A stretch of DNA of 56,283 bases from Candidatus Microgenomates bacterium. GTDB lineage: Bacteria > Patescibacteriota > Microgenomatia > Levybacterales > UBA12049. This document shows, piece after piece, positions 1 to 56,283 of this stretch. Positions within the stretch are counted from its first letter, which is position 1, and every line of letters starts with the position of its first letter. The translations under genes and the position numbers were made by a program. The notes under the pieces are model-generated. The model did not search any database, had not been told where the DNA came from, and was given only the letters and a program-made list of their open reading frames with translations. Location: assembly GCA_025451195.1 (NCBI GenBank), contig JANWKV010000038.1:1-56283 (forward strand), given 5' to 3'.

Positions 1-384
1 ATCGTAAGTACCATTTGTATCTGAAACAACATGTTTGTTTGTTACAATAAGGCCGTCCGGCCTAACAATAAAACCTGAGCCGATTGCCTGCGGCTGCTGG
101 GACGGGTTATCTTGCGGGCTCCCAAATCCGAAAATGGAAAATGGTCCAAGATCAAATGATTGCTGACTGGAATTGTCGGATAATTCCTCAACCGTTACAA
201 CAGACGGGCCAACTTTTTTAACAGCGTCTATAGTTACCGATTCTTCAGAGACAACTTTTACTTTTTGAGAAGAGTTAGAAGAAATTCCAATGTTTTGTAA
301 AAGGCTTGGTGTAAACTTTTCCAAAGAACTGATAATTCCAAGGATTAAAGCCAAAATAATAACTAAAATAATTAGCTTTTTCAT
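1..384 (-). CDS. HtrA/DegP-like trypsin-family serine protease, N-terminal part (cut by window edge)
   Basis: Partial gene: the ATG is at 384 and the reading frame runs off the left end of the window, giving about 128 codons. The translation begins MKKLIILVIILALILGII, a signal anchor, followed by a Ser-rich stretch and a Gln-rich linker. It then shows GSGFIVRPDGLIVTNKHVV, the block of HtrA proteases that carries the catalytic His. Family knowledge: HtrA proteases degrade misfolded proteins outside the cytoplasmic membrane and usually carry one or two PDZ domains after the protease; here that part lies outside the window. It lies downstream of the S41 protease on the same strand, so the two may form an extracytoplasmic quality-control pair. 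The Asp and Ser of the triad are not visible. Confidence 0.85.
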   Translation of the reverse strand, partial: MKKLIILVIILALILGIISSLEKFTPSLLQNIGISSNSSQKVKVVSEESVTIDAVKKVGPSVVTVEELSDNSSQQSFDLGPFSIFGFGSPQDNPSQQPQAIGSGFIVRPDGLIVTNKHVVSDTNGTYD

Positions 385-497
385 CTTCCGGTTAATATAT
401 TATTCCAACTAAACTAGAATTTCAAGAATAGCTTAAAGCACCAATCTTAAATTTAACTGAATGGGAATTTGTATTTTTATTTGCGCGTATGCGCGGC

Positions 498-1766
498 TTA
501 TTTTTTAACCAAAACTTCTATAGCTTTTTCAAGCTGAGTATCATGGGACGGATCACTTGGATCAAGAGAAACTTTTACGTCCGGGGTTAACCCCTTTCCA
601 TGGATCCATCTGTTTTTGGGAGTTAACCATTTGGCAATTGTTACATGAAGCCCGGCACCATCACCCATATCCAAAGCCTGCTGGACAGTACCTTTTCCGA
701 ATGACTGGTCGCCAACCAAAGTTGCTTTACCGTAATCCTGCATAGCCCCGGATACAATCTCCGATGCGGAAGCACTTCCTCCGTTTATCAAAATAACAAG
801 CGGAACGTCTATTAAGTTTCCTTGCCTGGTTACAGAAAGGGTTGTTGTATCGCCTCCCCCCATATCCTCGGTTACAACCGGCGTACCTATTTTAAGGAAT
901 TCGCCCGCAATAAATGTTGCGTCTGTTAAATATCCGCCAGGATTGTTACGTAAGTCTAAAATTACTCCCTTTACTGATTTATCGGACTTTAATGTGGCTG
1001 CAAGTTTGCCGACAATTGTTACCCAATCTGCATTTGTCGCGTCTCCAAATTGAGAAAGTCTTACATACATTACCTTTTCCTTTGCGTATTTATTCTTGAA
1101 ATCCGTACTGATTGCATCTATATCTTTAACTGATTTTATCCATCCGAAAACACTTTTTACCGTAATCGTATCGCGAACAATAGAGATTGTTGATACGGTT
1201 TTTGCATCTTTGTGTATAACTCCTAAACTTACCGTTGTCCCTTTAGGCCCACGTATTTTATCTACAGCTTGTTGTAAATCCCAACCTTGTGTAAATGTAT
1301 TGTCAACTTTTACAACAACATCCCCGGCTCTAAGACCTGCTTTTTGGGAAGGACTGCCGTCAAGAGGTGCAATTACGATAATATCTTTGTCTTTCATCCC
1401 GAGTTCGGCGCCAATCCCTGAAAACTGGCCTGCCATTTGTTGTTGAAAATTTGTCTGGGCAACAGGCGGCAAATACATGGAATAAGGATCACCAAGTGAT
1501 GAAACAAGCCCGGAAATTGCTCCGTTTAACATTTTTTGCGGGTCAATGGCTTTTTTGTCGTAGTAAAGTGTATTTACCCTATCCCACACATTCCAAAACA
1601 TGGAAAGGTCAACAGTACCAAGACTCGATGGCGGCTCTTTGTTAATAATTGAAAATTGAGGTTTGTAATTTTTCCAGTCAAGGTTAACTTTATTAATTCC
1701 AACAGCGTATCCGATAAACAAAGATATAAGAACAACCAAGATAAATTGGAGTTTGCTAACTCGCAT
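498..1766 (-). CDS. S41 family C-terminal processing peptidase (CtpA/Prc-like)
   Basis: Complete 422-residue protein. An N-terminal signal anchor (about residues 5-24) is followed by the S41 N-terminal helical region, a PDZ domain (about 115-190, with GIGAELG and SPSQKAGLRAGD) and the S41 protease core. The Ser/Lys dyad is recognisable: Ser333 within GGSASASEIVSG and Lys358 within SFGKGTVQ, 25 residues apart as in E. coli Prc. Family role: trimming or degrading exported proteins from their C terminus outside the cytoplasmic membrane. Its length is typical for Gram-positive-type CtpA. It is co-oriented with the HtrA-like gene downstream (113 bases apart). Substrates cannot be deduced. Confidence 0.95.
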   Translation of the reverse strand: MRVSKLQFILVVLISLFIGYAVGINKVNLDWKNYKPQFSIINKEPPSSLGTVDLSMFWNVWDRVNTLYYDKKAIDPQKMLNGAISGLVSSLGDPYSMYLPPVAQTNFQQQMAGQFSGIGAELGMKDKDIIVIAPLDGSPSQKAGLRAGDVVVKVDNTFTQGWDLQQAVDKIRGPKGTTVSLGVIHKDAKTVSTISIVRDTITVKSVFGWIKSVKDIDAISTDFKNKYAKEKVMYVRLSQFGDATNADWVTIVGKLAATLKSDKSVKGVILDLRNNPGGYLTDATFIAGEFLKIGTPVVTEDMGGGDTTTLSVTRQGNLIDVPLVILINGGSASASEIVSGAMQDYGKATLVGDQSFGKGTVQQALDMGDGAGLHVTIAKWLTPKNRWIHGKGLTPDVKVSLDPSDPSHDTQLEKAIEVLVKK

Positions 1767-1866
1767 GATCTATTTATTATAAATACCAAGTAATATATGT
1801 GCAAGCGGTGATTTTAAAATTTATTGGGTTATTTGCTTATTTGTTTATTGGCTTATTGTCGTATGG

Positions 1867-2112
1867 TTAGTCTTTGGAGATAAAGGGTAATAAAGCCAAA
1901 TGCCGTGCATATTTTATGGCTAGTGTTAAATGCCTTTGGTGCTGTGCGCACAAACCGTTTCTGGCCCTTCCCATAATTTTGCCCCGTTCTGTCAGGAATT
2001 TTTGCAGTGTTTCTACATCTGAATATATAGGTTCCTTTTTTTCCTCACAGAACAAACAATTCTTAGGACTTGTTAGTTTTCTTCTTGGTCTGATTTCTTT
2101 TTTCTTTTTCAT
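1867..2112 (-). CDS. rpsR: 30S ribosomal protein bS18
   Basis: An 81-residue protein with the bS18 core: a basic N terminus, a Cys pair (NCLFCEEKK) and [30 protein letters not shown], recognised as S18 by the RHLxxAIKxAR-type helix. It binds 16S rRNA together with bS6 on the platform of the small subunit. It sits third in the conserved order rpsF-ssb-rpsR, separated from ssb by a palindromic repeat. In many bacteria rplI (bL9) follows; here the next gene is the S41 protease, which agrees with reports that several CPR lineages have lost bL9. Confidence 0.95.
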
Positions 2113-2123
2113 ATATTTTCATT

Positions 2124-2182
2124 GTCATTCCCGCGAAGGCGGGAATCTATTTCTATTGATCCTCGATCTAGTCGAGAATGAC
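2124..2182. repeat. REP-like palindromic element between ssb and rpsR
   Basis: Compact nested inverted repeat. The outer arms GTCATTC (2124-2130) and GAATGAC (2176-2182) are perfect complements. Inside lies an 8-bp hairpin, ATTCCCGC-GAAG-GCGGGAAT (2127-2146), and a smaller hairpin, CTCGA...TCGAG (2162-2176). GC content is clearly above the surroundings. Similar CGAG/GCGAAG palindromes recur at 50049, 50390, 52206 and 54788, so this is a dispersed family rather than an operon-specific signal. It could fold in the rpsF-ssb-rpsR transcript and influence rpsR expression, but that is inference. Confidence 0.8.
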
Positions 2183-2186
2183 TTTA

Positions 2187-2708
2187 CTAAAAAGGTATAT
2201 CGTCAGGCGATACGTCGCCTTCTTCAACAATGCTTTTTTCTTCAACTTTACCACCCTGCTTGGGAGAAGTTTTTACTTCAACTTCTTCCTTTTCCCCTGA
2301 TGATTTGGCCGGCTTTGATTCTTCAGGCTTTACACTTTCCTGCATTTCCGATTCCGGCTCTATTGTTGTCGCTCTTTTACTCGACAGGACAATCATATCA
2401 TCTGCAACAATTTCTGTTGTTGATTTTTGTGCTCCGTCTTGTCCTGTCCAACTTCTTGTTGCCAAGCGTCCGTGAAAGTAAACTTTTGCGCCTTTGCTTA
2501 AAAGCTGGGCGCAAAGCTCGGCTAATTTATTCCAGACAACGACCCTATGAAATTCTGTTTCTTCCTTTTTCTCACCTGTGTCTGTTGTCCAACTTCTGTT
2601 TGTAGCAACACCTATTGTTGCAACAGCAGTGCCGGACGGCGTGTATCTGAGTTCCGGATCTCTTGTTAAATTACCGATTATCTGTACCGAATTTAAACTT
2701 CGTGCCAT
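2187..2708 (-). CDS. ssb: Single-stranded DNA-binding protein
   Basis: A 173-residue SSB. The N-terminal OB fold (about residues 1-108) starts MARSLNSVQIIGNLTRDPEL and contains typical blocks such as FHRVVVWNKLAELCAQLL and VYFHGRLATRSW. An acidic, low-complexity tail ends in SPDDIPF, the canonical C-terminal tip that binds partner proteins of replication and repair. It coats single-stranded DNA in replication, recombination and repair. It lies between rpsF (13 bases upstream) and rpsR and is probably cotranscribed from the promoter before rpsF. Confidence 0.97.
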   Translation of the reverse strand: MARSLNSVQIIGNLTRDPELRYTPSGTAVATIGVATNRSWTTDTGEKKEETEFHRVVVWNKLAELCAQLLSKGAKVYFHGRLATRSWTGQDGAQKSTTEIVADDMIVLSSKRATTIEPESEMQESVKPEESKPAKSSGEKEEVEVKTSPKQGGKVEEKSIVEEGDVSPDDIPF

Positions 2709-2721
2709 AACTAAAAAATTT

Positions 2722-3018
2722 TTAATTTTTAATTTTTAACGTGTTATCCTTTCCCCTTATTAATAAATGTCTTAAGACTTGATCCGTATTAAATAATTTT
2801 CTTTCAAAGTCCAATGGGATTTTATCCCCTTCTACATTAAAACTGTAATAAAATCCTGTTAATTCTTTTTTAATTTTGTATTTTAAGGCTTTACTGCCCC
2901 AATCTTTTTCGTTGGAAATCTTAAGGCCTTTTAGCCATGATTTTACGGTTTCCAGAAGTTTTGTCCGCTCTTTTTCCTGAACAGGGCGTAAAATTAAAAC
3001 AAATTCGTATGTCCGCAT
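2722..3018 (-). CDS. rpsF: 30S ribosomal protein bS6
   Basis: About 98 residues starting MRTYEFVLILRP, the standard bS6 beginning. An upstream in-frame start would add six residues (MIKYIN) that do not belong to the family, so the ATG at 3018 is chosen. The rest (SWLKGLKISNEKDWGSKALKYKIKK, and KLFNTDQVLRHLLI near the end) matches the ferredoxin-like fold of S6, which pairs with bS18 on the 30S platform. First gene of the rpsF-ssb-rpsR operon. Its promoter lies so close that the mRNA may be nearly leaderless. Confidence 0.95.
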   Translation of the reverse strand: MRTYEFVLILRPVQEKERTKLLETVKSWLKGLKISNEKDWGSKALKYKIKKELTGFYYSFNVEGDKIPLDFERKLFNTDQVLRHLLIRGKDNTLKIKN

Positions 3019-3026
3019 GTTTATGT

Positions 3027-3056
3027 ATTTTATCACGTAGAGCTTGTGCCTGACAA
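3027..3056 (-). promoter_or_regulatory. Sigma-70-type promoter of rpsF-ssb-rpsR
   Basis: On the minus strand TTGTCA (3051-3056) and TAAAAT (3027-3032) are separated by 18 bases. Only eight bases separate the -10 box from the rpsF ATG at 3018. A start about seven bases downstream of the -10 would leave almost no 5' leader and no room for a Shine-Dalgarno site. This supports leaderless or near-leaderless translation of rpsF. The prediction rests on the hexamers alone. Confidence 0.55.
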
Positions 3057-3127
3057 GTACTACTTATTCGCAACATAATATATAACGCTATATACAATAC
3101 TACATAATTAATTTAGCCTTTATTTAT

Positions 3128-3155
3128 TTGACTCTAGGATATTTTGTGTTATACT
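3128..3155 (+). promoter_or_regulatory. Sigma-70-type promoter for the HTH protein gene
   Basis: TTGACT (3128-3133), 16-base spacer, TATACT (3150-3155), 19 bases before the ATG at 3175. An AAGGTG Shine-Dalgarno-like site sits just before the start. It fires divergently from the rpsF promoter. Confidence 0.55.
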
Positions 3156-3174
3156 TGTCGCAAGGTGTAATCAT

Positions 3175-4263
3175 ATGGCAAGATCCGGAAACGAGGCCTT
3201 TAAGATAGCAGGAATAGAGCAAATTTCAAGGGGCGGCCAGTTAAAAGACTTTTTAGCTCAGGACCCCATATTTCAAAGAGTTGCGCAATCAGCAAATACC
3301 GCAATTAGAGCAGCCAGACTTGCTCTTGATCATCAACTCGTTATAAATTCTATTCCGGACCCAAAAAGTAGAGTTCTTACCTTAGTTTTTTACGTTTCAC
3401 AACATTTTCTTCATGAAAATCGAAGATCTATCGGTCACGATCCTCAAGATGCTGTTTATGAAGAATACGGGTTTCCACCAGAGCTTCAAAATGCGGCAGA
3501 CAAAGCAGCTAGCAATATTACAGATACAAGATCCTGGAGAACTTTTTTAGATGTAGCAAGAGCGTATAGGGCAAAAATTTTTGAACAACAGCAGATTGAG
3601 GCTCAAAGATTAGAAGAAGCACGCCGCCAACAAAGGACATTAGAAGTACAAACACACCTAGAGCAAGTAAGGGCTCAGGAACATGAGGCGTTAAGACTGC
3701 TAAATGCAAATGCAGTGCCAGAGTCTCTTGTGTTTCCAGATGCCAATCAAGATCAAATAGAAAGACGCATACGGCTTATTAATTTGCGAAGAACTCCTCA
3801 AGGAGCAGCCATGATAACCGAAGAGATGGCGCGTGCTTTAAACGTTTCTGTCCCAACAGTAATAAAAGATCAAAGAGCTATAGATATTAGGTATCCCGGT
3901 GCTATACCGCCAAGACGCCATGGCGCTATTCTCGGCCCAAGACAAATAACAGTTACACACAAAGATGCAATTATAGAAACAGTTGCAAGGCTCGAAGAAG
4001 AACACGGCCCATGGAAGTATAGATGTGTTACCTACGAGATGGTTGGAAATGAGTTGGGAATGACTCCGGTAGCTGTTAAAAATATTGTGCTAGATGATTT
4101 AAACCTTCCGCACCAAGACCGCGGAACAATTCATGCAGCGATTGTCCGGGATACACAAATTTTAAGAGGAGAAGGGAAAACAGATAGAGAAATAATTGAC
4201 CGTTTTGGAAGGTATGGAATTTCTGAGAGACAAGTGAGAATGGCAATGGGGGAAAAACTTTAG
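3175..4263 (+). CDS. Putative DNA-binding protein with several helix-turn-helix-like segments
   Basis: A 362-residue, soluble, Arg/Glu-rich protein with no signal or membrane segment. The middle (about residues 130-180) is a long charged helix rich in Glu, Gln and Arg, probably coiled coil. The C-terminal half holds three stretches that read like HTH units: EEMARALNVSVPTVIKDQ, YEMVGNELGMTPVAVKNIV, and DREIIDRFGRYGISERQVRM at the end. No enzymatic motif is visible. A regulator or chromosome-organising protein is plausible, but I do not recognise the family. It is monocistronic, with its own promoter, divergent from rpsF and convergent with ychF (stop codons adjacent). Confidence 0.7.
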   Translation: MARSGNEAFKIAGIEQISRGGQLKDFLAQDPIFQRVAQSANTAIRAARLALDHQLVINSIPDPKSRVLTLVFYVSQHFLHENRRSIGHDPQDAVYEEYGFPPELQNAADKAASNITDTRSWRTFLDVARAYRAKIFEQQQIEAQRLEEARRQQRTLEVQTHLEQVRAQEHEALRLLNANAVPESLVFPDANQDQIERRIRLINLRRTPQGAAMITEEMARALNVSVPTVIKDQRAIDIRYPGAIPPRRHGAILGPRQITVTHKDAIIETVARLEEEHGPWKYRCVTYEMVGNELGMTPVAVKNIVLDDLNLPHQDRGTIHAAIVRDTQILRGEGKTDREIIDRFGRYGISERQVRMAMGEKL

Positions 4264-5361
4264 TTAGCTGCCTATTTTAAATTCCACAACATCCCCGTCC
4301 TGAATAATATAATCTTTACCTTCAAGTCTTGCTTTCCCGTGTTCTCGTGAACTTTTCCAGCCGCTATTCCCAACAAAATCGTCAAAACTTACAACCTCTG
4401 CCTTAATAAACTTTTTCATAAAATCCGTATGTATTTCCCCTGCCGCTTCTACTGCTGTTGAAGATTTTTTAATTGTCCATGCCCTTACTTCTTTTTCCCC
4501 ACAAGTTAAGAAAGAAATTAAACCCAAGTTGGAATATGCTTTTTGGATAAGACGCTCCAAACCGGAAGTTGTAAACCCTAAGTCTTTTAAATATTGAGCT
4601 TGATCTTCTTCGGAGAGTTCCGAAAGCTCTGATTCTATCTTTGCGCAGATTACGGAAAAATTGTTTTTTGGCAATTGCAAAAGTTGTGAGTATTTTTCTA
4701 CAAGAGATTCTATATTAACCAAAGAATATTCATCTTCCGAAACATTTAGCACAATAACTTCCGGTTTTGCAGAAATAAGGAACATTCCTTTCACCACTCC
4801 CCATTCTTCTTCAGATAAGTTTTGATTTCTCACAGGTATTCCCGCGTTTAAATTCTCAATTAATTTTTTAAATAATGGTTTTAGCGGGTCGTTGCTTTTA
4901 ATAGCAGAATCCTGTTTTTGCAAAGACTGTAAATCTGCAAGGATAAGCTCGGTTGTAATTGTTGCATAATCGTTTTCCGGGTCAGAACTTCCCTCTCGTA
5001 TAATATTGTCGTCTGTAAAAGCCCTGACAACATGGGAAATTACACTTACTTCTCTTATGTGGGATAGAAATTTATTTCCCAAACCCGCACCCTCGGCTGC
5101 TCCTTTTACCAAACCCGCAATATCTACAAACTCCACAGTTGCGTTTTTTATTGGCGGAAACCCAACCATTTTTTCTTCTGTCTTTGTGATTTCTGCCAAT
5201 TTTTGAAGCCTTTCGTCCGGCACCGGCACAATTCCAATATTTGGTTCTATTGTTGCAAAAGGATAATTTGCAGCCAGCGCCTGCTGTTTTTTTAAGAGAG
5301 CATTGAATAACGTGGATTTCCCAACATTGGGAAGTCCAACTATCCCGACAGAAAGATTCAT
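4264..5361 (-). CDS. ychF: Ribosome-binding ATPase YchF (Obg-like)
   Basis: About 365 residues starting MNLSVGIVGLPNVGKSTLFN; the start at 5361 is chosen because the P-loop GLPNVGKST must lie near the N terminus, and an upstream start would add twelve unrelated residues. Other family marks are the switch region DIAGLVKGAAEGAGLGNKFL, the NVSEDE segment in place of the NKxD base-specificity motif (YchF prefers ATP), and a C-terminal TGS-type domain ending IIQDGDVVEFKIGS. YchF binds ribosomes and is implicated in translation and stress control. It has a promoter at 5433-5462. Confidence 0.96.
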   Translation of the reverse strand: MNLSVGIVGLPNVGKSTLFNALLKKQQALAANYPFATIEPNIGIVPVPDERLQKLAEITKTEEKMVGFPPIKNATVEFVDIAGLVKGAAEGAGLGNKFLSHIREVSVISHVVRAFTDDNIIREGSSDPENDYATITTELILADLQSLQKQDSAIKSNDPLKPLFKKLIENLNAGIPVRNQNLSEEEWGVVKGMFLISAKPEVIVLNVSEDEYSLVNIESLVEKYSQLLQLPKNNFSVICAKIESELSELSEEDQAQYLKDLGFTTSGLERLIQKAYSNLGLISFLTCGEKEVRAWTIKKSSTAVEAAGEIHTDFMKKFIKAEVVSFDDFVGNSGWKSSREHGKARLEGKDYIIQDGDVVEFKIGS

Positions 5362-5432
5362 AAGGCTAATTTTAACAGAAAGACAAAAAGCAAACAATTC
5401 TTAGCTTCAAACGTTTGGGGAAACCTACATAC

Positions 5433-5462
5433 TATTATACACTGTTTGCAAACCTGAGTTAG
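5433..5462 (-). promoter_or_regulatory. Conserved promoter element upstream of ychF
   Basis: On the minus strand CTAACT is followed, 17 bases later, by a perfect TATAAT box (5434-5439). The whole 30-base block differs at only two positions from 11337-11366 upstream of a flavin monooxygenase. A diverged copy (22 of 30 identical) lies at 34114-34143. Conservation through the spacer suggests more than a core promoter, perhaps an operator overlapping it. Confidence 0.6.
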
Positions 5463-5588
5463 ATGGGTATAAAGCAAATGGGGGGAAGATACCAATTTAT
5501 ATGGAAAGGAGTGCACTTTATTACCGGCGAAGGTAAAATTCCGGAGGTATAAATGGACAAGGTGTTGGGGATATTATGTTTTAAATAA
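5463..5588 (+). other. Two tiny tandem ORFs ahead of the deacetylase operon (uncertain)
   Basis: An ORF of 29 codons (5463-5552, ending GEGKIPEV) is followed without a gap by an 11-codon ORF (5553-5588, MDKVLGILCFK). The second has a strong GGAGGT ribosome site inside the end of the first, so translation could be coupled. They lie 30 bases before the deacetylase ATG. They could be leader peptides or chance ORFs; no homology is recognised. The rest of the 5398-5618 gap holds only the ychF promoter. Confidence 0.25.
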
Positions 5589-5618
5589 TTATTTAGTATA
5601 ATCAATAACTACCCTGCC

Positions 5619-6584
5619 ATGAAAACAACAAACAGCGAACATATGTATTCAAAAAAAAGGCCTCGTTTTACATTAAAGATGCCGAATAAATCTCTTCTGT
5701 TTAATCTGGCAGCAGTATTTGGTTTAATATTTTTGTTTGGATTAGTCTTGTTTGGAGAATATGAAGTATTGCAAAGACCAGTACCCGCGATGGTCAGAAA
5801 AACACTAAAAACAGTTCCACCGGACGTTAAAAAAACAATTGTAAAAGAGCAAAAAACAGCAACAATCTCAGCAACACTCCATATTCCAATCCTTATGTAT
5901 CACTATGTAGAGTATGTACAAGATAAGAAAGATACAGAAAGGCAAGAACTTAATGTTAATCCAAACGTATTTGAAGAGCAATTGCAAACCCTTATAGCCG
6001 GACACTACACTTTTATCACTGCGAAAGAATTAGGAGATATTTTTGATGGTAACATGCCAATTCCCCAAAATCCTATTATGCTTACTTTTGATGACGGTCA
6101 TTGGGATTTAGATACCAGCGTATTGCCAATTCTTAAAAAATATAATGTTCGTGCAACCGCATATATTATTTCCGGATTTATTGGAACAAATACCGACTCT
6201 TTAACCCCAGAAGAATTACAGGATGTTATTAACAGTGGTCTTGTGGAAATAGGAGATCATACAATAAATCACCCATCCCTCAAGGGCAAACCACTTGCTT
6301 TCGTTGAAAGAGAAATTGTTCAAAGCAAGATGGATCTTGAGCAAAGGTATCATTTGCACATTGTTTCTTTTGCATATCCATATGGATCGTTTGACCGGCA
6401 AGCAATACATGTGGTAAAAGCTGCGGGATATACAACAGCTGTCTCAACTATTGCTGGAAACGAACAAAATAATCAAAACAGGTTCTTCCTTTTTCGAGTT
6501 AGACCAGGATATCTTACCGGAAAAGCTCTTATTAACTATCTCAACTACAAGTGGCCTCAATATAAGTATTATAATGGAGAATAA
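5619..6584 (+). CDS. Membrane-anchored polysaccharide deacetylase (NodB family)
   Basis: A 321-residue protein with a cytosolic basic tail, one membrane anchor (about residues 27-49), a Lys/Thr-rich linker and an extracellular NodB-homology domain (about 85-320). Catalytic motifs are visible: LTFDDGHWD (Asp pair), HTINH (metal His residues) and SFAYPYGSFD. Family role: metal-dependent removal of acetyl groups from cell-wall or surface polysaccharides. It has a close paralog at 19854-20786 sharing the motif ILMYHYxEYVQDKKD. It is first in an apparent operon with DedA (6 bases on) and PAP2, all acting on envelope components. Confidence 0.9.
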   Translation: MKTTNSEHMYSKKRPRFTLKMPNKSLLFNLAAVFGLIFLFGLVLFGEYEVLQRPVPAMVRKTLKTVPPDVKKTIVKEQKTATISATLHIPILMYHYVEYVQDKKDTERQELNVNPNVFEEQLQTLIAGHYTFITAKELGDIFDGNMPIPQNPIMLTFDDGHWDLDTSVLPILKKYNVRATAYIISGFIGTNTDSLTPEELQDVINSGLVEIGDHTINHPSLKGKPLAFVEREIVQSKMDLEQRYHLHIVSFAYPYGSFDRQAIHVVKAAGYTTAVSTIAGNEQNNQNRFFLFRVRPGYLTGKALINYLNYKWPQYKYYNGE

Positions 6585-6590
6585 TATTGT

Positions 6591-7250
6591 ATGCAAAACT
6601 GGTTATTGTCTTTAGCTGAAAGCTCCCAGCTTGATCCTCTCACAGACTTGTTAGGACACTTTCTTGTTCATAATGGCATTTTTGCTCCCATGATCTTACT
6701 GCTTTTCGAAGAATCTGGCATCCCCCTTCCAATCCCGGGAGATATTTACATTGCCTATACCGGATATTTAGTGAAAACAGGAAAGATTTCGTACCTATTG
6801 GCATTTGTGTTACTTTTATTATTTGTTCTTATGGGTTCGTCTATTCTCTACGTCCTCTCTTACAGGTATGGACATACCATTGTTTTAAAATTTGGACGAT
6901 TTATTCACCTTGATGAGAAGAAGTTGGACACAGTTGAGAAACATTTTAGGAAATACGGGCCACTTGTAATTATTTTTGGCAGACATGTCCCAGGTTTTAG
7001 AATACCTATTACCGTTTTTTCAGGAATGTCAAAAGTTTCGTATAAAACGTTTATTGTTAGCACGTTTATTTCTGTTGTTTTTTGGATTTGGTTTTACTTG
7101 TCCATTGGACAGAGCCTTGGAGTAAAAATATTCCACTTGATACATGGTAACTACACCTATCTATTGCTGCTGTTAATTCCATTTATTATCTTTTTTGGAT
7201 CTGTTGCTCTCATGCATGCTAATAATAAGCAAGGCAAACAGAAGAATTAG
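6591..7250 (+). CDS. DedA family membrane protein
   Basis: 219 residues, polytopic. The family blocks are FEESGIPLPIPGD near the N terminus and FGRHVPGFRIPITVFSGMSKVS followed by W-rich helices toward the C terminus. DedA/VTT proteins are linked to lipid-carrier (undecaprenyl phosphate) flipping, membrane homeostasis and envelope integrity. It follows the polysaccharide deacetylase by six bases and precedes the PAP2 phosphatase by twenty. A DedA flippase candidate next to a lipid-pyrophosphate phosphatase suggests carrier-lipid recycling for surface glycan synthesis; that link is inference. Confidence 0.92.
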   Translation: MQNWLLSLAESSQLDPLTDLLGHFLVHNGIFAPMILLLFEESGIPLPIPGDIYIAYTGYLVKTGKISYLLAFVLLLLFVLMGSSILYVLSYRYGHTIVLKFGRFIHLDEKKLDTVEKHFRKYGPLVIIFGRHVPGFRIPITVFSGMSKVSYKTFIVSTFISVVFWIWFYLSIGQSLGVKIFHLIHGNYTYLLLLLIPFIIFFGSVALMHANNKQGKQKN

Positions 7251-7270
7251 AATGATATAATGTAATTCTA

Positions 7271-7753
7271 ATGAACTCTCTGATTATCTTTACGGCACAA
7301 TATGTTTTCCTAATTAGTATTGGGTTATTTCTTGTCTATTCTGGAGATTTATGGATAAAACAGAGAAAAATATTTTTTTCTTTTGTATTGCTTTCAATAA
7401 CCTCTTTTCTTCTCTCATTTATTATCGCCAAGATATTAGCTAATTTTATCTATGACCCTCGCCCTTTTGTTGTTGAACATGTAAAACCACTTTTTCAGCA
7501 TATTGCAGATAATGGATTTCCATCAGACCATATGCTTCTTGCCATGACTATTGCATCTGTTGTGTTTGTTTATAGTAGAAAACTAGGAATACTGCTTACA
7601 GTTATTGCGGTCTGTATAGGAACAGCAAGAGTAACGGCACATGTTCACCATGTAGAAGATATTGTTGGGAGTGCATTCATTACAATCGTTGCAACCTATA
7701 TGTCAACACTCGTTTTACCGATTCTAAAAAATAAGCTCATGACTAAAAGATAA
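7271..7753 (+). CDS. PAP2-superfamily membrane phosphatase (BcrC-like undecaprenyl-diphosphatase candidate)
   Basis: 160 residues with about five membrane helices and the three phosphatase signatures: KILANFIYDPRP (KxxxxxxRP type), PSDH, and ARVTAHVHHVEDIVGS (RxxxxxHxxxD type). These residues form the active site of PAP2/haloperoxidase enzymes, which dephosphorylate lipid phosphates. The short length and DedA neighbour make an undecaprenyl-pyrophosphate phosphatase the best guess, but PgpB-type activity is not excluded. Last gene of the 5619-7753 operon. Confidence 0.88.
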   Translation: MNSLIIFTAQYVFLISIGLFLVYSGDLWIKQRKIFFSFVLLSITSFLLSFIIAKILANFIYDPRPFVVEHVKPLFQHIADNGFPSDHMLLAMTIASVVFVYSRKLGILLTVIAVCIGTARVTAHVHHVEDIVGSAFITIVATYMSTLVLPILKNKLMTKR

Positions 7754-7830
7754 CATTCTCCACAGACTCTAAAAATTGTTTTTACACCTAAGGAGTGTCT
7801 TTGATTTTGTAGTTACTTTTATTACAAAAG

Positions 7831-8835
7831 CTAAGCATTATTTGGAAATGTACAAGTAAAAGCACTCCCCATACCTGGTTGACTGATAACAGTAATCTTT
7901 CCTTTATGGAGCTTCATAATTGACTGCGCAATTGAAAGACCTAATCCGGCACCTTTCTCTGCATGAGAACTATCCGCCTGATAAAACCTTCTAAATATAT
8001 CTTTTTGTTTCTCATGGGCAATCCCTATACCTGTGTCTTCTACAATTAACTGCGGAATGGGTTTATTAATTACCTTTACCTTGATCTTTCCTTTTTTTTG
8101 GGTATATTTAATTGCGTTATCTAAAAGAATAACCACTAATTGTTGTAATTTATCCTTATCTCCTAAAGCAAATACATCTGGATTAATATTTTTTTCAACT
8201 GTTATACCTGCTTTTTTCATTAGAGGTTGAATTGTTTCTATTTCTTTCTCTACAACGTTTGTTAATGAACACTTTTCCAATGGTTTTGTACTGCCTGCGT
8301 CAAGTACGGATAATGATAATAAATCGCTAATGAGTTTTCCCAATCGTAGGCTTTGTTCGTAAACGAGACTAATTGCTTCCTGGTAATCTTCCTTTGTTTT
8401 TTTTGTAGAACGCATAACCACCTCACAAGCAGATTGAATAGTGGTAACAGGACTTTTCAATTCGTGCGAAGCATCTGCGACAAATGCTTTTTGTCCCGCA
8501 AGGATTTTTTCAATAGGCTGAAGCGTTTTACCTGCAAGAAAAAAACTAAGCCCGCTACCAAAAAGCAATATTACGGCATCAACAATAATAATATCTAAAC
8601 GGGACGTATTTCTAAGCTCGCGGACTTGAGCCAAAACTAGTCGCATCTCTGAGTTAGAAAGTGCTCTCGGTACATGATTCCCAAAATCCTGCTCCAAAAC
8701 AATACGAGTTACATCATTATTGTAAATTATGAAAAGTACAACAGAAAACAAAGCAAGTATTAGGAGAAGAATTACTGTATACCAACCAGATAACATTAAT
8801 CGAGTTTTTGTAAATTGCGGCAATTGATTAAACAT
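7831..8835 (-). CDS. Membrane sensor histidine kinase
   Basis: 334 residues. Two membrane helices (about 15-37 and 81-101) enclose a short external loop of only about 43 residues, so the input domain is minimal. The H-box ADASHELKSPVTTIQ places the phospho-accepting His at 124. It is followed by the N-box LLDNAIKYTQ, the G1 box DTGIGIA and the G2 box GAGLGLSIAQSIM. It autophosphorylates and passes phosphate to the regulator encoded four bases upstream. It lacks a HAMP domain; the second helix is followed directly by the dimerisation helix. The small loop suggests it senses membrane or envelope stress, which is inference. Confidence 0.95.
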   Translation of the reverse strand: MFNQLPQFTKTRLMLSGWYTVILLLILALFSVVLFIIYNNDVTRIVLEQDFGNHVPRALSNSEMRLVLAQVRELRNTSRLDIIIVDAVILLFGSGLSFFLAGKTLQPIEKILAGQKAFVADASHELKSPVTTIQSACEVVMRSTKKTKEDYQEAISLVYEQSLRLGKLISDLLSLSVLDAGSTKPLEKCSLTNVVEKEIETIQPLMKKAGITVEKNINPDVFALGDKDKLQQLVVILLDNAIKYTQKKGKIKVKVINKPIPQLIVEDTGIGIAHEKQKDIFRRFYQADSSHAEKGAGLGLSIAQSIMKLHKGKITVISQPGMGSAFTCTFPNNA

Positions 8836-8839
8836 ATTT

Positions 8840-9511
8840 CTACTCTACGATTTTATATCCAAGACCTCTAACTGTTAGTATCATTCGCTTTTCTTTTGGG
8901 AATGCCTTATCTACTTTACTTCTCAACCTTTTCATAAGTACCTCTATAGTATTACTCATAGATTCATGTTGGTAGTCCCATGCATGACTTGTTATTTGTT
9001 CTCTTGTAACAATTTGATTAGGATGCCGCATGAGAAATTCTAGCAGTGCATACTCTTTTGCCGTCAATTCTATATTTTTCCCATTCCGGGTTACTTGATG
9101 AGTTTTTGGATTAATAATAAGTAATCCCACTCTTAACGTTGTTTCATTTGTTGTTGATCGCCTAATAAGAGAATGTACGCGCGCAATAAGCTCGTTAAAA
9201 GAAAAAGGTTTTGCTAAATAATCATCTGCTCCAGCATCAAGTCCTTCTACTTTTTCATCAGCGCTTCCTCTTGCCGTAAGCATAAGAATTGGAGTAAATA
9301 TTTTTTCATCTCTAAGTTTCTTGCAAATGGTAATGCCATCCATACCGGGCAGCATACGATCCAAAATAATTACATCATAATCTTCAACGCTTGCTTGCTC
9401 GTATGCCTGCTGCCCGTTATGGAGCACATCAACTAAAAACTTCTCATCCTTAAGTCCGGTTTTTATTGTATGGGCTAAACTGTACTCGTCTTCAACCAAA
9501 AGAATTCTCAT
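8840..9511 (-). CDS. OmpR/PhoB-family response regulator
   Basis: 223 residues. The receiver domain (1-115) has the acidic pair in LVEDE, phospho-acceptor Asp51 (IILDRMLPGMDG), Thr79 and Lys101 (AKPFSF). A winged-helix output domain (about 125-223) ends with RGLGYKIVE, typical of the family. First gene of the pair with the histidine kinase (stop and start four bases apart). It diverges from the secreted protein at 9597, so the shared 85-base intergenic region is a natural site for its own binding. Confidence 0.96.
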   Translation of the reverse strand: MRILLVEDEYSLAHTIKTGLKDEKFLVDVLHNGQQAYEQASVEDYDVIILDRMLPGMDGITICKKLRDEKIFTPILMLTARGSADEKVEGLDAGADDYLAKPFSFNELIARVHSLIRRSTTNETTLRVGLLIINPKTHQVTRNGKNIELTAKEYALLEFLMRHPNQIVTREQITSHAWDYQHESMSNTIEVLMKRLRSKVDKAFPKEKRMILTVRGLGYKIVE

Positions 9512-9596
9512 TGCCCGATTATAGCAAATGTCATTTTCAGTTAATCTTTGGTTGTAAGAATACTTGAAGATACAATTATAGAAAGGAGGTGAAACT

Positions 9597-10349
9597 ATGC
9601 TAAGTAAAAAATTGACTACATTAATAACAGCTGGAGGGCTAACAATAATGCTTGTTCTTTCTCCTCTTGCTGTATTTGCGCAAACAGTTACGCCAGGAAG
9701 TACAAAGGCAGCAAATCAGGCAGCAAGACTTGCAAACTTACATACCCTTGCTGACAATGCTATCTCTATGAGACTAACATCTCTCAATAATGCATCTACC
9801 CGAGTTAATGGACTGGTAAAATTATCCAGCACACAAAAGACTCAATTTAGCGGAGAAATTACCACAGATGTGAATGGGCTTACTAGTCTTAAAACAAAAG
9901 TAGATGGAGATACTGATTTGCCAACGTTGAGGACAGACTACAGAACTATCTTTACAACATATAGAATATATGCTGAGTTTCTACCTCAACTGCACCTTTT
10001 AGTAGCATCAGATACTATGGATGTTACAGCCGATAAACTCTCTGATTTATATACAAAGTTACAAAGTAGAGTTTCCAACGCAGGCAATCCAAGCAATTTA
10101 ACAAGCTTACTGTCCGACATGCAAGCAAAAATTGCAGATGCCAGAACACAATATAGTAATGTACAGTCTCAAATAACATCGTTAACGCCACAAAGTTGGG
10201 ATAATGATCCAACCGGCACAACGAATATGTTAAAAAACGCACGGTCAGAAATTAAGACTGGTGCAGGAGACTTAAAAGCAGCACTAGCTGATGCAAAGCA
10301 AATTATTCAAACGCTTAAGGCAAATATAACGCCTAATCCTACCAAATAG
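9597..10349 (+). CDS. Secreted helical protein next to the two-component system
   Basis: 250 residues. A signal peptide (hydrophobic to about 27, ending VFAQ) is followed by a Ser/Thr/Asn/Leu-rich, wholly helical region with heptad-like spacing, resembling the uncharacterised exported coiled-coil proteins common in CPR bacteria. No enzymatic motif was found. The start is fixed by a very strong ribosome site, AAAGGAGGTGA (9582-9592), among the best in the window, which suggests high expression. Divergent from the response regulator, so it may be its target; function unknown. Its gene ends at a clear terminator. Confidence 0.75.
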   Translation: MLSKKLTTLITAGGLTIMLVLSPLAVFAQTVTPGSTKAANQAARLANLHTLADNAISMRLTSLNNASTRVNGLVKLSSTQKTQFSGEITTDVNGLTSLKTKVDGDTDLPTLRTDYRTIFTTYRIYAEFLPQLHLLVASDTMDVTADKLSDLYTKLQSRVSNAGNPSNLTSLLSDMQAKIADARTQYSNVQSQITSLTPQSWDNDPTGTTNMLKNARSEIKTGAGDLKAALADAKQIIQTLKANITPNPTK

Positions 10350-10371
10350 AAAACGTGTTTGATCTAAATAA

Positions 10372-10396
10372 ACCGTCTAGCAATAGGCGGTTTTTT
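10372..10396 (+). terminator. Rho-independent terminator of the secreted protein gene
   Basis: ACCGTCT (10372-10378) pairs with AGGCGGT (10385-10391), with one G-T wobble, around a six-base loop, followed by six T residues (10391-10396). It lies 23 bases after the stop codon. Confidence 0.85.
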
Positions 10397-10418
10397 AGTA
10401 TTACTGGTAGAAAAAAAA

Positions 10419-10760
10419 TTACTGTTGAGGGGTATCTTGCGATTGATTGTTAACGTCTTGATTACTTGTATTTTGGTCTTGCTGTAGTTGATTTAAACTG
10501 TTCTGGACACTTTGTACATCTTGGTCTAATTGTTGATTAGAAGTATTTGATTTATTTTGTAATCCGCTGCTATTTGTAGTACCTGACTGAGTATTTGGAG
10601 ATGTTGACGGCTGATTTGCAGACATTGTTGTTGCAGTTTGCATCATTGAAGACTTATTATAGTGATGCCAAAGTTTATATCCACCAAATCCAATTACAGC
10701 TAATACGATTATTCCTCCAATTACCCAATACAGAGTTTTATTTGAATTTTGAGTTGCCAT
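10419..10760 (-). CDS. Small membrane-anchored Gln/Asn/Ser-rich protein
   Basis: 113 residues from the ATG at 10760. Earlier in-frame codons would give a Lys/Ile-rich extension with no family character, so the short form is chosen. A short cytosolic tail, one helix (about 9-28, WVIGGIIVLAVIGFGGYKLW) and an external low-complexity tail of Ser, Thr, Asn and Gln with a coiled-coil-like QQLDQDVQSVQNSLNQLQQD stretch. No known domain. It probably acts at the cell surface; function unknown. Confidence 0.6.
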   Translation of the reverse strand: MATQNSNKTLYWVIGGIIVLAVIGFGGYKLWHHYNKSSMMQTATTMSANQPSTSPNTQSGTTNSSGLQNKSNTSNQQLDQDVQSVQNSLNQLQQDQNTSNQDVNNQSQDTPQQ

Positions 10761-10899
10761 TTTTGCTTTAGTATAAATAGCAAAAATATAAATATTTATA
10801 CTAATAGATTTATAAACGAGAAAAATGAACCGAAAATGACATTTGCTAACTATTTTGGAAGTGCTTGTATTTTTTAATTTTTTTGTTATAATTTTTTTA

Positions 10900-11322
10900 A
10901 TGAGCAAGATGGATCCGGTTGTACATTTTGAAATGCCTTCTAAAGATAAAAAGCGCACAGCGGATTTTTATTCTACTGTTTTTGGCTGGAAAATGACCCA
11001 AATGGGCCAAGAAATGGGAAGCTACCTTCTTGCCGGCACAACAGAAACAGATGAAAATAATATGGTAAAAACACCCGGCGCAATTAACGGCGGATTTTTT
11101 GACTATCAGGAAAAGAGTGGATTTAATATGCCCCACTTGGTAATCTCTGTAGATAATTTGGAAGAATCTATGAAGAAAGTAGAAGATAAGGGCGGAAAAG
11201 TACTGGGCGGAATAAAAGGGCCAGGAACAGTTGATGATATTCCGGGAATTGGCCGCTATGTTTCTTTTGAAGACAGTGATGGAAATCACGTAGGAATGCT
11301 CCAACCACTTCCTGAAAAATAA
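10900..11322 (+). CDS. VOC (glyoxalase/bleomycin-resistance) family protein
   Basis: 140 residues from ATG 10900. An earlier start would add a hydrophobic, unlikely N-terminal extension. It opens MSKMDPVVHFEMPSKDKKR and shows the VOC paired beta-alpha-beta-beta-beta pattern, with TADFYSTVFGWKM, GAINGGFFD, MPHLVISVDNLEESMKKVE and the ending DSDGNHVGMLQP. Such proteins bind a divalent metal or small molecules. Substrate not predictable. A related gene lies at 14714 and a decayed VOC remnant at 19619. Confidence 0.88.
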   Translation: MSKMDPVVHFEMPSKDKKRTADFYSTVFGWKMTQMGQEMGSYLLAGTTETDENNMVKTPGAINGGFFDYQEKSGFNMPHLVISVDNLEESMKKVEDKGGKVLGGIKGPGTVDDIPGIGRYVSFEDSDGNHVGMLQPLPEK

Positions 11323-11336
11323 ATCCTCTTACTCCC

Positions 11337-11422
11337 CTAACTCAGGTTTACAAATAGTGTATAATACCCGATTACTTGATTTTGACCTTATCAACTTTTG
11401 CAAAATCAAGTATGAACGGTAT
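11337..11422 (+). promoter_or_regulatory. Conserved promoter plus hairpin leader upstream of FAD monooxygenase
   Basis: The block 11337-11366 (CTAACT, 17 bases, TATAAT at 11360-11365) matches the ychF promoter at 28 of 30 positions. It is followed by an 11-bp perfect inverted repeat: ACTTGATTTTG (11374-11384) and CAAAATCAAGT (11401-11411). This is enclosed by ATACC and GGTAT arms. Nearly the same arrangement occurs at 34114-34195, before another flavoenzyme gene. It may be a structured 5' leader or an operator; the stem lacks a following T-run, so it is not a simple terminator. Confidence 0.6.
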
Positions 11423-11466
11423 ATCTAACTCTTTTTCATTATTCCATTAAGGTTTATACTAATATT

Positions 11467-12624
11467 ATGAGAAGTGTTTTGGTTAGCGGGTCCGGAATTG
11501 CCGGACTTACAACCGCGTATTGGCTGGCAAAGGACGGTTGGAAGGTTACTATTGTTGAAAAGGCAAAAGGAGAAAGGCTTGATGGCTACATGATGGATTT
11601 TTACGGCAACGGCTGGGATGTTGCGGAAAAAATGGGAATAGAGGAGAAAATTAGAAATATCCATTACCCGATAATAGACGTACAAATTGTTAAAAATAAC
11701 GGACAAAAGTACTTTTCATTCCCTGTATCAAGAATGATAAAAGCATTGGACAATAAATACCGCCCCATCAGAAGGCCTGACTTAGAACATATCTTACTTG
11801 GTGAGGTAAAAAAATTCCCTGTAACAATCCTCTACGATACGGTTGTTAAAGATTTAGAAAATACACCCGCCTTAGTAAAAGTAAAGTTGAGTAGCGGAAT
11901 ACAAAGATCGTTTGATATTGTAGTAGGTGCCGACGGAGTACATTCCAACATACGTAAACTTGTTTTTGGGCAAGAGAGTTTGTTTAGCCATTATTTGGGT
12001 TATATTTTTTCTTTTTTTCACACAAAACGGGACAAATCAATCGGAGATAACTTATGCCTATATCAGGAACCAAACAGACAATTTGGTATGTACCCCTACT
12101 CCGAAAATGAAATGGATGTATTATATGTGCTTAAAAGTAAAGAACATAAACGCATGCAAAAGTCTGAATACAAACCTTTTTTGACAAAAGAAATTAAAGG
12201 CATGGGGTGGATTGCAGAGGAGATTTTGGAAAACACACCATCTGAGAAAGTTACTTTTTTAGACACGACCGAACAAATAAGAATGGACAGTTGGTACAAA
12301 AACCGCGTTGTGTTGGTTGGTGACGCTGGGGCCTGCCCAACACTTGCTGCGGGGCAAGGCTCTTCTATGGCTATGACGGAAGCCTATGTACTGACCAAAA
12401 ATCTACGTGAATTTGAAGATATTGATAAAGCATTTAAAGGATATCAGGAAGAATTGTCTGATTACGTTTCAAAAATTCAAATAAAGGGTGCAAAATTTGC
12501 CAAAAGTTTTATTCCAAGTTCTACATTGGGAGTAATTTTCCAACGCTGGTTTATGATGGTTGCCATGAGTCCCCTTTTTGCAAGAAAATCTTTAAACTGG
12601 TTTACCGAAAAAAAGATTTTATAA
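11467..12624 (+). CDS. FAD-dependent monooxygenase (class A, TetX/UbiH-like)
   Basis: 385 residues. N-terminal dinucleotide fold GSGIAGLTTAYWLAKDG with the acidic end of beta-2 (VEKA), the central DG motif VGADGVHSNIRKL, and the third FAD motif VVLVGDAGACPTLAAGQG. The overall order is that of p-hydroxybenzoate-hydroxylase-type flavin monooxygenases, which use NAD(P)H and O2 to hydroxylate aromatic or related substrates. The substrate is unknown; some family members inactivate antibiotics. A second, longer one lies at 23568. It is preceded by the promoter/hairpin element shared with the NADH dehydrogenase gene. Confidence 0.88.
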   Translation: MRSVLVSGSGIAGLTTAYWLAKDGWKVTIVEKAKGERLDGYMMDFYGNGWDVAEKMGIEEKIRNIHYPIIDVQIVKNNGQKYFSFPVSRMIKALDNKYRPIRRPDLEHILLGEVKKFPVTILYDTVVKDLENTPALVKVKLSSGIQRSFDIVVGADGVHSNIRKLVFGQESLFSHYLGYIFSFFHTKRDKSIGDNLCLYQEPNRQFGMYPYSENEMDVLYVLKSKEHKRMQKSEYKPFLTKEIKGMGWIAEEILENTPSEKVTFLDTTEQIRMDSWYKNRVVLVGDAGACPTLAAGQGSSMAMTEAYVLTKNLREFEDIDKAFKGYQEELSDYVSKIQIKGAKFAKSFIPSSTLGVIFQRWFMMVAMSPLFARKSLNWFTEKKIL

Positions 12625-12711
12625 ATTTGCCAAACAAGGAAATGGATGGAGAATATTTAAAGTTGAAACTGGACTTGCAAAAAATAAAATTACTTGATTA
12701 ATTATAACAAT

Positions 12712-13461
12712 CTATTGTGTAAACCTGAATGTTTTAATAATCTCGTTTGTAATCTCCAAACCGCAGTGGGTACAAGTTAGTAAAACCGCGGTATTACCTT
12801 TTAGAAAAATTGCCGCCTGGTCCGAGCCTTCGCCATAAACACTTTTGTCTATCATCCAACTGGCGTTTGGAATATTTACAGATGTATCTTTTATAAAGTT
12901 GTCTATTGCCAAATTCGGAGTGTCCCCTGGAGATTGATGGCTTGCAATAAACTCCGCAAGCGATTTTGCATCTGTTTTTACCGTGTCTATTGTTAATATA
13001 TATCTTTGAGACAAATCAGATGTATTATTTGCAATTACGTCTTCTATAAAGTTTTTTTGGGTATTATTTAAACTTGGTTCCAACTGCCAGTTTGGAGGAA
13101 ACTTAAAAGAAAAAGCACTTCCAATACCTGTAAAACCAAAGGGGCCGCTGTATGTTTGCCACTTTGTCGGGTCTTGGGTTATAACAATTTCGGGCTGAAC
13201 CTCAACTTTTGTAGTACCCACTAAAGTATATGGCCCTTTTTTTAAGTTGGAAGAAATTTGATTCCATAAAAGAAACCCCCCTACTGCAAATATAGCAAGC
13301 AAAAATAAAATTGCAAACAGAATGTAGGAGTTATTTAATGATATTTTTTCCGGTTTGGCAGATTGATATTTTTTATCAACAGAAGTTTGTTTTAACGGGT
13401 CTTCATAATTGTCTTTCAGGGCCTCTGCTTCGTCTGCTGTTAAGGTCAGGTGTTTATCCAT
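12712..13461 (-). CDS. Membrane-anchored PsbP-like surface protein
   Basis: 249 residues: an acidic cytosolic tail (1-43), one helix (about 46-66), then an external domain. The domain begins WQTYSG, contains FSFKFPPNW and ends EIIKTFRFTQ. The same W-TYSG ... FxP-W ... IxKTFxFTQ frame occurs in the protein at 16633-17388, so the two are paralogs of a PsbP-like fold frequent in CPR genomes. A Cys pair in LLTCTHCGLE could form a disulfide. Function unknown; it is likely displayed on the cell surface. Confidence 0.7.
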   Translation of the reverse strand: MDKHLTLTADEAEALKDNYEDPLKQTSVDKKYQSAKPEKISLNNSYILFAILFLLAIFAVGGFLLWNQISSNLKKGPYTLVGTTKVEVQPEIVITQDPTKWQTYSGPFGFTGIGSAFSFKFPPNWQLEPSLNNTQKNFIEDVIANNTSDLSQRYILTIDTVKTDAKSLAEFIASHQSPGDTPNLAIDNFIKDTSVNIPNASWMIDKSVYGEGSDQAAIFLKGNTAVLLTCTHCGLEITNEIIKTFRFTQ

Positions 13462-13505
13462 ACCTAAATTGTCTCACAACAGTGTGCCAAGTCAACCATA
13501 GTGAA

Positions 13506-13521
13506 ATACTATATATAGTAT
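13506..13521. promoter_or_regulatory. Perfect 16-bp AT palindrome (operator candidate)
   Basis: ATACTATATATAGTAT is an exact palindrome located 45 bases upstream of the start of the PsbP-like gene, in a divergent intergenic region. The geometry fits a dimeric repressor site. AT-rich palindromes also arise by chance, so confidence is modest. Confidence 0.4.
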
Positions 13522-13554
13522 ACTCACAGAAGTTTTTGCGGTGTTAAAAATAGT

Positions 13555-13691
13555 CCGCAGGTGTCCGCAGCTTAGCCTCAAAATCACCGCAGCAACCCGC
13601 AGCCCGCGCAGCGCTGCGGTTCTCCAGCTTTGATTTAATTACCCGCAGCAGCTTCCGCATAGCCTCAATTTTTGATGCGGTCAACCCGCAG
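13555..13691 (+). repeat. Cluster of six CCGCAG repeats in a GC-rich island
   Basis: Direct copies of CCGCAG start at 13555, 13565, 13587, 13597, 13643 and 13686, with one inverted copy CTGCGG at 13614. A decamer CCGCAGGTGT occurs twice (13555 and 13686), and TAGCCTCAA also recurs. The block is far more GC-rich than its surroundings and fills the divergent gap between the PsbP-like gene and the ICMT-like gene. It could be a protein-binding array or a structured RNA. No ORF is visible in it. Confidence 0.75.
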
Positions 13692-13712
13692 GTGTATAAT
13701 TAAAACAAATAT

Positions 13713-14280
13713 ATGAACAATACATATATTGTGGTTGCGGCTCTTTTTTGGGCTGTCTTTTGGATTTACTGGTTTATAAACAACAGTAACCAGAAAGAAA
13801 CAAAACAAAAACCAATTCTTTCCCAAGTCCTTCCCTACCGGATTTTTTGGACCTTATCTTTTTTATTTTTTAATTGTCCCCAAATTTTTTGCTTTGGATT
13901 TTGTGGTTTTACCATCGGGTTTTCTGGTAGGACTTTTGGGGGATTTTGTTTGCGGGGCGGGCCTTATTGTTTGCATTCTGGCAAGGAAAGAATTGGCAGG
14001 TAATTGGGCAATGCAGCTTGATTTAAAAAAGAATCATGAGCTTATAACATCCGGCCCTTATAAATTTGTCCGCCACCCAATCTACACCGGTTTTCTGTTA
14101 ATGTTTTTAGGTACGGCAATTACAATTGGCATGGCAGGAGGATTAATTGGCGTAATCCTGCAAATAATTGGAAGTTTTTTAAGAATTAAAAATGAAGAGG
14201 CTCTAATGACAAAAACTTTTGGAAAAAAATATTTGGAATATAAATCCCACGCCAAAACCCTTATCCCCTTTCTTTTATAA
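13713..14280 (+). pseudogene. Isoprenylcysteine carboxyl methyltransferase-like membrane methyltransferase, frameshifted
   Basis: Two overlapping frames together make one protein. The first (from ATG 13713) gives helix 1 and ends usefully near SFLFF. The second continues FYFLIVPKFFALDFVVLPSG and carries the methyltransferase core: GNWAMQLDLKKNHELITSGP, then YKFVRHPIYTGFLLMFLG (RHPxY motif), ending LIPFLL. The switch falls at the T-rich run about 13843-13871. Family members methylate carboxyl or lipid-like substrates at the membrane. Whether the shift is a real mutation, an assembly homopolymer error or programmed frameshifting cannot be told here. Intact length would be about 188 residues. 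Confidence 0.8.
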
Positions 14281-14343
14281 TTTTAACCACCTTTTATCCA
14301 TTTAAGTAATAAAATTAACTCGACTTTCTTCAAGAGAGTTTTG

Positions 14344-14390
14344 TTTATACTGAGAACATTCACTACATTCAGTATAAATGAGGTGAATGT
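14344..14390. other. Interleaved inverted repeats (pseudoknot or switch-like)
   Basis: Two perfect stems interlock. TTTATACTGA (14344-14353) pairs with TCAGTATAAA (14369-14378), and ACATTCAC (14356-14363) pairs with GTGAATGT (14383-14390). The order is stem 1, stem 2, stem 1, stem 2, so they form either mutually exclusive hairpins or an H-type pseudoknot. It lies between two convergent genes. Confidence 0.6.
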
Positions 14391-14421
14391 GCTTCTTTTG
14401 CTGGCAGAATTGCTAGTATAT

Positions 14422-14664
14422 TTAATTAAAATTTGAGTTTGGGTTAAGTTTAATATTGGACGGAATATTGGTTGAAGAGCCGGAGTTTGTAACCGGTGCC
14501 GGATTACCAAAATTACTTTCATTCCACAAAAAAATCCCAAGCACAATTAAAATAACTAAAAGAATTATTGTAAAAATAAATCCGTTACCAAGTTTTATAA
14601 CCTGTTTATCCTTTTTTTCCGGAACAATTTCTTGATCTAAGATTGTACTTTGAATGTTATCCAT
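14422..14664 (-). CDS. Small single-pass membrane protein
   Basis: 80 residues: an acidic/charged cytosolic segment beginning MDNIQSTILDQEIVPEKK, one hydrophobic helix (about 27-47) and a short external Asn/Ser/Pro-rich tail. The layout resembles the N-terminal halves of the PsbP-like proteins at 12712 and 16633, so it may be a truncated relative that has lost its external domain. No function assigned. Confidence 0.55.
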   Translation of the reverse strand: MDNIQSTILDQEIVPEKKDKQVIKLGNGFIFTIILLVILIVLGIFLWNESNFGNPAPVTNSGSSTNIPSNIKLNPNSNFN

Positions 14665-14713
14665 ACAAAGATTATCTCACAAATAAAAAAATCAAAAAAG
14701 TTAAAATCCGCGG

Positions 14714-15103
14714 TTATTTTTCCTGCAGAATGGAGAATATGTTTCCCGATGGGTCTGTAAACCATGCAATGTCAGGTCCCATGCCGGCTTTAATTCCGCG
14801 CGCAATTCCTTTTGTGTCTTGAGGCATTTCTTTCATGTTGTATTTTTCAAACTTAACGCCTTTTTTCCCTAATTCTTCCACTGCTTTGTCTATATCTTCC
14901 ACAATAAAATTTAAAACAGTGTATGATGCCGGAGTGTGGTTTGGTTTATCGTATACAAAAACTACAGCTTTACTCCCTGGCAAATACAATTGAAGGCCCA
15001 TCCCCTTTTCCTTAGTAACTTTTAAACCCAAAACTCCAGCGTAGAATTTTTCTGCTTCTTCTAAATTTTTTACCGAAAATCCGCTGAATGCCGCGTTAAA
15101 CAT
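14714..15103 (-). CDS. VOC family (glyoxalase-like) protein
   Basis: 129 residues with two VOC half-modules: AAFSGFSVKNLEEAEKFYAG and VLGLKVTKEKGMGLQLYLPG in the first, and YTVLNFIVEDIDKAVEELGK and WFTDPSGNIFSILQEK in the second. Metal-ligand positions (such as the Glu near the C terminus) look preserved, although the N-terminal His/Gln ligand is not obvious. The substrate is unknown. It is nine bases downstream of the cupin gene on the same strand, so the two are probably cotranscribed. Confidence 0.88.
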   Translation of the reverse strand: MFNAAFSGFSVKNLEEAEKFYAGVLGLKVTKEKGMGLQLYLPGSKAVVFVYDKPNHTPASYTVLNFIVEDIDKAVEELGKKGVKFEKYNMKEMPQDTKGIARGIKAGMGPDIAWFTDPSGNIFSILQEK

Positions 15104-15112
15104 ATATAAAAA

Positions 15113-15502
15113 TTATTTTGCGGTGTATTCTCCGTCTGCTACCGGTTCTTCCCAAGTAAGCTCACCGCTTGTTATTGCCAAGTGGGACATATGGTCTGTT
15201 TCTTCCGGATGTGCACCGTGCCAATGATCGGTATTTGGTGGAATTTGTACAACATCTCCGGAGACTGCGTTAATTACTTCTTGTCCGCGAAGCTGGACAC
15301 GGCCTTTTCCTTCCAAGAAATACAAAACTTGTCTGCCTGTATGTTTATGCCAAAATGTGTGTGCGCCTTTTTCAAAAGTAACCCGTAAAACCGTTGCGCC
15401 CTCTTCTACTTTTCCGGTGTTTTGGATAAATACGTTACCTGTAAAATTATCTGGGGACCCTTTTGTTTTTTCAAAATCTTCACCGCGTTTCGCTTGTGCC
15501 AT
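15113..15502 (-). CDS. Cupin-domain protein
   Basis: About 129 residues from ATG 15502 (MAQAKRGEDF); a GTG nine bases upstream is a possible alternative. Single cupin barrel with motif 1 GAHTFWHKHTGRQVLYFLEG (two His and a later Gln/Glu region) and motif 2 GDVVQIPPNTDHWHGAHPE (His ligands). This resembles the carboxymuconolactone-associated/RemF-like small cupins that often accompany redox enzymes. It binds a metal, probably Mn, Fe or Zn; the reaction is unknown. First gene of a pair with the VOC gene. Confidence 0.88.
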   Translation of the reverse strand: MAQAKRGEDFEKTKGSPDNFTGNVFIQNTGKVEEGATVLRVTFEKGAHTFWHKHTGRQVLYFLEGKGRVQLRGQEVINAVSGDVVQIPPNTDHWHGAHPEETDHMSHLAITSGELTWEEPVADGEYTAK

Positions 15503-15580
15503 AACAAACACATAGTACGACTACAAAAATATTCTGTCAATGCACGAAAGTAGAGTATGCGGAAGGTTTGTGTGTCAAAG

Positions 15581-16009
15581 TTATGGTTTACTATCTACTG
15601 CTTCCAGTGTTCCAGGGTAATCTGCACCCGATATTGTATAGGTTGCCTTTAAACCTCCTCTTAATCCAATTAAATAATTTGGCATTGTCCATGTTGGAGG
15701 ATTATTTCCTCTTCTTCCTCTAAAAATTACATCACGATCATTAACAATTAAAGTCGGGGCTATTTCTTGTCTTCCCCGACGTATGGTTGGACCAAATTGA
15801 GTTACAAGCGCCTGATCCATACCCCTTGTTCTACCGTGAGGGCCTATCGCGCCGTCGATAACGCTTTCTACGGCAATAGAAATGTCGCTTATATAAAAAG
15901 GGTTTTTTACAGCTGGCGCTCCCGGCCATTGACTAATAGTGGGTCCGAATTCTGTTCTTGCACCACTTGGTAAACTTATCCCTTTTGCCGGAACGAATCG
16001 TAAAGCCAT
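15581..16009 (-). CDS. Uncharacterised small protein
   Basis: 142 residues without signal peptide or membrane segment. It is rich in Gly, Pro and Arg with a beta-like pattern (KNPFYISDISIAVESVIDGA, TMPNYLIGLRGGLKATYTIS). The phrase FGPTI occurs twice (in TEFGPTISQWPG and TQFGPTIRRGRQ), suggesting an internal repeat. I do not recognise the family. Stand-alone, with 113 bases upstream to the next gene. Confidence 0.55.
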   Translation of the reverse strand: MALRFVPAKGISLPSGARTEFGPTISQWPGAPAVKNPFYISDISIAVESVIDGAIGPHGRTRGMDQALVTQFGPTIRRGRQEIAPTLIVNDRDVIFRGRRGNNPPTWTMPNYLIGLRGGLKATYTISGADYPGTLEAVDSKP

Positions 16010-16122
16010 AGTTGGATTCTATCAAATCCTATAGCTATAGTCAAATTCCAAATCTCTGGTTCTTAAATGTGTGCCACACATCATTAAATTACAGCTTAGA
16101 GTTTCATGATGATGGTTTGGTT

Positions 16123-16620
16123 TTATTTTTTGTTTCTGAGTAAAACAAAATAATCTACTTTCTCACCATTTAGGTGGCGGATTATTTTATCAACAACTTT
16201 TGAACGGGTTTCTTCTGTTTTTATAAAATTTATATATCTGTTAATTTCTTTTTGCCGCGAAGGTGGAAAATTACCGAATGCTTCTTTTGCTCTCTCATTT
16301 TTTTCCAAAGCGGTTTTAAACATTTTGTGCATTGGTTCTATTCGGGGTGAATTGTCGTATGATATTTCTACTTTAACTTTACTGCCAACATCAACTCCGG
16401 TAACTTTACGCACAATGCCATTTATATATAACCGCCAAAAACCTTGATACTTAACTAATGTTTGGACAAAATCTTTGCCATTGATTTTCCCTTTTACCGG
16501 AATTGCCCCTTTATCTTTGCCAGATTGCTTAAAAATTGAAGAAAGAACTGTATCCGGTAAATAAACATACGGATTTACGCCAATAATAAAAACCTCTGCG
16601 GAAAAATTAAAAATCTCCAT
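16123..16620 (-). CDS. DUF1905 / YdeI (OmpD-associated)-like protein
   Basis: 165 residues. The N-terminal beta barrel (about 1-95; VYLPDTVLSSIF, GAIPVKGKINGKDFVQTLVK and YINGIVRKVTGVDVGSKVKVEI) is the DUF1905 pattern. The C-terminal helical part (AKEAFGNFPPSRQKEINRYI and EETRSKVVDKIIRHLN) is the YdeI/OmpD-associated domain, sometimes annotated bacteriocin-protection protein. Exact role unknown. Twelve bases follow the PsbP-like gene upstream on the same strand. Confidence 0.8.
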   Translation of the reverse strand: MEIFNFSAEVFIIGVNPYVYLPDTVLSSIFKQSGKDKGAIPVKGKINGKDFVQTLVKYQGFWRLYINGIVRKVTGVDVGSKVKVEISYDNSPRIEPMHKMFKTALEKNERAKEAFGNFPPSRQKEINRYINFIKTEETRSKVVDKIIRHLNGEKVDYFVLLRNKK

Positions 16621-16632
16621 GCGAAAATTATA

Positions 16633-17388
16633 TCAAGGTTGCTGGGTGAATTTGAAAGTTTTGACAATTTGAAGCTCAGCGCTTTCTGAAGAGGGGTCAA
16701 TAGCCATTGGACCAAAATCAATAATTTGTGTACCGTCGGAGAAAGGAATATACCAGCCAACAGTTCCTTCCCCTCCCTGATGGTACGCTTCCATTTCTGC
16801 GTTATTGAGCATTATAGATTTTCTTTGAAAATCCCCTGCCAACGCCGGAATTTGCTTCGCTTGAATTGCGTCTATATAGGTCTTAATTGACTGGTCTGTT
16901 GATATAAATGTTACAAATAAATTATTTTTATATAAAATACTGCCTCCATTTCCTGTTGGCGAACCGGTTGCCGGGTCATATAAATTAGTGCCATAAGGTA
17001 TATCTTGCTTAGTCCATGTCCCTGGGTACCGGAAACTATACCCTGTTCCTGAATATGTTTTCCAGGAAACGGTCGGGTCTGGTGTTGGAGATGGTGCAAA
17101 TGTTGGAATTGGAACAGTAATTGTCGGTGCGGGTTTTACCTTTTGGGTAAAAAGCCCCAAGCGGTTTGTTGCACCAAGATAATACGACCCTGCAACAATA
17201 CATATTAGAACAATAAATCCCAAAATAAAAAGAAGAAATTTTCCAGAAGAATTCTGTTTTGGCTTTTCATTTAAGCTTTGTTTTTGCTCTTCAATAACCT
17301 GCGGATTAACATATATTTGGCTGGGTGCTGCTATCGTTTACTGATCTGGTTGAGGCCCCTTTGCTTGCGGATCCTTCGGATTATCCAT
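16633..17388 (-). pseudogene. PsbP-like membrane-anchored protein interrupted by an in-frame TAA
   Basis: The downstream frame encodes the second half of a membrane helix, a Thr/Pro-rich linker and an external domain (WKTYSGTGYSFRYPGTW ... IVKTFKFTQ), paralogous to 12712-13461. Upstream, the same frame continues through 55 more codons to an ATG at 17388 that gives MDNPKDPQAKGPQPDQ, then TAA (17338-17340), then TIAAPSQIYVNPQVIEEQ and the rest of the helix. A single C-to-T change (CAA to TAA) would explain the break. Without the upstream part the helix is truncated, so the gene is probably inactive or restarts at a non-ATG codon (for example TTG 17223). Confidence 0.65.
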
Positions 17389-17459
17389 ATTTTTATTGTC
17401 TCAGGAGTATTGAGAAAAAGTCAAATTCTTAAGATAGATTTTCTCAAAAAAAACAAATT

Positions 17460-17939
17460 TCAGAGGCGCATAAAAGAAGGGCCTTCGCGTTTGTATTCTT
17501 TATCCATAATTTTAAGAGTATTCTCTTCCGTTGTCGGATAATAACGGTTAAGGTTTGGTAAATGGGACAAAACCTGTTCTTCCTCTCCCGGCATTACATT
17601 ATGTCCAAACCCGTTAAAATTATAGCCGACATCCCCCCCAACTCCAAAAAGTTTTACATTCGCATTCTGGTGGCAAATATCATTTCTAAGTTGCTCGTAA
17701 GGTCTAAAAATAACAAAGTTTAACATGGTATAAACATAAGGCTTCCATCCTGCTTTACTCATTCCGTAAACAACCCCCATCATTGTCTGCTCGGCAACAC
17801 CTATATTTAAAAACTGTTTTGGGAATGTGTCTATGTAATTTTGCATATAGGTAAAACCAACATCGCCAACAATTAATATTACTCTCTTGTCTTTTTTTGC
17901 AAGTTCGGTCATTTTTTGGATAAAAGGTTTTCGCATCAT
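17460..17939 (-). CDS. Transketolase-like pyrimidine-binding subunit, lacking the C-terminal domain
   Basis: 159 residues covering only the pyrimidine-binding domain of split transketolases: VILIVGDVGFTYM, FLNIGVAEQTMMGVVYGMSK (the Glu that activates thiamine diphosphate) and a GFGHNVMPGEEEQ loop. It stops at PSFMRL, where normal partners continue for another 120-150 residues. The full-length paralog at 37074 has 328 residues. It overlaps its N-terminal partner by four bases (ATGA), so they are translationally coupled. Either a specialised thiamine-diphosphate enzyme or a shortened transketolase. Confidence 0.85.
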   Translation of the reverse strand: MMRKPFIQKMTELAKKDKRVILIVGDVGFTYMQNYIDTFPKQFLNIGVAEQTMMGVVYGMSKAGWKPYVYTMLNFVIFRPYEQLRNDICHQNANVKLFGVGGDVGYNFNGFGHNVMPGEEEQVLSHLPNLNRYYPTTEENTLKIMDKEYKREGPSFMRL

Positions 17940-18697
17940 AATGAAAGTTCTTTAACAGCCCTTTTATAAATATCGTCATCAACATATTTGTAATGGAAAA
18001 CAAGTGAATCTTCCATAAAAGAAACGCCTTTACCTTTTATGGTGTCACAAATTATCACTTTAGGTCCTTTGTGGGGCACTTTTAATGCTTTTTCTATTGC
18101 GGTAAAGTTATGGCCGTTAACCCTTAATGTATCCCAACCCCAAACTTTCCATTTTTCCTCCAAAGGTTCAAGTTTTAAAATATCTTCGGTCCTGCCCATC
18201 GCCTGCCATGTATTACGGTCAACTAAAACCGTTAGGTTCTCTAAGTTTTGATGGGTCGCAATCATCACGCTTTCCCAAGTTGTCCCCTCATTCATCTCAC
18301 CATCAGACATTATGCAAAAAACTTGCCCTTTTACCCCTAATTTTTTCTGCCCCAAAGCAATACCGATTGCAACGGGAAGTCCGTGCCCCATTGACCCGCC
18401 GGTTGTTTCTACGCCTTCTACTCCCACTTCCACTAAATTTTGGTAAGGCTTTTTTGGGAATAAGCTTAAATCTTTTTCAGGGAATTTGCCCTGGCGGGAA
18501 AGTAAAATATATGTTGTTGCCGCGGCCCATCCTTTGCTCCAAACAACACGGTCTTCTTTTTTTAGATTTTCATAAAGTACAACTGCCAAATCGGTAACAG
18601 AGTAATTACTGGCAATGTGGCTTGTCTGGGCTTTATGGATCATATCCAAAGCCTTTCGCCTTACCTCGGTTGCAATTTTTTTGTAATCCTTCTTCAC
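17936..18697 (-). CDS. Transketolase-like N-terminal (thiamine diphosphate-binding) subunit
   Basis: About 254 residues from a GTG at 18697; a TTG at 18736 would add 13 residues. Family blocks: RRKALDMIHKAQTSHIASNY, GVETTGGSMGHGLPVAIGIA, the cofactor motif MSDGEMNEGTTWESVMIAT with VDRNTWQAMG, and GHNFTAIEKAL. It binds the diphosphate end of thiamine diphosphate and pairs with the pyrimidine-binding subunit encoded next. Second of two split transketolase pairs; the other at 37074-38998 is more typical. The substrate may differ from classical pentose phosphates. Confidence 0.87.
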   Translation of the reverse strand: MKKDYKKIATEVRRKALDMIHKAQTSHIASNYSVTDLAVVLYENLKKEDRVVWSKGWAAATTYILLSRQGKFPEKDLSLFPKKPYQNLVEVGVEGVETTGGSMGHGLPVAIGIALGQKKLGVKGQVFCIMSDGEMNEGTTWESVMIATHQNLENLTVLVDRNTWQAMGRTEDILKLEPLEEKWKVWGWDTLRVNGHNFTAIEKALKVPHKGPKVIICDTIKGKGVSFMEDSLVFHYKYVDDDIYKRAVKELSL

Positions 18698-18771
18698 GGC
18701 AATGTCAAAATACCAAACAGTTGATTGCCCGGTCAAATTTTAAGTAATTTTTAAACAATCTGTTCTTTTTG

Positions 18772-18891
18772 TTAAAAATTTATAAATCTGGGTATATTAA
18801 ATTTATATAAAAATGCAGGAGTTTCCTGGTCGCTTGTAATTTTTCCCTGCGTAACTAACTTATCAAGTCTTGTTTTCTCCATTGCCTGCAT
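18772..18891 (-). pseudogene. Short ORF or gene remnant (LVTQGKIT motif)
   Basis: 39 codons from ATG 18891, reading MQAMEKTRLDKLVTQGKITS and ending NIPRFINF. The RLDKLVxxGKIT phrase resembles the repeat of small exported CPR proteins. Upstream, the same frame remains open (VIPTPDPAK) but reaches a stop without a start, so this looks like the tail of a decayed gene. The remainder of 18737-19007 shows nothing else. Confidence 0.35.
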
Positions 18892-19007
18892 TTTTGCAGG
18901 ATCTGGAGTTGGTATTACTTTTTTATTTTGGGCATGATTCCTGCTTCTGAAAAGATGCTTAACCGATTGTTTTTATTTTTCTTATGATACATACTTGTTG
19001 TAGTGAA

Positions 19008-19604
19008 ATGAAAAAAATTATGCTGACTGTTGTTTTACTCGGAATTATTTTTGCTGCAGCATTTATTTTTACCTCCAAATCAAATGCCCCAAAAACAGCA
19101 ACCGCTCCTCTCTCCCCAACTCCAAATACTGTTACGCCTTTACCAACTTTACCCGGGACTAATGTAGCAATAGTTTTTTGCGGATCGAGTCAACTTTCCG
19201 GAAATATTTCTACAGAAGGAGCAGCAGGCAGTATTTATGCAACCCTTACTCTGACAAATATTGGAAATTCAACATGTAAGGTTATCCTGGGCAACACAAT
19301 TTCGGCAATTTTTGATGCGGATAATATTGATGCTCAAAATGTTCAAAGTGGTCAAACAAAAAATTTTTCTCTTACGCCTCAGGAAAAAGTTTATTCACAA
19401 GCCCGACTCCCTAACGGCCCTCAATGCCAGTCTGGCATTGTACAGAAACAAATTAGCTTTTTTTATAAAGCCGCCGATACGTCTGTAGAATTTAAACCGA
19501 CAAGTGCTAACCAGTTAAAACTTACCGTGCAGGCATGCACTTCTCCAGCAGAAAAAACAACAATAGACATCTGGCCTTTGTCAGAAAATCCCGTCAACCA
19601 GTAG
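19008..19604 (+). CDS. Secreted/anchored protein resembling DUF4232
   Basis: 198 residues from ATG 19008 (MKKIMLTVVLLGIIFAAAFIF signal anchor), then a Thr/Pro-rich linker and a beta-rich domain. The domain contains GAAGSIYATLTLTNIGNSTC, LGNTISAIF and a late conserved Cys (TVQACTS). Four Cys in the domain could form two disulfides. This pattern is close to the DUF4232 extracellular domain known mainly from Actinobacteria; the match is by eye. An eight-residue upstream extension is possible but has no signal-peptide logic. Confidence 0.65.
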   Translation: MKKIMLTVVLLGIIFAAAFIFTSKSNAPKTATAPLSPTPNTVTPLPTLPGTNVAIVFCGSSQLSGNISTEGAAGSIYATLTLTNIGNSTCKVILGNTISAIFDADNIDAQNVQSGQTKNFSLTPQEKVYSQARLPNGPQCQSGIVQKQISFFYKAADTSVEFKPTSANQLKLTVQACTSPAEKTTIDIWPLSENPVNQ

Positions 19605-19618
19605 CAATTTAATTCTGA

Positions 19619-19792
19619 AATATCGAGGAATTTGACACATTTAATTTGAGTTTGGAGCCTGTATTCATATTAAAAGATGTAAAAAAAGCCGCGGAAAAGT
19701 AAAAGGAGCCGCAAAATATCCCAACAATTGGACTGTTTATTTCCCGCATTGATATAAAAGATAACCACTTCACTCTCCTCCAACCTCAATGA
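19619..19792 (+). pseudogene. Decayed VOC-family gene remnant
   Basis: One frame without a start codon reads EPVFILKDVKKAAEK, then TAA (19700-19702), then KEPQNIPTIGLFISRIDIKD and NHFTLLQPQ before TGA at 19790. The second part matches the end of the VOC protein at 10900 (DIPGIGRYVSFEDSDGNHVG). The first part matches the usual helix before it. The intervening Gly-Gly-Lys-Val segment is missing. A dead fragment of a glyoxalase-like gene. Confidence 0.6.
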
Positions 19793-19853
19793 GCATGAAA
19801 TCAAATAAATAAAAAGTCCTGAAGATTTATCCCGCATTTATTATAATAAGTAC

Positions 19854-20786
19854 ATGGTAAAAAACCGCCGTAAAAAAAATAAGTCATTAAACAAAAAGCA
19901 GTCTCCAAGAGTAAACTGGAATTTTTTTATTTTAGTAGGTATTGCCATAATTTTACTTCTTGGAATTTTCGGATTTGTTATTTACAAATTGCAAATTAAA
20001 CCTGTTATAGAATCTCCTAAAGGAGAGATGAAAAAAATCCCTGCGGACGTTAAAAAAGAAATGGAACAGCCAAATCAAGCCACCAGCTCTGCGGAAATCA
20101 GAGTGCCTATTCTTATGTACCATTACATTGAATACGTTCAGGATAAAAAAGACAAAACAAGGCAGGCTTTGAATATAAATCCCGATATATTCGAACAGCA
20201 ATTGCAGACACTTGCAAACGCGGGTTATACATTTTTAACTGCAAGGGAATTAGGCTATATTATTGACGGAACAAAAAGATTGCCAAAAAATCCCATTTTA
20301 CTTACCTTTGATGATGGTCATTGGGATTTTGATACTGTAGTCCTCCCGCTCTTAAAAAAATACCATGTTAAAGCAACTGCTTATATTATCCCCGGGTTTA
20401 CCGGGGGTTCGGATTTTATGTCTGCATCCCAAATACAAGATGTTATAAATAGTAAGCTTGTTGATATCGGAGCCCACACTGTTCATCATGTTTCCCTTAA
20501 AGGCAAATTGTCTCCAGTCGTAACATATGAAGTAACCCAAAGCAAATTGATGCTGGAAAATACGTACCATATTTCCGTTGTATCTTTTGCCTACCCAAAC
20601 GGATCTTTTGACCAACAGGCAATAAATGCTGTAAAAGATGCGGGGTTTACAACTGCCGTTTCTACAATTCCGGGAATTATGCAAAGCGGGCAAAACAGAT
20701 TTTTCTTAAACAGACTGAGGCCCGGCTATAGAACAGGAGAAACGCTTCTTAATTATCTGCAAAATACCACTTTTAAGGAATATTAG
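19854..20786 (+). CDS. Membrane-anchored polysaccharide deacetylase (paralog)
   Basis: 310 residues: a very basic cytosolic tail (KNRRKKNKSLNKK), one helix (about 24-45) and an external NodB domain with LTFDDGHWDFDTVVLPLLKK, HTVHH and SFAYPNGSFD. It is closely related along its whole length to the protein at 5619-6584, including the shared RVPILMYHYIEYVQDKKD segment. Family role: metal-dependent deacetylation of surface polysaccharide. Not in an operon, unlike its paralog. The 249 bases upstream contain only the VOC remnant. Confidence 0.9.
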   Translation: MVKNRRKKNKSLNKKQSPRVNWNFFILVGIAIILLLGIFGFVIYKLQIKPVIESPKGEMKKIPADVKKEMEQPNQATSSAEIRVPILMYHYIEYVQDKKDKTRQALNINPDIFEQQLQTLANAGYTFLTARELGYIIDGTKRLPKNPILLTFDDGHWDFDTVVLPLLKKYHVKATAYIIPGFTGGSDFMSASQIQDVINSKLVDIGAHTVHHVSLKGKLSPVVTYEVTQSKLMLENTYHISVVSFAYPNGSFDQQAINAVKDAGFTTAVSTIPGIMQSGQNRFFLNRLRPGYRTGETLLNYLQNTTFKEY

Positions 20787-20803
20787 AATCCCCTTAGAAA
20801 ATT

Positions 20804-21637
20804 TCATTGTCTGGTTTTAAGAAATTGTAGCGCCCCGTACAAACCGTTTATTTTACCCAAAGTTCCATAAACAATTTCAGGACGCGCTTGAGCGGAAAAA
20901 ATTGTCATAAGAGAATAAAGCTCGGATGTTACGGTTTTTAATGGAATGTTAAGTCCAACAGCTCCTGCAATAATAACAATACTTGGCGACCAATGCACAA
21001 TTGTATTATTAAGCCCAATTGCCAAATTCTTTGCAATCTGTTCCCAAATTTCACTGTCTGTTATATTTTCCGCTTTTTGTTTATAAATTTTTTCAATTGC
21101 TTTTCCTCCAACATATGCTTCCAAATGGCCTTTTTTCCCGCATGCATCCTCATTTCCACCCGGAAAAATAATCTGGTGGCCCGGTTCAAAACCCCATTTA
21201 TTCTTTGCTATCTGTCCGCTAATTATAACCGCCCCGCCAACTCCTGTTCCTATAGCCAAACAGGCAACAATTTTATATCCCTTACCTGCTCCATAAACAG
21301 CTTCTCCCAAACTACCCAAAGCCGAATCGTTTTCCAGAAAAACAGGCGCTTTTATTTTTTCCGATAAATTTTCTACAATCGATTTTCCAACCCAAGAACT
21401 AATATGAGGAGACGTAATTAGCATTTGCTTTTTACTGTCCAGTGGGCCGGCAATCCCACCGGCTACTGATAAAATTTTATCGCCTCCCGAAAGTTCGACA
21501 ATGTTTTTGGAAAGAATATCCATTCCTTCTTCAAAATTTTCAGGAGTGTTAAGAATAATAGATTTTTCAACAGTGTCAAAGTTTTTAGAAACGCCAATTC
21601 TAATATGCGTACCGCCAATATCAAAAACCCCAAACAT
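20804..21637 (-). CDS. ROK family sugar kinase (glucokinase-like)
   Basis: 277 residues. ATP-binding phosphate-1 loop FDIGGTHIRIGV, sugar-binding LENDSALGSLGEAVYGAGKG, phosphate-2 IGTGVGGAVIISG, and the EPGHQIIFPGG block with the His of the ROK signature. The usual CXCGxxGCxE zinc motif is degenerate here (EDACGKKGHLEAYVGG), retaining one Cys and His/Glu, so zinc binding may be altered. It probably phosphorylates glucose or a related hexose or N-acetylated sugar. Convergent with the deacetylase gene upstream. Confidence 0.85.
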   Translation of the reverse strand: MFGVFDIGGTHIRIGVSKNFDTVEKSIILNTPENFEEGMDILSKNIVELSGGDKILSVAGGIAGPLDSKKQMLITSPHISSWVGKSIVENLSEKIKAPVFLENDSALGSLGEAVYGAGKGYKIVACLAIGTGVGGAVIISGQIAKNKWGFEPGHQIIFPGGNEDACGKKGHLEAYVGGKAIEKIYKQKAENITDSEIWEQIAKNLAIGLNNTIVHWSPSIVIIAGAVGLNIPLKTVTSELYSLMTIFSAQARPEIVYGTLGKINGLYGALQFLKTRQ

Positions 21638-21754
21638 AAGTGTATGGTATCAAATTTAAATTTAATCTTCTAATAATTTCGTTGTTTTTTTTAAAAAATT
21701 ATAAGAGAATAAAGGTATAAAGAATCCAGAAACAAGGAGTTAAAATATAAAACC

Positions 21755-22195
21755 ATGTTGAGTGCACCAAAAATCCCCTACTTCCAAACATCACGTTACC
21801 GCGTTGCAACAATGGTTGAATTGGCAAAAATTAAACAAGGCGATGTTGTTGCAGACTTGGGAAGCGGAGATGGACGGATTGTAATTGCCTTCGCAAAAAA
21901 AGGCGCGGCATCACATGGATATGAAATAGACAACGCATTAAGAAAATTGTCTGAAGAAAATATTAAAAAAGAAAATATTTCAAACGCTTTCATACATAAC
22001 AAAGATTTTTGGCAGGAAGATTTATCAAAATACTCAATTATCTGTTGTTACCCAATGCCGGGTGTCATGGGAAGGCTGGAAAAAAAATTAAAAACCGAGC
22101 TCAAACCGGGAGCTAGGGTTTTACTTAATTACTTCCCTTTTCTCCACTGGAAAGAAAAAAAGATAAAAGACAATATTTACCTCTACCAAAAATAA
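21755..22195 (+). CDS. Class I SAM-dependent methyltransferase
   Basis: 146 residues with motif I VVADLGSGDGRIVIAFAKKG and the following acidic loop (GYEID). The C-terminal half (MGRLEKKLKTELKPGARVLL) has the beta strands of a compact methyltransferase fold. It is closely related to the frameshifted gene at 48170-48690, which carries an N-terminal membrane helix that this one lacks. The small size and lack of a substrate domain leave the target unknown. Confidence 0.85.
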   Translation: MLSAPKIPYFQTSRYRVATMVELAKIKQGDVVADLGSGDGRIVIAFAKKGAASHGYEIDNALRKLSEENIKKENISNAFIHNKDFWQEDLSKYSIICCYPMPGVMGRLEKKLKTELKPGARVLLNYFPFLHWKEKKIKDNIYLYQK

Positions 22196-22212
22196 GATAT
22201 ACTCGAATAAGT

Positions 22213-23535
22213 ATGATGCTGTCTTTAACGACCCGACTCCAAATGTGGATAGACTATTTGAAATATGTAATTATATTGCAAAAGGGAGAATCTATAAATT
22301 TAGGGGTTGAATTATTTTTTTTTATACTTTCTGTTTACCTTTTTATCCAGGATGTTTTTACTAATCCTGGAGGACATGCAATTAGCATTATTTTTCTTTT
22401 TGTTATCATTCAATTTTTGCGAGATATAAATGGTACAAAAAACGAAGTAAACTCATATTTTAATATTCAGCATAGCATTCTAAGAGACCCTTCAAATATT
22501 GCGGATTTAAAACCCAGTCCCAAAGAAAGAAAAGAAGAATTTGAAAGTATTTTTGTTGACAGTAAAAAAGTAGAGAAGGTTTTCGTTTCTAATAAAATAA
22601 ATCGGTATATACAAACCACTCCTTTAACTATTAATCTTACAAATAAAAAGAAAAAGAAAATTCGCGAATATTTGGAAAAACACAAAGATGTTTTACTTCA
22701 ATACCTAAACTATTATTTCTTTTCATCTCTTAAAAAGCATCGTGAATTTGTCAATAATGAAAAATTTTGTATGTCGTCAGATATTAACCTAAACTCAAAA
22801 TCTGTAGAATGTCACACAGGCGGATACTTTGACTCATTTCTTACTAATCAAATAAGCGGTACTACTCTTATTATTAAAGATGCCAAGCATACAACAATTA
22901 GTACAGAAGAAATTTTTCCTTCCGGGATAGACGAAGAAAACAATGCGTATCTTACTGACATTTCCTCTTCATCGATGAACCATCACGTAGGATGCTCAAC
23001 GCTAGGATTTACCAAAGATAATAATTTTGTTATTTGGATACAATCAAACACTAATCAATTTAGCAGCGGGTTACTTATACCAACTGGCAGTGGCTCTGCA
23101 AACGCATCCGACGTTATGGATAATAATTTCCAAAAAACAATTATATACACTATGGAACGTGAGCTAAAAGAAGAAAGTTCTATTAACAAAAGCCCCTCTG
23201 GCCAATATAAAACAATGATACTTGGATTTTACCGTTGGGTTTCTCGAGGTGGAAAACCTGAATTTGTAGGGATTACAAAATTGCCGGAAAATGCCAACTA
23301 TTATCAGCCTAACACAAAAGAAGTGATGGTTAAAAAAACTAAGAACAACCTTTTCCATTTACAAACAATTGATAAAATACCGGATTTTCTTGCGGATATA
23401 CGAAAGAGAGGTAAACTCTCTGTTCCTCTTTTTATGTGCCTGAGAGAACTCGAATATATGTACGCATATCATAAAATCGAATTGGAAAAATTTTTATTTA
23501 ATGAAACTCAACTTCCCTCGAATAAAAACTCTTAA
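22213..23535 (+). CDS. Membrane-anchored protein with a degenerate Nudix-like C-terminal domain
   Basis: 440 residues. Two membrane helices near the N terminus (about 31-49 and 56-70) are followed by a charged region. A C-terminal domain has LLIPTGSGSANASDV, then ERELKEESSI, then a beta pattern ending in GFYRWVSRGGKPEFVGI. The RELKEE segment resembles the Nudix box (REUxEExGU), but the first Glu and final Gly are not conserved. Such a fold usually hydrolyses or senses nucleotide derivatives; a membrane-tethered version is unusual. Function is uncertain. It follows the methyltransferase by 17 bases. Confidence 0.65.
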   Translation: MMLSLTTRLQMWIDYLKYVIILQKGESINLGVELFFFILSVYLFIQDVFTNPGGHAISIIFLFVIIQFLRDINGTKNEVNSYFNIQHSILRDPSNIADLKPSPKERKEEFESIFVDSKKVEKVFVSNKINRYIQTTPLTINLTNKKKKKIREYLEKHKDVLLQYLNYYFFSSLKKHREFVNNEKFCMSSDINLNSKSVECHTGGYFDSFLTNQISGTTLIIKDAKHTTISTEEIFPSGIDEENNAYLTDISSSSMNHHVGCSTLGFTKDNNFVIWIQSNTNQFSSGLLIPTGSGSANASDVMDNNFQKTIIYTMERELKEESSINKSPSGQYKTMILGFYRWVSRGGKPEFVGITKLPENANYYQPNTKEVMVKKTKNNLFHLQTIDKIPDFLADIRKRGKLSVPLFMCLRELEYMYAYHKIELEKFLFNETQLPSNKNS

Positions 23536-23567
23536 TTTTCTTTAGCATCTTTTGATATGATAACTAT

Positions 23568-25148
23568 ATGCTAAAAACTGCTGTTTTAATTATTGGAGCC
23601 GGACCAACGGGCCTCATGGCAGCCTGCCAGCTGGCTATTTTAAAAGTTCCTTTTATTATTGTTGAAAAAGATCCTAGTTCAATCACAGAATCACGCGCAA
23701 TTGGAATCCAAGCCAGAAGTTTGGAAATTTTTGAGCAAATGGGAATTGCCGAAAAATTTATAAAAGAAGGTCTTCCCGCAACAGGAATAAATTTTATAGA
23801 TAACGGAAAAACAACAGAACACATTCCTCTGTCCGGCATAGGAGAGGGGCTGACAAAATTCCCTTTTCTTTTTATACTGGAACAGTCAAAAACAGAAAAA
23901 ATTTTAATTGATTTTTTAGAAAGCCGAGATAAAAAAATACTGTATGACACAAATGTTTCTTCAATTACTCAAGATGATAAAAAAACAATAACAATTATTG
24001 AAAACAAAGCGGGAAAAAAGGAAACAATCCAAGCGGATTGGATAATTGGCGCAGATGGTGCGCATAGCATTGTAAGACATACTTTTAAAATCGAACTCGC
24101 CGGCAAAACTTATAAACAATCGCTATTTGTTTTGGATTGTAAAATTTCATCACAGGTACTTTCCCATAAAGATCTTTCCGTTGCCGTTTCGGATAGTGCT
24201 TTTGCGGCATTTTTCCCCCTCTCCCAAAACCGCTGGCGGATTGTTGGCGAAGTACCACCTGATTTTTACGGAAAAAACCAAATAACATTTGACGGGGTTA
24301 AAAAAGATTTTGCAAAGAGGATGAAAATGGAGATTACTCTTTCCGATTGCCAGTGGATTTCTTTATATCATTCTCACCACAGATGTGTTGCCAATTTTAA
24401 AGTTGGCAGGTGTTTTCTTGTTGGAGATGCTGCCCATATTCATAGTCCGGTCGGTGCGCAGGGAATGAACACCGGCTTACAAGACGCTTATAACCTTACC
24501 TGGAAAATTGCATTTGTACATTTTAAAAACGCAAATGAATCACTGCTAAATACCTATAACGAAGAACGTTTACCCCATGCCAAAAAACTGGTCGAAACAA
24601 CAGACAGACTTTTTAATATTATTATTGCCGGTGGTCCTCTTGCTACTTTTTTCCGGACAAAACTTGCGCCAAAAATTGTTAAATTTATGATAGATCATAA
24701 ATTTAGCCGCGGCTTTCTTTTTAAAACAGTTTCCCAAATTGGTATTTCCTACCGCAACAGTCCCCTTTCCCAAAATGCGTCTTTTGGTGAATTTGATAAA
24801 AAAACACCAAAACCGGGAGACAGGTTGCCTTTTGTTATGTACGGAGAAAGTAACAACAAAAAAAACATACAGGATTTAATTACCGTAAACAAAATACATC
24901 TTTTTCTTTTTACTCAATCGGAAAAAGATTTACAAAATATAAAACAGATAGCTGAAAAATATAAAGAGATAATAAAAATTAACATTTTTATATTAAACAG
25001 TGAAACTAAAAATTTATATAAAGAATTTGGAATATTAAATGGCGGATATTATTTAATAAGGCCGGATATGTATATTGCCTTTAGGAGTTTGGGCCAAAAT
25101 TATGAACAACTGAAGAGCTATCTTGCATCATTTATTCTATTAAATTAA
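23568..25148 (+). CDS. FAD-dependent aromatic hydroxylase-type monooxygenase (PheA/TfdB family)
   Basis: 526 residues: FAD fold IIGAGPTGLMAACQLA with VEKD and the Arg-Ala-Ile-Gly segment, DG motif IIGADGAHSIVRHTF, third motif VGDAAHIHSPVGAQGMNTGL, and a C-terminal thioredoxin-like domain (about 420-526). The order is typical of phenol-hydroxylase-type enzymes that use NADPH and O2. The substrate is not determinable. Aerobic hydroxylases in a presumably fermentative CPR cell are noteworthy. It stands alone, downstream of the Nudix-like gene. Confidence 0.88.
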   Translation: MLKTAVLIIGAGPTGLMAACQLAILKVPFIIVEKDPSSITESRAIGIQARSLEIFEQMGIAEKFIKEGLPATGINFIDNGKTTEHIPLSGIGEGLTKFPFLFILEQSKTEKILIDFLESRDKKILYDTNVSSITQDDKKTITIIENKAGKKETIQADWIIGADGAHSIVRHTFKIELAGKTYKQSLFVLDCKISSQVLSHKDLSVAVSDSAFAAFFPLSQNRWRIVGEVPPDFYGKNQITFDGVKKDFAKRMKMEITLSDCQWISLYHSHHRCVANFKVGRCFLVGDAAHIHSPVGAQGMNTGLQDAYNLTWKIAFVHFKNANESLLNTYNEERLPHAKKLVETTDRLFNIIIAGGPLATFFRTKLAPKIVKFMIDHKFSRGFLFKTVSQIGISYRNSPLSQNASFGEFDKKTPKPGDRLPFVMYGESNNKKNIQDLITVNKIHLFLFTQSEKDLQNIKQIAEKYKEIIKINIFILNSETKNLYKEFGILNGGYYLIRPDMYIAFRSLGQNYEQLKSYLASFILLN

Positions 25149-25160
25149 TCTCCTCAAATT

Positions 25161-26906
25161 TTATTGTAATACCTGATTAAGTGCATTAATATTTTCTTGG
25201 GAAGAGTCAAGCTGTAAAGATTTTTGAGCATATTCTTTCGCTTCTTCTTTTTTTCCGTTTGCAAAAAGTGCCAGTGCCATAAGCTGGTTAAGTTTTGCGC
25301 TGTTTGGAAAAATTGGAAGCGCCTGGTTTATAAAGTTTATTGTATTTGTGGGAGTATCTGTTAACGAATAAATTAATGCAATATTTTCATACGCGGCAGA
25401 CGTTGGCGAAAGTTTAATTGATTTTTCGTAGTAAGACTTTGCACTATTGTAGTCTCCTTCCTGTGCATAAATTGATCCAATATTATTTAATGTCCACAAA
25501 TTATTTGGCGCAAATTTTATCGCTTGTAAAAATTCTTCCTTTGCTTTTTCATGTTGCCCGTCGTTGTATAAAGCAACACCATAATTATTAAGAAGTTCGG
25601 AAGAATTGGCAGATAATATTATGTCGTGTCCAAAAAGGGTTAGTGGATTTTCCCAATCGATTGTTCTTATAAATGTACGTAGAAAAAAGAAAACAAAAAA
25701 TAACAAATAACACAAGAATGTTAGCATAGTGTTTCGTGAATTGTTTGAATTTAAAATTTTTATAAAAATCAGTGAAAAAATACCAAAAACTCCAATTAAC
25801 GGAAGGTAAAGCCATCTCTCCTCAATAGTAAAATCAAGCGGAATAATATTTAAGACGATTGACAAAGACAATAAAAACCACAACGAAAAGAATATAAGAA
25901 TTTTCCTATCTACTTTTGATCTTAATAAAATAATTCCAAGAGATATAAAAATTAATAGAACAACCGGAAGAAGAAAGTAAAAACGGTAATCATTAATATT
26001 TGTTATTAAATCAACTTGAGAAATATGAAGAGTTACGGGATAAAAAATTAAACGGATATATGAAAATAATTCGTAAGGAACCGTTAATAATCGCTGTACA
26101 AGAGTTGCGTGAGCAATAGGAATTGGGGATAAATTCTGGTCTGCCGACAAAGTTGCCACATGGAAACGAAAAAAAGAATATACACCGGCAGATAATCCGC
26201 AGGATACCAAAAGAGGTATTAATTTTTTTCTGAAAAAAATCAGTGACAACATAATTACAAAAACAATAGAAAAAACTCCTGACTCTTTGGAGAAAAGAGA
26301 TCCGAGTGTTGTTAAAAAGATAACAAGAAGATTTAAAATTGAAATTTCTTTTTTTAAGCAAAACTTTAAAGCCGTAATAATTGAAACGAGAATAAAAAAT
26401 ACATACATTAATTCAGTCGTTGCGGAAACGTAAGCAACACTTTCCACATTTGCAGGTTGTACCAAAAATAAAACCGATGCAAAAAATGCAGAGGTTCTTG
26501 AAAATTTATATTTCCTTAAATCCAAAAGATTCTTAATTAAGAAAAATATGAGTATTGAATTAGTTATATGCAAGCTAACATCAAACAAATGATATCCAAA
26601 AGGATTTAATCCCCAAATAGAGTATGTAAGGGAAAAAACAACATCCAGTAACGGTCTGTAAAATGCACCGGATAATGCAAGCTGTCCCCCGCCGGTTGAG
26701 AATGTACTGGCCGTAAAAAAATACGAAATATTTTCCAGGTGAGCAATTAAAGGATTATTTAGAATCTGATCCTGATCATCCCAGACAAATCCGTTAAATA
26801 ACACCCTAAAATAAACAATTATTCCAATAAAAATTAAATATGTAACCAAGTAAACAGAAGCTGAATTTTCAATTTTACGTATTATTGAAATTACATTTTC
26901 TTTCAT
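25161..26906 (-). CDS. Polytopic membrane protein with C-terminal TPR repeats (TMTC/O-mannosyltransferase-like)
   Basis: About 581 residues from ATG 26906. A TTG ten codons upstream is possible but not needed. About ten membrane helices fill residues 10-400, including the external motif FVWDDQDQILNNP (the acidic pair of GT-C glycosyltransferases), then EERWLYLPLIGVFGI. Several TPR units follow (LLNNYGVALYNDGQHEKAKE, WTLNNIGSIYAQEGDYNSAK). This resembles bacterial relatives of TMTC protein O-mannosyltransferases (DUF1736), which use lipid-linked sugars. Likely a surface glycosyltransferase; the acceptor is unknown. Confidence 0.78.
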   Translation of the reverse strand: MKENVISIIRKIENSASVYLVTYLIFIGIIVYFRVLFNGFVWDDQDQILNNPLIAHLENISYFFTASTFSTGGGQLALSGAFYRPLLDVVFSLTYSIWGLNPFGYHLFDVSLHITNSILIFFLIKNLLDLRKYKFSRTSAFFASVLFLVQPANVESVAYVSATTELMYVFFILVSIITALKFCLKKEISILNLLVIFLTTLGSLFSKESGVFSIVFVIMLSLIFFRKKLIPLLVSCGLSAGVYSFFRFHVATLSADQNLSPIPIAHATLVQRLLTVPYELFSYIRLIFYPVTLHISQVDLITNINDYRFYFLLPVVLLIFISLGIILLRSKVDRKILIFFSLWFLLSLSIVLNIIPLDFTIEERWLYLPLIGVFGIFSLIFIKILNSNNSRNTMLTFLCYLLFFVFFFLRTFIRTIDWENPLTLFGHDIILSANSSELLNNYGVALYNDGQHEKAKEEFLQAIKFAPNNLWTLNNIGSIYAQEGDYNSAKSYYEKSIKLSPTSAAYENIALIYSLTDTPTNTINFINQALPIFPNSAKLNQLMALALFANGKKEEAKEYAQKSLQLDSSQENINALNQVLQ

Positions 26907-26965
26907 TAAATTCAGTATATCATTTGTAAATATCAATAAAAATTAAATATAAATTTTAATACGTA

Positions 26966-26994
26966 TTGACAAAAACTTACCAATAGCGTATTTT
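26966..26994 (+). promoter_or_regulatory. Promoter of the cobalamin-riboswitch operon
   Basis: Consensus TTGACA (26966-26971), exactly 17 bases, then TATTTT (26989-26994). It starts transcription about 15 bases before the cobalamin aptamer. Good match at -35, moderate at -10. Confidence 0.65.
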
Positions 26995-27013
26995 GTAAAT
27001 TACAACACAAGGC

Positions 27014-27201
27014 GTAAAGGTGTCGCAAGACATAAAAGGAATCACGTCCCGAAGGAAATTTTTTCTTAGGGATCCCGGTAATAACAATTATCGGGAGCGA
27101 AAATCCGTGGCTATGCCGTAACTGTCCTCATAAGTCAAAAGACGAATGAGGATCCCGCTTAGCTTTTCTAAGTGGGATACAGCCAGAAAACTATCCTTTA
27201 C
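27014..27201 (+). ncRNA. Cobalamin (B12) riboswitch aptamer
   Basis: The closing stem is exact: GTAAAGG (27014-27020) with CCTTTAC (27195-27201). The conserved core follows in the expected order: AAAAGGAATCACG, then GCGAAAATCCGTGGCT, then the signature GCCGTAACTGT (27115-27125; consensus GCCRCACUGU-like), then a GATCCCGC...GTGGGAT stem, and ACAGCCAGAAAACTATCC near the 3' end. Two extra hairpins (about 27047-27098) replace the usual small loop of the central domain. Bound cobalamin normally turns expression off. It is followed by hairpins and a terminator before the gene. Confidence 0.82.
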
Positions 27202-27250
27202 ACTCTTCTTGCTTAATCTTGAGTTTACAAAAGATTAGGTTTGAAGATTT

Positions 27251-27336
27251 TATACCCGTAGGGTATACATTATCTTGAGTTGGACTTTCGAGCAAAAGTC
27301 CGAGGCTATATTTAATCCTCGAGGAGGATTTTTTTA
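27251..27336 (+). terminator. Hairpins and rho-independent terminator of the B12 riboswitch
   Basis: TATACCC-GTA-GGGTATA (27251-27267), GGACTTT...AAAGTCC (27282-27301) and a terminator AATCCTC-GAG-GAGGATT (27314-27330) with T-run to 27336. The terminator lies before the ATG at 27370, so the aptamer can control transcription by attenuation. The two upstream hairpins could be the competing antiterminator fold, but I could not fold them. Confidence 0.8.
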
Positions 27337-27369
27337 TTCTAATACCTCCTTCTTTTGCCGCGTAAATTT

Positions 27370-27960
27370 ATGGATATCAAAAATCTTAAAAAGTATTTTA
27401 GCTCGCCTTTTATTGTAATTGCCGCAATATGTTTTATTATAGGCGGGATATTACTTCTTTTACCGCAGAATAAAAAATCACAAAAAGTTCAAAATACTAA
27501 AAGCATAATCGTTAACAGGCAGCAATCGACAAAAACGCCAATCCCGTCAATAACTCCGGCTTTATTACAAAAAACAACAAAACAGGCACAACTGCCTTCC
27601 TCAACCCCAACTCCGACAATTGCTCAAATAAATCCAACTTCTCAGCCAACACCAACAACTGTTTCGAACAACAATATTTTTAAACTGCAAATCAATGATC
27701 CTAATGGCAATTTTTCTTTTTCTTTCACGTACCAAGGCGGCACAAACCCCTGTTCTATCTTAAATAATGCAAAAAATAGCGGGGATATAAAATCTGTAAC
27801 CATTAACCATTACGGACCACCCCTCAACAGCGATTATGTTAAAGAAATAAATGGATTTTCAGATAATTGGAATTTTTCAATCAACGGCAATTCTATGCCA
27901 AAAGGATGCTCAAATTATAATTTAAACTCAGGAGATAATGTTTTATGGAAATATAATTAA
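27370..27960 (+). CDS. Membrane-anchored DUF4430 protein (transcobalamin C-terminal-like domain)
   Basis: 196 residues from ATG 27370. A cytosolic tail, one membrane helix (about 10-35), a long Thr/Pro/Ser/Gln linker and a C-terminal domain (about 100-196) beginning IFKLQINDPNGNFSFSFTYQ. It continues CSILNNAKNSGDIKSVTIN, with YVKEINGFSDNWNFSINGNS and a final GDNVLWKYN. That pattern is DUF4430, the fold of the C-terminal domain of transcobalamin and intrinsic factor that covers bound cobalamin. It is the first gene after a cobalamin riboswitch and terminator. It probably contributes half of a surface corrinoid-binding pocket. Confidence 0.78.
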   Translation: MDIKNLKKYFSSPFIVIAAICFIIGGILLLLPQNKKSQKVQNTKSIIVNRQQSTKTPIPSITPALLQKTTKQAQLPSSTPTPTIAQINPTSQPTPTTVSNNNIFKLQINDPNGNFSFSFTYQGGTNPCSILNNAKNSGDIKSVTINHYGPPLNSDYVKEINGFSDNWNFSINGNSMPKGCSNYNLNSGDNVLWKYN

Positions 27961-27962
27961 AA

Positions 27963-29306
27963 ATGAAAAAAATTTTGATCATCATCATTTTATTTTTACT
28001 GATAATTTCATCCTCAAAGCAAGTTTTTGCATCTAATCAACCTGCCATTGATTCAGGTATCTCTTATCTTAAATCCCAACAGCTCAAGGATGGAAATATA
28101 GATGGTTTTAGCGGAGTAACAGACTGGGCTGCTATGGCTTTTTCCGCAGATAATTTAGACATTAATACAATTGCAAGTACCAGTGGGCAAACTCTTCTTT
28201 CTTTCCTTAAATCCGATACGTTAACCAACTCATCTTCTTCAAACGACTGGTCAAGAAGAATTCTTATGGCTACTGCGGCAAACCAAAATCCCTATGATTT
28301 CTCAGGAACAAATTTAGTTGCCGGACTGGAAACATACTACAACAATAACCAGATTGGAAGTACAACAGCGGACAACGATGACATGTTTGCTCTTCTTGCC
28401 CTTCTTGCAAGTAAAGTTGACATTACAAATTCTATAATTACCGATGTAACTTCATTTATTATTTCCCACCAACACTCAGACGGAGGATTTAGCTACTCAA
28501 CCGACCCGTCAACCGGAAGCGATATAGACGACACAGCCGCGGCAATAATGGCTCTTAATTTTGCAAAATTGCAGAACGTAAATGTAAATAATTTGCAGTC
28601 GTCAATCAACAGCGCAAAAACATACATTCTTTCCAACCAAAACTCAGACGGAGGATTTGCTTATGACCCAAATCCCAGCACCAGTTGGGATACTACATCA
28701 AATGTTTCTACAACATCTTGGGTTGTTATGGCATTTTCTTCTTTAGGGCTTGATGGGACTCAAGAGTTTTCCAACGCACAAGATTATATTATCTCTACTC
28801 AAGAATCGGACGGATCATTCCCTTATCAACCTATTTATCCGCCGGGCGATACATTTGACAGTTCTTATGCTCTACTTGCTTTAGAAAATGTTTTTTGGCC
28901 AATCCATGTTTTTTCCGGCACTGTCCCTACGTTTACTGTTACATCTGCTCCAACGCCAACGCTAACGCTAACGCTAACTCCTACTCCTATGGATATGCCA
29001 TCATCAAATTCAAATGATTCAGACCCGACACAAACTCCAACACCAACCGTAACGCCTACTCCGACAATTCCGGCAACACAAACCCCTACAGCATCAGACT
29101 CTTATCAAGCAACCGACCTTCTAACAAACACTCCAACACTCTCACCTTCACCTACTGTTTTTCAGCAAGTTCTAGGAACGCAAACTTCAATAGGAGATGG
29201 AAATAAAAACTCTTTAAACATTAAGCTTATGTTCGCGCTTGTTTTCTTTGGACTTGGCATAGCATCATCCGGTTTTTATGTATTTAAGAAGATTAAAAAA
29301 ATATAA
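27963..29306 (+). CDS. Secreted, membrane-anchored alpha/alpha barrel protein (prenyltransferase/squalene-cyclase-like repeats, transcobalamin N-terminal-like)
   Basis: 447 residues: a signal peptide (1-23), then a repeat domain with SYLKSQQLKDGNIDGFSGVT, SHQHSDGGFSYSTDP, SNQNSDGGFAYDPNP and STQESDGSFPYQPIYPPGD. These are the DGGF-type repeats of alpha/alpha barrels shared by squalene cyclases and the N-terminal domain of intrinsic factor and transcobalamin. A long Thr/Pro stretch and a C-terminal membrane helix (about 423-442) tether it outside. It starts two bases after the DUF4430 gene, so both are cotranslated under the B12 riboswitch. Together they look like a transcobalamin split into two anchored proteins. 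No cyclase active-site DxDD motif is seen. Confidence 0.75.
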   Translation: MKKILIIIILFLLIISSSKQVFASNQPAIDSGISYLKSQQLKDGNIDGFSGVTDWAAMAFSADNLDINTIASTSGQTLLSFLKSDTLTNSSSSNDWSRRILMATAANQNPYDFSGTNLVAGLETYYNNNQIGSTTADNDDMFALLALLASKVDITNSIITDVTSFIISHQHSDGGFSYSTDPSTGSDIDDTAAAIMALNFAKLQNVNVNNLQSSINSAKTYILSNQNSDGGFAYDPNPSTSWDTTSNVSTTSWVVMAFSSLGLDGTQEFSNAQDYIISTQESDGSFPYQPIYPPGDTFDSSYALLALENVFWPIHVFSGTVPTFTVTSAPTPTLTLTLTPTPMDMPSSNSNDSDPTQTPTPTVTPTPTIPATQTPTASDSYQATDLLTNTPTLSPSPTVFQQVLGTQTSIGDGNKNSLNIKLMFALVFFGLGIASSGFYVFKKIKKI

Positions 29307-29359
29307 AAACATTTACAGATTAAAATACATATGATACATTCATCTTTACAAAGTAAAAT

Positions 29360-29881
29360 ATGAAAAAAATTAACAATCTTATGAATCCATTCCTTATTAT
29401 TTTTATTGGGGCGTCTTTGAGGCTTATTCCGCATATCCCAAATTTTGCGCCAATTACCGCAATGGCTCTTTTTGGAGGTGCTTATCTAAACAAAAAATAC
29501 GCTCTGATTGTCCCAATTGCGGCAATGGTTATATCCGACATTTTTTTAGGATTTAATGCAAGTACACCTATGGTGTACACAAGTTTCTTTATTAGCGGGC
29601 TCATTGGTTTATGGCTAAAAAACCATAAAAACCTTCATTCGGTTATCAGCGCCACGCTTTTTTCTTCAATAATTTTTTTTATACTGACAAATTTTAATTT
29701 TTGGTATGCAACCGCTTTATATCCTAAAACATTTAACGGCATGATAGATGCATACGTAATGGCTATTCCTTTCTTTAGAAATACTGTTTTGGGTGATTTA
29801 TTCTATACGGGAGTTTTCTTTGGAGGATATGAACTTGTTTTACACTTTTTTAAATCAAAAAAACCTGCGTATTCAAAATAA
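29360..29881 (+). CDS. DUF6580 family membrane protein (putative S-component-like transporter)
   Basis: 173 residues with about five membrane helices. Conserved features: RLIPHIPNFAPITAMALFGG near the start, VPIAAMVISDIFLGF and TPMVYTSFFISGLIGLWLKN. This is the DUF6580 family, described as putative transport proteins similar to the substrate-binding S component of ECF vitamin transporters. No ECF ATPase or T component lies in the window. It is last in the cobalamin-riboswitch operon (53 bases after the barrel protein), so corrinoid uptake is the natural guess. The specific substrate is inference. Confidence 0.7.
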   Translation: MKKINNLMNPFLIIFIGASLRLIPHIPNFAPITAMALFGGAYLNKKYALIVPIAAMVISDIFLGFNASTPMVYTSFFISGLIGLWLKNHKNLHSVISATLFSSIIFFILTNFNFWYATALYPKTFNGMIDAYVMAIPFFRNTVLGDLFYTGVFFGGYELVLHFFKSKKPAYSK

Positions 29882-29940
29882 CAAAGTTCTTCTTATCTAA
29901 TAAAGTTTTTAATCAATTTACTCTTACGTTGAATTAAACC

Positions 29941-30471
29941 CTACTTTAGCATCGAAGAATAATCTGTAAACTTCTTACCCGCCGGAAGAGTAAATACGGA
30001 ATCGTTTACAGCTTGCGGTTTGCAATATTGTTTATATTTTTCAATAATGCCTATAACTTCCTGCTCCATTTGAGCAATACTATTTTGTGAGGAAATCTCA
30101 GAAGGTTCGTTTACCATCGCTGAAAAAACATTATTCCAGAAATAAATTTTTTTATCCTTTAATAAAATACTCCCTGTATCTATTATTGTCTTGCCTTTTA
30201 TATTGGCGCGAAGCGTTCCGTTTTTAATAAAAGCCGTAATTTGCCGTCCTGAGTCATCGGTTAAATCACAGGCAAGATTTGATTTTGTTGCTAATATTTC
30301 ATTGACCGTATCAAAACTTCCGCTGTTTGTTGCAACATTTTGCTGTGAATTTGAACTTATCTGAGAAACAGGTTTTGCCAAATTGTAATCAACAAAAAAC
30401 ATGTTCTTTCCCGCAACTGCGGCAATTATTAAAAGGACAAATCCAAAACAAATTAGAATCTTTCTCTCCAT
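29941..30471 (-). CDS. Secreted protein of unknown function with signal anchor
   Basis: 176 residues: an N-terminal helix (about 5-22) as signal anchor, an Asn/Gln/Ser-rich linker, then a beta-rich region (ACDLTDDSGRQITAFIKNGT, KTIIDTGSILLKDKKIYFWN) and a C-terminal helix with two Cys (CD and YCKP) that could pair. The pattern is common in CPR exported proteins but I assign no family. It is convergent with the DUF6580 gene. Confidence 0.6.
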   Translation of the reverse strand: MERKILICFGFVLLIIAAVAGKNMFFVDYNLAKPVSQISSNSQQNVATNSGSFDTVNEILATKSNLACDLTDDSGRQITAFIKNGTLRANIKGKTIIDTGSILLKDKKIYFWNNVFSAMVNEPSEISSQNSIAQMEQEVIGIIEKYKQYCKPQAVNDSVFTLPAGKKFTDYSSMLK

Positions 30472-30573
30472 TCATTAATAATACCAATAAAAGTATAAAT
30501 GTAAACAATTTTTAGTTTTTGTCTGTGACGCAAAAACTTGCAATCTTAAAAATAATATTGCTACACTGGTTAT

Positions 30574-31131
30574 GTGGCAAAAGAATTCGTAACCCAAATT
30601 CCCGAACCTCCTATTTCCCGCTTTTTATTTGCAGATACCCGCTTGGCAATTGTTTATTTACTAATAAGAATCTACGTTGGCTGGGAATGGCTAACAGCAG
30701 GCTACGAAAAAGTTACAAACCCAATGTGGGTTGGACCAAAGGCCGGAGTCGCACTCAATGGCTTCTTAATTGGGGCTGTTAAAAAAGCAACCGGCGCGCA
30801 CCCCGATGTTTCCGGCTGGTATGGAGCCTTTGTGAGCGGATTTGCCCTGCATCATACGGTTTTATTTTCATATGCTGTTTCTTTTGGAGAATTTTTTGTC
30901 GGGATAGGTTTAATTTTGGGAATTTTTACAGGAATCGCTGCTTTTTTTGGCGCATTTATGAATATGAATTATCTTTTTGCCGGCACAATAAGTATAAATC
31001 CATTTTTATTTTTAATTGAACTTTTTATAATACTTGCATGGCGCGTAGCAGGCTGGATTGGACTGGACAGATTTATTCTTCCTCTTCTTGGCACACCCTG
31101 GCAACCGGGAAAACTCTTCAAAAAGAACTAA
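30574..31131 (+). CDS. DoxX-family membrane protein
   Basis: 185 residues with four membrane helices. The family pattern RLAIVYLLIRIYVGWEWLTA is followed by SGWYGAFVSGFALHHTVLFS, GEFFVGIGLILGIFTGIAAF and AWRVAGWIGLDRF. DoxX proteins are linked to electron-transfer or thiosulfate:quinone oxidoreductase activity, but many are uncharacterised. Here it is convergent with the flavin electron-transfer operon, which hints at a redox role; that is context only. Confidence 0.8.
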   Translation: MAKEFVTQIPEPPISRFLFADTRLAIVYLLIRIYVGWEWLTAGYEKVTNPMWVGPKAGVALNGFLIGAVKKATGAHPDVSGWYGAFVSGFALHHTVLFSYAVSFGEFFVGIGLILGIFTGIAAFFGAFMNMNYLFAGTISINPFLFLIELFIILAWRVAGWIGLDRFILPLLGTPWQPGKLFKKN

Positions 31132-31211
31132 CAACCGACCATTATTTATTTTGGAACACTGAATAATTGAACCTACTCCCTAACCTTTTATCCTATACCT
31201 TGTACCCTAAT

Positions 31212-32729
31212 TTATGCGTATCCCGGAAAGAAATCTTTTTTAATTTGCCCGCTTTTAATCCCCAAATTTTTTAAAGTGTTTTCAAATGCACTAACCATTG
31301 CGTGCGGGCCGGAAAGATAATATGTTCTCTCCTGATACTCCGGAACGTCTTCTTCTACCATTTTCGCGTCAATTCTTCCAACCTTTCCCTTCCACCCCTG
31401 AGGAATATTAATTTCATCGGTTAGTGTGCAAATATTTTTAATTCCCAACTCGTTTTGCGCCTCGGACAAAACATCTCCATAAACAATATCCTGATTGTTT
31501 TTATTGGAGTATAACACAACAATATCCCGTTTTTCTTTTTTATCAATCAGGTATTTAAGAATACTTCTGAAAGGCGTTATGCCAATTCCTCCTGCCATAA
31601 AAACAAGTTTTTTGTTTCTGTCTTTAGGTAGCGTAAAATCCCCGGCCAAACTCCCTGCGACAATAGGTATATTTTGACTCATTGAAATTAATGCTTTTTT
31701 GTAACTGCTTCCGTTTTTATAAAATTTTATACCAAGCCTTATTGTATCTTCGGTTGGAGAAGAAGATAGTGTAAAATAACGCCTGTTTCCTCTTGAATCT
31801 GTATTTTTATGGGGAAATGTCCACTCCATGTACTGTCCGGGTGTAAATGCCAATTTTTGGTTTGATTTAAAAATAAAATCAAAAGTATCAGGACTTAACT
31901 GCAACTTTTCAATAAGCGTTAAAATGAGTTTTTGTTTCGGACTTACCAAATATGAAAATATATTCCCCGTAACTAAAGCCAACTCCGGAGTAAAATAAAT
32001 GTTTGCGATATGAACTTCCGGTGCAAATAAAAAACCTACAAACATGCCGTATAAAATTCTTAAGGCTTTTGTAGGCGGAGTTGTTAGCGGCTCGGTTAAC
32101 ATAACTGTTGAGAAAAAAAACAAAGGCGAATGGAAAACCGCTTCGTTTAAAATTGAAAAAAGATCTTTGCCGGCAAAAAGAGTTGTGCCGATTATTATTG
32201 AAAGAGTTGTTAAAATAAAACTAATCACCAAATCCTCTCTTTCAATTTTCCTAACGATTAAATATCCGCCTATTAAAATAACCGGTAACATTTGCAAATC
32301 TCCCATCCACCAACTGGCGCTGCTGTTTAAACCAAATGATGTTAATACAACCGCGATGGCAACCGGATTAAAAATATGTTTTTTTCCAATTGCCAAAATA
32401 TATTTTGATGCCATAGCTATTACTCCTGTCCAACCTAAAAACGGCAGGTCATGAAAAGAATGGATTGGGGAAATAATGCAGGCCAAAATTAAAGCGGTAA
32501 TGTATGCGGATTCTATATTTACAGGTGCTCCAAAAACCCTTGCGAAAATTTCGTTTGTTATTAAACAAACAGCTGTCAAAAATAATGCCGAAAGTATAAT
32601 AGAAACCGGATTAAAATGGATTATTCCTAAAGCCCCAAAAATTGCGGCAACCGAAAGATATACAATCAGCTCGTATAAAACGAGCCTGTACATTGTGATT
32701 TTATCCAAAAAATTATCTATTATATTCAT
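31212..32729 (-). CDS. NqrB/RnfD-like membrane domain fused to an NAD(P)H:flavin oxidoreductase
   Basis: 505 residues. About nine membrane helices (12-265) with the RnfD/NqrB-like segment MLTEPLTTPPTKALRIL (about 210-226). A ferredoxin-reductase-type module follows: RRYFTLSS (FAD, 316-323), GGIGITPFRS (NAD(P), 380-389) and a terminal SGP motif (473-475). The covalent-FMN SGAT motif of NqrB/RnfD is not seen in the membrane part. Likely route: cytosolic NAD(P)H to FAD, then through the membrane to the external FMN protein encoded two genes upstream. Third gene of the FMN-ApbE-reductase operon. Confidence 0.85.
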   Translation of the reverse strand: MNIIDNFLDKITMYRLVLYELIVYLSVAAIFGALGIIHFNPVSIILSALFLTAVCLITNEIFARVFGAPVNIESAYITALILACIISPIHSFHDLPFLGWTGVIAMASKYILAIGKKHIFNPVAIAVVLTSFGLNSSASWWMGDLQMLPVILIGGYLIVRKIEREDLVISFILTTLSIIIGTTLFAGKDLFSILNEAVFHSPLFFFSTVMLTEPLTTPPTKALRILYGMFVGFLFAPEVHIANIYFTPELALVTGNIFSYLVSPKQKLILTLIEKLQLSPDTFDFIFKSNQKLAFTPGQYMEWTFPHKNTDSRGNRRYFTLSSSPTEDTIRLGIKFYKNGSSYKKALISMSQNIPIVAGSLAGDFTLPKDRNKKLVFMAGGIGITPFRSILKYLIDKKEKRDIVVLYSNKNNQDIVYGDVLSEAQNELGIKNICTLTDEINIPQGWKGKVGRIDAKMVEEDVPEYQERTYYLSGPHAMVSAFENTLKNLGIKSGQIKKDFFPGYA

Positions 32730-32767
32730 AATTTTTTTTATTGTTCGAACGAAGTGAAAACTATTTT

Positions 32768-33505
32768 TTACTTATTGAACCTTTCAAATCCGCTTGTAAA
32801 AGTTGCGACTCCCTTACTGTTTATCATATATCCTTCCAGATTTTTTTGCTTTTCCAAAAACGTAATTCCTTTATTACCCATTACAAAAGCTGCTGTCGCA
32901 AACCTGTCCGCATTCAAAATATTTGAACTGACAACTGTAATGCTTACAATTTCCTTTTGTATGGTTTTTGAGTGAGGATTGTAAATATGTTCTCCCCTTT
33001 CGTATTCTCCCGAAGTCGCAACACCCCCGTCTGTAAGAAAAATCACTTTAATAACTTCTTTTTTATTAAAAGGATTCCGTATTCCTACTCTCCATTTTTC
33101 CCCTTTTTGATTTTTTCCAAAAACCTGAATATCTCCACCCGCTTCTATATAAAAATTTTTATACCCTTTTTCTTTTAATTTCTCTGAGGCATTTTTTATT
33201 GACCAACCCTTAACAATCCCCGACGGATCAAATTTACCATTATGATACGGGTCAAAATATCCTTGGGTTTCTTTCTTTGTTTTATCACACATATCAAGGA
33301 TTTGCCTCATCTCAGGACTAACCTCAGTAATAGAAACCATATGGTTATTTATTCTCGAGACCTCGCTGTTTTTTTTAAAAGGACTGAATTTTTTATCTAC
33401 CCTGAAAAAATAATCAAAGATTTCCGTTAGATCATCCGGGGTGGCATTCCGATCCACTATTTCAATTGTTATGGGCATTCCCATTATGATTTTTGTTTGC
33501 TTCAT
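32768..33505 (-). CDS. apbE: FAD:protein FMN transferase
   Basis: 245 residues with ApbE features: KIIMGMPITIEI at the start, FFRVDKKFSPFKKNSEVSRI, the central Gly-Gly-Asp region AGGDIQVFGKNQKGEKWRVG, SGEYERGEHIYNPHS, and the catalytic/metal block NADRFATAAFVMG. ApbE transfers FMN from FAD to a Thr or Ser in the target motif D-x-x-(S/T)-G-A-(S/T). The FMN-binding protein one gene upstream carries DIVSGAT, the expected target. Unlike many, it has no signal peptide, so it may modify its substrate before or during export, or the anchor may have been lost. Confidence 0.92.
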   Translation of the reverse strand: MKQTKIIMGMPITIEIVDRNATPDDLTEIFDYFFRVDKKFSPFKKNSEVSRINNHMVSITEVSPEMRQILDMCDKTKKETQGYFDPYHNGKFDPSGIVKGWSIKNASEKLKEKGYKNFYIEAGGDIQVFGKNQKGEKWRVGIRNPFNKKEVIKVIFLTDGGVATSGEYERGEHIYNPHSKTIQKEIVSITVVSSNILNADRFATAAFVMGNKGITFLEKQKNLEGYMINSKGVATFTSGFERFNK

Positions 33506-33518
33506 GGAGAAATATATA

Positions 33519-34031
33519 TTATGATTTTGCTTTATCTAAAGCCGATTGAAGAGACTGTCTAAATGCCAAACTTGATTGAGTTGCACCGCTTACAATATCT
33601 ACTTGTGCTTTTTGCGCCTGTATTGCTTCCTGCTTAAGATAAGGCATTGCCTGTGAATTAATTTCTACAGATGTCCCCCGATCGCTTGGGTATTGAAGGA
33701 ATTGAACCTCGGAGATTTTTCCGCCGCTGATTTGGATTTGGACTTGAATATTTCCGTAAAACGCGTCCGCAGCGCTACCTGTATATGTACCGTTTTTATA
33801 CATTCCGCTTTGAACAGGCGTAGCTGTTGGAATTTCTGTCGGAATATCTGTCGGCGGGACTCCTCCCGCGCTTTGTGCACTCTGTGCAGGCGTGTCTGTT
33901 GCAACAGGTGTCGGGCTGGATGACAAATTTTGAGAAGCAACAACTTTTACACTCGCCTCTTCATTTTTTTGATGAATAGCATAAACTACAAATGCGGCAA
34001 TTGTAAAAACCGAAAGTAAAATTTTCTTCAT
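33519..34031 (-). CDS. Secreted FMN-binding-domain protein (flavinylation target)
   Basis: 170 residues: signal anchor (about 1-18), a Thr/Pro/Ser linker, and a C-terminal FMN-binding domain (about 75-170). It carries NGTYTGSAADAFYGNIQVQI and the motif VDIVSGATQSS. Thr151 lies in DxxSGAT, the site where ApbE attaches FMN covalently. The domain faces outward, an electron carrier or terminal reductase. First gene of the operon with apbE (12 bases on) and the reductase fusion. The upstream gap is shared with the divergent NADH dehydrogenase. Confidence 0.9.
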   Translation of the reverse strand: MKKILLSVFTIAAFVVYAIHQKNEEASVKVVASQNLSSSPTPVATDTPAQSAQSAGGVPPTDIPTEIPTATPVQSGMYKNGTYTGSAADAFYGNIQVQIQISGGKISEVQFLQYPSDRGTSVEINSQAMPYLKQEAIQAQKAQVDIVSGATQSSLAFRQSLQSALDKAKS

Positions 34032-34113
34032 TGTTTAATTATCAATATTTATCTTAATATTTTCTGAGAGATTCTTGGTGTTTGCGTTATATACTATTAT
34101 AGCTTATACACTT

Positions 34114-34195
34114 CTAATTCAAACCTATATATAGTTTATAATACTCGATTACTTGATTCTATCTTTGCAAAATCAAGGATGAGTGGTATACAATA
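34114..34195 (+). promoter_or_regulatory. Conserved promoter/hairpin element before the type II NADH dehydrogenase
   Basis: CTAATT, 17 bases, TATAAT (34137-34142), then CTTGATT...AATCAAG inverted repeats and a GGTATAC tail. It matches the layout and much of the sequence of 11337-11422; the leader parts share CGATTACTTGATT and TTTGCAAAATCAAG. Immediately upstream (34080-34113) the DNA is AT-rich without features. The same gap also holds the start of the FMN protein operon on the other strand. Confidence 0.6.
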
Positions 34196-34200
34196 ATTTT

Positions 34201-35418
34201 ATGAAGCAAATTGTTGTCTTAGGTGGCGGCTTTGCAGGAGTTGCCGCAATACATAAGTTAGTAAACAAAAACCTATCTGATTTATCAATAACGCTTATAG
34301 ACAGAATGGATTTTCATTTATTTACCCCATCTCTTTATGAAGTCGCGACAAGTGAAGAACCGCAAAAAAATATTGCAATCCCTTTTAAAGAAATTTTTGC
34401 AGATAAGATTAATTTAGTAAAAGATACGGTTGTATCAATAGATACAAACTCTCAAAACATAAAATTAAAAGAAGCGAACGAATTAAAATACGACTATCTT
34501 ATTATTGCTCTTGGGAGTGAAGCAGCATATTTTCATATCCCGGGATTACAAGAAAATTCGGTTTCATTAAAAACTTTATCAGATGCTGTAATGATAAAAG
34601 ATAAAATTAAATCAATGTGTTGTAAAGACGGCGAAATTGACGAAAACGGCTCTTGTAAAAGAAAAGTCCAGGTTGTAATAGGAGGAGGCGGTTTTTCGGG
34701 CACAGAATTGGCAGCCGAAATGCTAACATACAAGGACCGTTTGGCCCGCCAACACAATCTTTCCAAACAATGCTTAGAAGTAACAATTATTCAAGGGTCT
34801 GATAGACTCTTAAACGAGTTGGACAAGCACGTTTCAGACATTGCAACCAAACGTATAACTAGCCCTCAGGTTAAATTTGCCTTTGGCGGACATATTTCCG
34901 AAGTTTTAAAAGACAAAGTAAAAACAGATAATAACATGGAATATCCATACGATATTCTTATCTGGACAGGAGGAGTTACACCAAACCATATCCCGGCAAA
35001 TTCAAAACTTCCTGTTGGAAAACATGGAGAATTAACTGTGAATGAATTTTTACAGGTGGAAGGTTTACAAAATGTTTTTGCAATAGGTGATGTGTCTGGA
35101 TTTATAGACCCGAAAACCCAAAAGCCAATTCCCACAGTTGCGGAAGTTGCGGAAGACCAAGGCGCGGTTGCCGGTGAAAATATTGCGAATCTTATTCAAC
35201 AAAAACCGCTTAAAAAATACAATTATGTTCATTTAGGATATGTTGTACCGATAAAAGGCAGATTTGCGGTTGCGGAATTAACGTTTGGCATACATTTTGA
35301 CGGATTTTTGGGTTTTCTTTTACAACAGCTTGTTTTCTTCCGCTATCTTTGGGGTATCCTCCCACCTTGGAAGGCAATGTCAAAATGGAATAAATTTGAG
35401 CTGGAAATGGAAAAATAA
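34201..35418 (+). CDS. Type II NADH dehydrogenase (NDH-2-like FAD oxidoreductase)
   Basis: 405 residues from ATG 34201 (an ATG-like start six codons upstream adds no family sequence). Two dinucleotide folds: VVLGGGFAGVAAIHKLV for FAD and VVIGGGGFSGTELAAEML for NADH, plus VFAIGDVSGF. The last 50 residues (FGIHFDGFLGFLLQQLVFFR, then YLWGILPPWKAM) form the amphipathic/membrane tail typical of NDH-2. It oxidises NADH and reduces a membrane quinone or other carrier. CPR cells mostly lack full respiratory chains, so the acceptor is open. Preceded by the shared promoter/hairpin element. Confidence 0.9.
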   Translation: MKQIVVLGGGFAGVAAIHKLVNKNLSDLSITLIDRMDFHLFTPSLYEVATSEEPQKNIAIPFKEIFADKINLVKDTVVSIDTNSQNIKLKEANELKYDYLIIALGSEAAYFHIPGLQENSVSLKTLSDAVMIKDKIKSMCCKDGEIDENGSCKRKVQVVIGGGGFSGTELAAEMLTYKDRLARQHNLSKQCLEVTIIQGSDRLLNELDKHVSDIATKRITSPQVKFAFGGHISEVLKDKVKTDNNMEYPYDILIWTGGVTPNHIPANSKLPVGKHGELTVNEFLQVEGLQNVFAIGDVSGFIDPKTQKPIPTVAEVAEDQGAVAGENIANLIQQKPLKKYNYVHLGYVVPIKGRFAVAELTFGIHFDGFLGFLLQQLVFFRYLWGILPPWKAMSKWNKFELEMEK

Positions 35419-37074
35419 CTACCAATTTTCCCTGAGGTGATCCATGGCGTAGTCAATTGTCCCCCCTACTTTTTTACGCGGATTAAAAATATCATCCGGG
35501 TCAAAAATATTTTTTACTTCTTTAAATAAATCCGTAATTTTTTTACCGTACATTTGCTCCAAATATGGTGTGCGAATAAGCCCGTCATTGTGTTCCCCTG
35601 TGTTTGATCCGTGATATTTATGGATAATCGCGTAAACTTGCTTTGAAATTTCCGGAATTGCTTTCCTGACAGATGGCAGCCTAATGTCCACCAAAGGAAT
35701 AATATGAAAATTTCCATTTCCTACGTGCCCGGCAACAGTAAACGTAAATTCCGGGTGTTTTTTTAGAATATCTGTTACCTGCGTGATTACTTCTACCATA
35801 TCATGAGGATTTATCACAAAGTCATCAATAAAAGCTGCTGTATGTTTGTCTCTGATTTTTTTTCTTAGCAAATTAAAACTTTCACGTCTTACAAGCCAAT
35901 ATTTTTGTTCTTGATCCTCTTCTGCTACTTGTGTTTCCGGGTGAAGCGGCTTTAATTTTTCCTTAAGTGTTGCAACTTTTTCTTCAACTTCCTTCAAATC
36001 ATCACTTGTGAAATCAACTTGCAAGACAAGTTTAGGAAGTTTTCTTCCGGTAAACAAATCAAAAAATGCTCTAAAGAATGCAAACCCTGCCTCTACCATT
36101 CCTTTGAAACCTAATTGCTGTGCAAATTCCGGGAAATATTTGAGCGCCAGCTTTAACGTATTGTCATCATAGCTTTCAAAACTTTCCGGCTTTAGTGGCA
36201 AAACTATGTCTATAATTTGACCCAAATGCGACAAATCATGAAGATAAATAATAAGCATATCGCGGTGTTTATGCACTGGCACTAATTCTATTTCTGCTTC
36301 AAGCATAAACCCAAGGGTACCTTGTGCACCAACCCAAAGTTTTGTCAGGTCAAAAATCTTTTTTTCTTTATCGTAAACATTCCATAAAAAGTACCCCGCA
36401 GAATTTTTTGTTACTTGCGGTTTTGCTTTCATAATTTCTTCATAATTTCCTGTAATAAGCTTATACATTTTTTTATAAACTTCCCCTTCAAAATCTTTTT
36501 GTTCCATTTTTTCTTTCAATTCTTTTTCATTTAATGGCTTCAATGTATAAGTATTACCGTCTTTCAGAACAACTTTTATTTTTTTTACAAAATTTTCTGT
36601 TTTTCCGTATTGCAAAGATTTCTCTCCACCGGAATCATTGTTAACAATCCCACCCATTGCGCAAAGTCCACGGGATGCAGGATACGATGCAAAAATTAAG
36701 TTTTTCTTAAGCGTTTCTACTTCAAAATCCCTGTAAAAAAGTCCTGGTTCTACAGTTCCAACGTTATCTGTAATTTTTGGAGCATGGTTAAAATATTTTC
36801 CAAAGGCAACAATAATTGAATCATTGATTGCCCCCCCACTCATGTCTGTACCTGCTGAGCGCCCGGTGAGTGATAAATTAGGATATTCTTTTTTGTTTTT
36901 TTCTACAAACTTTATAAGATTTTCTACATCTTTCTGATTTTTTGGAAATACAACAACTTGAGGTTTTACCTCAAAAAGGGATGTATCGTGGCTGTATAAC
37001 ATGAGGGTATCATTATCGGTCGAAATGTCGCCCTCTATATTTTTTTTAAGTTCTTCTATAAGTTTTGGATCCAT
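35419..37074 (-). CDS. FAD-linked oxidase (GlcD/D-lactate dehydrogenase-like)
   Basis: 551 residues. The FAD-binding PCMH domain (about 35-215) has LTGRSAGTDMSGGAINDS, TVEPGLFYRDF and GLCAMGGIVNNDSGGEKS. The cap and C-terminal domain hold GHVGNGNFHIIP and the His-rich GEHNDGLIRTPYLEQMYG, then FDPDDIFNPRKK. Such enzymes oxidise D-lactate, glycolate or similar 2-hydroxy acids. No Fe-S domain is fused. It overlaps the transketolase gene: the TAA of the transketolase and this ATG share one A (TAATGG at 37072-37076), so they are translationally coupled. Confidence 0.9.
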   Translation of the reverse strand: MDPKLIEELKKNIEGDISTDNDTLMLYSHDTSLFEVKPQVVVFPKNQKDVENLIKFVEKNKKEYPNLSLTGRSAGTDMSGGAINDSIIVAFGKYFNHAPKITDNVGTVEPGLFYRDFEVETLKKNLIFASYPASRGLCAMGGIVNNDSGGEKSLQYGKTENFVKKIKVVLKDGNTYTLKPLNEKELKEKMEQKDFEGEVYKKMYKLITGNYEEIMKAKPQVTKNSAGYFLWNVYDKEKKIFDLTKLWVGAQGTLGFMLEAEIELVPVHKHRDMLIIYLHDLSHLGQIIDIVLPLKPESFESYDDNTLKLALKYFPEFAQQLGFKGMVEAGFAFFRAFFDLFTGRKLPKLVLQVDFTSDDLKEVEEKVATLKEKLKPLHPETQVAEEDQEQKYWLVRRESFNLLRKKIRDKHTAAFIDDFVINPHDMVEVITQVTDILKKHPEFTFTVAGHVGNGNFHIIPLVDIRLPSVRKAIPEISKQVYAIIHKYHGSNTGEHNDGLIRTPYLEQMYGKKITDLFKEVKNIFDPDDIFNPRKKVGGTIDYAMDHLRENW

Positions 37075-38060
37075 TATTTTCTCCCCATCACTTTTCTAAC
37101 TGCTTTTTTTATTGCTCCACTTCCCATGTTATACTTTTCAATCAGTTCTGTCCATTTACCGGATTCTGCAAAAGTATTTTGAAGTCCGATAAATTCCATT
37201 GGCAGAGGATTGTTTTTTGCCAGAATTTCGGCAATTGTCCCGCCTAATCCTCCCATTACCTGATGATCCTCAACTGTTACTACTGCTTTTGTTTTTGAGG
37301 CTAAATCAACTGTAAGCTTTTCATCAAGAGGTTTAATTGTTGGAACATTTACTACCAAAGTTTGAATTTCTGACTCCAACTCTTTTGCCGCTAAAAGTGC
37401 ATAGTAAAGCATGTATCCTGTTGCAAAAATTGTAACCTCAGGATTTTCTGATGTCCAAAAAACTTGCGGGTAGCCTAAATCAAATGGAGTCTCTTCTGTT
37501 GTGATAATTGGAGTTTTATCGCGTGTGAACCTTAAATACATTGGCCCAATATTATTTCCCGCGTATACTGTTATTTTTTTGGCTTCAATTGAATCACAAG
37601 GCACAAATACCTGAATATTTGGCCAACAACGCGTAATTGCAATGTCTTCTGTTGCCTGATGCGTTGCGCCGTCCGGGCCGGTCATTATACCGGAATGGTG
37701 GCCGGCAACTTTTACATTTGCGTTATTGTAAACAATAGTTGTCCTAATTGTTTCCCAATTTTTTCCTGGGCTAAAGGTTGCGTACGACGAGATAAATGGA
37801 ATTTTTCCACTTACCGCCATTCCCGCCGCAATTGCCGACATGTTTTGCTCGGCAACTCCAACATCAAAAAATCTTTCAGGATATTTTTTTTCAAATCCAT
37901 CACACTTTGTTGATTCGGACAAATCTGCGGTAAATACAACAACATTTGGGTTTGTATCTCCAAGCTTAACCAATCCATCACCATACCCGCTTCTTGTTGG
38001 CTTTACCTCAACATCTTGGTCAAATAATTTTGGGTTAAGTTTTAAATTAGGATTAAGCAT
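37074..38060 (-). CDS. Transketolase, C-terminal (pyrimidine-binding plus transketolase_C) subunit
   Basis: 328 residues. Pyrimidine-binding domain with RYGDGLVKLGDTNPNVVV-like start region and FFDVGVAEQNMSAIAAGMAV (the Glu that activates thiamine diphosphate), then HHSGIMTGPDGATHQATEDI. The C-terminal domain holds VEDHQVMGGLGGTIAEILAK. It pairs with the N-terminal subunit encoded upstream (72 bases). Together they run the non-oxidative pentose phosphate exchange, the usual split form in CPR bacteria. Full length, in contrast to the short version at 17460. Confidence 0.93.
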   Translation of the reverse strand: MLNPNLKLNPKLFDQDVEVKPTRSGYGDGLVKLGDTNPNVVVFTADLSESTKCDGFEKKYPERFFDVGVAEQNMSAIAAGMAVSGKIPFISSYATFSPGKNWETIRTTIVYNNANVKVAGHHSGIMTGPDGATHQATEDIAITRCWPNIQVFVPCDSIEAKKITVYAGNNIGPMYLRFTRDKTPIITTEETPFDLGYPQVFWTSENPEVTIFATGYMLYYALLAAKELESEIQTLVVNVPTIKPLDEKLTVDLASKTKAVVTVEDHQVMGGLGGTIAEILAKNNPLPMEFIGLQNTFAESGKWTELIEKYNMGSGAIKKAVRKVMGRK

Positions 38061-38131
38061 AATTTATTTTTTTCTTCGAACGAAGTGAGAAGTTTTGATT
38101 TTGAATAGTTCTCACTCTGCTCAAACAATAT

Positions 38132-38998
38132 TTATAGTGAATTTAATCTATCTTCTATTTTCTTCAAATCTTCCAGTGCAACTTTACCCTGCTCCCCTTT
38201 TGGCGGAGCACCAGGAATATCTGCTACATCCGGCGGATTTCCATGCCAACGGTAATTATTCTCCATAAAGCTTACACCTTTCCCAGGAACTGTTTTTGCA
38301 ATAACTATCACAGGTTTATCCTGCACCTGTTTTGCAAGGTCAATTACTTCAAGAAATGCTTTGATGTCGTTTCCGTCAACTTCCAAAACATGCCAATTAA
38401 ACGATTCGTATTTTGCTTTAAACGGTTCAAGAGGCATAACATTTGAAACGTCTCCATCAATCTGGATATTGTTGTAATCAATAACTTGAATTAAGCGGTT
38501 TAATTTATACTTACCCGCTGCCATTGCGGCTTCCCACGTGTTCCCCTCCTGATGTTCTCCATCCGATGTTACACAATATATATAGTATTCTTTTTTATCC
38601 ATGCGGCAGGCAAGTGCCATTCCAATAGCTTGCGACAGTCCCTCACCAAGCGGCCCGGATGTATTCTCAATTCCGGGAAGAGCGCCACGATGAGGGTGTC
38701 CCTGAAGACGTGAATTAATTTTCCTGAGTGTCTTCAGCTCGTCAAGAGGAAAATAACCGTTTAAAGCCATTGTGCAATATTGCACAGGACAAATATGTCC
38801 ATTTGATAAAACCAAACGGTCTCTTTCTTCCATTGAGGGATTTTTTGGGTCATGGCGCAAAATTTTAAAATAAAAAGCAGTAAAAATATCCGCCATCCCC
38901 AATGGCCCGGCACTATGCCCGGACTTTGCCTCAACTAAGGTTTCTATAATCAATTGACGGACATGGTTTGCCTTTTTTTTTAAATCTAGAATTTCCAT
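38132..38998 (-). CDS. Transketolase, N-terminal subunit
   Basis: 288 residues with HVRQLIIETLVEAKSGHSAG, GPLGMADIFTAFYFKIL, the cofactor motif VTSDGEHQEGNTWEAAMAAG, NNIQIDGDVSNVMPLEPF and GVSFMENNYRWHGNPPD. It binds the thiamine diphosphate diphosphate through Mg2+ and pairs with the C-terminal subunit. First gene of a coupled run of transketolase subunits and FAD-linked oxidase. The 72-base gap to the next gene holds a palindromic repeat remnant (38073-38090 region). Confidence 0.93.
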   Translation of the reverse strand: MEILDLKKKANHVRQLIIETLVEAKSGHSAGPLGMADIFTAFYFKILRHDPKNPSMEERDRLVLSNGHICPVQYCTMALNGYFPLDELKTLRKINSRLQGHPHRGALPGIENTSGPLGEGLSQAIGMALACRMDKKEYYIYCVTSDGEHQEGNTWEAAMAAGKYKLNRLIQVIDYNNIQIDGDVSNVMPLEPFKAKYESFNWHVLEVDGNDIKAFLEVIDLAKQVQDKPVIVIAKTVPGKGVSFMENNYRWHGNPPDVADIPGAPPKGEQGKVALEDLKKIEDRLNSL

Positions 38999-39128
38999 AT
39001 TTTTATTATAAGCGAAAAGGAATAAATTTTTCGCATTGAGAGATAGCGCCTAAAAGTTTATTATTAACTTGCGTTATCCGCTCGAGCGAAAAAGAAAAAT
39101 TTGATTCCGACTTAAGCGTCACTTAATC

Positions 39129-40400
39129 TCATATCTTGGAAACTATCATTAAATCAGAAACATTTGATTCAAGCTTATCTGTAAAAATTCCATCTCCTGC
39201 TTCTTTCCAATATTCATAACTATTATCATCATCTAAGTATTTTTTTGCGTCAAGGCTTAACGCATGAGCTTTTACAATAGTTTGCATATCACCCAAAGCG
39301 CCTGTAAAATAGAAAAAATCCGTACCGTCGCTGTCAAAAGAAGCAAGAATTGTTTCGTCTCTTATATAATCCATTCCTGATAAAACCAGCGTTTGATTTC
39401 TCCCGCCTTTCCCCGTACCTACAACTTTTAATGTGGATTCTCCCCCCGCCAGTAAAATCTCACCCAGATTTGTTTTTTCAATTAGCATTTTGCCCAACGT
39501 ATGGGCATCGCCTTGCACTCTATCTGAAAAAATTACCGCTTTGTATCCTAACTCTTTTGCTTTATTTTGCATTGCGGCAAGAGCCGTTTGATTACTAAGC
39601 ATTATAATGTTTGTTACATTTGCAAAATATTTTTCGTCTGTTGGTGTTTGTTCAAAATCTTCAGGAGATAAATCTTTTTCAAGGTTGTATTTTTTCAGAA
39701 TTGCCTGGGTATCCTCCAGCGTATGCTTATCAGGTTCGGTCGGGCCCGATGCAATAACCGACAAATCATTTCCCGGAACATCTGAAAAAATTAAACTTGC
39801 GACTGTTGCGGGATATAAATGGTGCGCAAGCCCCCCGCCTTTTACTTTTGATAAGTGTTTACGGATAACGTTCATCTCAGAAATATCCGCGCCTGACTTA
39901 AGAAGGTCTTTAAAAACCTGAATTAACCTTTCTAAAGGCAGTCTTACCGGAAGCTCAAACATTGCCGATCCGCCTCCGCAAATAACAACCAAAACCAAAT
40001 CCGTTTCCGTTAGATTTTTAATTTTTTCCAAAACCTGTTTTGTATATGCTACATTTGTTTGAGAAGGCAAAGGATGCGTACCTTTTGTGTAATAAATTTG
40101 TTGGAAAGATTCATCAACCAAATCTATGTCAAAACCAACAGTCAAAAGATTACCTAATTTTTTTTCTACAATTTTACAGATTCCGGCGCTACCCTTTCCA
40201 AAACCGATTAAAAAAACCCTATTGAATTTTGAAAGGTCGTAAGTTTTATCTTCTATTTTAAGAGTTTTGTCATTAACGGAAAATTTTGATTCCATAACAT
40301 TTCTTGGCTCAATCGATTTAAAAGCCTCTTCTATAAGGGTGAGTACAACTTTTCGCTGTGGAGTACTCGCCATTTCCTTGAAATTTTTAATTACACCCAT
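39129..40400 (-). CDS. Glycerate 2-kinase (MOFRL family)
   Basis: 423 residues in two domains: an N-terminal DUF4147-type domain with VFLIGFGKGSAGICKIVE, GTHPLPSQTNVAYTKQVLEK, VICGGGSAMFELP and SDVPGNDLSVIASGPTEPD, and a C-terminal MOFRL domain with LLAGGESTLKVVGTGKGGRN. It phosphorylates D-glycerate, usually to 2-phosphoglycerate. It is followed on the same strand by the transketolase subunits and the FAD-linked oxidase, which suggests a locus for C2/C3 hydroxy-acid use; the exact route is inference. The 130-base gap to the transketolase shows no clear feature. Confidence 0.92.
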   Translation of the reverse strand: MGVIKNFKEMASTPQRKVVLTLIEEAFKSIEPRNVMESKFSVNDKTLKIEDKTYDLSKFNRVFLIGFGKGSAGICKIVEKKLGNLLTVGFDIDLVDESFQQIYYTKGTHPLPSQTNVAYTKQVLEKIKNLTETDLVLVVICGGGSAMFELPVRLPLERLIQVFKDLLKSGADISEMNVIRKHLSKVKGGGLAHHLYPATVASLIFSDVPGNDLSVIASGPTEPDKHTLEDTQAILKKYNLEKDLSPEDFEQTPTDEKYFANVTNIIMLSNQTALAAMQNKAKELGYKAVIFSDRVQGDAHTLGKMLIEKTNLGEILLAGGESTLKVVGTGKGGRNQTLVLSGMDYIRDETILASFDSDGTDFFYFTGALGDMQTIVKAHALSLDAKKYLDDDNSYEYWKEAGDGIFTDKLESNVSDLMIVSKI

Positions 40401-40439
40401 AATTCTAGTATAGGCTGTTTATAAAATTAGTCAACAAAA

Positions 40440-43400
40440 TTAATTACTTGGGTTCTTATGGATAAAAGAAGATATCTTGACCAGAATAGTTTTTATGAAG
40501 GGTTTTTCTTTGCTTACTAAAATTCCATAAATAAAAATGAGAACTACTAAAGATATGGTAAAAATAATATATTTTGCTGTTAGGTTTTGAGAAGGCGCTT
40601 TTGTTATATTTTTTACAACCTTTGATTCTTTTGCAATTGATAAGGTTTGGACACCAGATCTTCCATAAATTTCCGGTTCGTACATAAGCGATGCTGTTAC
40701 GGGCGGAACAATAAACGTCCCTTCCGAAACAACTCTTGCCCTATATGTATATGTTTGTTCCCCGGCTTTAATATTGTAAAGTGATAAAATCATTCCGTTT
40801 TCTGTAACTTGAGTATCCGAAACGCCAAAATTTGTATAATATTGGTCGGCTGTCTTATCAAAAGAGCTATTGTTAAAATTTTCGTTTATCGGCACCATTC
40901 CTGCCGGCAACTGGTCCTCAATAACCGCGTAATTATCGCTGGACTTTAAACCACCAACGGTAATCATTACTATAGCGGTATCTCCAACTCCAAGGGAATA
41001 TTGCGCTCCTTTTTCATTTACATATTCTCTTTTTACATAAAGTCCGTGATCTAATGCTTTTGCATTTTTATCTGTCCTTAATTGATTAACAATCAAGGTT
41101 TCATACAAATTACCGGAACCGTTTTTAGTTACCAAAACATTAAAATTATCGGATTTTATTGGAATTTTTACATCATTAATTTCCTGAGATGACGAATTAA
41201 CATCTCCGGATGTAATTGATTTATTATTTGAAGAAATAGAATAAGAATATTTTGGAGTTAACTCATTATTCGTTTTTGCAAAATCTGTTAATGCTCTTAT
41301 AACCTGAGAGGTTGCAAAAGTATTGGTCCAATAATCATAACTTCTGCTTTGAGAAAGATATCTTACTGCTTTTTGAATAAGCGTTTTATCCCCACCCGCC
41401 AAAAGCATTGCTCTTACCGCAAGTGCAGTTGAACCGTCTATTGATCCAAAATTTTGTTTTGTCCCTTGCTGCCAAAAAACAGAATCACCCTGACTTACTG
41501 CCATTTGAGTAAGCCTGTTTAAACCGTTAATTGTTGGGTCCGTAAAACCGCTTAGGTAATTCGTCATGACTTCAAGAGCCAAAATATCCGGACTAAGATT
41601 TGTATTGTCCGACAGCAAAGTTGAATTCTTATCTCCAAGAATTGCCAAGCCGTACATTTTGGCAATTTTATCCTCCATTGAATAATTTATTTCTTTACCC
41701 AAACTGTAATCATAATAGGTATTTGTTTTAAGAAAATTTTCTGCATTAGTTAAAATAGAATCATCAACTTTAGCGCCTGCATTTTTTGCGGCAACTAAAT
41801 ATTCAACAACATAAGCCGTAACGAATGGGTCAGATCTTCCTGAAAACCACCACGGCCATCCTCCGTCTCCCTCCTGAAGGCTGGACAGATTTTCTATTCC
41901 TTTTTGAATAATATTGTCAATATTTTTATCCTTCAAAGAATTTGCAAATAAATCAGGATTCGTTTTGGCAATTACAGCAGGCACAAATCTGCTAGTTGTT
42001 TGTTCAACACAACCGTACGGGTAGTTAATAAGATAATCCATTGCTGTTGGCAAAATCCCGACCAAGGTTGGGGAGAGAGATAGCGTAACGGAAGACTTAG
42101 ATCTATCCGAATCGGAATTTAGAGAAACGTTAAAGTCTTTAGTTCCCTCACCTGTCTGAGCTGTTTTCTCGGAAAATGCAAAAGATCTAATTGGAATTTG
42201 TTCGGTAACAATATCTCCTTTATTTTTGTCATTTACAGGTGTCGCCGAAAATACAATTTTTGCATTTGGATTTTCTTTTGTTGCTTTTATTTTCCAGTAA
42301 ACCTGTTCTATGCTATTTGATTTAACCAAATAATTGTTAAAGTTTTTACTTTCTATAGAACCACTGTCAAATGAAAGCTTTATATTAAAATTGGAATCCG
42401 AATTTGTAAAGTTTTCAACAAGAGCGGAAATTACGGCTTCATCGCCAACGCGAAGAATGTTTGGCAAAATTGGCCTGACAATATAATCTTTTGTTTCAAC
42501 AATGTCTATTGTTGTTTGTCCAACCTTTGTGTCTTGTGTATCTCCAACAGCAACAAGAGTCCAAGTGGTTAAATTATCAGGCAGAACAAAACTCACATTT
42601 GCATTTCCGGATGAGTCTGTATGAATTGACGGATTCCAGTAAGCCACGTCTTTAAAAACCGTCCTGCTTAACCCCTTTTGGTTATGGACCCAAATTCCGT
42701 TTGCGAAAAATGTATGGTAATTTTCTACTTCTAAATTATAAACTTTAAATTTGCCCGCCTGCCATTCAATTGACGACACTGGGAATATTTTTCCATCAGA
42801 AAACGTTAACTTATCTCCAATAGAAATATCTCCGGCCTGAATCCAGGAATTGTTTACAAACAAAATATGATCAGGTGTTATTTTTAAGTTTCCATTAATT
42901 ATTAAATAACCCGGATCAATAGCAGAATATATCTTTGTAACTCTTGCCTTAATCTTGTGTAAAGCTCCTGTACTGCTTGTTAAAACATAATCTCCTACTT
43001 TTACATCTTCGATATTTTTTGTACTTCCGTTTGCCATTAGAATTTTTGTGCCCGGGGCAAAACATCCGCCTCCACCACCCGGCTGGTAAGTTTGTATCGC
43101 TTGAAGAGAATGTGCAGTTTGTGTGTAATTATATCTTTCATGCCAAAATGTATCAAAAATGTCACCGAGTTTAGAATCGGATAATTCATATAGTGCCTTG
43201 TCAACAGACCAAAATGTAACTTCGGCAGAAACAGGGTTACCCGTATAATCTTTTGTCTGTATCTTTACATTAACCGTATCCCCCGGCCCATATTTTTTAC
43301 TATCCGGAAAAACGTTTATTAGCAATCTTTTTTCATTAGGAGAAACATGAAGCTGCGTGTTACCGGAATCCAAATCCGAAGAGGAAAAACTGGAAACTAC

Positions 43401-45500
43401 GGCAAACATGTCCGGAATATCCGTATCTTTAAGGGGTATGTCAACTTTTGCCGTTTTACCGCTTAAATGAACTACCTGAAACCCGTCAACTCTTGCTCTC
43501 TCCAAAGATAAGAATATATCTCTATCTGCTATCGATGAGTATATTGTTAAATGCGCTGTGTCTGTAGGAAGATAAGATTGTTTATCCGCAACTACCGAAA
43601 TATTGTTTGTCTGGCCGTTAACCGTATAAGATGTGTCTTCCGAAGAAACATATGAATAAAATGCCTTTGAAATTGTATTTCCTATACCATCCTGCCCTTG
43701 TACCGTTATTGTATAAGATCCTACCTTTGTTGGTGTAAAAGAAATAGTTGTGTTACCGCTACTATCTGTAGTTCCGGTAACGCTTGGCAAATCTTCTTCT
43801 TCCTTTTTATAACTTGGGTACTTCTGATTTGGGTCGTATGTTATAATCCAGTTTTCCCTGTGAATTTTTGCCGTAAGCCCAATACTACTCACTTTGCCAT
43901 TTCTGTAAGCCACAAGAGAAATTGGTAAATTTATTTGAGTCCCAACATTTGACGAGTAATCCGAATCTTTTCTGTAAATACCATATTCACCCGCATAAAC
44001 AATAATATTTTTATCAGCATATGGCGGCTCTTGCGAACCGTCATCCAATGTTGCCTCAATTGTAAATATTTGGGACTTTCCATCATTTCCTTTAAGTTTT
44101 GTATCAAGTTGTATTGTAGCTTCTCCCCTGTTGTTTAATACAGCTGTACCTTCTAAAACTTTTTGGCTTTCGCCATATGAATAAGGACTTGAATACCAGA
44201 AGTTGTTTAAAAAATTTCCGGATAAATTTTTTTGATCCTGAAGATATTCATACTCGTAATAACTCGCGGATGTTATTAAGTATTTTACTTTTTGCCCAAT
44301 GAGTGGCTGTCCGGAAAAATATGTACCGTTTATAGTAAATGATGTTTTATCGCCCGAAATGTATTCCGTCTTAGGAATCGTTAAAGTTATGTAAGACTGC
44401 GGCTTTTTATAATATTCGACATCAAAAGAAACGTAGTTAGAGCTGTAATCTCCATCGTAGTAAGTCGAACTGTTATCCTGCTGATCAAGGGTAATTGTCA
44501 AATAGTAATATCCTACATTTATATCCGAAGGCAATTGGAATTGACCATCTAAAGTCCCGTCTGCTGAAACCGGAATTGATTTTTCATATAATGTATTGTT
44601 TGCCTGGAAATCTGAAGTAATTTTAACTGTTGCATTACCTGTGGGGATTGAATAAACGGCATCGTCATCGTCTCTTATGATTGCTTTAAAATATACTGTG
44701 TCCCCCGGCTTATAAAGAGGTCTGTCTGTAAATATAAAATATTTTGAATTTTGAGTTTTTGAAGCAAATGACGTATATGAGTAACCCGTATTCAAATACT
44801 TTAGATTTATCGGTACAATAGCCCTGTCATCACTTTGAGCAATTAACGCTACGTCTATATCCGATGAAATATTCGTATGGGCGATTCCATTATTATCAAA
44901 GTTTACTCTTTGTAATTCTTTTCTGGAGTTTTCAAGGTTGTAAAGAATTACTTGAGCATTTGTTATACTTCTTTTTGTTTTATAATCCTGACCCCAAAAT
45001 ATAATTTCATTATTCCCTTCTTTTGCCAAAACCCCCAAATTTGATCTAACTACAAAAGCATCCGTATTTATCCCATTTATATTTATTTTTACGTACCAAA
45101 TACCTGTATTGTCCAGTGGGAGAAGTATTTTGCTTTGCGAATTATTTGAAGTGTTTATTTGTTGATAAAAAGTTTTAATAAAAGTTATTTTCGATGGATC
45201 AGGTGTTTTTTGTATCTGTTGACCTTTACTGTCATGGGTTAAATAATCCAAAACAGCATCATCATTTGATTTATATAAATCCACCTTTGCGTTTCCGGAT
45301 ATTTGGTATCCCCCTACAGAAATTGAAGGCTCGCCGGTTGACGCAAGGGAAATAACTCCTCCGGTACTGGAAGATTGCCCATTTGAGTTTGAATAAATGT
45401 AAATTTGTCCGTGAGCTTGCTGCCTAAACTTTGATACAAAAAGGAAAATGCTCCCAAAAACTAAGCAAATTGCTAATAGAAGAATGAAACGGAATTTCAT
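40440..45500 (-). CDS. Alpha-2-macroglobulin family surface protein with an inserted Hint domain
   Basis: 1686 residues. Signal sequence (1-32), MG-type beta domains, then YYFTDRPLYKPGDTVYFKAI-type signature (TDRPLYKPGDTVYFKAI at about 258-274), and MG repeats to about 800. A Gly-rich GGGGG precedes a Hint domain (813-940, see separate entry). Standard A2M sequence resumes (DVAYWNPSIHTDSSGN, then LPDNLTTWTLVAV), followed by the thioester motif YPYGCVEQ (Cys1164-Gln1167) and a C-terminal membrane helix near the end. Bacterial A2Ms trap proteases. It is membrane-anchored and faces out. No penicillin-binding protein partner is adjacent. Confidence 0.92.
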   Translation of the reverse strand: MKFRFILLLAICLVFGSIFLFVSKFRQQAHGQIYIYSNSNGQSSSTGGVISLASTGEPSISVGGYQISGNAKVDLYKSNDDAVLDYLTHDSKGQQIQKTPDPSKITFIKTFYQQINTSNNSQSKILLPLDNTGIWYVKININGINTDAFVVRSNLGVLAKEGNNEIIFWGQDYKTKRSITNAQVILYNLENSRKELQRVNFDNNGIAHTNISSDIDVALIAQSDDRAIVPINLKYLNTGYSYTSFASKTQNSKYFIFTDRPLYKPGDTVYFKAIIRDDDDAVYSIPTGNATVKITSDFQANNTLYEKSIPVSADGTLDGQFQLPSDINVGYYYLTITLDQQDNSSTYYDGDYSSNYVSFDVEYYKKPQSYITLTIPKTEYISGDKTSFTINGTYFSGQPLIGQKVKYLITSASYYEYEYLQDQKNLSGNFLNNFWYSSPYSYGESQKVLEGTAVLNNRGEATIQLDTKLKGNDGKSQIFTIEATLDDGSQEPPYADKNIIVYAGEYGIYRKDSDYSSNVGTQINLPISLVAYRNGKVSSIGLTAKIHRENWIITYDPNQKYPSYKKEEEDLPSVTGTTDSSGNTTISFTPTKVGSYTITVQGQDGIGNTISKAFYSYVSSEDTSYTVNGQTNNISVVADKQSYLPTDTAHLTIYSSIADRDIFLSLERARVDGFQVVHLSGKTAKVDIPLKDTDIPDMFAVVSSFSSSDLDSGNTQLHVSPNEKRLLINVFPDSKKYGPGDTVNVKIQTKDYTGNPVSAEVTFWSVDKALYELSDSKLGDIFDTFWHERYNYTQTAHSLQAIQTYQPGGGGGCFAPGTKILMANGSTKNIEDVKVGDYVLTSSTGALHKIKARVTKIYSAIDPGYLIINGNLKITPDHILFVNNSWIQAGDISIGDKLTFSDGKIFPVSSIEWQAGKFKVYNLEVENYHTFFANGIWVHNQKGLSRTVFKDVAYWNPSIHTDSSGNANVSFVLPDNLTTWTLVAVGDTQDTKVGQTTIDIVETKDYIVRPILPNILRVGDEAVISALVENFTNSDSNFNIKLSFDSGSIESKNFNNYLVKSNSIEQVYWKIKATKENPNAKIVFSATPVNDKNKGDIVTEQIPIRSFAFSEKTAQTGEGTKDFNVSLNSDSDRSKSSVTLSLSPTLVGILPTAMDYLINYPYGCVEQTTSRFVPAVIAKTNPDLFANSLKDKNIDNIIQKGIENLSSLQEGDGGWPWWFSGRSDPFVTAYVVEYLVAAKNAGAKVDDSILTNAENFLKTNTYYDYSLGKEINYSMEDKIAKMYGLAILGDKNSTLLSDNTNLSPDILALEVMTNYLSGFTDPTINGLNRLTQMAVSQGDSVFWQQGTKQNFGSIDGSTALAVRAMLLAGGDKTLIQKAVRYLSQSRSYDYWTNTFATSQVIRALTDFAKTNNELTPKYSYSISSNNKSITSGDVNSSSQEINDVKIPIKSDNFNVLVTKNGSGNLYETLIVNQLRTDKNAKALDHGLYVKREYVNEKGAQYSLGVGDTAIVMITVGGLKSSDNYAVIEDQLPAGMVPINENFNNSSFDKTADQYYTNFGVSDTQVTENGMILSLYNIKAGEQTYTYRARVVSEGTFIVPPVTASLMYEPEIYGRSGVQTLSIAKESKVVKNITKAPSQNLTAKYIIFTISLVVLIFIYGILVSKEKPFIKTILVKISSFIHKNPSN
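42681..43064 (-). other. Hint (intein/hedgehog-like) domain within the A2M, at the bait-region position
   Basis: Codes for residues 813-940: starts CFAPGTKILMANG, continues IEDVKVGDYVLTS, has the B-block ITPDHILFV (TxxH) and ends YNLEVENYHTFFANG then IWVHN. Cys813 and His939-Asn940 are the expected catalytic residues. The next residue is Gln, not Cys, Ser or Thr, so classical splicing is unlikely; bacterial-intein-like or cleavage chemistry is more probable. There is no homing endonuclease. Removing the domain joins GGGGG to QKGLSRTVFKDVAYWNP, the normal A2M bait-flank sequence. Confidence 0.85.
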
Positions 45501-45605
45501 TTCTTAATTCTTATGAAAATTAATTTTTATAATCAACCCTATTTACAGTAAACCAGTAACAATAAAAATTTGCAATATACTTAAAAGAATACTAAGATAA
45601 TCTTC

Positions 45606-46271
45606 ATGAAGATTTTAGATGTCTACGAAAAATACGAAATAACTCCCCTTTTACAGCTCCATCAACTGCGGGCAGCATCTGTTGGGGAATATATTACCAA
45701 GCACTGGAATAAAAAAAAAGAAATTGATAAAGATGCTGTTATTCAAACGCTTCTCCTCCATGATATGGGCAACATTATAAAATTTGACCTGACAAATACT
45801 TCTAAACTTCTAGGTGATGAGATGAAAAATATTGGCCACTGGAGAAATATACAAAAAAAATTTATAGAAAAATACGGTACAAACGAACATGAAGCAACCT
45901 ATGAAATCGGTAAAGAAATTGGAGTTAATAAAACAGTTGAAAATCTTCTTTCACAACTTAAGAGCACGCAAAATGCAGCTGAAGGGAACGATTTTAACCT
46001 TAAAATCTGTTTCTATTCTGATTTGCGCAGCGCACCATTTGGAGTTGTAAATGTTAATAAACGGTTTGATGATTTGATTGAAAGATATAAAGGCCGTGAT
46101 CACCCAATTGCCGATTTAGAAAGAACCGAAAATAATAGAAAATATACACACTATATAGAAAATCAATTACAGAAATTTGTAAGTTTTGATCTTGAATCGA
46201 TCAGTGGCGAAAAAATTGCTAAAAATATGGAAGATTTAAAAACTTACAATCTCCCAATCCTTAATTCTTAA
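45606..46271 (+). CDS. HD-domain phosphohydrolase-like protein
   Basis: 221 residues with LQLHQLRAASVGEYIT at the start and LLLHDMGNIIKFDL (the HD metal pair), plus a later Glu/His region (NEHEATYEIGKEIG). HD proteins hydrolyse phosphate esters such as nucleotides. The family of substrates is not determinable here. Soluble, no signal. Divergent from the A2M gene, with 105 bases between them. It ends just before a heptamer repeat array. Confidence 0.85.
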   Translation: MKILDVYEKYEITPLLQLHQLRAASVGEYITKHWNKKKEIDKDAVIQTLLLHDMGNIIKFDLTNTSKLLGDEMKNIGHWRNIQKKFIEKYGTNEHEATYEIGKEIGVNKTVENLLSQLKSTQNAAEGNDFNLKICFYSDLRSAPFGVVNVNKRFDDLIERYKGRDHPIADLERTENNRKYTHYIENQLQKFVSFDLESISGEKIAKNMEDLKTYNLPILNS

Positions 46272-46273
46272 TT

Positions 46274-46355
46274 CTTGTCTCTTGTCTCTTGTCTCTTGTC
46301 TCTTGTCTCTTGTCTCTTGTCTCTTGTCTCTTGTCTCTTGTCTCTTGTCTCTTGT
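46274..46355 (+). repeat. Heptamer tandem array, (CTTGTCT) x 11 plus five bases
   Basis: Eleven perfect copies of CTTGTCT (46274-46350) followed by CTTGT. It starts three bases after the HD stop codon and ends just before the stop codon of the DUF1059 gene on the other strand. Perfect repetition implies recent expansion by slipped-strand replication. It lies between convergent genes and in neither coding region. Confidence 0.97.
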
Positions 46356-46358
46356 AAA

Positions 46359-46532
46359 TTATACTTCTTTTATCTTAGCTTGGATTTCCTCATCTGCCGC
46401 GTCCAAACTGTGTTTGTTTTTAGCATGCATTTTTAAAACCATTACTAATTCGTCTTTATCACGTCCTTTAATTGTAAATCCGCAAGCCACATCGTCACAC
46501 GAAACCTGGTACATTTTATTTCCCTCATCCAT
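46359..46532 (-). CDS. DUF1059 family small protein
   Basis: 57 residues from ATG 46530-46532. It contains MYQVSCDDVACGFTIKGRDK, LVMVLKMHAKNKHS and a terminal Glu/Ile-rich helix. This is the DUF1059 pattern (small, two Cys, a central His-Lys helix) found in many bacteria and archaea. A good ribosome site, GGAGGTGA (46538-46545), supports the start. Function unknown; a possible metal-binding role through the Cys and His residues is only a guess. Confidence 0.85.
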   Translation of the reverse strand: MDEGNKMYQVSCDDVACGFTIKGRDKDELVMVLKMHAKNKHSLDAADEEIQAKIKEV

Positions 46533-46648
46533 TTATATCACCTCCCTTTGCTAGAAATACTTAACGAACATTTAGTGAGTTTTAGTATTTCTGCATCCGC
46601 CGATAAACACAGCATGAGGCGTATACGAATAGTATTAAAAGCCGAATG

Positions 46649-47068
46649 CTAGATTACTGCAGGATCTTCCTTTTTCCCTGATTTGAAATCCAAAGAAATA
46701 GAATTTATACAATACCTTTTTCCTGTTTCCGTTGGACCGTCGTCAAAAATATGCCCTAAATGGCTTCCGCAATTTGCACATAAAACTTCTGTTCTGTGCA
46801 TAAAAAGAGAGTTATCTTCGCGGAATTCAACAGCCCCTTTTAAAGATTTGTCAAAGGACGGCCATCCGCAGTCGGAATCAAATTTGGTGTCTGAAGAAAA
46901 CAAATTTGCCCCGCATGCACCACATACATACATTCCGCTCTCAAAATTTTGATAAAACTTACCGGTGCCGGGCATCTCTGTCCCCTTTTCTCTCAAGACC
47001 TTATATTGTTCGTCTGTCAATTTTTTCTTCCAATAATCTTCCGGTTTATTTTTAAAATCATCTGACAT
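46649..47068 (-). CDS. msrB: Peptide-methionine (R)-S-oxide reductase
   Basis: 139 residues. MsrB features: [20 protein letters not shown], zinc-binding Cys in [18 protein letters not shown] and [14 protein letters not shown], the block [14 protein letters not shown], and the catalytic [11 protein letters not shown]. It repairs oxidised methionine in proteins with thioredoxin. Length is normal for cytosolic MsrB. The start is 21 bases from the divergent small membrane gene. It agrees with an oxidant-exposed lifestyle, together with the GAF protein near 54 kb. Confidence 0.96.
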
Positions 47069-47089
47069 ATTATTAGTATAACAACAATC

Positions 47090-47206
47090 ATGAAAAAACG
47101 GAACTATTCTTGGACAGAAATGATTTTAATAGGACTTGGGGTTTTGGGCATTGGATTTATAATTGCAATTATCGGATATTCGCTTTCAAATTTTGTTGCT
47201 AAATAG
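47090..47206 (+). CDS. Small single-pass membrane protein (38 residues)
   Basis: ATG 47090 to TAG 47206: a short charged start ([11 protein letters not shown]) and one hydrophobic helix ([20 protein letters not shown]) ending SNFVAK. No ribosome site is obvious. It precedes the FKBP gene by 14 bases in the same direction, so cotranscription is likely. Too short for family assignment. Confidence 0.5.
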
Positions 47207-47220
47207 TATAATTTGTTTTT

Positions 47221-47583
47221 ATGACAGATAAAAATTCCAAATTAAAAATCGAAGATATAAAAGTAGGTAAGGGAGACGGAGTAAAAGACGGTGATACGGT
47301 TGTAATTCACTATACAGGCTGGCTGGAAGATCCTTCGGCTCCCGGCTCAGGACAAGTTGGTGCAAAATTTGACAGCAGTAAAGACCGGCGACTGCCCTTT
47401 GAAGTAAAAATCGGAGTTGGTTATGTTATACAAGGTTGGGATTTGGGAGTTATTGGTATGAAAAAAGGCGGAAAACGAAAATTAACTATTCCTTATGAAA
47501 TGGGTTATGGAAAATACGGCACAGATGGAATACCTGGTTTTGCAACTTTAATTTTTGAACTTGAACTTCTTAAGATAAAGTAA
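47221..47583 (+). CDS. FKBP-type peptidyl-prolyl cis-trans isomerase
   Basis: 120 residues, a single FKBP domain: DGDTVVIHYTGWLEDPSAPG, KFDSSKDRRLPFEVKIGVGY, VIQGWDLGVIGMKKGGKRKL, TIPYEMGYGKYG and the ending FELELLKIK. It catalyses prolyl isomerisation in folding. No signal peptide or anchor is present, so it is cytosolic. It follows the 38-residue membrane protein and is convergent with the unknown membrane protein at 47584. Confidence 0.95.
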   Translation: MTDKNSKLKIEDIKVGKGDGVKDGDTVVIHYTGWLEDPSAPGSGQVGAKFDSSKDRRLPFEVKIGVGYVIQGWDLGVIGMKKGGKRKLTIPYEMGYGKYGTDGIPGFATLIFELELLKIK

Positions 47584-48162
47584 TTATTTATAAGAGGATA
47601 AATCAATAGGACTGCTTACAAAAACTCCGATTTTGAATTGACAAGGACATTGAGAATTTGCTGGGCCGTTTTTCATGAGGGTAAGATTACTGTAATCATA
47701 CATAAGAATAAGTTTGTGGTTTGCGTCTAAAGGCTTAGAATATCCCCAGACCTCCCCTGTTGGGCTGCTCGCAACCAATACCGATTTGTCCTCGTGCCAT
47801 TTTCCGCTTAAAAGAATTTGTTTATTTTCCAAATCTGCCGCGGATATATTATTTTGCGAAGTAAATGTTCCCTCCTGCAATTCACCGGAAATTTTAATGC
47901 TGTCATACTGTTTTTCAGATTTATTATCGTTTGCGAAGGGATAATACAATTGTTGGTAGGGCTTTTTCTTATCCCACTGGATATTTAATTCAGGATTAAT
48001 ATATTCTGCTTGCTCAAGTGGTAAATCCACATTTGAAGCTGTAGATCTTACTGGGGAGAAAATCTTTTGCTGATTATCTATTGATAAATAAATTTTTAGA
48101 ACCGTTAAAATTACAGTAAATAGAATAATGAAAAAAATAAACAACAGAAGTAACTTTTTCAC
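47584..48162 (-). CDS. Membrane-anchored protein of unknown function
   Basis: About 192 residues from a GTG at 48162. The longer frame upstream belongs to the methyltransferase tail. One helix (about 3-27), then an external part with KQYDSIKISGELQEGTFTSQ, NKQILLSGKWHEDKSVLVAS and a Cys pair (SQCPCQF). No family recognised. Its stop is adjacent to the FKBP stop on the other strand (convergent). It begins eight bases after the methyltransferase stop. Confidence 0.65.
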   Translation of the reverse strand: MKKLLLLFIFFIILFTVILTVLKIYLSIDNQQKIFSPVRSTASNVDLPLEQAEYINPELNIQWDKKKPYQQLYYPFANDNKSEKQYDSIKISGELQEGTFTSQNNISAADLENKQILLSGKWHEDKSVLVASSPTGEVWGYSKPLDANHKLILMYDYSNLTLMKNGPANSQCPCQFKIGVFVSSPIDLSSYK

Positions 48163-48169
48163 TAGATAA

Positions 48170-48690
48170 TTATATCTTATCTGATCTATAAAGAAATACA
48201 AAATTATCTGTTTTTGCTGGCTCCCAGGTTTTAAATGAATAAGCATTAGAAATTACTCTCGCCGATTTTTTTACTTCTTTTTTTAATTTTTTTTCAAGTC
48301 TTTTCATAATATACGAAATTCCATAAACCGTAATAACATCAAACTTGGAGAAGTCTTCATTCCAAAAATTTTTCCAATGTATAAATGCATTTTTAGAAAC
48401 TCCCGCTTTATGAATTTTATCTTTGACAGTAAAACATAAAAAGGATTAATTTCATATCCGTGTGCTATCGCTCCTTTTTTTGCCATGGCAATCACAATTC
48501 TGCCGTCACCAGATCCCAAATCTAAAGTTTTTTTACCTCTTTTTATATTTGCAAATGCAATTATTTGATCTAAACTTTCAGGAACAATTCCTAAATACGG
48601 AGCTCCAGTAAAAATAGAAATGACGAGAAAAAATAAAAAAATTGCAAGACAACAAGACAAGAGAATAAAAAAAATAAAAAGGAATATCAT
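48170..48690 (-). pseudogene. Membrane-anchored class I methyltransferase, frameshifted
   Basis: The first frame gives an N-terminal helix (MIFLFIFFILLSCCLAIFLF), then TLDLGSGDGRIVIAMAKKGA and HGYEINPF. It then degenerates. Another frame continues LCFTVKDKIHKAGVSKNAFI, HWKNFWNEDFSKFD and MKRLEKKLKKEVKKSARVIS, ending FVFLYRSDKI at TAA 48170-48172. The paralog at 21755 shows the correct order (DKDFW ... MGRLEKKLKTELKPGARVLL). A single missing T in the T5 run (A5 at 48438-48442 on the plus strand) explains the break. Real mutation or homopolymer error cannot be distinguished. Confidence 0.85.
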
Positions 48691-48721
48691 TTATTAAAAT
48701 TTGTAGTATTTGTTTATTGGA

Positions 48722-50041
48722 TTATTTGCTTATTCGTCGTGCGTCTCTCCATCCGATATCCGTGCGGTAGTGCAAATTATTTCCTTCAACAGAAATTAAT
48801 TTCATAGCTTTATACGCCTTCTGTCGTGCTTCGTGAATATTTTTTCCCTCACCTGTAACATAAAATATTCTTCCTCCGTTTGCGTAAAATTTATTACTAT
48901 GGATTTTAATTCCTGCTCCATAAATTTTAACATCCGGAATTTTTGATGCCTTTTCCAAACCAAAAATTTGTTTCCCTTTTACATTTGAATAATCTCCGGG
49001 ATAACCATTTGAAGAACCCGCAACAACTATTCGTGCTTTATTATCCGTTTCTATTTTGATTGAATCAAGTTCTTCATTAATAATTGCTTCTCCAAGTTCA
49101 AAAAAATCATTTTTAATTCCCGGTATAATAACCTGTGCTTCCGGATCTCCCCATCTGGCATTAAATTCTATAATATAAACTTTTCTATCTATAATGATTC
49201 CACCCAAATATAAAATTCCTTTATAAGGCCTGGCCTCAATTTTTAGTCCGTCCAATGTTTTTTTAAATATTTTTTCCGTTTGATCTTTTATATTTTTATC
49301 TATAACAAGAGGCGGAGTTGAACATCCCATTCCACCGGTATTTTCCCCTTTATCTCCGTCGAGTGCTCTTTTATGATCTTGTGCGTATCCAATTGTCTGA
49401 AAAGTTTTTCCATCGGATATTGCAAATGCGGAAAATTCTTCCGCAAGTCCGGTTTTTGCCTGTAGCCATTTTTCAAGTAAAAAAGTTTTTGCCGAATCTC
49501 CAAATTTTTGCAGTTCTATTATTCTTTCTTCCGCTTCCGCGTTGTTTTTTGCGGGCAATGCTCCTTTGCCCTCTGCCAAACCCGACGCTTTAACAAACCA
49601 AGATTGATCTTTTTGTTTTTGCAAATACGCAATTGCTGTTTCTGTGTCGTCAAATATCTGGTATTCGGGCTGGGAAATATTATGGCGGGACATAAATTCC
49701 CGGGACCATGCTTTATTCCATTCTATTTCTCCGGCAAGTTTTGACGGACCCATTGCCATGATTCCATTTCTTAATAACTCGTCAACTAAACCAACCGCAA
49801 CAGCATTATCCTGGGCAACATCAACAAAACTTACATTTTCTTTTTTACAAATCTCTATTATTTCTTTAACACTTGTAGTTTTAAGATGGGTATAAATTTC
49901 CACGGGTTTTTTTGAAGAATGTTCCATGTAATCATTGCCCGGTATCGCGATAATTTTGGAAACATCTGGACTTTGGGAATATTTATCAACCAAAACAGAT
50001 CCCCTGCCCCCCGCGTCAATTACAACAATTGTGTTTTTCAT
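48722..50041 (-). CDS. purD: Phosphoribosylamine-glycine ligase
   Basis: 439 residues, ATP-grasp fold: KNTIVVIDAGGRGSVLVDKY at the start, FVDVAQDNAVAVGLVDELLR, GPSKLAGEIEWNKAWSREFM, FVKASGLAEGKGALPAKNNA, and EFNARWGDPEAQVIIPGI near the middle. It makes glycinamide ribonucleotide in purine synthesis. The N-terminal GxGGREHAL is changed to DAGGRGSVLV, an atypical variant. It is downstream of purF with a GIY-YIG gene between them; other purine genes are outside the window. Confidence 0.92.
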   Translation of the reverse strand: MKNTIVVIDAGGRGSVLVDKYSQSPDVSKIIAIPGNDYMEHSSKKPVEIYTHLKTTSVKEIIEICKKENVSFVDVAQDNAVAVGLVDELLRNGIMAMGPSKLAGEIEWNKAWSREFMSRHNISQPEYQIFDDTETAIAYLQKQKDQSWFVKASGLAEGKGALPAKNNAEAEERIIELQKFGDSAKTFLLEKWLQAKTGLAEEFSAFAISDGKTFQTIGYAQDHKRALDGDKGENTGGMGCSTPPLVIDKNIKDQTEKIFKKTLDGLKIEARPYKGILYLGGIIIDRKVYIIEFNARWGDPEAQVIIPGIKNDFFELGEAIINEELDSIKIETDNKARIVVAGSSNGYPGDYSNVKGKQIFGLEKASKIPDVKIYGAGIKIHSNKFYANGGRIFYVTGEGKNIHEARQKAYKAMKLISVEGNNLHYRTDIGWRDARRISK

Positions 50042-50048
50042 AATTACT

Positions 50049-50086
50049 TGTTATTCCGAGCGAACAAAGTGAGTCGAGGAATCTAT
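50049..50086. repeat. Palindromic repeat near purD
   Basis: TTATTCCGAGCGAACAAAGT and then GAGTCGAGGAATC (about 50050-50083) form an imperfect inverted repeat. It belongs to the same family as the CGAG/GCGAAG elements at 2124 and 54788. It lies between purD and the GIY-YIG gene. Confidence 0.6.
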
Positions 50087-50087
50087 C

Positions 50088-50381
50088 TCAACTAACTAAA
50101 CTTTCGATTGAAATTTCTCGGAATTCAGGATTTATTTTGGTTATAAGTTTTATTTTCTTTTTTCTGTTCCAATTTTTTAATTGCTTTTCTCTTAGAATTG
50201 ATGATTGTGGGTTAGAGAATGTTTCATAATAAATTAGAACATTTATATTATATTTTTTTGTGAAACCTTCAACAACTTTTTGTTTATGTTCCCAAACTCT
50301 CTTAATTAGATTACTTGTAATTCCTATATAGAATTTCCCCGACAGACTCCTAAGGATATATACGAAATACTGTTTGATCAT
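50088..50381 (-). CDS. GIY-YIG nuclease family protein
   Basis: 97 residues from ATG 50381, with FVYILRSLSGKFYIGITSNL (the GIY-YIG half-motifs as VYIL and YIGIT), KRVWEHKQKVVEGFTKKYNI and NVLIYYETFSNPQSSILREK. Such single-domain UvrC-like nucleases are common and poorly understood; they may act in DNA repair or be selfish. It sits between purF and purD, flanked on both sides by palindromic repeats, so it may have inserted into the purine operon. The start is chosen where the family fold begins. Confidence 0.85.
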   Translation of the reverse strand: MIKQYFVYILRSLSGKFYIGITSNLIKRVWEHKQKVVEGFTKKYNINVLIYYETFSNPQSSILREKQLKNWNRKKKIKLITKINPEFREISIESLVS

Positions 50382-50389
50382 AAAACAAC

Positions 50390-50425
50390 ATGAATGGGTC
50401 CCTCGACTTTTCCCGGGATGATAAT
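50390..50425. repeat. Partial palindromic repeat between GIY-YIG and purF
   Basis: The bases around GGGTCCCTCGACTTTTCCCG resemble one arm of the CGAG/TCGAG palindrome family, apparently a truncated copy. Together with 50049-50086 it brackets the GIY-YIG gene. Confidence 0.4.
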
Positions 50426-50427
50426 AA

Positions 50428-51843
50428 CTACACTTTAAAGTTGATATTTTTAGCGTGTTCTCCAATGTCTATCGGGTATTTGCCTGTAAAACAACTCGTA
50501 CAAAATTTTTCTTCCGGAATCCCGGTTGCTTTAATCAATCCTTCATAGGATAAATATTGCAATGTATCTGCCCCGACAAAATTTCTGATCTCTTCAACAC
50601 TCATTTGGGCTGCTATTAATTCCTGCTGTGTTGGCGTTGCAATTCCGTAAAAATCCGGATACTTGACTTCAGGAGATGCGGAAAGTAAGTGTACTTCTTT
50701 TGCTCCTGCATTTCTCACCATATGAACAAGCTTTTTACTTGTTGTACCCCTTACTATTGAATCGTCAATAACGATAACTCTTTTTCCTTTTAATATTTCT
50801 TTCATTGGAATAAGTTTAAGCTTTACGTCTTTTTCGCGCATTACATGTACGGGATTTATAAATGTTCGGTGGATATAACTGTTTTTTAAAAGTCCGTGAT
50901 CAAATTTTATCCCTGATTCTTCTGCATATCCAAGACTTGCCGGTATTGCACTGTTTGGCACAGGCACAACAATATCCGCATCAATTTTTTTCTCCCTTGC
51001 CAGTTGCCTGCCCATTTCCCGTCTAATTTCATTAATACTCTTCCCGTACAAAAAACTGTCCGGCCTGGAAAAGTAAACGAACTCAAAAATATCAAGCTTT
51101 TCAACAGTTTTTTTAGCAATCTGGTAACTATGTAAGCCGTTATCATCTATAACAATCATTTCTCCCGGTTTAACATCCCTGACAAATTCTGCGTTAATAC
51201 TATCCAGTCCGCAAGTCTCGGAAGATATCGCGTAACCTTCATCGTTATTTAATTTCCCGATTGAAAAAGGCCTTATTCCATGCGCATCGCGAAGACCAAT
51301 GACTTTATTTTTTGTAAGAATAACCAAAGAAAATGCCCCTGTAAAAAGAGGGAAGCTTTTTTCGATTGCTTCTTCAACAGACATTTCTTTTAGCATATAA
51401 AATTCAATTACTTCCTGTATTAACTCGCTATCATTATGGTGGTCTAAACCCTTACCTGTATTTTTTATGAGGAATTCCCGTAGTTTGTCTACTGTTGGTA
51501 AATTTCCATTATGTGCAACTGCAACAAGATTGTGTTCTGTATAGCAAGGTTGAAAATGGCTAAATGGACTTCCAAAAGTAGAATATCTATTATGCCCTAT
51601 TGCCATGTGACCGGGAAGTTTATTGAGGGCCTCTTCCGTATGCACGCTTGCAACAAGGCCTGGTCCTTTATTTGTCCTGATTGTTTCCCCATCTGCGGTA
51701 CTTATACCTGTTGCCTCTTGTCCTCTGTGTTGAAGTGCCCAAAGTGCGGTGCAAACAAGTCTTGCTGCGTAATGAGTTTTTGTATATACGCCAAAAACTG
51801 CACATTTTTCGCTCAGTTCCGGAGTAAAATCTTGAGAGATCAT
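50428..51843 (-). CDS. purF: Amidophosphoribosyltransferase
   Basis: 471 residues. A short propeptide precedes Cys14 (EKCAVFGVY), the likely N-terminal nucleophile after processing. Glutaminase: ALQHRGQEATGISTADG and GHNRYSTFGSPF. Phosphoribosyltransferase: VIVIDDSIVRGTTSKKLVHM. Cys residues FCTSCFTGKYP near the end are the usual iron-sulfur ligands. It makes phosphoribosylamine from PRPP and glutamine, the first step of purine synthesis. It is the first gene of a run with GIY-YIG and purD. Confidence 0.95.
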   Translation of the reverse strand: MISQDFTPELSEKCAVFGVYTKTHYAARLVCTALWALQHRGQEATGISTADGETIRTNKGPGLVASVHTEEALNKLPGHMAIGHNRYSTFGSPFSHFQPCYTEHNLVAVAHNGNLPTVDKLREFLIKNTGKGLDHHNDSELIQEVIEFYMLKEMSVEEAIEKSFPLFTGAFSLVILTKNKVIGLRDAHGIRPFSIGKLNNDEGYAISSETCGLDSINAEFVRDVKPGEMIVIDDNGLHSYQIAKKTVEKLDIFEFVYFSRPDSFLYGKSINEIRREMGRQLAREKKIDADIVVPVPNSAIPASLGYAEESGIKFDHGLLKNSYIHRTFINPVHVMREKDVKLKLIPMKEILKGKRVIVIDDSIVRGTTSKKLVHMVRNAGAKEVHLLSASPEVKYPDFYGIATPTQQELIAAQMSVEEIRNFVGADTLQYLSYEGLIKATGIPEEKFCTSCFTGKYPIDIGEHAKNINFKV

Positions 51844-51934
51844 CGGTGAAACCTGTTAAGTTTCATGTTTATAATATAACATTATTGTATTTAATTCAAG
51901 CATGATGTTGTCAGAAACTTAAAGACATCATATC

Positions 51935-51962
51935 TTGACTGAACAAAAAAAGCTGATATAAT
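51935..51962 (+). promoter_or_regulatory. Promoter of the SAM-riboswitch operon
   Basis: TTGACT (51935-51940), 16 bases, perfect TATAAT (51957-51962). It starts transcription just before the SAM aptamer at about 51971. Upstream, 51844-51934 holds the purF start region and nothing else visible. Confidence 0.7.
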
Positions 51963-51970
51963 ATATTTAA

Positions 51971-52078
51971 ATCAAGAGTGATGGATAGAGGTTTGGTTCT
52001 TTGACCCATCCGGCAACCGACAAGAAACGGTGCCACACCCAAAAAGGATTTGTCCTTAAATTAAGCGAAGGAAAAATT
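51971..52078 (+). ncRNA. SAM-I (S-box) riboswitch aptamer upstream of methionine synthase
   Basis: The sequence follows the S-box order: ATCAAGAG (51971-51978), then a stem-loop with GATGGATAGAGG, TTTGACCCATCCGGCAACC, then ACGGTGCCACACCC, and a final AAGGATTTGTCCTT-type stem. ATCAAGAG, CCGGCAACC and GGTGCCA are hallmark blocks. When SAM is bound, the following terminator should form, stopping expression of the downstream methionine genes. A second S-box lies before metK (56250-56283). Confidence 0.85.
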
Positions 52079-52091
52079 TTTTTTGTTATTT

Positions 52092-52157
52092 ATGAAGACT
52101 TACAAAAACTACATGATGGAAATGATGCAAAACTCCTACTGGGAGGTTTTAGCGTAG
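52092..52157 (+). other. Methionine-rich 21-codon leader ORF within the riboswitch expression platform
   Basis: ATG 52092 to TAG 52157 reads MKTYKNYMMEMM then QNSYWEVLA. It has five Met in its first twelve residues, including two Met-Met pairs. It lies between the SAM aptamer and the terminator, and covers the antiterminator candidate GGGAGGTT (52141-52148). Ribosome stalling at Met codons could add a second input to the SAM switch. No convincing ribosome site; it could be chance. Confidence 0.4.
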
Positions 52158-52179
52158 TTTCCTAATTAAGTTAGAACGC

Positions 52180-52204
52180 AACCTCCCAAACGGGAGGTTT
52201 TTTT
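52180..52204 (+). terminator. Terminator of the SAM riboswitch
   Basis: AACCTCCC (52180-52187), loop AAAC, GGGAGGTT (52192-52199), followed by a T-run to 52204: a perfect 8-bp stem. An upstream copy of GGGAGGTT (52141-52148) can pair with the 5' arm instead, giving an antiterminator. This is the expected on/off arrangement. Confidence 0.9.
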
Positions 52205-52205
52205 A

Positions 52206-52275
52206 TGCAGATCTCGCTGACACGAAGTGAGGCTTAGATATGCATAATCCGCCGAAGCCTTGGCGAAGGTGGATA
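52206..52275. repeat. Palindromic repeat debris between terminator and methionine synthase
   Basis: GATCTCGCTGACACGAAGTG and TCCGCCGAAGCCTTGGCGAA resemble the CGAAGTGAG and GCGAAGG repeat family found elsewhere in the window. The second has an inverted arrangement, TCCGCC...GGCGAAGGTGGA. Probably dispersed repeats that landed downstream of the terminator. Confidence 0.45.
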
Positions 52276-52286
52276 TTGGAAATAAT

Positions 52287-53366
52287 ATGAAACTCAAACA
52301 AAATAAAATACTCACAGCGATTGTTGGAAGTTATCCAAAACCAAAATATGTCTTTAAAAAATCGGGCAGGAAGCTGCTTGATAGTGTTGGTCTTGATTTT
52401 TATGCTGCGGAAAAAAATTCTGATAAAAAAACTTTTAAAAAACTTTTAGACAAAGCATCAATAAATGCAATAAAAGATCAAAATTCGGCCAACATAGATT
52501 TTATAACAGACGGAGAAGAAAGAAGAGGCCATTATGTTTTGCATATTCTCAAAGGATTAAAAGGGATTAACTTTAAAAAACTTTCAACAATAGAAATCAG
52601 AGGAGGTACTTACAAAAGAGTTGTCCCAACAATCGTCGACCAAATCAAATACGGATCTCCAATCGTTGTAAAAGAATTCTTGTTTACAAAAAAACATGCA
52701 AAAAATATTGCAAAAATAGGGCTCCCCGGCCCTTCAACAGTAATTGATTGCGTTGCGGATGAATTTTATAATGGAAATCAGGAAAAACTTGCTTTTGATT
52801 ACGCAAATGCTATTCGAAACGAAGTAAAAGCATTAATTGATGTCGGATGTAAAGTGATCCAATTCGATGACCCGGTTCTTCTTAGATATCCAAAAAAAGC
52901 TAAGGACTGGGGTTTAAAAGCACTTCAAGCGTGTTTTAAGGGACTGGAAAATAAAGCATATTTTATTGTTCATATTTGCTGCGGATACCCAAATAAACCT
53001 CTTGAGAAAAAAGGAATTTCTTACAAAGCAAACAGTAATTATTACAAAGACATTTTAAACTGGTTGTCAAAATCAACTTTGGACGCAGTATCTATTGAAG
53101 GAGCCCAAAGCAATCTTGATTTATCAAGTTTATCCTCCATAGGCAAAAAAACAGTAATGCTTGGCGTTTTAGATGTTGGAAATAATAAAGTCGAATCTGT
53201 TTCCTCTTTGGTAAATAGAGGAAAGGATGCTCTTAAATATATTAAAAAAGAACAACTGATACTAGGGCCAGACTGCGGAATGCTTGAGTTAACTAGATTT
53301 TCAGCAAAGAAAAAATTAGCTAATCTTGCAAAAGTGGCAAAAATTCTTAATGGAGGTGAGAATTAA
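52287..53366 (+). CDS. Core methionine synthase (MetE C-terminal domain only)
   Basis: 359 residues from ATG 52287; an upstream frame adds nine residues from repeat DNA, so the shorter form is chosen. It opens LTAIVGSYPKPKYVF and has DFITDGEERRGHYVLHILKG, IQFDDPVLLRYP, the zinc-ligand block FIVHICCGYPN (His and Cys), IEGAQSN (Glu) and GPDCGM (Cys). The N-terminal folate-binding domain of MetE is absent. Core enzymes of this type (Mes family in archaea and Dehalococcoides) take methyl groups from corrinoid proteins or methylcobalamin. It methylates homocysteine. First gene after a SAM riboswitch. Confidence 0.85.
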   Translation: MKLKQNKILTAIVGSYPKPKYVFKKSGRKLLDSVGLDFYAAEKNSDKKTFKKLLDKASINAIKDQNSANIDFITDGEERRGHYVLHILKGLKGINFKKLSTIEIRGGTYKRVVPTIVDQIKYGSPIVVKEFLFTKKHAKNIAKIGLPGPSTVIDCVADEFYNGNQEKLAFDYANAIRNEVKALIDVGCKVIQFDDPVLLRYPKKAKDWGLKALQACFKGLENKAYFIVHICCGYPNKPLEKKGISYKANSNYYKDILNWLSKSTLDAVSIEGAQSNLDLSSLSSIGKKTVMLGVLDVGNNKVESVSSLVNRGKDALKYIKKEQLILGPDCGMLELTRFSAKKKLANLAKVAKILNGGEN

Positions 53367-53367
53367 A

Positions 53368-54156
53368 ATGTCAGCAGTAGAAACATCGGAACAATATGAT
53401 TATGACGGTACCTACAAACTTGGAGAACAACCTGTTCATCCGGTTGTCTTAGATGCTCTTAAAGGAGTTGATTCTCAACTTCACCCAGGAGATATAATTC
53501 TCGATTTGGGATCTGGTCCTGGAAGATTAAGTCACGAGGCACCTACAGTAAATGCATATTTTATTGCTATTGATGGAGATCCGGAGGCGGTTAGACAATA
53601 TAATGAAAGCGCATCATCCAGAGGGTCCAGTGATAGAGCCCATCATGGTGATATAAGACAACTCGAACAAACTCTTTCTCAAACGGGGGTGGATAGAAGA
53701 AGATTACGAGGTGCTGTTTTTCATAGAGTTCTTCATGTGCTTGATCCTCAAGAACAGGTTGATGTATTAAAACAGACAAGAAGAGCTCTTAGGCCAAATT
53801 CAACAATTATTGTCACTTCAGCAGCGGACGATGACCATAAAGCACAGGCTCTTCGTGCACGAGGTTTGTATTCTCCCGATGCCGTTAACAATTGTGCTCC
53901 GGTAATGTCCGGACTTCCTGAGGAAACAACCTTTTTTGGAGTTCATTTCGCAGACGAAAAACACTTAAAAAATTTGGCAAAAAGTTCTCATCTTCGTCTA
54001 CGAAACCAGTCGGTCCGTAGGATTAGAGAAAGAAGCGGATATTCCGATGCAACAAATTCTTATATTTTTGCAGAGTTTCAAACACCCGGAAGATTATTCT
54101 ATGCTAAAGAAAAACTTTTGGATTCAACTGTAAGAAGAGTTAGGCGAAGACCATAA
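53368..54156 (+). CDS. Class I SAM-dependent methyltransferase
   Basis: 262 residues from ATG 53368, preceded by a strong GGAGGTGAG ribosome site. It begins MSAVETSEQYDYDGTYKLGE and has motif I IILDLGSGPGRLSHEAP, the acidic IDGDPEAVRQYNE loop and a C-terminal region rich in Arg (RRVRRRP). It starts one base after the methionine synthase stop, so it is expressed from the same SAM-riboswitch transcript. It likely uses SAM as donor; substrate unknown. Base usage (many AGA/AGG Arg) resembles that of the HTH gene at 3175. Confidence 0.85.
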   Translation: MSAVETSEQYDYDGTYKLGEQPVHPVVLDALKGVDSQLHPGDIILDLGSGPGRLSHEAPTVNAYFIAIDGDPEAVRQYNESASSRGSSDRAHHGDIRQLEQTLSQTGVDRRRLRGAVFHRVLHVLDPQEQVDVLKQTRRALRPNSTIIVTSAADDDHKAQALRARGLYSPDAVNNCAPVMSGLPEETTFFGVHFADEKHLKNLAKSSHLRLRNQSVRRIRERSGYSDATNSYIFAEFQTPGRLFYAKEKLLDSTVRRVRRRP

Positions 54157-54203
54157 CTATCTAAACAAAAATGTCTCTTATAATAAGCCGATAAAAGAAT
54201 TAC

Positions 54204-54920
54204 ATGAACATTTTGGAAGTTAATATGTTTAAAAATTATCTAAAACAAATCGGTCTTGAGTATTTAATAAAAGATATTGAAAAAATAGATCTTAACAATT
54301 TTGTTAAGGATGCATTTGAACAAAATTTCCAAAATTTATCTGATAAAGAAATACAAAATTTATATGTTTATGATGTTCCAAAATTATCTGCAGATGGCAG
54401 TTGCAGTATTCTGGAAGAAAAGAATGAAACTCCATATGATCTATCACAAATATTTGGTACTTCCCCTTCTCAAACACTTTATCTTTGGAGACTAAAGCAG
54501 ATTGTAAAAAAATTATATGAACTGACAGGCGTTGATTGGTTGGGAATTTATAAAAAAACGAACAACACTAAAAATGAACCAGTTTTGGTTAAAGAATCTT
54601 ATCTTGGACTTTTTAGTAGGCCAGAATTTCCACTAACAAAAGAGTTTGCCAAAAAATCAAATAATTCAACAGTTGGTCTAACGGGAAAAGCAAAAGTAAT
54701 TCAGGATGTGTCCAGTAATGAAGGTCCATACTATAAATGCGATGGAAAAGTTCAAAGTGAATTTTGCTTGCCAATAATTTCCCCTAAGTCATCCCGAGCG
54801 AAGTCGAGGGATCTCGTTATTGGAATAATAGATGCCGAAAGCTTCTCTACTAATTTTTTTACTAGCGAACGCTTACTCCAAATTGCCAAAGTGGCATACG
54901 ATTTAGAAAATATGGCTTGA
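54204..54920 (+). CDS. GAF-domain protein (free methionine sulfoxide reductase-like), with an internal repeat
   Basis: 238 residues; ATG 54225 is an alternative start with a better ribosome site (GGAAG). The domain (about 80-238) has DWLGIYKKTNNTKN, TVGLTGKAKVIQDVSSNEGP, YYKCDGKVQSEFCLPIISP and GIIDAESFSTNFFTSERLLQ, the GAF pattern. The YYKCD/SEFCLPI block resembles free methionine-(R)-sulfoxide reductases, but other catalytic Cys are missing. Residues about 195-204 (SSRAKSRDLV) are encoded by a CGAG palindrome, an in-frame repeat insertion. It may act in methionine redox repair or be a sensor. Confidence 0.75.
   Translation: MNILEVNMFKNYLKQIGLEYLIKDIEKIDLNNFVKDAFEQNFQNLSDKEIQNLYVYDVPKLSADGSCSILEEKNETPYDLSQIFGTSPSQTLYLWRLKQIVKKLYELTGVDWLGIYKKTNNTKNEPVLVKESYLGLFSRPEFPLTKEFAKKSNNSTVGLTGKAKVIQDVSSNEGPYYKCDGKVQSEFCLPIISPKSSRAKSRDLVIGIIDAESFSTNFFTSERLLQIAKVAYDLENMA
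54788..54815 (+). repeat. CGAG/TCGAG palindrome inside the GAF gene
   Basis: GTCATCCCGAGCGAAGTCGA then GGGATCTC is an imperfect inverted repeat of the dispersed family. It adds ten residues in frame. It is flanked by normal GAF sequence on both sides. Confidence 0.75.
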
Positions 54921-54941
54921 AGCAAATATTCGTAGAAGCAA

Positions 54942-56051
54942 TTATTTTTTTACTATCTTTTCCCAGGGGAATTCTTCGCGGCCAAAATGTCCATAAGATG
55001 CAGTAGGTAAATAAATTGCTCTTTGTAGTTTAAGTCCTTTTAAAATACCACTTACTGATGTGTCCAAAATTTTTGCTGCAAAATCATTAATTGTGTTTCC
55101 ATTTACTTTTTCTGTTCCAAAAGTTTCAACCTCTTGCATAAGTGGTTTTTTAGCTCCAATAAAGTAAGCAAGTCTTACTTCTGCCCTATCTGCCAATTTA
55201 TTCGCAACAATATTTTTTGCAATAAAACGCGCGGCATATGCACCGGATCTGTCTACTTTTGTTGGATCTTTACCGGAAAATGCTCCGCCTCCAACTTTTG
55301 CATAACCACCATATGTATCAACAACAATTTTTCTGCCAGTAACTCCACTATCTGCAGATGGTCCCCCATGATGCCAAACTCCTGTTCCATTAACAATTAA
55401 ATTTTTCTCATCAACTTTAAATCCATATTTTTTTAAAACAGGTGTAACAACTTTTTTATATAAATCATTTTTGACTTGTTCTAATTTTATCTTTTCACTG
55501 TGTGGGACAGCCAAAACAACAGTACTAACTTTGTGTGGTTTACCATCTTTATACTCCACCGTTACCTGACTTTTACCATCTGGTCTAAGGTATGGAAGAA
55601 TCTTTTTTTCGCGGATGGTATCTATTTTTTTTGTAAGTTCATGGGCAAGAGTTATTGGAAGAGGCATTAATTGAGGGGTTTCACGTACTGCAAACCCAAA
55701 CATCATACCCTGATCCCCTGCTCCCGCATCATCTACCCCAACAGAAATTTCTGGAGATTGTGCATGTATATGAACGGCAATTGGGGAAATATACGAAAAT
55801 CCTGATTTTTTATCTGTGTAACCAAGTCTTTTAATTTGCTCTCTGGCCACTTTTTCAAAATTTATTTTTGCTTTTGTTTTTACTTCTCCAGCTAGAATAA
55901 TATGACCGTGTGCTGCCATTGTTTCCACTGCAACTCTTCCTGTTGGATCTTGTTTTAAAACAGCATCAACAATTGCGTCACTAATTTGGTCGCAAATTTT
56001 GTCCGGATGACCCGCACAAACCGATTCAGAAGTAAAAGTATATGTACTCAT
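54942..56051 (-). CDS. metK: S-adenosylmethionine synthetase
   Basis: 369 residues, slightly shorter than the usual 380-390. Signatures: TFTSESVCAGHPDKICDQIS, ISVGVDDAGAGDQGMMFGFA, VNGTGVWHHGGPSADSGVTG and GGGAFSGKDPTKVDRSGAYA. It makes SAM from methionine and ATP. The start ATG 56051 follows an AAGGAGGAT ribosome site. It is controlled by a SAM-I riboswitch at 56250-56283 and terminator at 56157-56181. It is convergent with the GAF gene (21 bases between stops). Confidence 0.98.
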   Translation of the reverse strand: MSTYTFTSESVCAGHPDKICDQISDAIVDAVLKQDPTGRVAVETMAAHGHIILAGEVKTKAKINFEKVAREQIKRLGYTDKKSGFSYISPIAVHIHAQSPEISVGVDDAGAGDQGMMFGFAVRETPQLMPLPITLAHELTKKIDTIREKKILPYLRPDGKSQVTVEYKDGKPHKVSTVVLAVPHSEKIKLEQVKNDLYKKVVTPVLKKYGFKVDEKNLIVNGTGVWHHGGPSADSGVTGRKIVVDTYGGYAKVGGGAFSGKDPTKVDRSGAYAARFIAKNIVANKLADRAEVRLAYFIGAKKPLMQEVETFGTEKVNGNTINDFAAKILDTSVSGILKGLKLQRAIYLPTASYGHFGREEFPWEKIVKK

Positions 56052-56132
56052 AAAAATTGAATTATCCTCCTTATCTTACTTTTCGCCTTACCTACTATTC
56101 GTAGCACGGCTCAAAAAGCGATTTCTGGAGGA

Positions 56133-56181
56133 TTGTTTTTCTGCAAGCAGAAAAACAAAAAACTCTTCCAAAAAGGAAGAG
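56133..56181 (-). terminator. Terminator and antiterminator hairpins of the metK riboswitch
   Basis: On the minus strand CTCTTCC-TTTTT-GGAAGAG (56163-56181) is followed by a T-run, a clear terminator. Next comes a perfect 12-bp hairpin (56133-56158; arms GCAGAAAAACAA as read on the plus strand). The two are adjacent and may be competing or sequential elements of the switch. Confidence 0.8.
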
Positions 56182-56249
56182 TGATAATAAAGTCTTTATC
56201 TTCCTTCTTTGGCCCGCCTGTCATCGCTTGAGGCGAAGACAATAGCGGA

Positions 56250-56283
56250 CAGGAATTGGCACCGTACTTTTGGTTGCCGGTAG
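56250..56283 (-). ncRNA. SAM-I riboswitch upstream of metK (3' part, cut by window edge)
   Basis: On the minus strand the visible part reads CTACCGGCAACCAAAAGTAC and GGTGCCAATTCCTGTCC. CCGGCAACC and GGTGCCAATTCC are S-box core elements. The 5' half lies beyond the window. The terminator follows at 56157-56181. Confidence 0.85.

Follow-up and report, generated by a model that had tools for sequence, protein, structure and literature searches.

A three-gene Microgenomates locus with an AdoCbl-II-type leader RNA and a proposed two-part surface carrier for corrinoids

Layout of the locus

The stretch of DNA analyzed (hereafter "the window") comprised positions 1-56,283 of contig JANWKV010000038.1 from a Candidatus Microgenomates bacterium (assembly GCA_025451195.1; genome 85% complete). 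It contains three genes behind a leader RNA, all on the + strand and set apart by a divergent neighbor (25161-26936, - strand) and a convergent one (29941-30471, - strand). Together they form a real, co-oriented, isolated unit. The gene ends adjoin, as an earlier note made from sequence alone had claimed, with gaps of 2 and 53 nt. The features were as follows.

26966-26994, + strand: promoter-like site, TTGACA-17-TATTTT (10/12 consensus)
27014-27201, + strand: aptamer, P1 to P1, very probably of an AdoCbl-II-type cobalamin riboswitch (R1 model match and core motifs)
27047-27096, + strand: two inserted hairpins in P4/L5 of the aptamer, self-complementary TCCCGAAGG...GGGA and TCCCGGTAAT...ATCGGGA
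27126-27178, + strand: two hairpins extending P6, between ACTGT and ACAGCCAGAAAAC (sequence and MFE fold)
27282-27301, + strand: hairpin with a CGAGCA loop on the stem GGACTTT/AAAGTCC, candidate P13/L13 kissing-loop partner of L5
27314-27335, + strand: intrinsic terminator (expression platform), AATCCTC-GAG-GAGGATT (27314-27330) followed by a T run
27370-27960, + strand: gene 1, 196 aa (alternative TTG start possible at 27355), with a transmembrane (TM) anchor at ca. 27406-27462, a Thr/Pro linker and DUF4430 at 27667-27957 (Pfam, AF2, Foldseek)
27963-29306, + strand: gene 2, 447 aa, 2 nt after gene 1, with a signal peptide, a barrel at 28032-28937, a Thr/Pro linker and a TM segment at ca. 29226-29285 (Pfam, AF2, Foldseek)
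29360-29881, + strand: gene 3, 173 aa, 53 nt after gene 2

The leader RNA

A consensus promoter, a cobalamin aptamer and a terminator had been proposed ahead of the genes in the earlier note. The promoter-like site is present as weak evidence only: 1.9 such sites were expected by chance in shuffled sequence, and the promoter count was dropped as proof. The terminator held; three were found where 0.3 were expected, and the last of them, the one listed above, was convincing. The aptamer held as well, although its class had to be corrected to AdoCbl-II (RF01689) from RF00174.

The RF00174 search that had been suggested as a check was run, and neither it nor RF01689 matched in the window; no match exceeded the cutoff in the bacterium's own genome, and the window leader does not meet the gathering score of RF01689. 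These misses are attributed to the hairpins inserted in the aptamer, which, compared to RF01689, has two extra in P4/L5 and two in P6. Where the window has its P4/L5 hairpins, the relatives L048 and L049 have different insertions. Nine matches in eight loci of relatives passed the RF01689 cutoff.

The window leader was found instead with a covariance model (R1) made from ten compact leaders of relatives, the window being excluded; most of the source loci pass RF01689. These ten replaced a first alignment of the leaders of all 15 relatives, which was too ragged. The R1 match in the window (27086-27197, 23.8 bits, E=2.4e-4) was the best in the 56 kb, and the next best had E=0.62. The earlier note had named the lack of a cobalamin-family match for the RNA as refuting; RF00174 does miss the leader, but the RF01689 matches of relatives and the R1 match in the window count against that refutation. 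A strictly filtered R1 scan of whole genomes did not recover the window site. Across 100 relatives, R1 matches occurred in 78 genomes, mostly one in each, and 71 of the 87 matches with E<1e-4 had PduO or DUF6580 no more than 3 kb away.

By sequence, the cobalamin core motifs were identified in the window leader (CACG/CGTG, GCGAAAATCC, GCCGTAACTGT and ACAGCCAGAAAAC), and P1 (27014-27020/27195-27201, GTAAAGG/CCTTTAC) closes around the aptamer. This core is shared with RF01689 and is present in the leaders of DUF6580-bearing relatives. The CGAGCA loop is kept in relatives' leaders, on stems that differ, and the hairpin downstream of the aptamer is likely the partner of L5. On the basis of the R1 match and the conserved core, there is little doubt that the window leader is an AdoCbl-II-type (RF01689) riboswitch; its response to AdoCbl is inferred.

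The encoded proteins and their relatives

The product of gene 1 comprises an N-terminal TM segment and a Thr/Pro linker, both read from the sequence, and a C-terminal DUF4430 domain (Pfam, E=7.8e-9). The AF2 model of the domain (pLDDT 86) was compared to the PDB using Foldseek, and the top 12 matches were all transcobalamin, haptocorrin or intrinsic factor. These three proteins accounted for 17 of the 19 matches below E=0.001, and the remaining two were chains of one Ruminococcus gnavus protein; a gap from E=7.7e-4 to 0.038 followed the 19. The model matched the beta domains with TM-scores up to 0.80 (E from 4.6e-5 to 6.9e-4). The DUF4430 profile also matched haptocorrin 4kki, weakly (E=0.033). 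Gene 1 is thus predicted by the model to have the fold of the cobalamin-binding beta domain of the transcobalamin family; there are no binding data.

Gene 2 matched SQHop_cyclase_C (E=5.7e-12) and Prenyltrans (E=7.8e-9) in Pfam. As judged from the sequence, its C-terminal TM segment carries the basic tail KKIKKI. Near the corresponding place, the distant relatives L180 and L181 have LPDTG/LPNTG, which fits a location at the cell surface. In the AF2 model (pLDDT 86), the helices are in alpha/alpha-barrel order. Transcobalamins were matched by Foldseek with a TM-score of ca. 0.62, and squalene-hopene cyclases scored at least as well, terpene cyclases being placed above the transcobalamins in the ranking; the barrel profile had no sequence match to transcobalamin and did match squalene-hopene cyclases. 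The model therefore predicts an alpha/alpha barrel of the transcobalamin N-terminal fold, but not specifically so. The window barrel has the DxDD motif (DIDD) of class II terpene cyclases. Only two of 15 barrels have DxDD, a motif that is thus not conserved in the family, and the identification as a terpene cyclase was rejected. All seven barrels tested matched the SCO2321 family of membrane proteins (NCBIfam NF053823; best 1.2e-13), albeit far under its 300-bit cutoff; distantly related barrels may thus exist outside this group, in Streptomyces. None was found in a barrel search of plasmids and phages.

Gene 3 encodes a DUF6580 membrane protein (Pfam, E=3.1e-51). The sole PDB match of the DUF6580 profile was 6fnp_A (E=3.6e-4 over ca. 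110 residues). This entry is ECF-CbrT, and CbrT carries cobalamin and cobinamide (PMC5997447). Gene 3 is therefore a likely candidate for a B12 transporter, CbrT-related and S-component-like, with uptake itself inferred. DUF6580 differs from ECF-CbrT in adjoining surface binders and, in relatives, NrdJ and PduO. A further difference is that the energizing component is missing: CbiQ/EcfT (PF02361) was not found in the bacterium's own genome (85% complete), and EcfT is missing from 24 of the 28 genomes with a DUF6580 match, near-complete ones included. Because EcfT was not found, DUF6580 is probably a solitary transporter rather than part of an ECF complex. FecCD also had no match in the own genome, and together these absences favor a solitary mode like that of BtuM, a relative of B12 S-components that works by itself where an ECF module is lacking (PMC6072759). 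This likeness is proposed by analogy, in the absence of DUF6580 binding data.

Most of what the earlier note had said of the three proteins survived. The anchors and Thr/Pro linkers of genes 1 and 2 were confirmed, as was the assignment of DUF4430 to the fold of the C-terminal domain of transcobalamin and intrinsic factor, for which the match is specific. The assignment of the gene 2 barrel to the N-terminal-domain fold held in part; the fold is right, and squalene cyclases are equally similar. The structural condition that the note had set as refuting was examined for each half singly, and it does not hold for the DUF4430 half. The description of DUF6580 as an S-component-like transporter is supported as to its relation to CbrT, but the protein is now read as solitary and its transport activity as inferred.

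To assess the pairing of the two halves, 15 barrel loci were collected, one of which is cut by a contig end, leaving 14 testable. In a class-wide barrel scan, about 49 of 60 genomes matched chiefly by way of the Thr/Pro linker; these were left out of the counts. In all 14 testable loci, the gene immediately ahead of the barrel encodes DUF4430 (for L180, which is included, this assignment rests on alignment and tree rather than on Pfam). The pair stands behind an AdoCbl-II switch in 13 of the 14; at L178 the switch was looked for and not found. The earlier note would have been refuted had most homologs lacked B12 riboswitches, and this is not so. The barrel-partnered DUF4430 domains group in a single clade, apart from 23 that lack a barrel partner (support 95/96), and the pairwise distances of the two halves are correlated (r=0.75, Mantel p=2e-4, 14 pairs), a correlation that may partly stem from the common descent of the genomes. 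In one relative (L034), a further DUF4430-like domain sits at the N-terminus of the barrel protein (weak match, E=0.0042); both halves may be in one protein there. Most relatives with DUF6580 have a DUF4430 protein without a barrel; since this arrangement is the commoner, the barrel is taken to be an addition in some lineages.

A scan of 100 related genomes for DUF6580 yielded 28 with a match, one of them spurious. The typical gene order in relatives is NrdR, NrdJ, DUF4430, DUF6580, PduO. NrdJ is the adenosylcobalamin-dependent (class II) ribonucleotide reductase (TIGR02504, over cutoff), and PduO is a cobalamin adenosyltransferase. In the bacterium's own genome, NrdR, NrdJ and PduO lie together on another contig, without DUF4430 and DUF6580, which are both in the window. 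CbiC was found in none of 60 genomes, and corrin ring synthesis is therefore probably absent. Given NrdJ and PduO and the lack of matches to CbiC, EcfT and FecCD, B12 is probably scavenged via a solitary transporter.

Proposed function and rival explanations

What the data show are the genes with their anchors and folds, the RNA, the recurrence of these parts together, and the presence of NrdJ and PduO in the same genome. That the operon is a B12-repressed unit for the capture and import of external corrinoids is the likely reading; its ligand, the assembly of the halves, the hand-over, the transport and the sense of the regulation are inferred. The earlier view of an operon with a B12 riboswitch, a split transcobalamin-like pair and a transporter candidate is thus supported, with the corrections given above; its claims of a corrinoid ligand and of two halves of one binder are supported by folds and context, and remain inferences without binding data.

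In this scheme, the leader RNA would allow transcription past the terminator when AdoCbl is low, and the AdoCbl-II aptamer would close when AdoCbl is high, turning the operon off. The DUF4430 protein would display a transcobalamin-type beta domain on its N-terminal membrane anchor, and the barrel protein would display the alpha domain on its C-terminal anchor. Cobalamin would be bound first by the beta domain, and the barrel would then shut over it, as the transcobalamin halves do in vitro. The trapped corrinoid would be handed to the CbrT-related DUF6580 protein, without an ECF motor, and, once imported, adenosylated by PduO for NrdJ.

The animal carriers transcobalamin, haptocorrin and intrinsic factor show both of the folds predicted here, the match of the alpha/alpha barrel being unspecific; in them, a flexible linker connects the barrel to the beta domain. 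They are single secreted proteins with the barrel first, whereas here there are two bacterial genes, DUF4430 first, each product being membrane-anchored; sequence similarity to the animal proteins is marginal. Human transcobalamin halves produced separately assemble only with cobalamin (in vitro; PMC5599065), and cobalamin binds the beta domain of transcobalamin first (PMC11107200). Two tethered, closing halves are therefore physically plausible. The bolder reading, i.e. a separately tethered two-piece clamp that closes only around B12 and feeds a motor-free DUF6580 transporter, could as readily prove wrong as right.

Four rival explanations were considered. According to the first, B12 is the business of the DUF4430 protein and DUF6580 alone. 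The barrel would be something else that merely accompanies them, e.g. a surface enzyme with the fold of terpene cyclases or a protein that binds a different ligand. The profile matches to squalene-hopene cyclases, the DIDD of the window copy and the many relatives that do without a barrel speak for it. Against it are the rarity of DxDD among the barrels, their secretion and tethering, the strict pairing with one DUF4430 clade under a riboswitch, and the fold common to the barrel and transcobalamin alpha domains. It is deemed unlikely.

A second rival, also improbable, is that DUF6580 is a true ECF S-component whose energizing module has escaped notice, either through a gap in the genome assembly or through too great a divergence. 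It is favored by the profile similarity to CbrT, the 85% completeness of the genome and the presence of EcfT in four of the 28 genomes with a DUF6580 match. It is opposed by the absence of EcfT from the other 24, and by BtuM, which shows that a relative of B12 S-components can work alone (PMC6072759).

A third explanation, regarded as very unlikely, is that the operon, while under B12 control, takes up a different nutrient, for example a cobinamide precursor, a base for the lower ligand, cobalt or a B12-sparing substitute. Cobalt transporters and isozymes that need no B12 are likewise regulated by B12 riboswitches, and the ligand here is only inferred. However, the beta-domain fold matches are to proteins whose ligand is cobalamin itself, CbrT carries cobalamin as well as cobinamide (PMC5997447), and without CbiC in 60 relatives, cobalt or a base alone would probably be insufficient for B12. 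Finally, the two surface proteins might serve an epibiont as adhesins or in host contact, the RNA being a chance or decayed element. This notion draws on how common Thr/Pro-linked surface proteins are in these bacteria (the linker-only matches in many genomes), but it is all but excluded by the fold match, the riboswitch and the co-occurrence data.

A search of the open-access literature, which left many subscription journals uncovered, found no description of a split surface B12 carrier operon, nothing linking DUF4430 to bacterial B12 uptake and no naming of DUF6580. If the bolder clamp reading is true, it would be a B12 uptake route not described before, assembled out of the two folds that also make up the animal carriers. 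For bacteria with small genomes, which probably depend on a host, the locus offers a testable explanation of how they acquire a cofactor needed for DNA precursors that they apparently cannot make themselves. The occurrence of the animal carrier architecture as two bacterial genes bears on the origin of the animal carriers. A function is also suggested for two domains, DUF4430 in this setting and DUF6580 across several phyla. DUF6580 has TonB receptors as neighbors in Bacteroidota and Ignavibacteria, where 10 of the 13 loci scanned contained RF00174 switches.

A second riboswitch and an orphan gene

A further AdoCbl-II-type riboswitch was observed in related genomes, frequently directly after the gene for PduO (cobalamin adenosyltransferase) and upstream of a gene for an orphan Cys-rich protein. 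It was located in the following relatives' loci (positions within each locus), and also in L218, L219, L221, L222 and L223.

Second AdoCbl-II-type riboswitches
L033, 7461-7525
L035, 10561-10681
L036, 4850-4914
L038, 5814-5903
L048, 7391-7463
L049, 3366-3443
L175, 3469-3550

The Cys-rich protein is ~370-580 aa long; no matches were obtained in Pfam (five examples searched) or NCBIfam (three examples), and those in the PDB were poor only. It is possibly a B12-sparing or B12-handling protein.

Operon leaders and gene orders in relatives

The terminator's 3' arm, GAGGAG, with the T run after it, is placed at Shine-Dalgarno distance from the ATG in several relatives; a single leader element could therefore govern both transcription and translation there.

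L031, 4742-4806, minus strand: leader with the GAGGAG arm near the ATG (similar leaders in other relatives)

Two variant gene orders were also noted.

L181, 4780-7404: barrel gene between two DUF4430 genes, then DUF6580, with NrdJ (B12-dependent ribonucleotide reductase) nearby
L041, 7194-8144: Peripla_BP_2 (BtuF-like) protein after DUF4430-barrel-DUF6580, in this one relative

Long NrdJ frames and a SAM riboswitch

The NrdJ ORFs of L033, L035, L037, L042 and L054 span ~1140-1240 aa, versus the usual ~810 aa; inteins may account for the extra length. In the window, a SAM-I/IV riboswitch scored barely above the cutoff upstream of a 368-aa gene, whose product, judged by eye, appears related to cobalamin-independent methionine synthase.

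Window, 51964-52088: SAM-I/IV riboswitch (41.4 bits)
Window, 52260-53366: 368-aa gene
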